DNA from: a virus
Direction: 5' to 3' (one strand)
Length of the DNA: 29,378 bases
Virus record (IMG/VR): IMGVR_UViG_3300038701_002636
Coordinates: 1-29,378 of that record
Both the position numbers and the translations under genes were made by a program. Under the pieces are notes generated by a model that did not search any database, had not been told where the DNA came from, and worked only from the letters and a program-made list of their open reading frames with translations. Positions within the stretch are counted from its first letter, which is position 1, and each line of letters starts with the position of its first letter. Of the stretch, positions 1 through 29,378 are shown piece by piece.

Positions 1-50
1 TTCATGTCCTCCTGGCCCTTGGCGTATTCGGGGAGCGTGTGAACGGTCAT
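1..50 (-). CDS. Start of probable major capsid protein (partial)
   Basis: Only the first 16 codons are in the window: the ATG lies at 48-50 on the minus strand and reads MTVHTLPEYAKGQEDM before the left edge. A GAGG-containing ribosome binding site lies about 9 bases upstream. It follows the scaffold-like gene by 16 bases. In podovirus-type head modules the order terminase, portal, scaffold, capsid is standard, so major capsid protein is inferred from position only. The peptide itself is too short to identify a family. Confidence 0.5.
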   Translation of the reverse strand, partial: MTVHTLPEYAKGQEDM

Positions 51-66
51 TCAGCTGATCCTCTGC

Positions 67-834
67 TCAGGTTTGGGCGGACTTTGCGTTCGCCAGTTTC
101 AGCCGCTCGAACGGAGTCATGTTCTCCGTATCGTCGTTGTTCGGCTGTGGTGGGGTGGTGGAAGGGCCGCGCGGGCGCAGCAGGGTCTCAAGCGCCTTGA
201 GGCCAGCCGCGGTTGTCGTCGCTGCCTTGATCGCGGTTGCTTGATCTGCTGGCAGTTTCCCGTCGATCAAGCGGCTGATGTTGGAAATCCGGGTGTTGGC
301 GCTTGCGCCCAGAGTTTCCATTTCCGCGCGGTTCGCGGCGTATGCCTTCGAGTATTCAGTCGCCTGATATTTCGCCAGAACACTCAGCAGATCGCCGGCG
401 GCGTCCTTTGGGATGTTGTGCTTGTGCATGAACCCGCCCAGCTCTTCCAGAACGGGGGCCAGGGCCGGATCATCTGTTTTCAGCTCGAACGCGAAATCAT
501 CGGGCAGATCCAGATCGCCATAGTCGATCTCGTCGGGCAGCGAAAATTCGTATCCGCTGGCATCCTCTGGGACATTCGCAAGCGCTTCTTGGTGAATTGC
601 CTGCGCGGATGCGATTTCCTCGTAGTGGGCCCGGAAGCCGTCAATATCGGTTTTGTCATCGGCGCGGAACTGTTCCGGGAGCCAAGACAAATCGGGACCG
701 GTATCGGGTTCGCCGCCGGCATTCGGGTCTGCACCACCCTGATTGCCCGGCGGTGTTCCTTCACCTGCCGGAGCGCCTTCTCCCTCGGGGGCCAGTAGTG
801 GTCGAAGTGTCGTCCAGTGCTGCTTCAAAGTCAT
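67..834 (-). CDS. Scaffold / capsid-assembly-like protein
   Basis: 255 aa. The start is ATG at 832-834 (MTLKQHW...) because a full AGGAGG lies about 9 bases upstream; the longer open frame upstream lacks such a site and overlaps the preceding gene more. The N-terminal 50 residues are rich in Gly, Pro, Ala and acidic residues. They are followed by mostly helical, acidic sequence and a charged C-terminal tail (NMTPFERLKLANAKSAQT). This composition and its place between portal and capsid genes fit a head scaffolding protein that guides procapsid assembly and is removed before packaging. I see no protease motif. The 5' end overlaps the previous gene by 74 bases in another frame. Function is inferred from position and composition. 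Confidence 0.7.
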   Translation of the reverse strand: MTLKQHWTTLRPLLAPEGEGAPAGEGTPPGNQGGADPNAGGEPDTGPDLSWLPEQFRADDKTDIDGFRAHYEEIASAQAIHQEALANVPEDASGYEFSLPDEIDYGDLDLPDDFAFELKTDDPALAPVLEELGGFMHKHNIPKDAAGDLLSVLAKYQATEYSKAYAANRAEMETLGASANTRISNISRLIDGKLPADQATAIKAATTTAAGLKALETLLRPRGPSTTPPQPNNDDTENMTPFERLKLANAKSAQT

Positions 835-1099
835 CGCTCGCAATCCTCCTAAGATCGAGAGCGATGAAACTCTGGGCGTTGATCGCGGCCAATGCACCTA
901 GATCGGCTTCAACTGGCATCGTCCGTTCTAGAACCGCTTTATCAAGCAATTCCAGAAGGGTAGCCCCATCTTCGGTTTGAAGGAGTGAACGAACTGCGCG
1001 CACCACGCTCAGCGCTGTCTTTCTCTGGCCCAGCCTGTTCAGCATGTTCACATAGTCGACCAGAGGGCCGGGTTCACTCAGACGTCGGGGGAGTTTCAT
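761..1099 (-). CDS. Small phage head-module protein
   Basis: 112 aa. The start is ATG at 1097-1099 (MKLPRRLSEPGP) with AGGA just upstream, which makes it overlap the 3' end of the portal gene by 26 bases. The middle (residues about 15-60) is predicted helical with leucine repeats. The C-terminus is basic and low-complexity (GPRGRRRSGR) and overlaps the start of the scaffold-like gene. I do not recognise the family. The position between portal and scaffold genes suggests a role in head assembly or translational coupling. The extensive overlap with both neighbours lowers certainty slightly. Confidence 0.6.
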   Translation of the reverse strand: MKLPRRLSEPGPLVDYVNMLNRLGQRKTALSVVRAVRSLLQTEDGATLLELLDKAVLERTMPVEADLGALAAINAQSFIALDLRRIASDDFEAALDDTSTTTGPRGRRRSGR

Positions 1100-2588
1100 T
1101 CGGATCCTGTTCTCTGATGACGGTGAGTTCATCACCTGACGCTTGGATGTGGTTTTTCATTGTTGCGGCCACATCAACGACCTGTGGCATGGCTTCACCG
1201 AATACCTCAAACGCCGTGCTCAGGTTGGATTTCGAGACCATAACCTTGTCCTGGTTCTGGGCTTTTTGAAGCGGCGAGATCGGTTGAACCGAAATCACAT
1301 CATCGTTGTGGGTGAGCTCGGCATCGATCACGCCTGCATCCACCGCGATCTTTTCCACGCGCTGGATGAACGGCAGGAACAACTCTCGCCATAGCGGCGC
1401 TGACGGCTTGCCGATCCGTACCTGTACGCGGCGGCGCTCGTCGATCCATTGCGATGCGGTGGGCGGGGTGTCGCCGCGCTGACGGGGGCCGTCCTGATAG
1501 AACCGCTCCCGCAGACGCTCTTCCAGCTTTTCCTCGGAGAAAAACCCCATATCGAGGTTCACGCCCCGCTGCATTTCATAGATCTGCTCTCGCGTGAAAC
1601 CGCGCGAGGCAGGAATGGCTGATCCCCACTCGACCCCTTCTGACAGGTCGATGAACCCGTCGTCCGCATAGATCAGCGTATTTTTCAACGATTGATCGAG
1701 ACCATCCAAGACCGCCTCATCGACCGCGTTGTAGACCCGCATATCGGGCAGCGCTTTCCAGGCGGGCCCGCGCCCCCAAGGCTTCCCGGTTTGTGGGTTG
1801 AACCGGCCGACCAGAAGCGGGCAGGATCCGGCCAGCTGCCCGAGATTGATTGGATCTGCCGGCGAAACGCGGATGCCATCAACCGTGACTTCGCACATCC
1901 ATACGGGATTGAGCGGATCGCTCCAATTCACCCAGAAGCCCCAGCAGACCTTGCATTTCTGTCCAGGCTTTTTGATTTTCTCGACGATCTTGGGATGGTC
2001 GAGGCTGATCTCATCCCAATCGCTGAACAGAGCCTTCAGTGTCGACGCCAGCACCATGCGCTCGCGGAACCGGTCCAAGATGCCGCGGTGACCAGGGGTG
2101 ACCAAGAGCTCATTCGGCGGAACAGCTTCGACATAGAAATGCTGCCCGATGTGACCCGGCTCCACCCACATCGCTGTGGTGCCGTGGTTGAGTTCGAACA
2201 TGATCTGAGGCGCGGTGTCGTTATAGTTCGACGCCTGGATCATATCGAACAGTTCCTGCTCTCGGTTCGATACAAGAGACAGCACAGTGGTTTTCGCCTC
2301 CTGCGGCACCGGTGCCGTGACCAGATAGTCGGTCCAGTTCGATTCCGCCGGCGTGTAGTAGGTCACCAGATCGGAAGCGAAATCCGTGGCCAGCTCCTCT
2401 GGCAGCGAGATAAAGGTTTCGGGATCATCTTCGCGTGGCGTGAAAGGTGATCGAGCAAAATCATGCTCCCGCCCCGGGCAGATGAATGAGTAAATCTCTT
2501 CAAGAAACGGGCGAGCGGCCTGCCGCCAGCGCTTTGCCGCGTCGTACCGTGTGCTGAAATCTTTGCTTGGTTTGTGTGCCGTCTGCAT
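1074..2588 (-). CDS. Portal (podovirus head-to-tail connecting protein)
   Basis: 504 aa, a usual length for the Head-tail_con family of T7-like and related podoviruses. The protein forms the dodecameric ring at the capsid vertex through which DNA enters and leaves. Recognisable parts are the N-terminal YDAAKRWRQAARPFLEEIYSF block, the segment around TDFASDLVTYYTPAESNWTD, the NHGTTAMWVEPG strand region and a central RFNPQTGKPWGRGPAWKALP block, where family members carry a conserved G-x-G-P patch. The C-terminal third is helical. The start ATG shares one base with the stop of the preceding gene (TAATG), indicating translational coupling. Having a connector of this type rather than an HK97-type portal is the main reason to infer a short-tailed phage. 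Confidence 0.9.
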   Translation of the reverse strand: MQTAHKPSKDFSTRYDAAKRWRQAARPFLEEIYSFICPGREHDFARSPFTPREDDPETFISLPEELATDFASDLVTYYTPAESNWTDYLVTAPVPQEAKTTVLSLVSNREQELFDMIQASNYNDTAPQIMFELNHGTTAMWVEPGHIGQHFYVEAVPPNELLVTPGHRGILDRFRERMVLASTLKALFSDWDEISLDHPKIVEKIKKPGQKCKVCWGFWVNWSDPLNPVWMCEVTVDGIRVSPADPINLGQLAGSCPLLVGRFNPQTGKPWGRGPAWKALPDMRVYNAVDEAVLDGLDQSLKNTLIYADDGFIDLSEGVEWGSAIPASRGFTREQIYEMQRGVNLDMGFFSEEKLEERLRERFYQDGPRQRGDTPPTASQWIDERRRVQVRIGKPSAPLWRELFLPFIQRVEKIAVDAGVIDAELTHNDDVISVQPISPLQKAQNQDKVMVSKSNLSTAFEVFGEAMPQVVDVAATMKNHIQASGDELTVIREQDPNETPPTSE

Positions 2589-2842
2589 TACCGACCGCTT
2601 CTGGAGTCTTTGGGAGTGGTTGACTTGCGGGTGGTCGGCGCCGGCGCGGTGCCGGGGTTGCTACGCCCGGTGCCCTGTTGTCCGAACATGGACAGCGCCC
2701 CGAGATTGTAGACGCTGCCATAATCGGTGGTCAGGCCCTCGGCCGTTCCCTGCGCTGCACGGCGATTTTCCAGCAATGAAACCCGGCGCTCTCGCAGTCT
2801 TGCAGCCTTGTCAGCTGGATCCTCTGTGTTCTTGGGGCCCAT
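2588..2842 (-). CDS. Small basic phage protein before the portal gene
   Basis: 84 aa, start ATG at 2840-2842 with AGAGG six bases upstream. It is rich in Arg, Lys, Ser, Thr and Pro. The N-terminal half has a charged helix (KAARLRERRVSLLENRRAAQ) and the C-terminal half looks disordered and very basic. It overlaps the preceding gene by 32 bases and the portal start by one base. Small disordered proteins at this position are common in podovirus packaging modules, but I do not recognise this one. The NRR...GLTTDYGSVYNLG middle may be the conserved part. Confidence 0.65.
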   Translation of the reverse strand: MGPKNTEDPADKAARLRERRVSLLENRRAAQGTAEGLTTDYGSVYNLGALSMFGQQGTGRSNPGTAPAPTTRKSTTPKDSRSGR

Positions 2843-3230
2843 GTATCACCTCTGCGTTGCTTTCCCGCAAAATCCGCTGGAAGCCTCTGGGGGTAAATGC
2901 ACGTCGACCGATCAGGGCAGCGCATTGGGTGACACAGTTCATCGAGAAATGCAGAGGATAGCGAAACTCGCTGGGCTCGAAGGGAAGGCGGTAGACGATC
3001 TCTGCGCGATCAAACCTGTCTTTCAGCAGGGCTTCCACCTCATCGTGGATGTGGGTGATTTTCAGGCTGGTCAGGCTGCGGCCCGGATCAAAGAAGAACC
3101 AGGTTTCGTCGATCGTATAGCCGAATGCCTCGACGTGGCCGAGAAACATCGTCCAGGAGCATTCGCCGCGGGCAACCTCTCTGATCGTGGCGGGGCGGTG
3201 AAAGGCGAAATAGATCTCATCAACGTCCAC
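2811..3230 (-). CDS. Conserved-looking phage protein between terminase and portal
   Basis: 139 aa, using the GTG at 3228-3230; this start overlaps the terminase stop by 11 bases and lacks a strong ribosome binding site, so it is uncertain. The N-terminal half is aromatic-rich (WFFFDPGRS). The C-terminal part reads MNCVTQCAALIGRRAFTPRG, a Cys-containing helix followed by a short loop and Tyr/Phe-rich helix. Proteins with a similar 'NCV...L...TP..L' ending occur near terminase genes of many podoviruses, and some resemble papain-like folds. I cannot place the catalytic His with certainty here, so enzymatic activity is not claimed. Confidence 0.6.
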   Translation of the reverse strand: MDVDEIYFAFHRPATIREVARGECSWTMFLGHVEAFGYTIDETWFFFDPGRSLTSLKITHIHDEVEALLKDRFDRAEIVYRLPFEPSEFRYPLHFSMNCVTQCAALIGRRAFTPRGFQRILRESNAEVIHGPQEHRGSS

Positions 3231-4737
3231 GGCGCAGGCTCACTTTCCGTTTTTTGGGCTTGGATGGTTTCTTTTTCTCGCGCGTCGGGTTGGTGATGAG
3301 CGCATAACCTTCGCCGCCGCCGATCAGAGCATTCTCGACAGCCTCAGCAATGTGCGAGTAGGAGTTTTTGACCGGGCGTGGCGAATACATGCCCGCGGTG
3401 CCCTTGATCTTGGCGTAGTGATAGCCCCCGGCGAGGGCTCGCTTGACCATCAGGCATGATTTGTTGACCGTCAGCCCGTTGCGCCGTTCCAGAACGCTTT
3501 CAACGGTGGATCGGCGGGTATCGGGATCGTTGTCGGAGGTCGAAGGCAGGATCTTCATGCCGAGGTTATCGAAGACGTCTCCTGCGGTGACCTCGGTGGC
3601 CTGGGTCCGGTCCAGCATTCGTGGATCGCCCCAAAACTCCGCGCCGAACCCGGGGTATTTCTGGGCCAGGTGCTTGCGGACACGCGGGGCGAACAGCGCG
3701 GCGCTCTCGTTGTCGCCGATCAGCTCGGACAGCACCCGCCAACCGCCGTTGACGTTCTGAAGGAAAGCCGCCGCCGGATCCCGGCCGCCGTCGAGACCAA
3801 CTATGATTGGAAGGCCTTCAACAGGCTCGTGATCCCGATCATGGACGTGCTCTGCTTCAGAGAAAGTCGGATAGACCGCTTTGCCGGCCATGTAGAGACC
3901 GACCTTGTTGAGCACACGTCGATCAATCCATGTCTTCTTTTTGCCTTGGATCTTCTCCAGATAGCTTTCTTTCAGCCATTTCTGGTTTTCGGCCAGTGGG
4001 TTGAACTCATATTGCGGTCGACCATCAACGATTTTCTCGATCAGGCCGGGCGGCTGGGTCAGAAACTTCCAATTCGCTGGCTTTTCATAGGCCATCGCCT
4101 CGTCTTCGGTCATTTCCGGCGGCAGAGGAATATCGCCGCGCATGTATGGCACCCAATGGCCCTCGACCGGCGCGTTCATGTCCATCCAGCCGCCGAACCA
4201 AGTGGCGCCGGCCCCGTTTTTCATGGAGGGGTAGCGGCCGCACCGGGAGATCAGCTCATCGATGACCTCTTTTTCGGTAAACTGGCCCTCGTTCTTGAAA
4301 AAACCGGTGATCTCGTAGGAGGCGCAGACCTGCTCCGCCACGTCAGCATCCGGGATCGCCAGGAAGATGACCTCGCAGTCAACTTTGGTGCCATCGCCTG
4401 ACGGATGATCTCGCTTGAGGTGGTGGAACATCGGTTCAGACCGGATGAAAGGCCCCCAAACATCCTCCGGAAACCAATCGAGCCAGGTTTTCACCGTGGT
4501 TTCGCGCAGCTCCTTGTAGGTTTCCCGGCTGATGATCCACCGGGTGCGCCGCACGTTGTCATAGTCAGGCTCTTGCTCACAGGCCAGCGCCCAGAGCTTA
4601 TGGCATGATGCGGTCGACGTTCCGGACCCAATCGGCCCCTGGACACAACAGAAGCGGTCCCGATTCCAAAAGAACTCCGTTAGGACCGCCCCATCAGGCT
4701 CGTACAGGAAATTCCCGCGTTCCGTGACCCGTAGCAT
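3220..4737 (-). CDS. terL: Terminase large subunit (DNA-packaging ATPase/nuclease)
   Basis: 505 aa. The protein pumps DNA into the procapsid through the portal and cuts concatemers. N-terminal ATPase: a P-loop-like GPIGSGTS at residues 34-41, then a strand ending in the E150 region (FFKNEGQF) where terminases carry the catalytic glutamate. C-terminal RNase-H-like nuclease: the first acidic residue is probably D316 in IIVGLDGGRDP, the second near GDPRMLDRT, and a late acidic helix near SHIAEAVENAL. The C-terminus is strongly basic (KKKPSKPKKRKVSLRRGR). The start shares one base with the stop of the upstream gene (TAATG). The P-loop is an unusual variant (no classical GK[ST]); a Ser/Thr replaces the usual Lys position, which may mean that the Lys is supplied elsewhere. 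Confidence 0.88.
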   Translation of the reverse strand: MLRVTERGNFLYEPDGAVLTEFFWNRDRFCCVQGPIGSGTSTASCHKLWALACEQEPDYDNVRRTRWIISRETYKELRETTVKTWLDWFPEDVWGPFIRSEPMFHHLKRDHPSGDGTKVDCEVIFLAIPDADVAEQVCASYEITGFFKNEGQFTEKEVIDELISRCGRYPSMKNGAGATWFGGWMDMNAPVEGHWVPYMRGDIPLPPEMTEDEAMAYEKPANWKFLTQPPGLIEKIVDGRPQYEFNPLAENQKWLKESYLEKIQGKKKTWIDRRVLNKVGLYMAGKAVYPTFSEAEHVHDRDHEPVEGLPIIVGLDGGRDPAAAFLQNVNGGWRVLSELIGDNESAALFAPRVRKHLAQKYPGFGAEFWGDPRMLDRTQATEVTAGDVFDNLGMKILPSTSDNDPDTRRSTVESVLERRNGLTVNKSCLMVKRALAGGYHYAKIKGTAGMYSPRPVKNSYSHIAEAVENALIGGGEGYALITNPTREKKKPSKPKKRKVSLRRGR

Positions 4738-5108
4738 TACGCGTCACCAATCTTCAGCTCATGGCAAACGTCCATGAACAAAACGCCAAGAAGGTAGGCA
4801 CGGATCTCTGTGTTTTCGACCGTTAGTGGAACCCCGTGGGCGTCCATGAGAAAGTCCACGATATGGCTGCACTCATGAACGACGGTGCCTAAACTGGTGT
4901 CTCCGGGGAGATATAGAGACCACCAACGGGATCCGTCTTTATCAACCTGCTCACTCGCCATCCCGCGCGCAGATCGGTCGAAATTCACCTCGATATGCAG
5001 CACCTTGCGGTGATACTTCTCCAGTTTCTTCAGATCGCGGAAGATCGCCACCTGCGCCTGAAATGGGTTCACCAGAATAACGGCGTCCGGCTTAAGCTCT
5101 TTCGGCAT
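4737..5108 (-). CDS. Zincin-like small phage protein (HExxH motif)
   Basis: 123 aa. An HECSH (HExxH) motif sits in the helix VVHECSHIVDFLMDAHG (residues about 76-92). A downstream glutamate in ENTEIRAYLLG lies where gluzincin-type metallopeptidases place their third zinc ligand. The protein is the length of a minimal zincin fold without a prodomain. Similar small HExxH proteins recur beside terminase genes of podoviruses; their substrate is not known to me. The start ATG follows a purine-rich GGAGGGAA. The stop overlaps the terminase start by one base. Metal binding is inferred from the motif alone; peptidase activity is unproven. Confidence 0.72.
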   Translation of the reverse strand: MPKELKPDAVILVNPFQAQVAIFRDLKKLEKYHRKVLHIEVNFDRSARGMASEQVDKDGSRWWSLYLPGDTSLGTVVHECSHIVDFLMDAHGVPLTVENTEIRAYLLGVLFMDVCHELKIGDA

Positions 5109-5268
5109 GGTTCCCTCCTTTGGTCAGGAAGGAAATTCACCCGTCAGATCAGGTTATCAGATGCACCGGGCCCCACCCGGAAGCGCCCGGGGCTGCGCAG
5201 GATAGGCAGCCGCGCGCACCACGGGCAAAACGTCACGGTTATGACGCGGCGAAGATCAGGAACAGGCT

Positions 5269-5667
5269 TCATCCGAAACCCATCTTTTTCGCGACTTTCG
5301 CAGCCAATGACCGGTTCCGTTCAAGATGCCGGCGAGCATCGATCTGAGCCTTATATTCCTTGATGGCTTCGGATTGCTTGAACGCTGGCGACCACGATTT
5401 TTTGGACGCAATGTGCGCGGGCATGGTGTGTGCGGCCTGATGCCGGGCCTCATTGTGATCCCAAAACGAACTGAGGAGGTCATCCACGGGATCATGTTGG
5501 GGACCGGGCATTCCGGCTTCGCCTGACGGATCATGGCCCAAGCCAGCAACGCCAGAGGCCAGACCAGTTTTTGACATGGCTTCGGCAACAATCTCCTTCG
5601 GGTTCACGGTAGCACCAGCTGCCACACCACTGCCCAACATTCGCAACAAGCCGCGCCGGTTCATCAT
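5269..5667 (-). CDS. Phage protein with Tat-like N-terminus
   Basis: 132 aa, start ATG at 5665-5667, which overlaps the stop of the regulator gene upstream by four bases (ATGA). The N-terminus MMNRRGLLRMLGSGVAAGAT has the twin-arginine (RRxxL) pattern plus a short Ala/Gly-rich stretch. The rest is polar and helical, with a basic C-terminus (HLERNRSLAAKVAKKMGFG). Similar leaders turn up on structural-module proteins of short-tailed phages, where export is not obviously needed. I do not recognise a domain. It is probably a virion-associated or packaging-module protein on position. Confidence 0.6.
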   Translation of the reverse strand: MMNRRGLLRMLGSGVAAGATVNPKEIVAEAMSKTGLASGVAGLGHDPSGEAGMPGPQHDPVDDLLSSFWDHNEARHQAAHTMPAHIASKKSWSPAFKQSEAIKEYKAQIDARRHLERNRSLAAKVAKKMGFG

Positions 5668-6056
5668 CCCGCGCCCTCCGCAACCAGAACCCCATCCTGC
5701 AGAACCACCAGGCCCTCCGCGATCAGAGCTTTCTCCGCATTCGCATACCGCAGCCCCAGCCAGCCCATCGCCTTCTCAGCATCCCGCGGCGTCATAGGCT
5801 TTTTCCGCAGCGCTTCCAGCAGCGCCAGAGCATCGGGACGCAAATTCGCAGAATTCAATCCGCGAGGGATCCGAACAGCCTCACCTGGCCGCACCAATTC
5901 AGATTTCGTTTCACCGCCCCCATCTACGCCCTCCCACGCATCTAGCGCACCAAGCAAAACGTCACGGATCCACTCACTGCGGTTGGGACTGACCGCCTCA
6001 ACCCGAGCCATCGTGCCCTCCGGCAATTTCAATAAAAATTTTTCAGGGAACTTCAT
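5664..6056 (-). CDS. Ribbon-helix-helix regulator with C-terminal winged-helix-like part
   Basis: 130 aa. I chose ATG at 6054-6056 because GAGG lies about 7 bases upstream. The longer open frame (to 6176) merely translates a palindrome array (repeated VYT). Residues 1-40 (KFLLKLPEGTMARVEAVSPN then RSEWIRDVLLGAL) match the strand-helix-helix pattern of Arc/CopG-type repressors, which bind DNA as dimers through a beta strand. Residues about 75-125 (LEALRKKPMTPRDAEKAMGW... ALIAEGLVVLQDGV) resemble a small winged helix. Five GTATATAC palindromes lie directly upstream, so autoregulation and control of the whole packaging/head operon is the natural inference. It could be the late-gene repressor. 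Confidence 0.75.
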   Translation of the reverse strand: MKFPEKFLLKLPEGTMARVEAVSPNRSEWIRDVLLGALDAWEGVDGGGETKSELVRPGEAVRIPRGLNSANLRPDALALLEALRKKPMTPRDAEKAMGWLGLRYANAEKALIAEGLVVLQDGVLVAEGAG

Positions 6057-6066
6057 CAGAACCTCA

Positions 6067-6161
6067 GTATATACCCAATCGGCCCCAATGACCGAAATCG
6101 TATATACTGAATGGCAGGGTATATACCGTTTCCAGATGCACGCAGTATATACCGTATATAC
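6067..6161. promoter_or_regulatory. Array of five GTATATAC palindromes (operator)
   Basis: The 8-bp palindrome GTATATAC occurs exactly at 6067-6074, 6100-6107, 6119-6126, 6145-6152 and 6154-6161. Start-to-start distances are 33, 19, 26 and 9 bases. The array fills the 5' region of the ribbon-helix-helix gene that starts at 6056. MetJ- and CopG-type proteins bind clusters of short palindromic boxes, so this is the likely operator. Part of the array must overlap the promoter of the 5664-6056 gene. The rest of the roughly 300-base gap (6162-6359) is a C-rich tract with no gene I can support. Confidence 0.7.
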
Positions 6162-6359
6162 CGCTTCAAAACACAAACTCCCGCGTGAGGAGGGGTGGAC
6201 TACCAGTTTTCGCGCGCGCGTTTTTGCCCCCGCCCCCCTCGATCAAAGACCCCCTCCCCCCTGCCGGATCTGGCTGCAATCGAGGGTGTGAGGGCTGCAT
6301 ACTTGGCTGCAACTGATACCCAATCACTTGATGCGAGCGTGTAAGCCCCTGTTATTTCG

Positions 6360-6848
6360 TCATTCCTCTGCCGAGTTGGAATGTGCGGCTTGTTCCGACT
6401 GCTCCGAAGGGCTGCGAATAGCGACGATCTCCTGATCTGGGCGCGCGTACTCGTAGCCCTGCGGGTGATTGTTGACCTGCACAGCAACGTTGACGGCGTT
6501 TCCCTTGCTCTCGCCCGCGAGGAACTCGACCATTCTCGCCTGCACGGCCTCGCTCTTAGCGTGCTTCATGAGGTGGTTTGCGTGTTCGAAAGCGCGTGCT
6601 TTGTAAGGCGCTCTCATTTCCTCAACCGCCTGCACATACTCGACTTTCATCTGTTCGTAGAGCTGCTGGATGTGCGGCTTCTGCCTTGCCTTGTGCAATC
6701 CGGTCTCGGAGAGGCCTGCGGCCTCTGCTGCGTCCTTCCATGTCCTTCCCTCCTTAATCTGGATTGAGAAGGCTTCCCGTATTGCGGGGTTTATGCGGCG
6801 CTTCTTGGGGCTTGCGCGCTTTTTATCGGTTGTAGCGGGTGTGGTCAT
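6360..6848 (-). CDS. terS: Terminase small subunit-like DNA-binding protein
   Basis: 162 aa from ATG at 6846-6848. The N-terminus is basic (KKRASPKKRRINPAIREAF). Residues about 25-65 contain a helix-turn-helix (EGRTWKDAAEAAGLSETGLH), followed by a long charged helix and a C-terminal beta-rich tail (VNVAVQVNNHPQGYEYA). HTH plus a central oligomerisation helix is the layout of small terminases, which recognise pac/cos sites and hand DNA to the large subunit. No good ribosome binding site precedes this ATG, so the start may differ. The gene is separated from terL by several genes, unlike many phages. The annotation rests on layout, not on a specific motif. Confidence 0.6.
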   Translation of the reverse strand: MTTPATTDKKRASPKKRRINPAIREAFSIQIKEGRTWKDAAEAAGLSETGLHKARQKPHIQQLYEQMKVEYVQAVEEMRAPYKARAFEHANHLMKHAKSEAVQARMVEFLAGESKGNAVNVAVQVNNHPQGYEYARPDQEIVAIRSPSEQSEQAAHSNSAEE

Positions 6849-6918
6849 GATTGGAAGGTATTCACAGGGGGAGGGCTGCGCCCTATGCACCTGTGTGAGA
6901 TTGAAGGGAGCAAGGGTT

Positions 6919-7098
6919 ATGGCGACGGAGTTTCGGGTTGTGGTGCGTGATGAGGGTGAGCGGATTGTGTCGGACAGGCATGCACCGCACTTTGCAGGGG
7001 CGAAGCCGATATATGACAGCACCGAACTGGAGCCCGGGCAGGAGGTCACGCTCCAGCATGGCATCCGGGTAATCCTGCGCAGGACGTGGGAGGACTAG
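6919..7098 (+). CDS. Small phage protein, divergent from the small terminase
   Basis: 59 aa, ATG at 6919 with GGGAG about 8 bases upstream. The sequence is hydrophilic and mostly beta-like (VLxRRTWED at the end, LEPGQEVTLQHGIRVIL before it). I do not recognise it. It is the only plus-strand gene between two minus-strand groups. It reads toward the stem-loop at 7252-7270. Confidence 0.5.
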   Translation: MATEFRVVVRDEGERIVSDRHAPHFAGAKPIYDSTELEPGQEVTLQHGIRVILRRTWED

Positions 7099-7251
7099 AG
7101 GGCTGCCGCGCGGTGTGGTATGTGGGAGCGGAGCGCGGTGCACGCCAAGTGCCAGATTAACGCCACGCTGCCTGCTAGGTATCCGGAACCGAAAGCGACG
7201 TTGTGAGAAGTCGTGCAGGGCCGCGCTCAATCCACACCCTGGACAAGCGAA

Positions 7252-7270
7252 AGGGGGCGCAAGGCCCCCT
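7252..7270 (-). terminator. Stem-loop, probable terminator between converging genes
   Basis: AGGGGGC and GCCCCCT form a perfect 7-bp stem around a 5-base loop. On the minus strand the stem is followed by TTTCG, so it best serves the 8035-to-7296 operon. It could also stop reading from the 6919-7098 gene. The T run is short. Confidence 0.45.
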
Positions 7271-7295
7271 CTGTGTCTGCTGGTGGTGATGGTGG

Positions 7296-7529
7296 CTATC
7301 TGGCTTCGCGATCTTGCTGCCGCTTCAAATACGCCTCTGCATCGGCTGCGGCCTCCGCCCGTGTCTCCCATGCCTTGCGCATCCTCTTTGCTACGACATT
7401 GGGCGGGAAGGGGCTCCCTGCGGCCCCTTTGAGAATGATTCCGACCCATCCGTGACAGCACTTGAAGGTCGCGCCGCTGGTCGCGCGAGATGCGGCAGCC
7501 GCGTATTTTTTCCCGTCTTCTATTCGCAT
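7296..7529 (-). CDS. Small phage protein
   Basis: 77 aa, last gene of a three-gene minus-strand group. A GGAGG lies about 7 bases before the ATG at 7527-7529. The N-terminal half is mixed with two cysteine-flanked positions (FKCCHGWVGIIL). The C-terminal half is one charged helix (ETRAEAAADAEAYLKRQQDRE). I do not recognise it. Being transcribed with two other tiny genes from a repressible promoter suggests an early or host-takeover accessory role (inference). Confidence 0.55.
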   Translation of the reverse strand: MRIEDGKKYAAAASRATSGATFKCCHGWVGIILKGAAGSPFPPNVVAKRMRKAWETRAEAAADAEAYLKRQQDREAR

Positions 7530-7541
7530 CCCCTGCCCTCC

Positions 7542-7751
7542 TCAGTGGTAGACGACGGCAACGCCGCCGTGTGTCTCTGCCAGCTCGTCAGCGTAGCGGG
7601 TGGCGTCGGTGGCGTCTTGGAACGGGCGCACCCCGTGGCGGTGGAATTGCAGGCCCATGATGGGGAGGCGTTGCAGGTAGACGCTCCAGCTGCCCTCCTG
7701 CTCCTCGACATGAACGGCGAAGGAGGCGCGGCGATTGTGTGGCTGTGTCAT
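7542..7751 (-). CDS. Small phage protein
   Basis: 69 aa, middle gene of the 8035-to-7296 group. Its ATG overlaps the stop of the gene before it (ATGA), and it ends 12 bases before the next start. The sequence has beta-strand-like halves (ASFAVHVEEQEGSWSVYLQ) and a final helix (DATRYADELAETHGG). I do not recognise a family. The tight spacing and protein-like composition support it as real. Confidence 0.6.
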   Translation of the reverse strand: MTQPHNRRASFAVHVEEQEGSWSVYLQRLPIMGLQFHRHGVRPFQDATDATRYADELAETHGGVAVVYH

Positions 7752-8035
7752 ACTCCCACCATCGCTTCCGAAGCGATAAACACAAGCGCGCTGCCGTCCG
7801 CAAACTTGGCGGTGAAGCCGTCATAATAGTCACCCTCGCAAGAGGTGATTTCGTGTTTCCATTCATTGCGGATCGCGTCAGCGGCGATGCAGTGGGCTGC
7901 TGTATCGTATTTCACAGCGTCCCGGGGCTCGAACTCTGTGAACTGAGCCAAGTGCGCGATGGTGGTGGAATTGTCGCCGTCTGCCGGTCTAACGCTCAGG
8001 CGGCCTGTACTGTTGGCAAAGTCTGCAATCTGCAT
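7748..8035 (-). CDS. Small acidic phage protein, first of a leftward operon
   Basis: 95 aa, ATG at 8033-8035 with AAAGGA about 9 bases upstream. It is acidic, with conserved-looking aromatic and Cys residues in HEITSCEGDYYDGFTAKF. It ends with a hydrophobic strand (GSALVFIASEAMVGV). I do not recognise it. It is the first gene behind the leftward promoter with the TTAGGAAA dyad and overlaps the following gene by four bases. Confidence 0.62.
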   Translation of the reverse strand: MQIADFANSTGRLSVRPADGDNSTTIAHLAQFTEFEPRDAVKYDTAAHCIAADAIRNEWKHEITSCEGDYYDGFTAKFADGSALVFIASEAMVGV

Positions 8036-8084
8036 TGTCTGTGTCCTTTCGAGGTGTGGCCGGGTTTCCGTCCGGCATGTCCTG

Positions 8085-8113
8085 AACTTAGGAAATGCGC
8101 TTTCCTAAATCAA
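8085..8113 (-). promoter_or_regulatory. Leftward promoter with dyad operator in its spacer
   Basis: On the minus strand: TTGATT (8108-8113), 17-base spacer, TAAGTT (8085-8090). The spacer and edges form the perfect dyad TTAGGAAA-N5-TTTCCTAA (8088-8108). The same dyad core lies in the spacer of the rightward promoter 60 bases away. A bound protein would occlude RNA polymerase on both. Confidence 0.55.
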
Positions 8114-8146
8114 CCCCATATAGACATTTTTATTTCCGTTTGCGTG

Positions 8147-8175
8147 TTGACAGTGGAAACGTGCTTTCCTATCTT
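8147..8175 (+). promoter_or_regulatory. Rightward promoter with dyad operator in its spacer
   Basis: TTGACA (8147-8152), exactly 17 bases, TATCTT (8170-8175): a near-consensus sigma-70 promoter for the DUF3560 operon. GGAAA-N5-TTTCC (8155-8169) fills the spacer and repeats the core of the dyad at 8088-8108 with the same N5 spacing. Confidence 0.65.
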
Positions 8176-8233
8176 GAGTGCATCAAGGGCGACCGGAAAC
8201 CGCCCTATCACCACCCACGAAAGGACTGACACC

Positions 8234-9079
8234 ATGAACAGCTATGAACAGAAGCAAGAAGCCCGCCGCGCTCGTCTTGAGGCCGCAGCAGATCGCGCCG
8301 AAGCCCGCTCAAACACCCACTACGAACGCGCCGACCTGCGCGAAGAGAAGTCAGGCATCCCTCTCGGTCAGCCAATCCTTGTTGGGCACCACAGCGAGCG
8401 CCGCCATCGTCGCGCCATCGAGCGGGCAGACAATGCGATGCGCAAGAGCATCGAGGAGGACAAGCGGGCCAAGGAGCTGCGCGGCAAAGCCGCTTCTGTC
8501 GGTCTCGGTGGGATCTCCAGCGATGACCCCGACGCCGTGGACAAGCTGAAAGAGAAACTGGCGAAGGCCGAGAAATCCCAATCCGACATGAAAGCCATGA
8601 ACCGCGTTGTGCGCAAATGGAACAAGAAGGGCGTGACCCATGAGACGGAAGGAGCAGACTTTGACGCATACGCCGCCGCTCTGTCGGACATCAATCCCGC
8701 TTTCTCCCCGGCCGCTGCGCGTGAACTGATCAAGCCGCAGTGGGGCAATGCTGGCCCTATCGGCTTCGCCCCCTATCAACTGTCCAACAACAACGCGGAG
8801 ATTTCCCGGCTCAAGAAACGGATCGCCAGCCTTGAGAAGGCACGGGACAAAGAGACCAAGCACCACAGCTTTCAGGGCGTGTGTGATGTGATCGAGAACG
8901 TCGAGGAGAACCGGGTGCAATTCATCTTCGACGGCAAGCCCTCCGCCGAGGTGCGCGGCATCATGAAGAGTCACGGGTTTCGTTGGGCACCGTCTCAGGG
9001 CGCGTGGCAGCGTCAAATGACCGGCAACGCACTGTATGCCGCTCGGCTGGCTCTCCGGGAACTTGGCGTGGATCTCTGA
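8234..9079 (+). CDS. DUF3560 domain protein
   Basis: 281 aa. The start is ATG at 8234, preceded by AAAGGA; the open frame upstream runs through the promoter and is not coding. Residues about 1-75 match DUF3560: a charged helix (RRARLEAAADRAEARSN) then the signature SGIPLGQPILVGHHSE and HRR. The middle is helical. The end (EVRGIMKSHGFRWAPSQGAW) matches a C-terminal module often seen with DUF3560 and antirestriction-type mobile-element proteins. The biochemical role is not known to me; members sit on plasmids, integrative elements and phages. It is the first gene of an operon with a zinc-ribbon protein and a methyltransferase, which suggests early expression and a link to DNA modification or host defence (inference). 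Confidence 0.85.
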   Translation: MNSYEQKQEARRARLEAAADRAEARSNTHYERADLREEKSGIPLGQPILVGHHSERRHRRAIERADNAMRKSIEEDKRAKELRGKAASVGLGGISSDDPDAVDKLKEKLAKAEKSQSDMKAMNRVVRKWNKKGVTHETEGADFDAYAAALSDINPAFSPAAARELIKPQWGNAGPIGFAPYQLSNNNAEISRLKKRIASLEKARDKETKHHSFQGVCDVIENVEENRVQFIFDGKPSAEVRGIMKSHGFRWAPSQGAWQRQMTGNALYAARLALRELGVDL

Positions 9080-9153
9080 CGCATTGCAGCGCGCCCTTTC
9101 GGGGGCGCGTCACCATGCGCCGGAAACCGCATGACCAGCGAAAGGACGAGACA

Positions 9154-9939
9154 ATGAGCAACCTTGCAGAACACCACTCAGGTGACATTGGTATGAGATG
9201 CCCGACCTGCGAACACACAGGATCGTTCATGATCTGCGCGAACGTGTGGGGCATGCACACAGAAAACGGATTTGATGACGAACACGAGGATTTGCCCAAC
9301 TGCGACAGCGATTGGGACGGATACAGGGCGTGCATCTGCCCGAATTGCGGAAAGGAAGGAATTGTTGAGGAATTCTCTGATCATGCAGATATTGCGAAGC
9401 GCGTTGAGGCGCTGACAGCCATCGGACGCCTCGCGCACGAGCTGGGCGCGTCCATTGAGACCAGCGAGAACATCGACAATGCTCTTGCCTACTGCGCAGC
9501 CCGTCAGGAACGCATGGACGCCGTGCAACTGCGCACGCTGGACGAGGCGCGGGCCGATGCCAACGAGGACGCCGCAGAGCGCACAAGCAAGGCACTGTGC
9601 GAGGCGGGAGAATGTGACCACCCGGAATGCTGGAGCAAGGAATTCACCGTGCTGCTGGGTGTGTCTGTTCGGGTATATGGTCACGCGCGGGTTACGGCCA
9701 ACAGCGCCGCTGAAGCCGCTGAAATCGTTCGTGCATCTGCTACTGCGCAAACCGGACCATGGAACAGCGCAACGGATATCGACTGGTCAACAGCAAATGA
9801 ACCTTCGATTTTGCACGTCACCGACGAAGAAACAGGAAGCGAGGAAATTGGCACCGTCGATCTGAGCCTCGCAGACGATCCAAATTCGGTGATCAGCGCA
9901 GGCAGTCTAGCAGACTGGATCCGGAGGCAGGGCGCATGA
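9154..9939 (+). CDS. Zinc-ribbon-containing phage protein
   Basis: 261 aa from ATG at 9154, with AAAGGA upstream. Cysteines at the N-terminus (MRCPTCEHTG and CICPNCGKEG) form two CxxC pairs, a probable zinc ribbon. A helical, acidic middle follows. Residues about 175-200 hold another Cys/His cluster (CEAGECDHPECW). The C-terminal third looks beta-rich (FTVLLGVSVRVYGHARVTA), resembling small phage adaptor domains. The 3' end overlaps the methyltransferase start by four bases (ATGA). I do not recognise the family. Co-translation suggests it works with the methyltransferase. Confidence 0.7.
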   Translation: MSNLAEHHSGDIGMRCPTCEHTGSFMICANVWGMHTENGFDDEHEDLPNCDSDWDGYRACICPNCGKEGIVEEFSDHADIAKRVEALTAIGRLAHELGASIETSENIDNALAYCAARQERMDAVQLRTLDEARADANEDAAERTSKALCEAGECDHPECWSKEFTVLLGVSVRVYGHARVTANSAAEAAEIVRASATAQTGPWNSATDIDWSTANEPSILHVTDEETGSEEIGTVDLSLADDPNSVISAGSLADWIRRQGA

Positions 9940-10640
9940 GCCAGCTTTCCATGTTTCAACTGTTCGACGCGCACCCTGGCCGCCCGCTCAAGGTGCTGAT
10001 CGGGTGCGAACAATCCGGCGTGGTGCGGGACGCCTTCAACGCCCTTGGACATGACGCTTGGTCCTGCGACCTGCTGGCGGCCGAGCGCCCCACAAACCGC
10101 CATATCGTCGGCGATGTTCGCGACGTGATGATGTGGGACGATTGGGATCTGTTGGCGGTCATGCATCCGCCGTGCACCCGGCTTTGCAATTCCGGCGTTC
10201 GGTGGCTAACCACCCCGCCCCCGGGCCGAACCCTTGCCGATATGTGGCAGGAGCTGGACGAGGGCGCGGCGCTGTTCTCTGACGTTTGGAACGTGGAACA
10301 CATCCCAATGGTGGCAGTGGAAAACCCCGTGATGCACCGGCACGCTAAAGAGCGGATCCGCAATTTCAAACCCGCCGCCCAGAGCGTGCAGCCGTGGCAG
10401 TTTGGAACGGACGAGACAGGGCCGGACAACGAGAAGAAACGCACCTGCCTATGGCTGCGGAACCTGCCCAAACTGCGCGCCACCGGAACGCTCGACGGCA
10501 GCACCGCGAGGGACAGCGTGCACAAGGCCAGCCCGGGCAAAGATCGCTGGAAGGAGCGCAGCCGGTTCTTTCCCGGCCTAGCGGCGGCAATGGCAGACCA
10601 GTGGGGCGGCGCTGCGCAGCTTGCGTCCCATGCAGCCTGA
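9936..10640 (+). CDS. Cytosine-C5 DNA methyltransferase-like protein
   Basis: 234 aa, shorter than most Dcm-type enzymes (over 300 aa). Motifs: KVLIGCEQSGVVRDAF near residue 20 is motif I (AdoMet binding) in the phage variant; MHPPCTRLCNSG with C80 is the PPC catalytic motif IV; VAVENP near 128-131 is motif VI; and FPGLAAAMADQWGG near the end resembles motif X. No long target-recognition domain is visible between the later motifs. Expected activity is methyl transfer to cytosine C5 in phage DNA, giving protection from host restriction or regulating its own genome. The missing recognition domain makes a broad-specificity or non-standard cytosine-modifying enzyme possible. No cognate restriction enzyme is seen nearby. 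Confidence 0.75.
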   Translation: MSQLSMFQLFDAHPGRPLKVLIGCEQSGVVRDAFNALGHDAWSCDLLAAERPTNRHIVGDVRDVMMWDDWDLLAVMHPPCTRLCNSGVRWLTTPPPGRTLADMWQELDEGAALFSDVWNVEHIPMVAVENPVMHRHAKERIRNFKPAAQSVQPWQFGTDETGPDNEKKRTCLWLRNLPKLRATGTLDGSTARDSVHKASPGKDRWKERSRFFPGLAAAMADQWGGAAQLASHAA

Positions 10641-10749
10641 TTTGACGACTCGGGCGATTGGCTCGATATGGATTGGAAACTAGGTGCCCCGCGTCATCCT
10701 CTTGCGAGGCGGAAACAGACGCGGGGCGTGCCACGAAAGGAACGAGGCC

Positions 10750-11028
10750 TTGACCAACTATTCTGAAATGAGCCCCGAAGCAAGGTTTGCCGAAATCAAC
10801 CGGCTCGCAACCCAACTGTTCGAAACTGAACGCTGGAAAACCTCTTTCGCCGACCGCTATGGGATCAAACGGCAGACGGTGGGAGGCTGGATGCGCGAGG
10901 GCGCGCCGGTCTGGGCATGTGTAGCGCTGGCAGATGCCGTTGCTGCAAAGAACTGGCAGACCGTGCGCGCCGCGGTGCTGGAGGCCGAGGGCGCTACCTC
11001 TGCCGCCTCCGCTCCCGCTCAAGCCTGA
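10750..11028 (+). CDS. Small helix-turn-helix DNA-binding protein
   Basis: 92 aa using a TTG start at 10750 that has AAAGGA 8 bases upstream. ATG at 10768 is an alternative (86 aa). Residues about 30-60 (WKTSFADRYGIKRQTVGGWM) form a clear helix-turn-helix like that of Cro/YdaS-type phage proteins. A helical stretch and Ala-rich tail follow. It lies 109 bases after the methyltransferase gene and converges on the XRE gene with a 35-base overlap. It may be a regulator of the divergent promoters at 8085-8175 (inference). Confidence 0.65.
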   Translation: MTNYSEMSPEARFAEINRLATQLFETERWKTSFADRYGIKRQTVGGWMREGAPVWACVALADAVAAKNWQTVRAAVLEAEGATSAASAPAQA

Positions 11029-11485
11029 AACGCCGCTGGCGGGCGCCCTGCTGCCTGCGGCTCTCCGCCACTACCCGCCGGGTGTAGGCGGGCAAATGCG
11101 TGGGGCGGAAAACCAGCTCATACCCCAAGGACAGCGCCCATTCGATCAGCACCTGACTGTTCGGGATCTTGGTGTGCTCGTCCTTCTCCATCTTGGCCAG
11201 GTGATCCGTGGCCATGCCAGCAAGCTCCTCGACCTCGCGGATCGTCAGACCAAGCCCCTCACGCCGCGCGCGCAGCAGGCAGCGAATGTCGTCATACTGC
11301 GCGATCGGGAGGTCAATCAGGTCGCGGCGCTGGCCGGGATCGACCTTCGGAACGTGGCCACCCTGTTTCAACTTGGCGCGCAAAGAACAGCCAGCCGCCG
11401 GGCACTTGCAGATCGCGTCTGCCTCGCTGACACGCTCGATATGCCAACCCGCTTCCTCTAGCTGTTTCAGGAACTTGGCGTCCAT
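10994..11485 (-). CDS. XRE-family transcriptional regulator
   Basis: 163 aa, last gene of the replication operon; ATG at 11483-11485 shares one base with the preceding stop (TAATG). Residues about 68-110 form the XRE HTH (RCLLRARREGLGLTIREVEE then LAGMATDHLAKMEKDE). The N-terminal part has a small Cys cluster (CKCPAAGC) that could bind zinc. The C-terminus is strikingly basic (RRQQGARQRRFRLERERRRQR). The 3' end overlaps the convergent HTH gene. It may repress the replication operon or the neighbouring rightward genes. Confidence 0.8.
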   Translation of the reverse strand: MDAKFLKQLEEAGWHIERVSEADAICKCPAAGCSLRAKLKQGGHVPKVDPGQRRDLIDLPIAQYDDIRCLLRARREGLGLTIREVEELAGMATDHLAKMEKDEHTKIPNSQVLIEWALSLGYELVFRPTHLPAYTRRVVAESRRQQGARQRRFRLERERRRQR

Positions 11486-11721
11486 TATCTGCCCTCGATA
11501 TCCGCGATCATGTATTTCTTGAGGTTTACGATGTGCAGGAACATCAGCCCTCCCTCATCGGGCTTCTGCTTCAACTCCTGCACCAGCTCATTCACGTTGT
11601 GGGTTTTGGTCCAGCTAAGCACCGTGTCCCGCTCTTCTTCGGCCACCTGATCGACCTCCTCGACGGTGGTGCAGGCCCACAGCCGCGCCTTGATCCGGTT
11701 GGCTTCCTCTAGCGTGGTCAC
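11485..11721 (-). CDS. Small helical phage protein
   Basis: 78 aa. I chose GTG at 11719-11721 because GGGAG lies 8 bases upstream and the GTG overlaps the previous stop as GTGA. ATG at 11736 (83 aa) is the alternative. The sequence is almost entirely helical and charged (TTLEEANRIKARLW, VDQVAEEERDTVLSW), ending in KKYMIADIEGR. I do not recognise it. Its place between DnaB and the XRE regulator suggests a replication accessory. Confidence 0.6.
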   Translation of the reverse strand: MTTLEEANRIKARLWACTTVEEVDQVAEEERDTVLSWTKTHNVNELVQELKQKPDEGGLMFLHIVNLKKYMIADIEGR

Positions 11722-11897
11722 TTTGAGCGCTCCCATTGCTCTTTGAGGCGCGCGCGCCATCCCTTCGGAGGTGGCCAAGACACTCCCCAATTCTGCAGGG
11801 TCTCGCGCTTCCAGCCTCCAGATTGAGTTTTCGCCTTTTCCACCTCATCAGGTGATGGAATAGAACGGTTCGCGTTTTCAGTTTTCTGGTCAGCCAT
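11718..11897 (-). CDS. Small phage protein with WGVxWPPPKGW motif
   Basis: 59 aa, ATG at 11895-11897 overlapping the DnaB stop by four bases. The C-terminal half carries NWGVSWPPPKGWRARL, a Trp/Pro-rich motif seen in small proteins of other alphaproteobacterial phages and prophages. The N-terminal half is polar. The 3' end overlaps the next gene as GTGA. Function unknown. The conserved motif and coupling make it a confident gene despite its size. Confidence 0.72.
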   Translation of the reverse strand: MADQKTENANRSIPSPDEVEKAKTQSGGWKRETLQNWGVSWPPPKGWRARLKEQWERSK

Positions 11898-13312
11898 CAG
11901 AACGCGATCCTTTCCTGCCCGTCATCCAGATCCCAGAAACGGTTCACGGAGAGGTCACAGCCAACGGTCACGGAGCCAATCTCCCCCATGCGCGCCTTTC
12001 CGATGATGATTTCCGCCTTGCCCTTCCATTGCTCGTATTCGGCTTCCCAATCCGCCCTGTCGGCTGGATCGCTAGGCACTGTGCACCGTGGAGGGGTCAG
12101 GAAGTATTGGGGCCGGAACACAAACAGCACATTGTCCGGCGCCATTTCGAGATCCCCGGAGCCGCGCAGGTGCGGCAGCCCGGGCCGCGCCTGTGGCCAC
12201 TGATCCCATTTTTCCAGCTTGGCTAGTGTCCGGTCGACCTGAGCCAGCGCCAGCACATGACAATCGAGCTGCTTCGCCACCTGCTTCAGATCATTTGCCA
12301 CCTGAGACAGGCGCACCACCGCGCTCTCGCCCCTGCCGCGCACCAACTGGATGTAATCGATCACCAGAAGTTTCAGCTTCAGGCCACGCTGCTCCATTTT
12401 GCGGGCGACCTTCTTGCCCTCAGAAAGGATCGCCGGGACGTCGCGCACTTTCTCCGAAAACACCTCAATCGGCAGATCTTGCTGCTGTTTCGCGGTCTCG
12501 ATCACCGTGCGGAAGGACTGCTCTGACATGGCGCGGTCATAGGTGTTGTAGGCCAGACCGGATTCCATGCTGTTCAACCGCTTGGACAGATCCTGCTCCG
12601 GCATTTCCAAGGACGCGAACCCCACGCCCTGACCGGCCCTAGCCGCCGAATGCGTGATATGCAGCGCCAAGGCAGTTTTCCCCATTGAGGTACTGCCAGC
12701 CAGCAGCGTGTAGTGCTGAGAATTCAGGGAGATTTCGTCATCCAGCGTCCGCAGCCCCGTCACCACACCGATGCGCCGTCCTTCTTTGACCTCGTGCATT
12801 TCCTCAATCATGAGCGTTTGAGCCTTCATGAACGACATGGTGCGAGGCTCTGCAGAAAGCTCCGCCCGCTCCATCATCATCAGCTCGACCTCTGCGGCCG
12901 CATCATCTGCGGCGCGGCCGGTGCGCAGATCCTCTGCCAGCTGCTCAAACCGCCCAGCCAGTGTCCGGCGCTGATACATTTCGGCGATATCGAGCGCATA
13001 ATCCTTGGCGGCAAACCCCGAAATACTGCCTGCCATAAGCCTGGCCAGATACCTTGCGCCGCCCAAGGTTTGCAGCGCCTCATGCGAAGCCAGATCAGCT
13101 GCCAGCGTGATCGGTGTCACCACATGGTCGCGCTCGATCCGCGCAGCCATGTTTTTCCAGATCGCGGCGTGCGTGTGTTCAAAGAAATGCTCCTCGCGCA
13201 CGATCACACTCACGTCGTGATATCGCTCATTTTGGGACAGAACCGCCCCAATCAATTGCTGTTCCAGTTCTGGCGACTGCGTTGATGTCGAGATAGATGC
13301 CTGAGTGTTCAT
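11897..13312 (-). CDS. dnaB: Replicative DNA helicase, DnaB family
   Basis: 471 aa, full length for DnaB. The N-terminal domain (residues about 12-120; PELEQQLIGAVL, FFEHTHAAIW, LGGARYLARL) binds primase and forms the collar. The C-terminal RecA-like ATPase has Walker A GSTSMGKT at 206-213, SLEMPEQDLSKRL, and Walker B VIDYIQLV near 318, then the LKQVAKQLDCHVLALAQVDR segment typical of DnaB. It unwinds the fork as a hexamer on phage replication. The ATG overlaps the initiator stop (ATGA), the usual lambda O-P-like pairing of initiator and helicase or loader. The phage therefore brings its own helicase instead of loading the host's. Confidence 0.95.
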   Translation of the reverse strand: MNTQASISTSTQSPELEQQLIGAVLSQNERYHDVSVIVREEHFFEHTHAAIWKNMAARIERDHVVTPITLAADLASHEALQTLGGARYLARLMAGSISGFAAKDYALDIAEMYQRRTLAGRFEQLAEDLRTGRAADDAAAEVELMMMERAELSAEPRTMSFMKAQTLMIEEMHEVKEGRRIGVVTGLRTLDDEISLNSQHYTLLAGSTSMGKTALALHITHSAARAGQGVGFASLEMPEQDLSKRLNSMESGLAYNTYDRAMSEQSFRTVIETAKQQQDLPIEVFSEKVRDVPAILSEGKKVARKMEQRGLKLKLLVIDYIQLVRGRGESAVVRLSQVANDLKQVAKQLDCHVLALAQVDRTLAKLEKWDQWPQARPGLPHLRGSGDLEMAPDNVLFVFRPQYFLTPPRCTVPSDPADRADWEAEYEQWKGKAEIIIGKARMGEIGSVTVGCDLSVNRFWDLDDGQERIAF

Positions 13313-14232
13313 GACGCCCTCCGCATCTTGGCCAGCCAGTGGGCCGCAACGGCGTTAGGCTCACCGTTCTCCAGCATTGAGCGCGGGCAGTTGCCGGATT
13401 GAAGCTGATTGCGCTGAGACTGTGTGAGGTCATCCCAGCGATAGGATTTCTCACCATCCTGGACGAACGGCTCCCATCCCGGCTGGCGCAACCACGGCAA
13501 CGGCCCCTTCAGGTACTGCGGATCCGAAACCGAACGGATGTAGGCGCGTGTCGCCGCATTGAGAGCCTGCGGGCTGATCTTTTCTGCCTTCGGGTGCTTC
13601 CCGGTGCAGGCCTGGGTGTAGACCTTCAGGCAGTCGGCCTTGCCCGTCTTGCGGAAATGCTTTGGCCAGATCTGTTTCCAGAATTCAGCGAACCCCTGCT
13701 CGATCTCATTCTGCAGCCGGTTCTTTGCCTTCACCGCCTCGGGATCTTCTGCCGTTTCATTCTCTGCTGAGAAAAGATCATCAGCGCGGCCACGCGCGTT
13801 TTTATTATCTGTTTTTGAATCTGGTTTACTATCTGGTATTGGTTGGGGATTTTCCCCCAATGGGTTGGGGTCTGATCCCCCATCCGTTGGGGATTTTTCC
13901 CCAACGGGCCAACTGGCTGAGATCACCGGAGCATACCAGTTCGTTTTGTCAAAACCTGCCTTGTTGTAGTTGCCCTTTTTTAGCAAACCGACGCTAACCA
14001 GCTTATCCAAAGCTGTCCTGATCTGATCAGCCGTAAGATACGAAAATTGCTCCGAAAAAGCGCTACGGCTGTTGAACGTCCACCAGTAGCCATCATGCCA
14101 ATACTCTCGGCCATGCTTCTTGTTTCGGTTGTTCATGTTGTGCTCTGCCCAGAACACAATGTTCTGGTACACCACCGCAGCATTGGCGCCGACTTTCTCG
14201 GCGATAACCGGATCAAAACTGTGAAGGCTCAT
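13309..14232 (-). CDS. Phage replication initiator (lambda O-like layout)
   Basis: 307 aa. ATG at 14230-14232 is chosen because GGAGG lies 8 bases upstream; the GTG at 14247 precedes that site. Residues 1-105 form a winged-helix domain of phage replication proteins (GYWWTFNSRSAFSEQFSYLT ... DQIRTALDKLVSVGLLKKG). Residues about 107-155 are a low-complexity Pro/Asn/Asp linker. The C-terminal domain (residues about 175-300) holds GFAEFWKQIWPKHFRKTGK and LPWLRQPGWEPF, as in other phage replisome organisers. The linker-coding DNA contains three TTGGGG-N6-CCCCAA iterons. This matches the arrangement in phage lambda, where the origin lies inside gene O. The next gene is dnaB. Confidence 0.8.
   Translation of the reverse strand: MSLHSFDPVIAEKVGANAAVVYQNIVFWAEHNMNNRNKKHGREYWHDGYWWTFNSRSAFSEQFSYLTADQIRTALDKLVSVGLLKKGNYNKAGFDKTNWYAPVISASWPVGEKSPTDGGSDPNPLGENPQPIPDSKPDSKTDNKNARGRADDLFSAENETAEDPEAVKAKNRLQNEIEQGFAEFWKQIWPKHFRKTGKADCLKVYTQACTGKHPKAEKISPQALNAATRAYIRSVSDPQYLKGPLPWLRQPGWEPFVQDGEKSYRWDDLTQSQRNQLQSGNCPRSMLENGEPNAVAAHWLAKMRRAS
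13799..13904. other. Putative phage replication origin (iterons inside initiator gene)
   Basis: Three dyads of form TTGGGG-N6-CCCCAA lie at 13843-13860, 13865-13882 (one mismatch) and 13887-13904, with an exact 22-base period. An AT-rich block (13799-13842) borders them. The DNA codes for the linker of the initiator. Iterons plus adjacent AT-rich DNA inside the initiator gene is the lambda ori design. Initiator binding is inferred. Confidence 0.65.
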
Positions 14233-14513
14233 TGATAGAACCTCCACTCAACGCGGTAGTTTTCAAAAACGAAAAACTGTGTCTCCGCCAGATCGTTGAT
14301 GAACTCCCGCTGCATCGCCAGCGTGGAGATTGCCCTCTTCGCATCTTTCTCTGCCATACCGCTCTGAACGAAGGTTGCTAGATCAGCTGCAAACAGGTGA
14401 CCTGCTGGGCAATCCGCCATTACCATCAGCACCCTGAACTCGGCATCGGTAAGTTGCGGCCCGAGCTTGGCCGCCATCGCTCCGCCTATCGTGCTTGAAA
14501 CGTGGTCTCTCAT
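14229..14513 (-). CDS. Small winged-helix-like phage protein
   Basis: 94 aa, coupled by ATGA overlaps to both neighbours. Residues about 20-80 (LTDAEFRVLMVMADCPAGHL ... ATFVQSGMAEKDAKRAISTL) have the helix pattern of a winged helix-turn-helix. The end is beta-like (TQFFVFENYRVEWRFYQ). Its place directly before the replication initiator suggests a role in replication or its control. I do not recognise a named family. Confidence 0.65.
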   Translation of the reverse strand: MRDHVSSTIGGAMAAKLGPQLTDAEFRVLMVMADCPAGHLFAADLATFVQSGMAEKDAKRAISTLAMQREFINDLAETQFFVFENYRVEWRFYQ

Positions 14514-14845
14514 CGCTCGATCTCCTCAGTTTTTTCTTGTGGAAATTCTTCAAGGCCCACCTCACCCAAGAGGAACAGGCCGTGGTGCGTCCGGACGTGG
14601 TGCCCGGGCTCTAGAATGGTGATGACGTAGCCGGTGACGCCGCAGCAGATCACAAAGCGCGTCTGACCGTCGGAAAGCTTGAAGCGGTAAAGCTCCCTCA
14701 GACCGTCACCCGGCAGCGACGTCAGGAACTGCACCACATCATGCCGGCGGTTCTTGACGGCCCAATTCAGCCCCCGGATCAGAACCCCCGGGCAGATACC
14801 GGGACAGCGCTCCAGCGCGCGTTGCAGCGCGTGACAAGACTTCAT
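14510..14845 (-). CDS. Small phage protein of the replication operon
   Basis: 111 aa from ATG at 14843-14845, which overlaps the RuvC-like gene's stop (ATGA). The N-terminal half is basic and cysteine-containing (KSCHALQRALERCPGICPG). The C-terminal half is beta-rich (FVICCGVTGYVITILEPG) with an acidic, helical end. The longer open frame upstream lies within the previous gene and is rejected. Family not recognised. Confidence 0.62.
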   Translation of the reverse strand: MKSCHALQRALERCPGICPGVLIRGLNWAVKNRRHDVVQFLTSLPGDGLRELYRFKLSDGQTRFVICCGVTGYVITILEPGHHVRTHHGLFLLGEVGLEEFPQEKTEEIER

Positions 14846-15402
14846 CCGAACAGCCCCCCAACTGGCGCGGCCTGGAACCCCTTGACCTGCGTTGCGCAGG
14901 CCCAATCCCACAGCGCCATGGCGTCTGCCTCGTCCAGCGTCTCAGGATCCCACTTGAGGGATCGGCACCGCTGCGCCACCAGACGCTTGATCGCTTTTTT
15001 CGCCTCTGCCTTTTTGAGGGTCGGGAAGTCGGCGGCCCGGTACGCCTTGCCGAGGAAGTGCTTTCGCACAGTGGCCTCGTGAGACGTAATGCACTTGACG
15101 CCGCGGTTGGCGGCACAGCCCCGGATGCAGGCCACAAGCCCGATCAGGTAGGCATTGGCCTCTCGCCCACCAATGGGGGCCTCGATCACGATCAGATCCG
15201 GCTTGCTCTTGGCGATAAGGCCATGGGTCAGCTGCAACACATTGGAAAACCGCTGTGCATCCAGCCGATCCTTGTCCTCCTTGGTCATACGCCCGCCCTG
15301 GGGCGCCTCACCAAGGTTGACAGTCCATGCGCGGGGGATTGCGCCGGGAGACCCGACGCAAAGCCCTGTGTTTGTGGCAACATCCATCGCGAGGATCTGC
15401 AT
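14842..15402 (-). CDS. RuvC-like Holliday junction / branched-DNA nuclease
   Basis: 186 aa, ATG at 15400-15402, one base overlap with the stop of the previous gene (TGATG). The RNase-H-like layout of RuvC is visible: D7 in MQILAMDVATNTGLCVG, E74 in DLIVIEAPIGG, then the C-terminal acidic pair E158/D160 in LDEADAMALWDWA. RuvC-type enzymes cut four-way junctions and are used by phages to resolve branched replication products before packaging. Length matches bacterial RuvC and phage homologues. Early placement in a replication operon supports this role. Confidence 0.8.
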   Translation of the reverse strand: MQILAMDVATNTGLCVGSPGAIPRAWTVNLGEAPQGGRMTKEDKDRLDAQRFSNVLQLTHGLIAKSKPDLIVIEAPIGGREANAYLIGLVACIRGCAANRGVKCITSHEATVRKHFLGKAYRAADFPTLKKAEAKKAIKRLVAQRCRSLKWDPETLDEADAMALWDWACATQVKGFQAAPVGGLFG

Positions 15403-15581
15403 CACGCGACCCAATGGAGCGCTGTGGTGGACAGCAGACGCGCTCGAACGGAGAGCCCGAAGAACACCGCCTGCTCCGCACTCTTCGCCTTGGCCTTCTG
15501 GATCTGCTCGCGCTCGAACTTCTTCGCGCTTTCCATGGCCGCGATACGCTGGGCGGGGTTGTCTGTGACGAAACCGGTCAT
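15402..15581 (-). CDS. Small helical phage protein
   Basis: 59 aa, start ATG at 15579-15581 (ATGA overlap upstream), stop sharing a base with the RuvC-like start. It consists of one long charged helix (QRIAAMESAKKFEREQIQKA) and a short hydrophobic tail. Both ends are translationally coupled, which supports it as a real gene. Function not recognised. Confidence 0.6.
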   Translation of the reverse strand: MTGFVTDNPAQRIAAMESAKKFEREQIQKAKAKSAEQAVFFGLSVRARLLSTTALHWVA

Positions 15582-16144
15582 GCCGCGTCGTCCTCCCCGC
15601 CGAAATCAATGGCGGTTTCACCATCGGCGGCAGGGTCATACGGTTCGACCGCATCATCCTCGCCCATGGCGTCGTCCACCTCAGCGTTGAACTCGGCGGT
15701 TTCAGCGTCTTCGGGCTGTTCTTCTGCCGGAATGGTGGCCGGTTCGTTCTTGGGCTTCTTCTTGCCCGCAGGCTTGGCCTCTTTCGGCTCTTCCTGCTCC
15801 GGCGCCTCGTTGGGGTTGTCCAGGTCCATCGACCGCGTACCCTGCCCCGACACGTGGTCGCGCAGCATCGGCAGAACGGTTTCCAGCGACAGGATGATAT
15901 CCATCGCCTTTGCCTGACCATTGGACTTTTCGTTCACCTTGAGGATCTGCCGCGCCCACGAAAACGCCTTGCTGTTCATCGCCGTGGTGTCGAGAAGATG
16001 ACCGATCTTCTGCCGGGTCTCGCCCGCAGAGGATGCGCGCTGGCTGTCCTCCCGGTTGAACTCCTCGGCCTTCCCGATCAGCTGATCGTGGGAAATGTCC
16101 GGCCCATCGTGTGCTGCTCGCACTTCCTTGCCTTCAGATGCCAT
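15578..16144 (-). CDS. Acidic phage protein, first gene of the replication operon
   Basis: 188 aa, ATG at 16142-16144 with a perfect AGGAGG upstream; the longer open frame extends through the intergenic region and is rejected. Residues about 15-110 are helical (DISHDQLIGKAEEFNREDSQ, TTAMNSKAFSWARQILKVNE). The last 80 residues are very acidic with a Lys-rich island (PAGKKKPKNEP). The N-terminal half loosely resembles small alphaproteobacterial DNA-associated proteins such as the GapR/DUF2312 type in layout, but I cannot confirm this. An acidic tail on a DNA-module protein often serves partner binding. As the first gene of the operon it is likely strongly expressed. Confidence 0.68.
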   Translation of the reverse strand: MASEGKEVRAAHDGPDISHDQLIGKAEEFNREDSQRASSAGETRQKIGHLLDTTAMNSKAFSWARQILKVNEKSNGQAKAMDIILSLETVLPMLRDHVSGQGTRSMDLDNPNEAPEQEEPKEAKPAGKKKPKNEPATIPAEEQPEDAETAEFNAEVDDAMGEDDAVEPYDPAADGETAIDFGGEDDAA

Positions 16145-16250
16145 GGTGGCCTCCTGATGTTTGGCCACGGCACAGCGCCGCAGCCTTCGAAATTGTTGAG
16201 AAATTCGGAAATCCCGCGCAGACTGCCCCCATTGGAAAAGGGAGATTGAT

Positions 16251-16784
16251 ATGCGGGGATTGATGATCGCAGCGGCGCTGGTGCTGGCGGGACCTGCGTC
16301 CGGTGAAATTTCCACCTATGGCGCCGTTATTGTTGACTACGATGAGCAAGGATATGCTATCGCGTCCAATCTTGTAGACGGTCCGAACTGCCCGATGGCT
16401 GGCCCACAAGGTTATACTGGAACCCTGGTCTACAGTTGTGAAAACGAAGTGGAAAACCTCTCCATCATCCACGATTGCGACGACGAGTTTCTTTTCCTGC
16501 CTAGTGGGGAGGTCAGAGGGCAAATTACCTTTGATGGCTTCAAACCGCGCGGCATACGATTCATGTCGAATGGCAACCGCTTGACCTACAAAGAGACTTT
16601 TGTGCTGCCTGAGATCAAAACTCTTCTTCGTGGATCTCACTACACGACTTTCGCATTCAACCTCCCCAACGGAGGAAGAACGGATCTCGTCTTCAACACC
16701 TACGGGTTTGATCGAGCCATCAGTTCGTTCGAAGGCTGCAAAGGAAGCGGGATTGCCCCCCCTTGGTTCACGAAACCTGACTGA
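16251..16784 (+). CDS. Secreted small protein, probable lysogenic-conversion gene
   Basis: 177 aa, ATG at 16251 with GGGAG about 8 bases upstream. Residues 1-18 (MRGLMIAAALVLAGPASG) form a Sec signal peptide with likely cleavage after ASG. The mature part is beta-rich and has five or so cysteines (NCPMAGPQG, YSCENEV, IHDCDDE, FEGCKGSG) suited to periplasmic disulfides. It is a single gene, reading opposite to the replication operon and away from it, and sits beside the immunity genes. This is the usual setting of a moron expressed from the prophage to alter the host envelope (inference). I do not recognise the family. Confidence 0.7.
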   Translation: MRGLMIAAALVLAGPASGEISTYGAVIVDYDEQGYAIASNLVDGPNCPMAGPQGYTGTLVYSCENEVENLSIIHDCDDEFLFLPSGEVRGQITFDGFKPRGIRFMSNGNRLTYKETFVLPEIKTLLRGSHYTTFAFNLPNGGRTDLVFNTYGFDRAISSFEGCKGSGIAPPWFTKPD

Positions 16785-16808
16785 CGCCGTTGCAGGAACG
16801 AGCATGGC

Positions 16809-17060
16809 TCACCCCGCCTGCTCATCATCCTCCGGCACGACGCCGAGATATTCGTCAAATCCTTCAACGAGGATGCGAAGCCGCTCGTGCTCGAACTTAC
16901 CCCCGTTCAAGAACCGAGTGAGGGCTGACGGACAGTCGAACAGCCGAACACTGAGCTTGGTTTTCTTCAGACCAGTCTTTTCCAGAACTTCCGGCAGGGC
17001 CTTCTTTGCTGCTTCGCGAATCGCATCTGCCGTGGGGGGTACTTCGAACTCTCGCCACAT
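16809..17060 (-). CDS. Cro-like small HTH regulator
   Basis: 83 aa, ATG at 17058-17060 with AGGAAAA upstream. Residues about 28-65 (LKKTKLSVRLFDCPSALTRF then LNGGKFEHERL) form a helix-turn-helix of the Cro/CI type, followed by LRILVEGFDEYLGV. It diverges from the CI-like gene at 17209 across a 148-base region that holds three TAGTK-N4-MACTA dyads. This head-to-head arrangement is the classical cI/cro immunity switch. Which protein favours lysogeny is inferred from this layout only. Confidence 0.7.
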   Translation of the reverse strand: MWREFEVPPTADAIREAAKKALPEVLEKTGLKKTKLSVRLFDCPSALTRFLNGGKFEHERLRILVEGFDEYLGVVPEDDEQAG

Positions 17061-17086
17061 GGGGTTTTCCTTGCCTGTTTACCCCA

Positions 17087-17140
17087 TTCGTAGTTTCACA
17101 ACTATTCATTTGCAATAGTGTTGACACTACTGAGCGACAA
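17087..17140 (-). promoter_or_regulatory. Leftward promoters of the Cro-like gene with two operator dyads
   Basis: Minus strand: TTGTCG (17135-17140), 17 bases, TATTGC (17112-17117), and a second overlapping possibility TTGCAA (17110-17115), 17 bases, TACGAA (17087-17092). Operator dyads TAGTT-TCAC-AACTA (17091-17104) and TAGTG-TTGA-CACTA (17116-17129) lie within them, 25 bases apart. Confidence 0.5.
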
Positions 17141-17144
17141 GTTT

Positions 17145-17160
17145 GCACCCTCACGGGTGC
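17145..17160. repeat. Dyad GCACCC-N4-GGGTGC
   Basis: A perfect 6-bp dyad around TCAC between the two divergent regulator genes. A near copy (GAACCC-N4-GGGTGC, 17665-17680) lies upstream of luxR, and both are followed by WAAATT. It is either a hairpin or a second operator type. Confidence 0.5.
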
Positions 17161-17173
17161 TAAATTCCTGTTA

Positions 17174-17202
17174 TTGCTCACCAATAGTTTTCAGACTAAA
17201 AT
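17174..17202 (+). promoter_or_regulatory. Promoter of the CI-like gene, leaderless
   Basis: TTGCTC (17174-17179), 17 bases, TAAAAT (17197-17202). The gene's ATG (17209) begins 7 bases after the -10 box, at the expected transcription start. No Shine-Dalgarno sequence is present. The dyad TAGTT-TTCA-GACTA (17185-17198) occupies the spacer and -10 edge. Confidence 0.6.
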
Positions 17203-17208
17203 GTCGCT

Positions 17209-17541
17209 ATGACAAAGCAACAGACACCAGCATCAGCCGAAACCCTGCACCAATGGGAAACCATTGAAGCAGCGCGGGTAGCCAAAAAGATCAAGAAAAC
17301 TGAGCTATCCGAGGCAATCGATCGCCACGGGTCTTACTACTACCAGGCGGAGAAGTTTAAGTGGGCGATCCCACTTGAGGCCCTGTCAGTGTGGGCAAAG
17401 ATGCTGGAAATCAACCCGTCCCAGCTATTCCTTGAAGGCGAGGAAAATCCTCGCGCGAAGATCATAGCTCTGATTGCTGGTGCTGATGATTCGAAACTGC
17501 CGCAGGCGCTTCGGGTTCTAGAAGCTGTGTTAGCAAGCTAA
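17209..17541 (+). CDS. CI-like phage repressor (XRE-type HTH)
   Basis: 110 aa. Residues about 18-62 (IEAARVAKKIKKTELSEAID then RHGSYYYQAEKFKWAIPLEA) form an HTH, continuing into LSVWAKMLEINPSQLF, the usual last helix of XRE domains. The C-terminal 45 residues (AKIIALIAGADDSKLPQALR) are helical. There is no LexA-type protease domain, so RecA-driven self-cleavage is not expected and induction must come by another route. It diverges from the Cro-like gene and is followed by luxR and luxI. The likely role is lysogeny maintenance through the TAGTK-N4-MACTA operators. It appears to be translated from a leaderless message. Confidence 0.75.
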   Translation: MTKQQTPASAETLHQWETIEAARVAKKIKKTELSEAIDRHGSYYYQAEKFKWAIPLEALSVWAKMLEINPSQLFLEGEENPRAKIIALIAGADDSKLPQALRVLEAVLAS

Positions 17542-17623
17542 CCGCCTCGGCCAGCCCCTCATCACCCTTCTTTTTATGTATCTGCCCGACTATCCGGAGC
17601 AGCTGAACCCGCTTTGACATCAT
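17462..17623 (-). CDS. Candidate small protein, antisense to the repressor 3' end
   Basis: 53 aa from ATG at 17621-17623 (a second ATG follows directly), with AAGGGA upstream on the minus strand. The first 35 residues (MMSKRVQLLRIVGQIHKKKG then DEGLAEAVSLLTQLL) look like an amphipathic helical protein. The last 26 codons lie opposite the CI-like gene. Its 5' end faces luxR across the operator at 17634-17647. It could be an anti-repressor, an antisense transcript with no product, or chance. Evidence is composition, RBS and position only. Confidence 0.35.
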   Translation of the reverse strand: MMSKRVQLLRIVGQIHKKKGDEGLAEAVSLLTQLLEPEAPAAVSNHQHQQSEL

Positions 17624-17680
17624 ATTTCCCTTGTAGTTCTTAAACTATTACACCACTATCAATTGAACCCCCACGGGTGC
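17614..17680 (+). promoter_or_regulatory. luxR promoter/operator region
   Basis: TTGACA at 17614-17619 with a weak -10 (TTCTTA, 17637-17642) after 17 bases. The perfect dyad TAGTT-CTTA-AACTA (17634-17647) overlaps that -10 position. The GAACCC-N4-GGGTGC dyad lies downstream at 17665-17680. No classical 20-bp lux box was seen. Confidence 0.5.
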
Positions 17681-17706
17681 AAAATTTGTAACAAGGAGAA
17701 TTTGAC

Positions 17707-18291
17707 GTGTCTACAACTTTGCAATCTATCGGTGTAGAGCTAGAGAAACTTGGCTTTCCTAAGTATGCAATAGGAAAGGGTTTTCACGGCAGTGAACCAG
17801 CGTTCACGTCCACCTTTCGCGAAGATTGGCAGCAGCACTATTTTGAAAATGGATTTTTCAATCTCGACCCTCTGCCGTTCTGCGCGCTGGCCGGCACCGC
17901 CCCCATTCGCTGGACCGAGATCAAGCGACGCATGAGAAAGAGCCCGGTCATGAGTGCCGCCGAGGACTTCGGGATGATTGAAGGTTTTGCGTTCTCTCTG
18001 AATGGCTACGTGGTGAGCTCAGTCCACGATGGCAGCCTGACCACTGGTGATCTCAAGTTCGTTCAGGAGAGCATCAAACGGCTCGCAATCAGCTCATCTG
18101 ACATGATCGAACCTTTGACAAGTTCACAACAAGGCTTGGTCGATCTGCTAGGTGTAGGCCTCCAATACAACCAGATAGCCGATATATTGGGAATTTCAGT
18201 TGACGGAGTTAAGTCAGCCAAAAAGAGACTTTTTCAGAAATACGGCGCAAACTCGGACGCACAACTCCTGCGGATACTTCGAAACGAATAG
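17707..18291 (+). CDS. luxR: LuxR-family quorum-sensing receptor/regulator
   Basis: 194 aa, GTG start at 17707 with AAGGAG 8 bases upstream. Residues about 1-125 form the autoinducer-binding domain, with the conserved set at W41 and Y45 (WQQHY), D54-P55 (FNLDPL), W69 (IRWTEI), then the AEDFGMIEGFAFSLNG block. These are the residues that line the acyl-homoserine-lactone pocket in LuxR, TraR and LasR. Residues about 137-190 form the GerE-type HTH (LVDLLGVGLQYNQIADILGI then SVDGVKSAKKRLFQKYGA). It is about 40 residues shorter than usual, mainly at the N-terminus and linker, and the common Glu of the HTH (LTxRE) is Gln here. It lies between the CI-like gene and a LuxI homologue, so both signal maker and receptor are phage-borne. 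Confidence 0.92.
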   Translation: MSTTLQSIGVELEKLGFPKYAIGKGFHGSEPAFTSTFREDWQQHYFENGFFNLDPLPFCALAGTAPIRWTEIKRRMRKSPVMSAAEDFGMIEGFAFSLNGYVVSSVHDGSLTTGDLKFVQESIKRLAISSSDMIEPLTSSQQGLVDLLGVGLQYNQIADILGISVDGVKSAKKRLFQKYGANSDAQLLRILRNE

Positions 18292-18341
18292 CATGGCTTT
18301 GCCCGGCTAAATGGGCATTTCCGCTAGAATAGTTTGGCCAG

Positions 18342-18370
18342 ATACTCCTCTCCACATGAGCAAGGAGTAT
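18342..18370 (+). promoter_or_regulatory. Hairpin covering the luxI ribosome binding site
   Basis: ATACTCCT (18342-18349) pairs perfectly with AGGAGTAT (18363-18370) across a 13-base loop. The 3' arm contains the AAGGAG Shine-Dalgarno that serves the ATG at 18375. In the folded message the site would be closed, so luxI translation may need ribosome passage from luxR, temperature, or a bound factor. A 15-codon open frame (18356-18403) starts in the loop in another frame. Confidence 0.6.
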
Positions 18371-18374
18371 TTTC

Positions 18375-18956
18375 ATGAAGTCTTTCGCAGTCAGCTTCAC
18401 TGAGGCCACATCAATCGGACCCGCCTGGTCAGAATACTGGTCACTTCGGAAGGCTGAATTTGTCGACCATAAGGGCTGGGACCTTCCCCACATCGAGGGC
18501 GTTGAGTTCGACTGGTACGATAGACCAGGCGCGCGCTGGATCATTGTGACTGATGACGATGGGCGCTGTGTCGGCGGATCGCGGCTGCTACGAACCGATG
18601 CCCCTAGCTACGGCGGGTGCAGCTATATGCTGAGAGACGCTCAGTTGGGACTGATCTCAGGCATTCCAATCGGCATGCTTCCGCCCAACCTACCTCTAGA
18701 CCCTCAACTGTTTGAAGCAACGAGATTTTTTGTGGACAGAGCTCTGCCAATGAAACAGCAGATGCTTGTTCAGAGAGAAATCGTTGCTCGCACGGCTTCA
18801 ACTGCGCGCGAACTAGGCGGACGAGAGTTGATCGCCCTAATGCCCTCAAAGATATACAGAATATTCCGACGCTTTGGCTTCGAAGTGCGAGAGCACAGCG
18901 AAGTAGGTGTGATCGATAGCGTCCCCCACACAGTGGGTTGGCTTTCAGTTTTTTAG
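18375..18956 (+). CDS. luxI: LuxI-family acyl-homoserine-lactone synthase
   Basis: 193 aa, a typical LuxI length. It joins an acyl chain from acyl-ACP (or acyl-CoA) to S-adenosylmethionine to make the diffusible signal. The invariant residues are present: R25 and F29 (LRKAEF), W35, E44-F45-D46 and D49 (EFDWYD), R70 (GGSRLLRT), and E114/R117 (FEATRFFVDR). Catalytic-core residues are therefore intact and the gene has no frameshift, so an active enzyme is expected. Start ATG at 18375 with AAGGAG upstream inside a hairpin. The stop codon TAG is itself the first half of a TAGTK-N4-MACTA dyad. The acyl chain made cannot be predicted from the sequence. Confidence 0.93.
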   Translation: MKSFAVSFTEATSIGPAWSEYWSLRKAEFVDHKGWDLPHIEGVEFDWYDRPGARWIIVTDDDGRCVGGSRLLRTDAPSYGGCSYMLRDAQLGLISGIPIGMLPPNLPLDPQLFEATRFFVDRALPMKQQMLVQREIVARTASTARELGGRELIALMPSKIYRIFRRFGFEVREHSEVGVIDSVPHTVGWLSVF

Positions 18957-18999
18957 TTTTACCACTATTTTAGGTATTGCTTCGATAGTTTTATAACTA
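18954..18999. promoter_or_regulatory. Two operator dyads after luxI, before the next rightward genes
   Basis: TAGTT-TTAC-CACTA (18954-18967) and TAGTT-TTAT-AACTA (18986-18999), 32 bases apart, match the dyads at the regulator promoters. A TATAAC (18992-18997) inside the second could be a -10 box for the 19031 gene. This places the rightward small genes under the same repressor. Confidence 0.6.
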
Positions 19000-19030
19000 T
19001 AGCTTGGGTGTCATCAACAAGGTGACGCCC

Positions 19031-19291
19031 ATGCCGGAACAACAGGTCAAATACCCAAATTATGCCTGTCGGACCTGCAAGGACACTGGACTGAAGTACG
19101 AGGGGAACGGGCACAGGATGGCCGGATACCCCTGGGCCGAGGGCCATGTGTCTGTGGCGTGCACCTGCAAGAAGGGACGAGAGCTGTCCGTACCAGATGA
19201 CAGCGTGGCGAAGGAGCGGGCCGCTCAGGAAACGGCGGACCGCCTCATGCAGGAGCGAAAAGGCTATGGATTTGAATATCCCGATTATTGA
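19031..19291 (+). CDS. Small zinc-finger-like phage protein
   Basis: 86 aa from ATG at 19031, with AAGGTGA upstream; a TTG at 19004 would lie within the operator region and is rejected. Cysteines CRTCKDTGLKYEG and ACTCKKGRE resemble the DnaJ-type CxxCxGxG half-motifs and could bind one zinc ion. The C-terminal half is a charged helix (SVAKERAAQETADRLMQERK). It is the first gene behind the two operators after luxI and may be an early gene. The 3' end overlaps the next gene by 26 bases. Confidence 0.6.
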   Translation: MPEQQVKYPNYACRTCKDTGLKYEGNGHRMAGYPWAEGHVSVACTCKKGRELSVPDDSVAKERAAQETADRLMQERKGYGFEYPDY

Positions 19292-19514
19292 GCAGGCGCG
19301 GTGCCTCGCCCACGGAGACGATCCCGAGGTGAGCGAGCGCATGGCGAAACGGTTCGAGGATCTGAACCAGCCGGAGAAAGAGGCTGCGGAAGCCTACCGG
19401 GTTTTGGATCTGTTCCTGATCGCGGTGATGTGTGCCGGCCTGCTGCACCTCCTGCCGCTGGTCAAAACCGGCGTTTTCGCCCTGTTTGACCTGATCGCCC
19501 GCGTCCTTTCGTAG
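19266..19514 (+). CDS. Small membrane protein
   Basis: 82 aa from ATG at 19266, with GGAG about 11 bases upstream. The N-terminal 40 residues are soluble and charged. Residues about 47-80 (LDLFLIAVMCAGLLHLLPLV then KTGVFALFDLIARVL) form one or two membrane segments. Function unknown. Small membrane proteins in phage early regions can act in superinfection exclusion or as holin-like proteins; nothing here decides between them. Confidence 0.55.
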   Translation: MDLNIPIIEQARCLAHGDDPEVSERMAKRFEDLNQPEKEAAEAYRVLDLFLIAVMCAGLLHLLPLVKTGVFALFDLIARVLS

Positions 19515-19576
19515 GCATCGACCCCGGCGCGGGTGGCTCACCCCAAGGGAGCCAAGCGGAAGGCCCGCGCCAACCT

Positions 19577-19629
19577 CTCCCCCGGCACTGAACGAACGCT
19601 CCTCCCTCGGGAGGTGCCGGGGGAGCTTT
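19577..19629 (+). terminator. Large stem-loop, probable terminator of the lux/early transcript
   Basis: CTCCCCCGGCAC (19577-19588) pairs perfectly with GTGCCGGGGGAG (19614-19625), with an inner CTCC/GGAG hairpin in the loop, followed by CTTTG. It lies about 60 bases after the last gene of the lux-side transcript. A 12-bp GC-rich stem is strong; the T run is short. Confidence 0.5.
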
Positions 19630-19699
19630 GTTCGAACCCGCGCTGCATGCCCTTTCCCCCCTGTCAGGGCAGCCTCAATGTCCCGCAGCGCGCAACTGT

Positions 19700-19752
19700 C
19701 GGCAGGTGGCCTCAATCCACCACTCACGGTGCACTCACACCGCCACCTGCCG
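19700..19752 (+). repeat. Inverted repeat before the recombination operon
   Basis: CGGCAGGTGGC (19700-19710) and GCCACCTGCCG (19742-19752) form a perfect 11-bp stem with a 31-base loop, ending 24 bases before the ATG at 19777. It may be a second terminator, an antitermination site or a leader structure. The rest of the 262-base gap holds no supported gene. Confidence 0.45.
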
Positions 19753-19776
19753 GCCCCTTTATCTGATGAGGACCAC

Positions 19777-20820
19777 ATGGCCGACGAAACTGGAACAGAC
19801 CTGATCACGCTCCCCTCCAAGGAAGAGTTGCCCGCATACTTCAAGCGCGATGGCGGCATTGAGGAGCTGGTCTCCAAAATCGAGAAGGCGGTGGAGAAGG
19901 TCGAACACGACTATACCACGGCGAAAGGCCGCAAGGAGGCGCGCTCCTATGCCTCCAAGGTTTCGAAATCCAAGACGGTGCTTGAGAGCGTCCGCAAGGA
20001 GATCACCGAGGAATGGCGCACCAAGACCGCAGAGGTGAACGCCCGCGGCAAGACCGCAGTGGAGCGCCTGGACGCGCTGCGCGACAAGATCAAGGCGCCG
20101 GCGGAAGAGTTCGAGAAGAAGGAAGCCGAGCGGCAGGCAAAGCATATGAAGGCGCTGGATCAGTTTGATCTGGAGCAGCTGGACAGCCACGCCGCCAGCT
20201 TCGAGATCAAAGCGCTGATCGAGCGCATTGAGGCTGTCGAGATCAACGACAGCTGGGAAGAATTCGAAGGTGACGCGCGCGAACAGAAGGCAGCGGCGCT
20301 GACCAAGTTCAAATCGGATCTGGGCATCGCGGAACAGCGCGAGGCGCAGGAGCGTGAGCTGGAGGAGTTGCGCCGCGAAAAGGCGGAGCGCGAGGCCAAG
20401 GAGGCCGAAGAGGCGGCCAAAGCCGAAGCGGAGGCCGCAGCCAAAGCCGCAGAGGAGCTGCGCGCCAAGGAACAGGCCGCAGCAGAAGAGAAGGCCCGCC
20501 AAGAGGCAGAGGCAGCCGCCAAGGCCCGCGAGGAGCGCATTGCCCGCGAGGCCAAGGAAGCCGAAGAGCGCCACCGTCAGGAGCTTGAAGCCGCCAAGGC
20601 TCGCGAGCTGGAAGCGGCCGCCGCCGAACGTAAGCGCATCGAGGATGAGAAGCGCGCCGCCGAGGAGGCAGAGGCCAAGCGCAAAGCCGACGCCGAGCAT
20701 CGCAAGGCTATCACCGCTGAGATTGTGGCCGCGATCACCGCCGCCAAGCCCCGCTCCTACGAGCACCTGATCGACATGATGATCGACGGGGAGATCCCTC
20801 ACGTGAAGGTGGCGGTCTGA
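19777..20820 (+). CDS. Coiled-coil phage protein of the recombination operon
   Basis: 347 aa from ATG at 19777. Residues about 1-190 are a globular or helical domain (IEELVSKIEKAVEKVEHDYT, SYASKVSKSKTVLESVRKEI), the layout of DUF1351-like proteins that accompany RecE/RecT genes. Residues about 195-310 are an extreme Ala/Glu/Lys/Arg coiled coil. The end (AAITAAKPRSYEHLIDMMID then GEIPHVKVAV) is a short conserved-looking domain, similar to the tail of other phage recombination-module proteins. It probably assists recombination or single-strand annealing. The very long antisense frame is a by-product of its codon use. Confidence 0.78.
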   Translation: MADETGTDLITLPSKEELPAYFKRDGGIEELVSKIEKAVEKVEHDYTTAKGRKEARSYASKVSKSKTVLESVRKEITEEWRTKTAEVNARGKTAVERLDALRDKIKAPAEEFEKKEAERQAKHMKALDQFDLEQLDSHAASFEIKALIERIEAVEINDSWEEFEGDAREQKAAALTKFKSDLGIAEQREAQERELEELRREKAEREAKEAEEAAKAEAEAAAKAAEELRAKEQAAAEEKARQEAEAAAKAREERIAREAKEAEERHRQELEAAKARELEAAAAERKRIEDEKRAAEEAEAKRKADAEHRKAITAEIVAAITAAKPRSYEHLIDMMIDGEIPHVKVAV

Positions 20821-21431
20821 TGATCCCACAAAATGAAGCACTGCTGGATGACTGGATAGCTGAAATCGAAGCCCCGATTGATCTGAGGCCACCGATACAG
20901 ATCGAGGCGGTCGTCAAGTTCAACGATGGAGAGGCCTACGTCCTCAATCGAATGCCCGAATTTCTCTACGAGTTCGAAGGCCGCAACTTGATTGCTCGTG
21001 ATGGACCATTTGCAGACGCGCTGAAGTATGAGGCTCCCCGCGGCCGTTTCAAAGCTTTCGGCGGTAGGGAAATTCGTTTCCCTATGCTGGATGGCACAAC
21101 CACAATTGGGACCGGTGAATACTGGTCGTGTGGCGTTCGTGGTATGGTCAGTGCGACCTTCAGCACAAAAGCACGCCTACTAGAGTGCTATGTCTTTACC
21201 GGTGCCAGTGTCTGCCCTGATGCCATGGAGAAACTTCGCTCAGAGTACACTGGCGACGTTTACCCTTACTACGCCTATGAAGCGGTTATCCAAGCTCCTG
21301 GACTTCGCATCAAAGCGCTGCTCGCCGAGCAACGGTTTGCCACCGCCAAAAAGCACATCCTCAATAACCTTCGATCCATCAAATCGGAACGTGATGAGCT
21401 ATTGAGCTTCATTCGCGGAGGTAAGGTATGA
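20820..21431 (+). CDS. Unknown phage protein between coiled-coil and exonuclease genes
   Basis: 203 aa; its ATG shares one base with the upstream stop (TGATG) and its end overlaps the exonuclease start as ATGA. It is visibly less GC-rich in codon choice than its neighbours. The middle is beta-rich with aromatic residues (GREIRFPMLDGTTTIGTGEYW). The end is helical (FATAKKHILNNLRSIKSERD). I do not recognise the family. Perfect coupling with its neighbours argues for a stable place in the operon despite the different composition, which hints at later acquisition. Confidence 0.7.
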   Translation: MIPQNEALLDDWIAEIEAPIDLRPPIQIEAVVKFNDGEAYVLNRMPEFLYEFEGRNLIARDGPFADALKYEAPRGRFKAFGGREIRFPMLDGTTTIGTGEYWSCGVRGMVSATFSTKARLLECYVFTGASVCPDAMEKLRSEYTGDVYPYYAYEAVIQAPGLRIKALLAEQRFATAKKHILNNLRSIKSERDELLSFIRGGKV

Positions 21432-22402
21432 GCATCGAGATCCGCACCCTTGCCCCGGGCGAGAAGATCTCGGAGCCCGGCTTCTACAACATCCCTCTGG
21501 ACGTCCACCACAGCCAGTGCTGCGAGGGTGTCAGCGTCACCAGTGGCGTGCTGCGCCGCATGGAACAGGAATACCCCGGTGACGTGTGGGCATTCCACGA
21601 CCTGAACACAGATCCGGACAAGTTCACGCGCGAGGATACCGACGCGCTGCGCCTTGGGCGCGCGATGGCTGCCTACATCGAGGGCGGCGCCGATGAGGTG
21701 GAGCAGCATTTCTATGTGCTTCCGGACAATCGCCCCAACCGCCCCACGCGCCAGCAGCTGGCCGCTATCAAGGAGGGCCGTGGCTCCAAGTCGGCCATGA
21801 CGTCCATGTCCTTCTGGAAAGAGGCTGACAACGATCCCCGTGACCAGATCACGGAAAGCCAATTCCAGCTGATCCAAGACATGGGCAAGGCACTCCAGCG
21901 CGACCCGGCCGCCGCAGCAATCCTTGGCGGTATCCCAGAGGTCACGATGGCATGGCAGGATCCACGCACCGGCATCTGGTGCCTATCCCGTCCCGACCAG
22001 GTGGCCTTCAACGGTTTCGTCGGGGACTACAAGAAGATCTCTCCGCAAGGTCAGGCCTTCGATCATGCACTGTGCTACCGCGCGATCGAGAAGCACCGCT
22101 ATGACATGCAGATCGCCTTTGCGTGTGAGGGGTTCGAGATCCTGACCGGCCACCAGCCGAACGCAGCCGGCCTCCTCTTCCAGAGTGACCGCCGCCCGCA
22201 CTTTTGCATCCCGATTGAGATCGGTCCGGAGGAAATCGCCTTCGGCACCTTCCACAACCACAAGAGCCTTCGCCGGTTCAAAGAATGTCTGGACGCTGGC
22301 TACTGGCCAGAGCCGGGTGAGCAGCCCGGTTACTTCCATTGGTCCGATGAGAAGCGCCAGCAAATCCTTGATGAAATGCAGACAGCAGGAGTTGCCCCAT
22401 GA
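21428..22402 (+). CDS. RecE-like PD-(D/E)xK exonuclease
   Basis: 324 aa. Residues about 165-245 carry the nuclease core: an acidic strand (WCLSRPDQVAFNGFVGDYKK) with the D-x-K pair in DYKK, followed by QIAFACEGFEILTG with the Gln seen in lambda-exonuclease/RecB-like members. This matches the PDDEXK domain found in phage RecE-type proteins (DUF3799). It would degrade one DNA strand to make 3' tails for annealing. The RecT gene follows with an ATGA overlap, the classical exonuclease-annealase pair. Confidence 0.82.
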   Translation: MSIEIRTLAPGEKISEPGFYNIPLDVHHSQCCEGVSVTSGVLRRMEQEYPGDVWAFHDLNTDPDKFTREDTDALRLGRAMAAYIEGGADEVEQHFYVLPDNRPNRPTRQQLAAIKEGRGSKSAMTSMSFWKEADNDPRDQITESQFQLIQDMGKALQRDPAAAAILGGIPEVTMAWQDPRTGIWCLSRPDQVAFNGFVGDYKKISPQGQAFDHALCYRAIEKHRYDMQIAFACEGFEILTGHQPNAAGLLFQSDRRPHFCIPIEIGPEEIAFGTFHNHKSLRRFKECLDAGYWPEPGEQPGYFHWSDEKRQQILDEMQTAGVAP

Positions 22403-23385
22403 GCAGCAATGAGTTGACCCCCACCCAACGCATGGCCCAGCAGGTCGCGGACGTCGAGTCCCTCGACCCCGGCCTTGGCTCCTACAATTTCAAGGATCTT
22501 GGGGCGGTGGTGAAATTTTCAGAGGTGATGTGCAAGGCCGGTGAAATGCTGCCGCAGCACCTCCAGAACAAGCCCGCTCTTTGCATGGCAGTCACCATGC
22601 GCGCCACGCATTGGGGCTTTGATCCCTTTGCCTTGGCCATGGAGACATATCAGGCCAAATCCGGCGGCCCTATTGGCTATCAGGCCAAGGTATTCACCGC
22701 AGCCCTGCAAAATGCTGGCGTCAAACTGCGCTACCGCTACGAGGGGAAAATCACCATCCTCGACAAGCCGGTGAAATCCCCCAAAGGAAACCAGATTGCA
22801 GCGCGCACTGCCACCGGTGACCGGAAGTGCATCGCATATGCTGAGGTAGGTGGCGAGGTTCTTGAGGTCGAGAGCATGACGCTCGATCAAATCACCATCA
22901 AGAACTCTCCGGAATGGCACAACAATCCGGACCAACAGTTGGCCTACTACACAGGCCGCATGTGGGCCCGTCGCTATCGCTCTGACGTCATCATGGGCGC
23001 CTACTCCACCGATGAGGTCGAGGAAATGCAGCCGATGCGCGACGTGACCCCAGAGCCCAAGGACGACGGCTTCGCAGCCATGGCGCGCAACGCCCGCCAA
23101 CAAGCCGCGCCCGCCGAAGACGTCACCCCCGAAGAAGATCCCAACACCCTCGACGGCGAAATCCTCCCCGCCGACGAGGAGGCGGCCCCTGTCGAGCAGG
23201 AGAGCCAGGAGGGCGGTGGCACCCCGGAAAGATCGTTTGAATACGACGAGGGGGCCACCGCGTTCCGCCAGGGCAAGGGCGCCAGCGATTGCCCGTATGA
23301 GGATGATGACCAGCAGCGCACGGATTGGCTGGCGGGCTGGAATGCCGCCTACAACGAGGCCGAGCAGGAAGGCGGTGACGAATGA
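22399..23385 (+). CDS. recT: RecT-family single-strand annealing protein with RMF-like tail
   Basis: 328 aa. Residues about 1-215 match RecT: FKDLGAVVKFSEVMCKAGEM, HWGFDPFALAMETYQ, GPIGYQAKVFTAALQNAG, then YYTGRMWARRYRSDVIMGAYS with DEVEEM. It binds single strands and anneals complementary DNA without ATP. Residues about 220-285 are acidic, Pro-rich and disordered. Residues about 286-325 (YDEGATAFRQGKGASDCPYE ... WLAGWNAAYNEA) resemble the ribosome modulation factor fold (GxxA...CPY...W..GW). This tail module is found on several phage proteins; its role here is unclear. Confidence 0.9.
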   Translation: MSSNELTPTQRMAQQVADVESLDPGLGSYNFKDLGAVVKFSEVMCKAGEMLPQHLQNKPALCMAVTMRATHWGFDPFALAMETYQAKSGGPIGYQAKVFTAALQNAGVKLRYRYEGKITILDKPVKSPKGNQIAARTATGDRKCIAYAEVGGEVLEVESMTLDQITIKNSPEWHNNPDQQLAYYTGRMWARRYRSDVIMGAYSTDEVEEMQPMRDVTPEPKDDGFAAMARNARQQAAPAEDVTPEEDPNTLDGEILPADEEAAPVEQESQEGGGTPERSFEYDEGATAFRQGKGASDCPYEDDDQQRTDWLAGWNAAYNEAEQEGGDE

Positions 23386-23558
23386 CCTCCTCCTTCATCC
23401 TCACCGCGCTTTCCGTATCGTCAATGTTCGCAGCAATCATTTTAGCCTTTGGCGCCGGAATGCACTTTTGGAGCCGAAACTACATGATTGCCCGATACTG
23501 CTTCTGGTACTGCTGCGCGCTTGGCGTTGCCTCCATCATTCTGTGGGTGCTGTCATGA
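23382..23558 (+). CDS. Two-helix membrane protein
   Basis: 58 aa, ATG overlapping the recT stop (ATGA) and stop overlapping the next start (ATGA). Two hydrophobic segments (FILTALSVSSMFAAIILAFG and YCCALGVASIILWVL) are joined by a short basic loop (WSRNYMIARY). It has four cysteines near the second segment. Function unknown. Confidence 0.6.
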   Translation: MTSSFILTALSVSSMFAAIILAFGAGMHFWSRNYMIARYCFWYCCALGVASIILWVLS

Positions 23559-23887
23559 CCGGCTTTCTCACCCCCGAAGAGGCCCGCGAATACGACTGCC
23601 CCAACGCCCGCGTCCATGGCGACGGGAAAAGCGGGAAGTGCCGCGCGGATAAATGCATCCTGTGGCGCTGGCTCCCGCTGCCGGCCGAACATCCTCTGTT
23701 CAAGAGTGCGGTCAAACGTGAGTGCGCCTGCCTCGCCCAGGCGGAGGCGGAGAAGAGCGGCAAGCCCGCGAAGAACTCTGATCACTACCTGAAAAAGGCT
23801 GTCGCAAACGTCACCAAAAACCCGGCGGGCTTCGGCGTGCCGGATCATGACACCGGCTGGTGCGGATTAGGGAGTAAGCCAGAATGA
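23555..23887 (+). CDS. Cysteine-rich phage protein
   Basis: 110 aa from ATG at 23555. Cysteines C15, C29 and C34 (YDCPNARV, GKCRADKCILWRW), further Cys in RECACLAQAEAE and a final GWCGLG suggest metal binding. The C-terminal half is helical and basic. The gene is coupled to both neighbours by ATGA overlaps. Its longer upstream frame lies inside recT and is rejected. I do not recognise it. Confidence 0.6.
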   Translation: MTGFLTPEEAREYDCPNARVHGDGKSGKCRADKCILWRWLPLPAEHPLFKSAVKRECACLAQAEAEKSGKPAKNSDHYLKKAVANVTKNPAGFGVPDHDTGWCGLGSKPE

Positions 23888-24261
23888 ACCACTACAACCC
23901 CAACCGCCTGTCCAAGGTCCGCTCCGAGGCCATCATGCGCGCAGCAGAGGGATCACACTGCACCCTGCGCATCGCCTCATTCATCCCCGGCAAGAAATGC
24001 TCCGGCCCGGAAACAACGGTCGCCTGCCACCTGCCTGTCTGGGGCAAGGGGATTTCGACCAAGGTAACGGACATGGCCACGGTCTTTGGTTGCGCCACCT
24101 GTCACGCGATCCTGGATGGGGTTGACCAGGACGCCCTGCGGTATCTGGAAGCCCACTACAAGACCGCGGTGCAGGAGCGGATGCTGCATGGCCTCACCGA
24201 GACCCATGCGCTCCTGATCCAGCGCGGCGTGATCATCATCCCCGACGCGCAGCTGATCTGA
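23884..24261 (+). CDS. YbcO/DUF1364-like nuclease
   Basis: 125 aa. It matches the DUF1364 pattern: a start with small polar residues (CTLRIASFIPGKKCSGPETT), then VACHLP, and GCATCHAILDG with paired cysteines and His, as in E. coli YbcO of a cryptic prophage, a predicted HNH-type nuclease of the lambda nin region. It would act on DNA in recombination or replication. Metal ligands are the CxxCH group plus the upstream Cys/His. Coupled (ATGA) to the previous gene and by TGATG to the next. Confidence 0.78.
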   Translation: MNHYNPNRLSKVRSEAIMRAAEGSHCTLRIASFIPGKKCSGPETTVACHLPVWGKGISTKVTDMATVFGCATCHAILDGVDQDALRYLEAHYKTAVQERMLHGLTETHALLIQRGVIIIPDAQLI

Positions 24262-24386
24262 TGACGGATCAGGAGAAGCGCACCCGTGAGGCTGAACAGT
24301 CCTTCCTAGGGCGCCACGGCCTCACGATCATCATCGTCACCGTATCGTTCCTGACGTCCGCGGTGATCCTCTCACTCATCGCCTGA
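24261..24386 (+). CDS. Tiny single-helix membrane protein
   Basis: 41 aa; ATG shares one base with the preceding stop (TGATG). A polar charged N-terminus (TDQEKRTREAEQSF) is followed by one membrane helix (LTIIIVTVSFLTSAVILSLI). Function unknown. Supported by coupling and the clear membrane segment. Confidence 0.5.
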   Translation: MTDQEKRTREAEQSFLGRHGLTIIIVTVSFLTSAVILSLIA

Positions 24387-24397
24387 TCGGAGCCCCC

Positions 24398-24574
24398 ATG
24401 CCAGTTGAGCGCAAGAACTTTATCGAGGGGCAGTCCCACGTGCAGCCCCCGGCCCGCCGCCTACCCAAAAAGACCGTCCTCGGGATCGCGCAGAGCGTCA
24501 GCATCCGCCGGAAGGACGCCAAGCCCCCCACCATAGACACCCCGCCGTGGGAGAAGGAGCAGACCGATGACTGA
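24398..24574 (+). CDS. Small basic phage protein
   Basis: 58 aa, ATG at 24398 with GGAG 8 bases upstream, overlapping the next gene by 8 bases. It is Lys/Arg/Pro-rich throughout (VQPPARRLPKKTVLG, SIRRKDAKPPTIDTPP), so it is probably disordered and may bind nucleic acid. Not recognised. Confidence 0.5.
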   Translation: MPVERKNFIEGQSHVQPPARRLPKKTVLGIAQSVSIRRKDAKPPTIDTPPWEKEQTDD

Positions 24575-24809
24575 CAATATGCCCCACAAGCAAAGCGAAA
24601 TCTGGCAGCACGCCAAATCCGGCGGCCTCTACACTGTCGAGGGCGAGTGCTTGATCGAGGCCGACATGACGCCTGCCATCATCTACCGCAGCCTTTGGGA
24701 CAGCGCGGTATGGGTTCGTCCCAAGTCCGAGTTCTATGACGGCCGGTTTCGCAATATCGCAGTTGACGAGATCACCGATTGCCGGCCGCAGCAGGAGCGC
24801 GACGCATGA
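24567..24809 (+). CDS. DUF1653-like protein
   Basis: 80 aa. It contains WQHAKSGGLYTVEGECLIEA then IIYRSLWDSAVWVRPKSEFY and GRF, the pattern of DUF1653 (Y.HxKgg.Y...VvYr.l....WvRP...F...v...RF). The family is common in bacteria and phages; its role is not established. Overlaps upstream by 8 bases and downstream as ATGA. Confidence 0.75.
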   Translation: MTDNMPHKQSEIWQHAKSGGLYTVEGECLIEADMTPAIIYRSLWDSAVWVRPKSEFYDGRFRNIAVDEITDCRPQQERDA

Positions 24810-25288
24810 AACGCCACAAGCAACTCATTAGCCACAACCCCGATCAGGGCCGCTGGGGCGACTGCTACCGTACCTGCATGGCGATGGTCATGGGCTTGGA
24901 CCCGGAGGACGTGCCTCACTTCTGCGACGGTGACGATAAAGACCGCTCTGGCGTCGACCTCGCGCGAGAATGGCTCAATCCGCAGGGTTTCGGGATTTGG
25001 ACCTGCTTCTATCCGGAAGAGAATAGCCTCGATCTGATCCTGAGCACTTTCGATCAACTTGCTCCCGGCGTTCCGGTGATCCTGACCGGCCACAGCCCGC
25101 GCGGCGTGAACCACTGTGTCGTGGTGCTGGACGGTGAGGTCTTCTGTGACCCCGCTTCTGGCACGGCAAACCAGACGCCATTCGTCGGCCCTGCCGAGTG
25201 CGAGGACGGGATGAAATGGTGGTGGGCTGAGGTCGTGTGCCGCCTGCCCCACCTCACCAACATCGACAAAATGGAGAAGGCAGGATGA
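24806..25288 (+). CDS. C39-like cysteine peptidase
   Basis: 160 aa from ATG at 24806. The papain/C39-like triad is visible: C20 in RWGDCYRTCMAMVMGLDPED, H103 in VNHCVVVLDG, and D115 in VFCDPASG. Bacteriocin-processing C39 peptidases and phage homologues share this GDC...NHxVV...DP spacing. There is no signal peptide, so it acts inside the host cell. Placement in an early operon suggests cutting a host protein, or a non-catalytic binding role, after infection. The substrate is unknown. Confidence 0.72.
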   Translation: MKRHKQLISHNPDQGRWGDCYRTCMAMVMGLDPEDVPHFCDGDDKDRSGVDLAREWLNPQGFGIWTCFYPEENSLDLILSTFDQLAPGVPVILTGHSPRGVNHCVVVLDGEVFCDPASGTANQTPFVGPAECEDGMKWWWAEVVCRLPHLTNIDKMEKAG

Positions 25289-25581
25289 CGGAATTTGACC
25301 GCGAAATGATGGCTGCGCTTGAGGCCGATGGTGAGTACCTGCGCCAGATGACGGGGCAGGATCACGGCCCCTACTTCTTTGATGCGCCCGGCTGCATCGA
25401 GTGTGGCGCTGCCCTCCCAAGCCCAAGCGATGCTGTCTGCGAAACATGCCTGCAAACGGCACGCGATGCCGCTGAATCCAACCGCCGCGCCGAAATGGAA
25501 GAGGCGCAGCACCAAGAGGAAATGCGGCAGCTCGAAGAGCAGGCGATGGAAGAACACTTCCGCCGCCACCCGCACGGATAA
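25285..25581 (+). CDS. Zinc-ribbon phage protein with helical tail
   Basis: 98 aa from ATG at 25285 (ATGA overlap). A CxxC...CxxC ribbon (CIECGAALPSPSDAVCETC) lies at residues about 37-55. A very charged helix (RRAEMEEAQHQEEMRQLEEQ) ends the protein. It resembles TraR/DksA-type zinc fingers in phages in its spacing, though the helix lies after, not before, the ribbon. Function uncertain. Confidence 0.65.
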   Translation: MTEFDREMMAALEADGEYLRQMTGQDHGPYFFDAPGCIECGAALPSPSDAVCETCLQTARDAAESNRRAEMEEAQHQEEMRQLEEQAMEEHFRRHPHG

Positions 25582-25595
25582 CCCCGGAGGCCGAT

Positions 25596-25772
25596 ATGAC
25601 AGAACGATGTGATCGGTGCTGCGGCAATGGCGAGATTGTCACCGACTGGCAAATCTACCTGCATCCGCCGGAGGACGCCGATCCTGATGCCGGTACCAGC
25701 AACTGCCCTGTTTGCGGCGGTACTGGATACACCGAAACAAACCCGCCCACCACGCCGGAGGAACCCCAATGA
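25596..25772 (+). CDS. DnaJ-type zinc-finger small protein
   Basis: 58 aa, ATG at 25596 with GGAGG 7 bases upstream. Two CxxCxGxG-like elements (CDRCCGNGEI and CPVCGGTGYT) are present, as in the central zinc domain of DnaJ. No J domain is visible. It is probably a small adaptor or RNA/DNA-binding protein. Coupled to the next gene by ATGA. Confidence 0.62.
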   Translation: MTERCDRCCGNGEIVTDWQIYLHPPEDADPDAGTSNCPVCGGTGYTETNPPTTPEEPQ

Positions 25773-26737
25773 CCCAAGCATCCCGTGACACCAAGCTCGC
25801 CCTAGAGGCCGCGAAACTGATCCTAGACGGGCGCGACCCTGTGAAGGACAGATCGCAGGTTTTGATCACGCTCGACCACACCATCGCCACGCTTCTGCTG
25901 GTCGCAATGGACCGCGATCCGAAGAAGGCGGTGCAGATGTTCAACGAGGGCACCGTCCCTCACGTCGAAGAGCGCATCATGCTCTTTGCGTCACGAGGCA
26001 CCCCAATGACCCAAGACACCAGCACAGAGGCGGTGGAGAGACATACAGATCTTATGCTGCGTTACAACCTTATTGATGCGATGAAGTGCATGGACGCCCT
26101 CGCCGCCGAGCGCGACACCCTCGCCAAACAGGCCGAGGACACCGCCCGCGTCTGCGCGGAACAGGCGGAGGAGATCCAGACGCTGCGGGGGCAACTGGCG
26201 GCCGCGCGCGAGTTGCTTGGGGCGGCGCCGCAAGTGATGCGTAGCGCGTCAGAACAGATCCGGTCGCTACGCGCTGCCGCACAGCTTGGCCTCGACATGG
26301 CGCGTGCAAACGACCTGACGCGGACCGCTGAGACAATTTCGGAAGCCCTCAAGTCCGAGCCAGCCCCGCCGACTCCCCAGGCAACACCTTGGGAGTTCGA
26401 CGCGCCCTACACGCTGACCCGAACCGATACCCACGGAAAGGTTTGGTATCGGCTTTCGGCGCATGGAGTGGGGGTCGCCTCATACTCAGTTGAAAGCTGG
26501 GGCAGCGAGCAAGCGTGTATAGAGGCCGCGTGGCGTCACGCCTACGAGCCAGCCCCGCGCCAGAGCGTGCAGGAGGCGGCCAAGGTACTTCTCGACGCAT
26601 CCGGCGACTGGATGCCCAAGCGCGCGAAGAAGGCCGCAGTGGACGCCTACTACAAGAGGACTGGCGGGTGCAGCCCGGTCGCAATGATGTCCGCATGGCA
26701 GGCGGCGCTTACGGCCATCGCGCGGGGCGGCAAATGA
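25769..26737 (+). CDS. Long phage protein, apparent fusion of two genes
   Basis: 322 aa from ATG at 25769. Residues 1-78 are one helical unit (TKLALEAAKLILDGRDPVKD ... HTIATLLLVAMDRDPKK). At residue 80 a second MTQ start follows in frame, with the same 15-base start context (CCCCAATGACCCAAG, 25764-25778 and 26001-26015). Residues about 95-200 are a coiled coil (ERDTLAKQAEDTARVCAEQA). The C-terminus (KVLLDASGDWMPKRAKKAAV) looks like another small domain. It may be read as one protein or as two via an internal start. Function unknown. Confidence 0.65.
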   Translation: MTQASRDTKLALEAAKLILDGRDPVKDRSQVLITLDHTIATLLLVAMDRDPKKAVQMFNEGTVPHVEERIMLFASRGTPMTQDTSTEAVERHTDLMLRYNLIDAMKCMDALAAERDTLAKQAEDTARVCAEQAEEIQTLRGQLAAARELLGAAPQVMRSASEQIRSLRAAAQLGLDMARANDLTRTAETISEALKSEPAPPTPQATPWEFDAPYTLTRTDTHGKVWYRLSAHGVGVASYSVESWGSEQACIEAAWRHAYEPAPRQSVQEAAKVLLDASGDWMPKRAKKAAVDAYYKRTGGCSPVAMMSAWQAALTAIARGGK

Positions 26738-26895
26738 CCTCCAGACACGATCCGCCCACCTTCGCCCACCGCAAGCGCAAAACCAAGCCCAGCCAGCGGG
26801 AACAGATCCGCGCGGCGCAGGCGGCCAGCATCACCAAGAGAAAAGCCAAGCCGCCGACCATGCCGGCGCCCCTGACCCTGAAACGGGAGAAATAA
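26734..26895 (+). CDS. Small basic protein
   Basis: 53 aa, ATG overlapping the previous stop (ATGA). It is extremely Lys/Arg-rich (HRKRKTKPSQREQIRAAQAA, ITKRKAKPPTMPAP) and probably disordered, nucleic-acid binding. It ends one base before the excisionase start. Not recognised. Confidence 0.5.
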   Translation: MTSRHDPPTFAHRKRKTKPSQREQIRAAQAASITKRKAKPPTMPAPLTLKREK

Positions 26896-26896
26896 A

Positions 26897-27163
26897 ATGC
26901 CGAAAGACTACACCATGGAAGAGATCAGCCTGTTCGGCTCCGTATCTTGGGCCGCAATGCGGTGTGGTCTGTCGCGCGAGAACTTCAAGAAAAAGAGGCC
27001 GCAGCTGGAGACCGATGGTTTCCCAAGGCCCGACAAGATCACAGGCACCTATCTAAAAGCCGATGTTGATGCTTGGATAGAGCGTCGGCGTCAGGTGCCG
27101 GATCGAATCCGTGAGGTACGAGCTGACAAACCAGAAGAGGAGTTCAACTTTGACAGGATATAA
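26897..27163 (+). CDS. xis: Excisionase (Xis/AlpA-like)
   Basis: 88 aa, ATG at 26897. Residues about 15-65 form a winged-helix DNA-binding domain as in MerR/AlpA-like excisionases (FGSVSWAAMRCGLSRENFKK, GFPRPDKITGTYLKADVDAW, IERRR). The ending 'LKADVDAWI' is a family hallmark. It lies directly before the integrase and overlaps it, as expected for a directionality factor that turns the recombination toward excision. Confidence 0.75.
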   Translation: MPKDYTMEEISLFGSVSWAAMRCGLSRENFKKKRPQLETDGFPRPDKITGTYLKADVDAWIERRRQVPDRIREVRADKPEEEFNFDRI

Positions 27164-28379
27164 GAAAGCGCTGTGGGACGGTTCAGATCCGTTCTATGCG
27201 CCAGGGATCAGCTGGAGCGGGACAAACCCGGATCGGCAATATGCACAGTGGAAGCCGCCCGCCAAATACAAAAAGGCGGGCTATTCTATTGGAGCGGTCA
27301 AGCTCGACCCTCCCGGTCACAGGAATGACGAACACCAGCCGGCGCGTGCGCTGCGGTGCCGTGAGCTGACCAAGGACATGCTCAAATGGTTCGAGGAGCA
27401 GGATAAGCCCAAGGTCGACCCGACCACATGGAAATATCTGATCGCGCGTTACCAGACGGACGAATATTCTCCGTTTCAGGATGTGAAGTCGAACACCCGC
27501 GAGGGGTATATCCAGCAGCTACAAAAGCTGGAGGATGTGATCGGCCACACCAAGATCTCCGCGATGACCTATGAGGCAATCAAGACGCTTCAGAAGGCCA
27601 TGGAGAAGAAGGGGCGAACCGTTGCTTACATCCATCGGTTCTTCAACACCCTCCGCCGGGTTGCGAACTATGGCAAGGCGCTCAAGATCCAGCCAGCGCG
27701 CGACGTGGCCGAGACCCTGAGCGAAATTCGGTTCCAGAACAGTGCGGCACGGCAGGTGGCGCCGACGCGTGATCAGGTATATGCGATCATCGCCGCGGCC
27801 GATGCCGAGGGGGCCAAGGCCTTTGCGCTTGGGATCATGATGCAATACGAGTTCGCCCTTCGCGCCGTCGACGTGCGCGGGCAGTGGCTCAAGACTGACG
27901 AGCTGGAGGGCGGCATCATCCGCAACGGCAAGCGGTGGCAGGACGGCCTGACCTGGGACATGATTGATCACGATCTAAACCGGATGGAGAAGCTGATCTC
28001 GAAAACGGCCAAGAGCCTTCCCGAGCCATATTCGTTCGACCTGACCGGCACCCCGGAGATCCGCCATCGGCTCGCCGACCTTCGCCCGGAGAACGCTGTG
28101 GGCCCGGTGATCGTATCACCCCGCACCGGCCTGCCCTACACCATCTATGGTTGGTCGCAGGCATGGGCCCGCCTCCGGAGCAAAGCAGGGCTGCCAAAGG
28201 ATCTATGGATGATGGACACGCGGGCCGGGGCAGTCACAGAGGCCAAGAGCCTTGGCGTTGACCCCTACATGCTTCGGGATGCAGCCCAGCATAAGGACGT
28301 CAACACGACCAGCCGGTACTCACGGGCCCGGTCTGATGCGGCGAACAATGTTGTGAAGTTGCGTCAGTCTCGCGGGTGA
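27150..28379 (+). CDS. int: Tyrosine integrase
   Basis: 409 aa from a TTG at 27150 with GAGGAG seven bases upstream; a GTG at 27111 (422 aa) is the alternative. The N-terminal arm-binding part is residues 1-80. The core-binding domain (TTWKYLIARYQTDEYSPFQD, KTLQKAMEKKGRTVAYIHRF) is about residues 95-200. In the catalytic domain, R in EFALRAVDVRG, then a D-x-R variant of the HxxR box (MMDTRAGAVTEAKSLG), H in AAQHKDVNTT and nucleophile Y in TSRYSRA. It integrates the phage at the 3' end of tRNA-Thr via the adjacent attP. The HxxR His replaced by Asp is seen in a subset of phage integrases. Confidence 0.92.
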   Translation: MTGYKKALWDGSDPFYAPGISWSGTNPDRQYAQWKPPAKYKKAGYSIGAVKLDPPGHRNDEHQPARALRCRELTKDMLKWFEEQDKPKVDPTTWKYLIARYQTDEYSPFQDVKSNTREGYIQQLQKLEDVIGHTKISAMTYEAIKTLQKAMEKKGRTVAYIHRFFNTLRRVANYGKALKIQPARDVAETLSEIRFQNSAARQVAPTRDQVYAIIAAADAEGAKAFALGIMMQYEFALRAVDVRGQWLKTDELEGGIIRNGKRWQDGLTWDMIDHDLNRMEKLISKTAKSLPEPYSFDLTGTPEIRHRLADLRPENAVGPVIVSPRTGLPYTIYGWSQAWARLRSKAGLPKDLWMMDTRAGAVTEAKSLGVDPYMLRDAAQHKDVNTTSRYSRARSDAANNVVKLRQSRG

Positions 28380-28396
28380 AGATCAGCCCGCTTTCA

Positions 28397-28577
28397 TTCC
28401 AACAGGCGATAAATTTAATCCAACAGCTACTGAAATCAGTGAATTAATTTCCGATTTGTAATCAGTAGGTCCGCGGTTCGAGTCCGTGTGGGGGCACCAT
28501 AAAATCAATAACTTACGCCACACCACGAAAAAAGTTGGAACGCAGTTGGAACAACCAATCGCTCCGGACATTCCAAC
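28397..28577. other. attP: attP with tRNA-Thr core and arm-type repeats
   Basis: The core is 28453-28499: the 3' half of tRNA-Thr with anticodon TGT in loop TTTGTAA, the T arm (CGCGGTTCGAGTCCGTG) and the acceptor end GGGGGCACCA. The 5' half of a tRNA is absent: pairing of the anticodon stem fails at 28452, marking the core edge. Repeats of TTCCAAC or its complement flank it at 28397-28403, 28418-28424 (one mismatch), 28534-28540, 28545-28551 and 28571-28577, the expected integrase arm sites. On integration this fragment restores the host tRNA gene. Confidence 0.85.
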
Positions 28578-28607
28578 ACGGTGTCCGGGGCATCTAACCC
28601 GATCCTG

Positions 28608-28847
28608 CTACTGCGGCTGGTTGTGATCGCTAAACAGGGTGCCAATACGCTCCAGCTTGTCGGCATTGCATCGAGAGCTGTGCTTCCAGCCCAAGGCCAA
28701 TTCAGCAAATCCCCCCTCAGTGGCCGGGCCCTTCACCGGCTCAGCGCAGGGCGTGGTCAGAGCCTTGGGGATCTCGCGCTCCACATAGACCGGCTCCCGG
28801 CTACATGCGGTCATAAGCATCGCGCAGAAAATCAGACAGCGGCGCAT
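28608..28847 (-). CDS. o-spanin (Rz1-like lipoprotein)
   Basis: 79 aa, ATG at 28845-28847 with AGGAGG upstream. The signal peptide ends in the lipobox LMTAC, giving lipidated C15 (MRRCLIFCAMLMTACSREPV). The mature part is short and polar. It overlaps the end of the i-spanin gene by 47 bases in another frame, the classical overlapping Rz/Rz1 layout. It sits in the outer membrane and pairs with the i-spanin to fuse the two membranes at the last step of lysis. Confidence 0.8.
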   Translation of the reverse strand: MRRCLIFCAMLMTACSREPVYVEREIPKALTTPCAEPVKGPATEGGFAELALGWKHSSRCNADKLERIGTLFSDHNQPQ

Positions 28848-29103
28848 CGTATCCCTCCTGGTTGCGGATGTGGCGCACGGTCGCATCAAGGTCGCGGCGC
28901 TCTTCCTCCATTCGGCTGAGGTGAGCATCCAGCACGCGGGCCGCCGCTGCTGCATCCTCCAGCTGCCTCTCGGCCACGGCCAACGCCCGCTCAGCGGCCC
29001 CCAGATCCTCGCGCAGTTGCCCATTTCGCCAAAGCAGAAAGCCCGCCCCCCCCATGCAGAGGACAGCGAGGCTCAGGGCGCCTATGGCGAGGTATCGGCT
29101 CAC
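28801..29103 (-). CDS. i-spanin (Rz-like)
   Basis: 100 aa, GTG start at 29101-29103 overlapping the endolysin stop as GTGA. One N-terminal membrane helix (YLAIGALSLAVLCMGGAGFL) is followed by a long periplasmic coiled coil (QLREDLGAAERALAVAERQL, RMEEERRDLDATVRHIRNQE). It partners the o-spanin encoded over its 3' end. Confidence 0.8.
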   Translation of the reverse strand: MSRYLAIGALSLAVLCMGGAGFLLWRNGQLREDLGAAERALAVAERQLEDAAAAARVLDAHLSRMEEERRDLDATVRHIRNQEGYDAPLSDFLRDAYDRM

Positions 29104-29378
29104 AGGAACGCATCCTTGGCGGCCAGCAGCACGGCGCGGGCGATAGCACGCTTTTCGTGTGGCTCATCCGTCGCCTGCTGACCGCGTGGGGAAGACCCAA
29201 AGAACGGCTCGATCAGGATCGCCGGCGCCTGCCCGCTCATCAAGCTTTCAGAGCCGCGCCCACTGCGACGGATCTTGACGCCGCGGTCCCGAAGATCCAG
29301 CGCCTCAATCAAGCGCCCCTGCATCGCGTCCGCGAAGGCCAGAGACTTCCGGGAGCCAGAGGAAAGAACCTCGGTGCT
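29100..29378 (-). CDS. N-acetylmuramoyl-L-alanine amidase endolysin (C-terminal part)
   Basis: Only the last 92 residues are in the window; the frame is open to the right edge. The sequence GSRKSLAFADAMQGRLIEAL then GVKIRR and PAILIEPFFGS matches the C-terminal half of Amidase_3 enzymes, including the catalytic Glu strand (ILIEP) and the helix before it. It cleaves the amide bond between MurNAc and the stem peptide. Followed by the spanin genes, as in a normal lysis cassette. The zinc-ligand half and any export signal are outside the window. Confidence 0.82.
   Translation of the reverse strand, partial: STEVLSSGSRKSLAFADAMQGRLIEALDLRDRGVKIRRSGRGSESLMSGQAPAILIEPFFGSSPRGQQATDEPHEKRAIARAVLLAAKDAFL

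Follow-up and report, generated by a model that had tools for sequence, protein, structure and literature searches.

A marine bacterial virus carries a four-gene immunity module that, at a probability of roughly 80%, is the switch by which a temperate phage chooses between lysis and lysogeny through quorum sensing. The window, by which we mean the whole stretch of DNA analysed, is an IMG/VR virus record of 29,378 bases with 59% GC. Its module (16809-18956) comprises the minus-strand gene hth followed by the plus-strand genes xre, luxR and luxI, and thus has a counter-oriented small gene preceding an xre-luxR-luxI operon, as in Roseobacter prophage modules. The evidence from the window sequence consists of the genes and their residues, which keep their synteny and position among relatives and evolve under purifying selection, together with operator-like sites and the lack of an S24-type CI. 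Most likely, the module provides a lactone-based census of lysogens among neighbouring cells.

A sequence-only reading had assigned this region to 16809-19514 and had proposed that it forms a self-contained lactone analogue of arbitrium. The coordinates are correct; the module proper stops at two palindromes (18954-18999), and the open reading frames at 19004-19514 open the next operon. The proposal gains support by analogy, since such a switch has been demonstrated for two prophage modules with the same gene order and orientation (PMC13345283).

The window is a temperate-phage contig whose hosts are probably Roseobacter-group bacteria. Its temperate status is indicated by genes for a terminase (3220-4737, minus strand), a T7/podovirus-type head-tail adaptor (1074-2588, minus), a DnaB helicase (11897-13312, minus) and a tyrosine integrase (27111-28379, plus; phrog_1 integrase, E 3.5e-19), together with an attP core (28455-28499, plus) and lysis genes (28608-29324, minus). 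A rightward early operon extends from 19004 onward on the plus strand and includes PDDEXK DUF3799, RecT (22399-23385, plus) and YbcO. Among isolated phages the nearest terminases are about 30-40% identical, that of Burkholderia phage BcepC6B among them.

The attP core corresponds to the 3′ end of a tRNA gene with CCA and shows zero mismatches to the host tRNA sequence in seven Phaeobacter-type genomes. In the window it is positioned after the integrase gene and is joined directly to the lysis genes. In the related record G007, by contrast, this integrase and core run into unrelated DNA that encodes a second integrase, and the lysis genes lie at the opposite end of the contig. This difference indicates that the window is arranged around attP as in DNA that has been excised or packaged, pointing to an active phage.

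Genes of the module

The luxR gene (17707-18291, plus strand) encodes a putative acyl-homoserine-lactone receptor and transcription factor of 194 amino acids that exceeds the curated Pfam cut-offs for both Autoind_bind (PF03472; E 1.7e-15, 57.2 bits, cut-off 23) and GerE (PF00196; E 6.2e-6, 26.2 bits, cut-off 23.5). Likewise, luxI (18375-18956, plus strand) encodes a putative acyl-homoserine-lactone synthase of 193 amino acids that matches Autoind_synth (PF00765; E 2.1e-14, 53.9 bits, cut-off 24) and PHROG 31881 (E 6e-28). Translation of luxR starts at a GTG with a good Shine-Dalgarno sequence, and a clear Shine-Dalgarno sequence also precedes luxI.

The LuxR ligand-pocket residues W41, Y45, D54 and W69, previously listed as intact, are indeed present, as is P55; in the DNA-binding domain, Q141 replaces the usual E. 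The companion statement that LuxI carries all invariant residues needs a small correction. The eight residues named (R25, F29, W35, D46, D49, R70, E114 and R117) are in place, but the ninth canonical residue, F84, is a tyrosine, giving eight of nine. This Y84 also occurs in the P. inhibens prophage modules and in the P24 plasmid LuxI. Both genes have a dN/dS of about 0.04 when compared with records that have diverged to a dS of 0.76-0.94, which argues that luxR and luxI are under purifying selection and are kept functional. We predict that both proteins are active.

The small counter-oriented regulator gene hth (16809-17060, minus strand, 83 amino acids) is recognised by its position and orientation, and by analogy would be the counterpart of “hth”, the P_lysis product in the P. 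inhibens prophages. Its product is 92-98% identical in the related loci L110-L113 and 66% identical in L106. Pfam, PHROG and NCBIfam profile searches with Hth returned zero matches, and its weak, all-helical AlphaFold model (pLDDT 67) has no significant match in the PDB; a DNA-binding role for this protein is putative. The xre gene (17209-17541, plus strand), presumed to be the first of the lysogeny operon, encodes a small HTH regulator of 110 amino acids with a weak match to a phrog_3 transcriptional repressor (E 4.6e-4) and identities of 99% in four relatives and 53% in L106. The structure models of Hth and XRE are both of low confidence and too weak to prove HTH folds. Because no Shine-Dalgarno sequence is seen at the xre start, this gene may be leaderless. 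No consensus sigma-70 promoters were found.

The description of hth and xre as a divergent CI-like/Cro-like switch holds for their layout but not for a classical CI. An S24 peptidase, which would mark a CI cleavable by RecA, was found neither in the window nor in six related records, and on that ground a classical SOS-cleavable CI nearby was rejected.

Operator-like palindromes and candidate LuxR sites

The palindrome TAGT-N6-ACTA is present in six copies in the 29-kb window, where 0.02 would be expected, and every copy is inside the module. Three are located between hth and xre, namely TAGTTTCACAACTA (17091-17104), TAGTGTTGACACTA (17116-17129) and TAGTTTTCAGACTA (17185-17198), with the third overlapping the presumed start region of P_lysogeny. 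The fourth, TAGTTCTTAAACTA (17634-17647), is in the xre-luxR spacer before luxR, whereas TAGTTTTACCACTA (18954-18967) and TAGTTTTATAACTA (18986-18999) come after luxI, the latter just before the rightward early operon (all coordinates on the plus strand). All six sites are found at the same places in four relatives, and the divergent record G005 has five exact copies plus a sixth with one mismatch. The related phage G001, whose immunity region is not of the quorum-sensing kind, has zero copies. Such a distribution is what one would expect if a phage repressor had its operators at P_lysis/P_lysogeny as well as at the rightward early promoter, and we predict that the palindromes serve in this capacity.

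The window also contains just two copies of another palindrome, ACCC-N4-GGGT (0.35 expected; 2 of 100 shuffled sequences attain this count), once upstream of xre (GCACCC-TCAC-GGGTGC, 17145-17160, plus strand) and once upstream of luxR (GAACCC-CCAC-GGGTGC, 17665-17680, plus strand). Both lie downstream of a TAGT site, at a distance of about 30-36 bases. These lux-box-like elements are candidate LuxR sites; the one before xre is at the same place in L110-L113 and is degenerate in L106. Together, the six conserved palindromes and the two candidate LuxR sites provide a concrete operator map that makes the logic of the switch directly testable. This map is what our analysis adds, as the text of the preprint by Bunsick et al. 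makes no mention of one.

Conservation and exchange among related phages

IMG/VR searches with LuxI, LuxR and XRE each return the same four relatives, all of which carry the module at the same place, flanked by the leftward replication genes on one side and by the rightward early operon on the other. A fifth record, G005 (IMGVR_UViG_2843420179_000003), retains full four-gene synteny with a terminase that is 42% identical; its module proteins are 66% (Hth), 53% (XRE), 61% (LuxR) and 67% (LuxI) identical to those of the window. The viral-set search proposed with the sequence-only reading thus finds the luxR-luxI pair conserved beside the same repressor genes in related phages. The sequence-only reading had named as its own refuter a recent insertion of host DNA that related phages lack. 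This concern falls away, since five other phage records have the module at the corresponding position and it has evolved with the phages.

Another related phage, G001, has a terminase and an integrase that are 69% and 50% identical, respectively. In place of the module it has a Cro/C1-type HTH gene with a small gene in the opposite orientation, and no lux genes. The presence of this other gene pair indicates that the region is an exchangeable immunity region. Known isolated phages yielded only LuxI matches of 27-35% and zero LuxR matches. No close relatives were found among GTDB species genomes; the best match, at 40-41%, came from a set of 395 genomes that represent the family to which Paracoccus aurantiacus belongs.

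Exchange may also occur on a finer scale. DNA identity between G007 and two further records, G008 and G009, is 96-100% over hth and xre (16950-17549), falls to 79-90% over luxR and luxI, and returns to 97% right after luxI. Two luxR-luxI alleles can be distinguished, one in the window and G007 and the other in G006, G008 and G009. The simplest reading of this pattern would be that luxR and luxI were exchanged as a pair between the flanking palindromes, with the switch left in place. We offer only tentatively the broader idea that luxR-luxI is a cassette swapped at operator-flanked breakpoints while hth, xre and the six TAGT-N6-ACTA sites stay unchanged, such that signal and immunity specificity evolve apart. 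If true, phages of one immunity type could switch chemical dialect, and the cassette swap would exceed the whole-module exchange described so far.

The proposed switch and its relation to known systems

The proposed model places a promoter, P_lysogeny, to the left of xre; in the lysogenic state it would drive expression of xre-luxR-luxI, and LuxI would make an acyl-homoserine lactone. LuxR with bound lactone would then activate the same operon, probably from the ACCC-N4-GGGT sites, to create positive feedback. XRE and/or Hth on the six TAGT-N6-ACTA operators would repress P_lysis, the promoter of the counter-oriented hth, and would likewise hold back the replication genes on the left and the early operon on the right. 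A high signal would report many lysogens nearby and the phage would stay dormant, whereas a drop in signal, or blockage of LuxR by a competing one, would allow P_lysis to win and lead to phage induction. For the window phage we infer signal production, the pairing of proteins with sites and the sign of regulation.

Arbitrium is the AimP/AimR/aimX system of SPbeta-group Bacillus phages. The proposed likeness is that the phage itself produces a diffusible signal, which reflects how dense lysogens are and tilts the decision toward lysogeny. However, the two systems have no homologous parts, as arbitrium employs a peptide and a TPR receptor, AimP and AimR, whereas the signal of the window phage would be an acyl-homoserine lactone made by LuxI and received by LuxR.

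Far closer in architecture are two prophages of Phaeobacter inhibens T5, each with an hth gene that faces away from an xre-luxR-luxI operon (Bunsick et al., PMC13345283, bioRxiv preprint, 3 July 2026). Their lactones have been identified and the module autoinducers maintain lysogeny; LuxR with lactone activates P_lysogeny, and blocking it leads to phage induction for both prophages, A and B; XRE acts oppositely in the two phages (PMC13345283). Enzyme activity, LuxR dependence, the sign of regulation and induction on blocked signalling, as shown elsewhere for these two other modules, would apply to the window phage by analogy. The same study found LuxI systems in 53 of 93 Roseobacter prophages, sorted them into ten types (A-J, at 80% identity) and likened the switch logic to arbitrium (PMC13345283). 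The idea of a lactone-based arbitrium is therefore not new, having already been published and tested in close analogues (PMC13345283).

For comparison with these modules we used the genome G407, which is 99% identical to a plasmid region of DSM 17395 and on that basis is very probably P. inhibens. It contains a PgaI/PgaR-like pair, a further LuxI-like gene and two hth/xre-luxR-luxI modules, which we take as counterparts of the published ones. The window LuxI is 32% and 35% identical, and LuxR 23% and 26% identical, to the proteins of these two modules, and with identities this low both the sign of regulation and the ligand could differ in the window phage. By the 80% rule of the preprint, the window LuxI would be of a distinct type relative to the two G407 modules, and apparently is neither type A nor type B if G407 is T5 or T5-like.

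One G407 module carries, by eye in the printed spacers, a palindrome TCACCT...AGGTGA in the hth/xre spacer, before luxR and after luxI, which matches the placement of TAGT-N6-ACTA in the window. A paired-palindrome test with strict settings gave zero matches on the P. inhibens modules. The window phage shares with the T5 prophages all four module genes, arranged and oriented alike, a temperate phage with a probable Roseobacter-group host, the lack of a classical CI and, for at least one of the two located modules, operator-like palindromes at matching places. In contrast, the operator sequence differs, and the BcepC6B-like terminase and T7/podovirus-type head-tail adaptor of the window phage set it apart from the P. 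inhibens prophages, which are Mu-type or ep3-like myoviruses. The window module therefore has this architecture, but with proteins and an operator of its own.

Regulation of the opposite sign, in which liganded LuxR and XRE activate hth and cause lysis at high signal, is unlikely, although it has a precedent. The Aeromonas phages ARM81ld and Apop also have a small XRE and a LuxR receptor adjoining a counter-oriented small gene, and in these phages C4-HSL drives lysis (PMC10432266, PMC9894119). However, they lack luxI, listen to a host-made signal and keep a separate cI repressor, whereas the window operon includes luxI and no S24 CI was found, which sets it outside this XRE-LuxR smORF class. 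Moreover, where the synteny matches and includes luxI, the modules maintain lysogeny (PMC13345283). A phage linked to Amphritea from coral, reported in 2024, carries raiI and bjaR1 (PMC11309003); it is alike, by description, in combining an acyl-homoserine-lactone synthase and a LuxR in one phage genome, but has a gammaproteobacterial host.

Slightly less probable than reversed regulation is that luxR-luxI mainly manipulates host quorum sensing, for example of antibiotic or biofilm genes, and is near the immunity genes incidentally. The autoinducer of prophage A does activate host quorum sensing in P. inhibens (PMC13345283), and a switch role can coexist with host manipulation. However, operators common to the entire module and its fixed position between divergent early regions tie luxR-luxI to the switch, and in G001 the whole region is replaced by a repressor pair unrelated to quorum sensing. 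Because the window is a single virus contig, one might also suspect decaying, non-functional genes or an assembly artefact that fused host luxRI to a phage. We consider this very improbable given the intact reading frames and low dN/dS (0.04), and we reject host insertion or assembly artefact because the same arrangement is at the same place in several independent records and is under purifying selection.

Our preferred reading therefore continues to be a switch that maintains lysogeny in response to the phage's own lactone. With a LuxI only 32-35% identical to those of P. inhibens, the window module would represent a different signal type of a known switch: its kind is known and this member appears new. 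The low identity to known modules means that the lactone itself may be a new one. If so, the principle that phages count lysogens by their own homoserine lactones would extend to a distinct signal type and to another phage lineage.

Apparent exchange and the attP junction in the window and its close relatives

When window positions 17550-19000 are set against L111-L113, loci of close IMG/VR relatives, the luxR-luxI pair looks to have been swapped as a cassette, the quorum-sensing modules being near-identical in their other parts. Adjoining hth, an ORF on the plus strand (16251-16784) encodes a small protein whose start resembles a signal peptide; it has a 29% relative in the divergent phage record G005, and an ORF of similar look occurs in the related phage G001.

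When window 28455-28607 is compared with the integrated relative L110 (from 18241), the match stops exactly at the tRNA 3′ end, beyond which the window continues into lysis genes. This break in identity is the attP junction.

Lux genes in Phaeobacter-type genomes and other phages

An xre-luxR-luxI module, with an additional XRE gene downstream, lies on L199 (G406 contig 7, 40,170 bases), a small replicon or contig of a Phaeobacter-type genome. The chromosome of G407, very probably P. inhibens, carries an extra LuxI-like gene (C6:1735945-1736472), present too in other genomes of the genus; it lies outside any xre-luxR-luxI module, and no adjoining LuxR gene was noticed.

Distant LuxI-like proteins (27-35% identity) were found in records of phages with unrelated hosts, namely Acinetobacter phage MD-2021a (CAKLQH020000009), Pseudomonas phage Y5 (OQ572407) and MT835580.

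The phage-plasmid pP24_g

The 41-kb plasmid pP24_g of P. inhibens P24 (NZ_CP010703.1) is a phage-plasmid that combines repA/repB with terminase, portal and tail genes. It bears HTH-LuxR-LuxI and a small counter-oriented gene (L102 6292-8561 and L144), with ATCATAC/GTATGAT palindromes in the spacers of this region. Two more IMG/VR records, of 40.6-41.4 kb, encode a similar LuxI.
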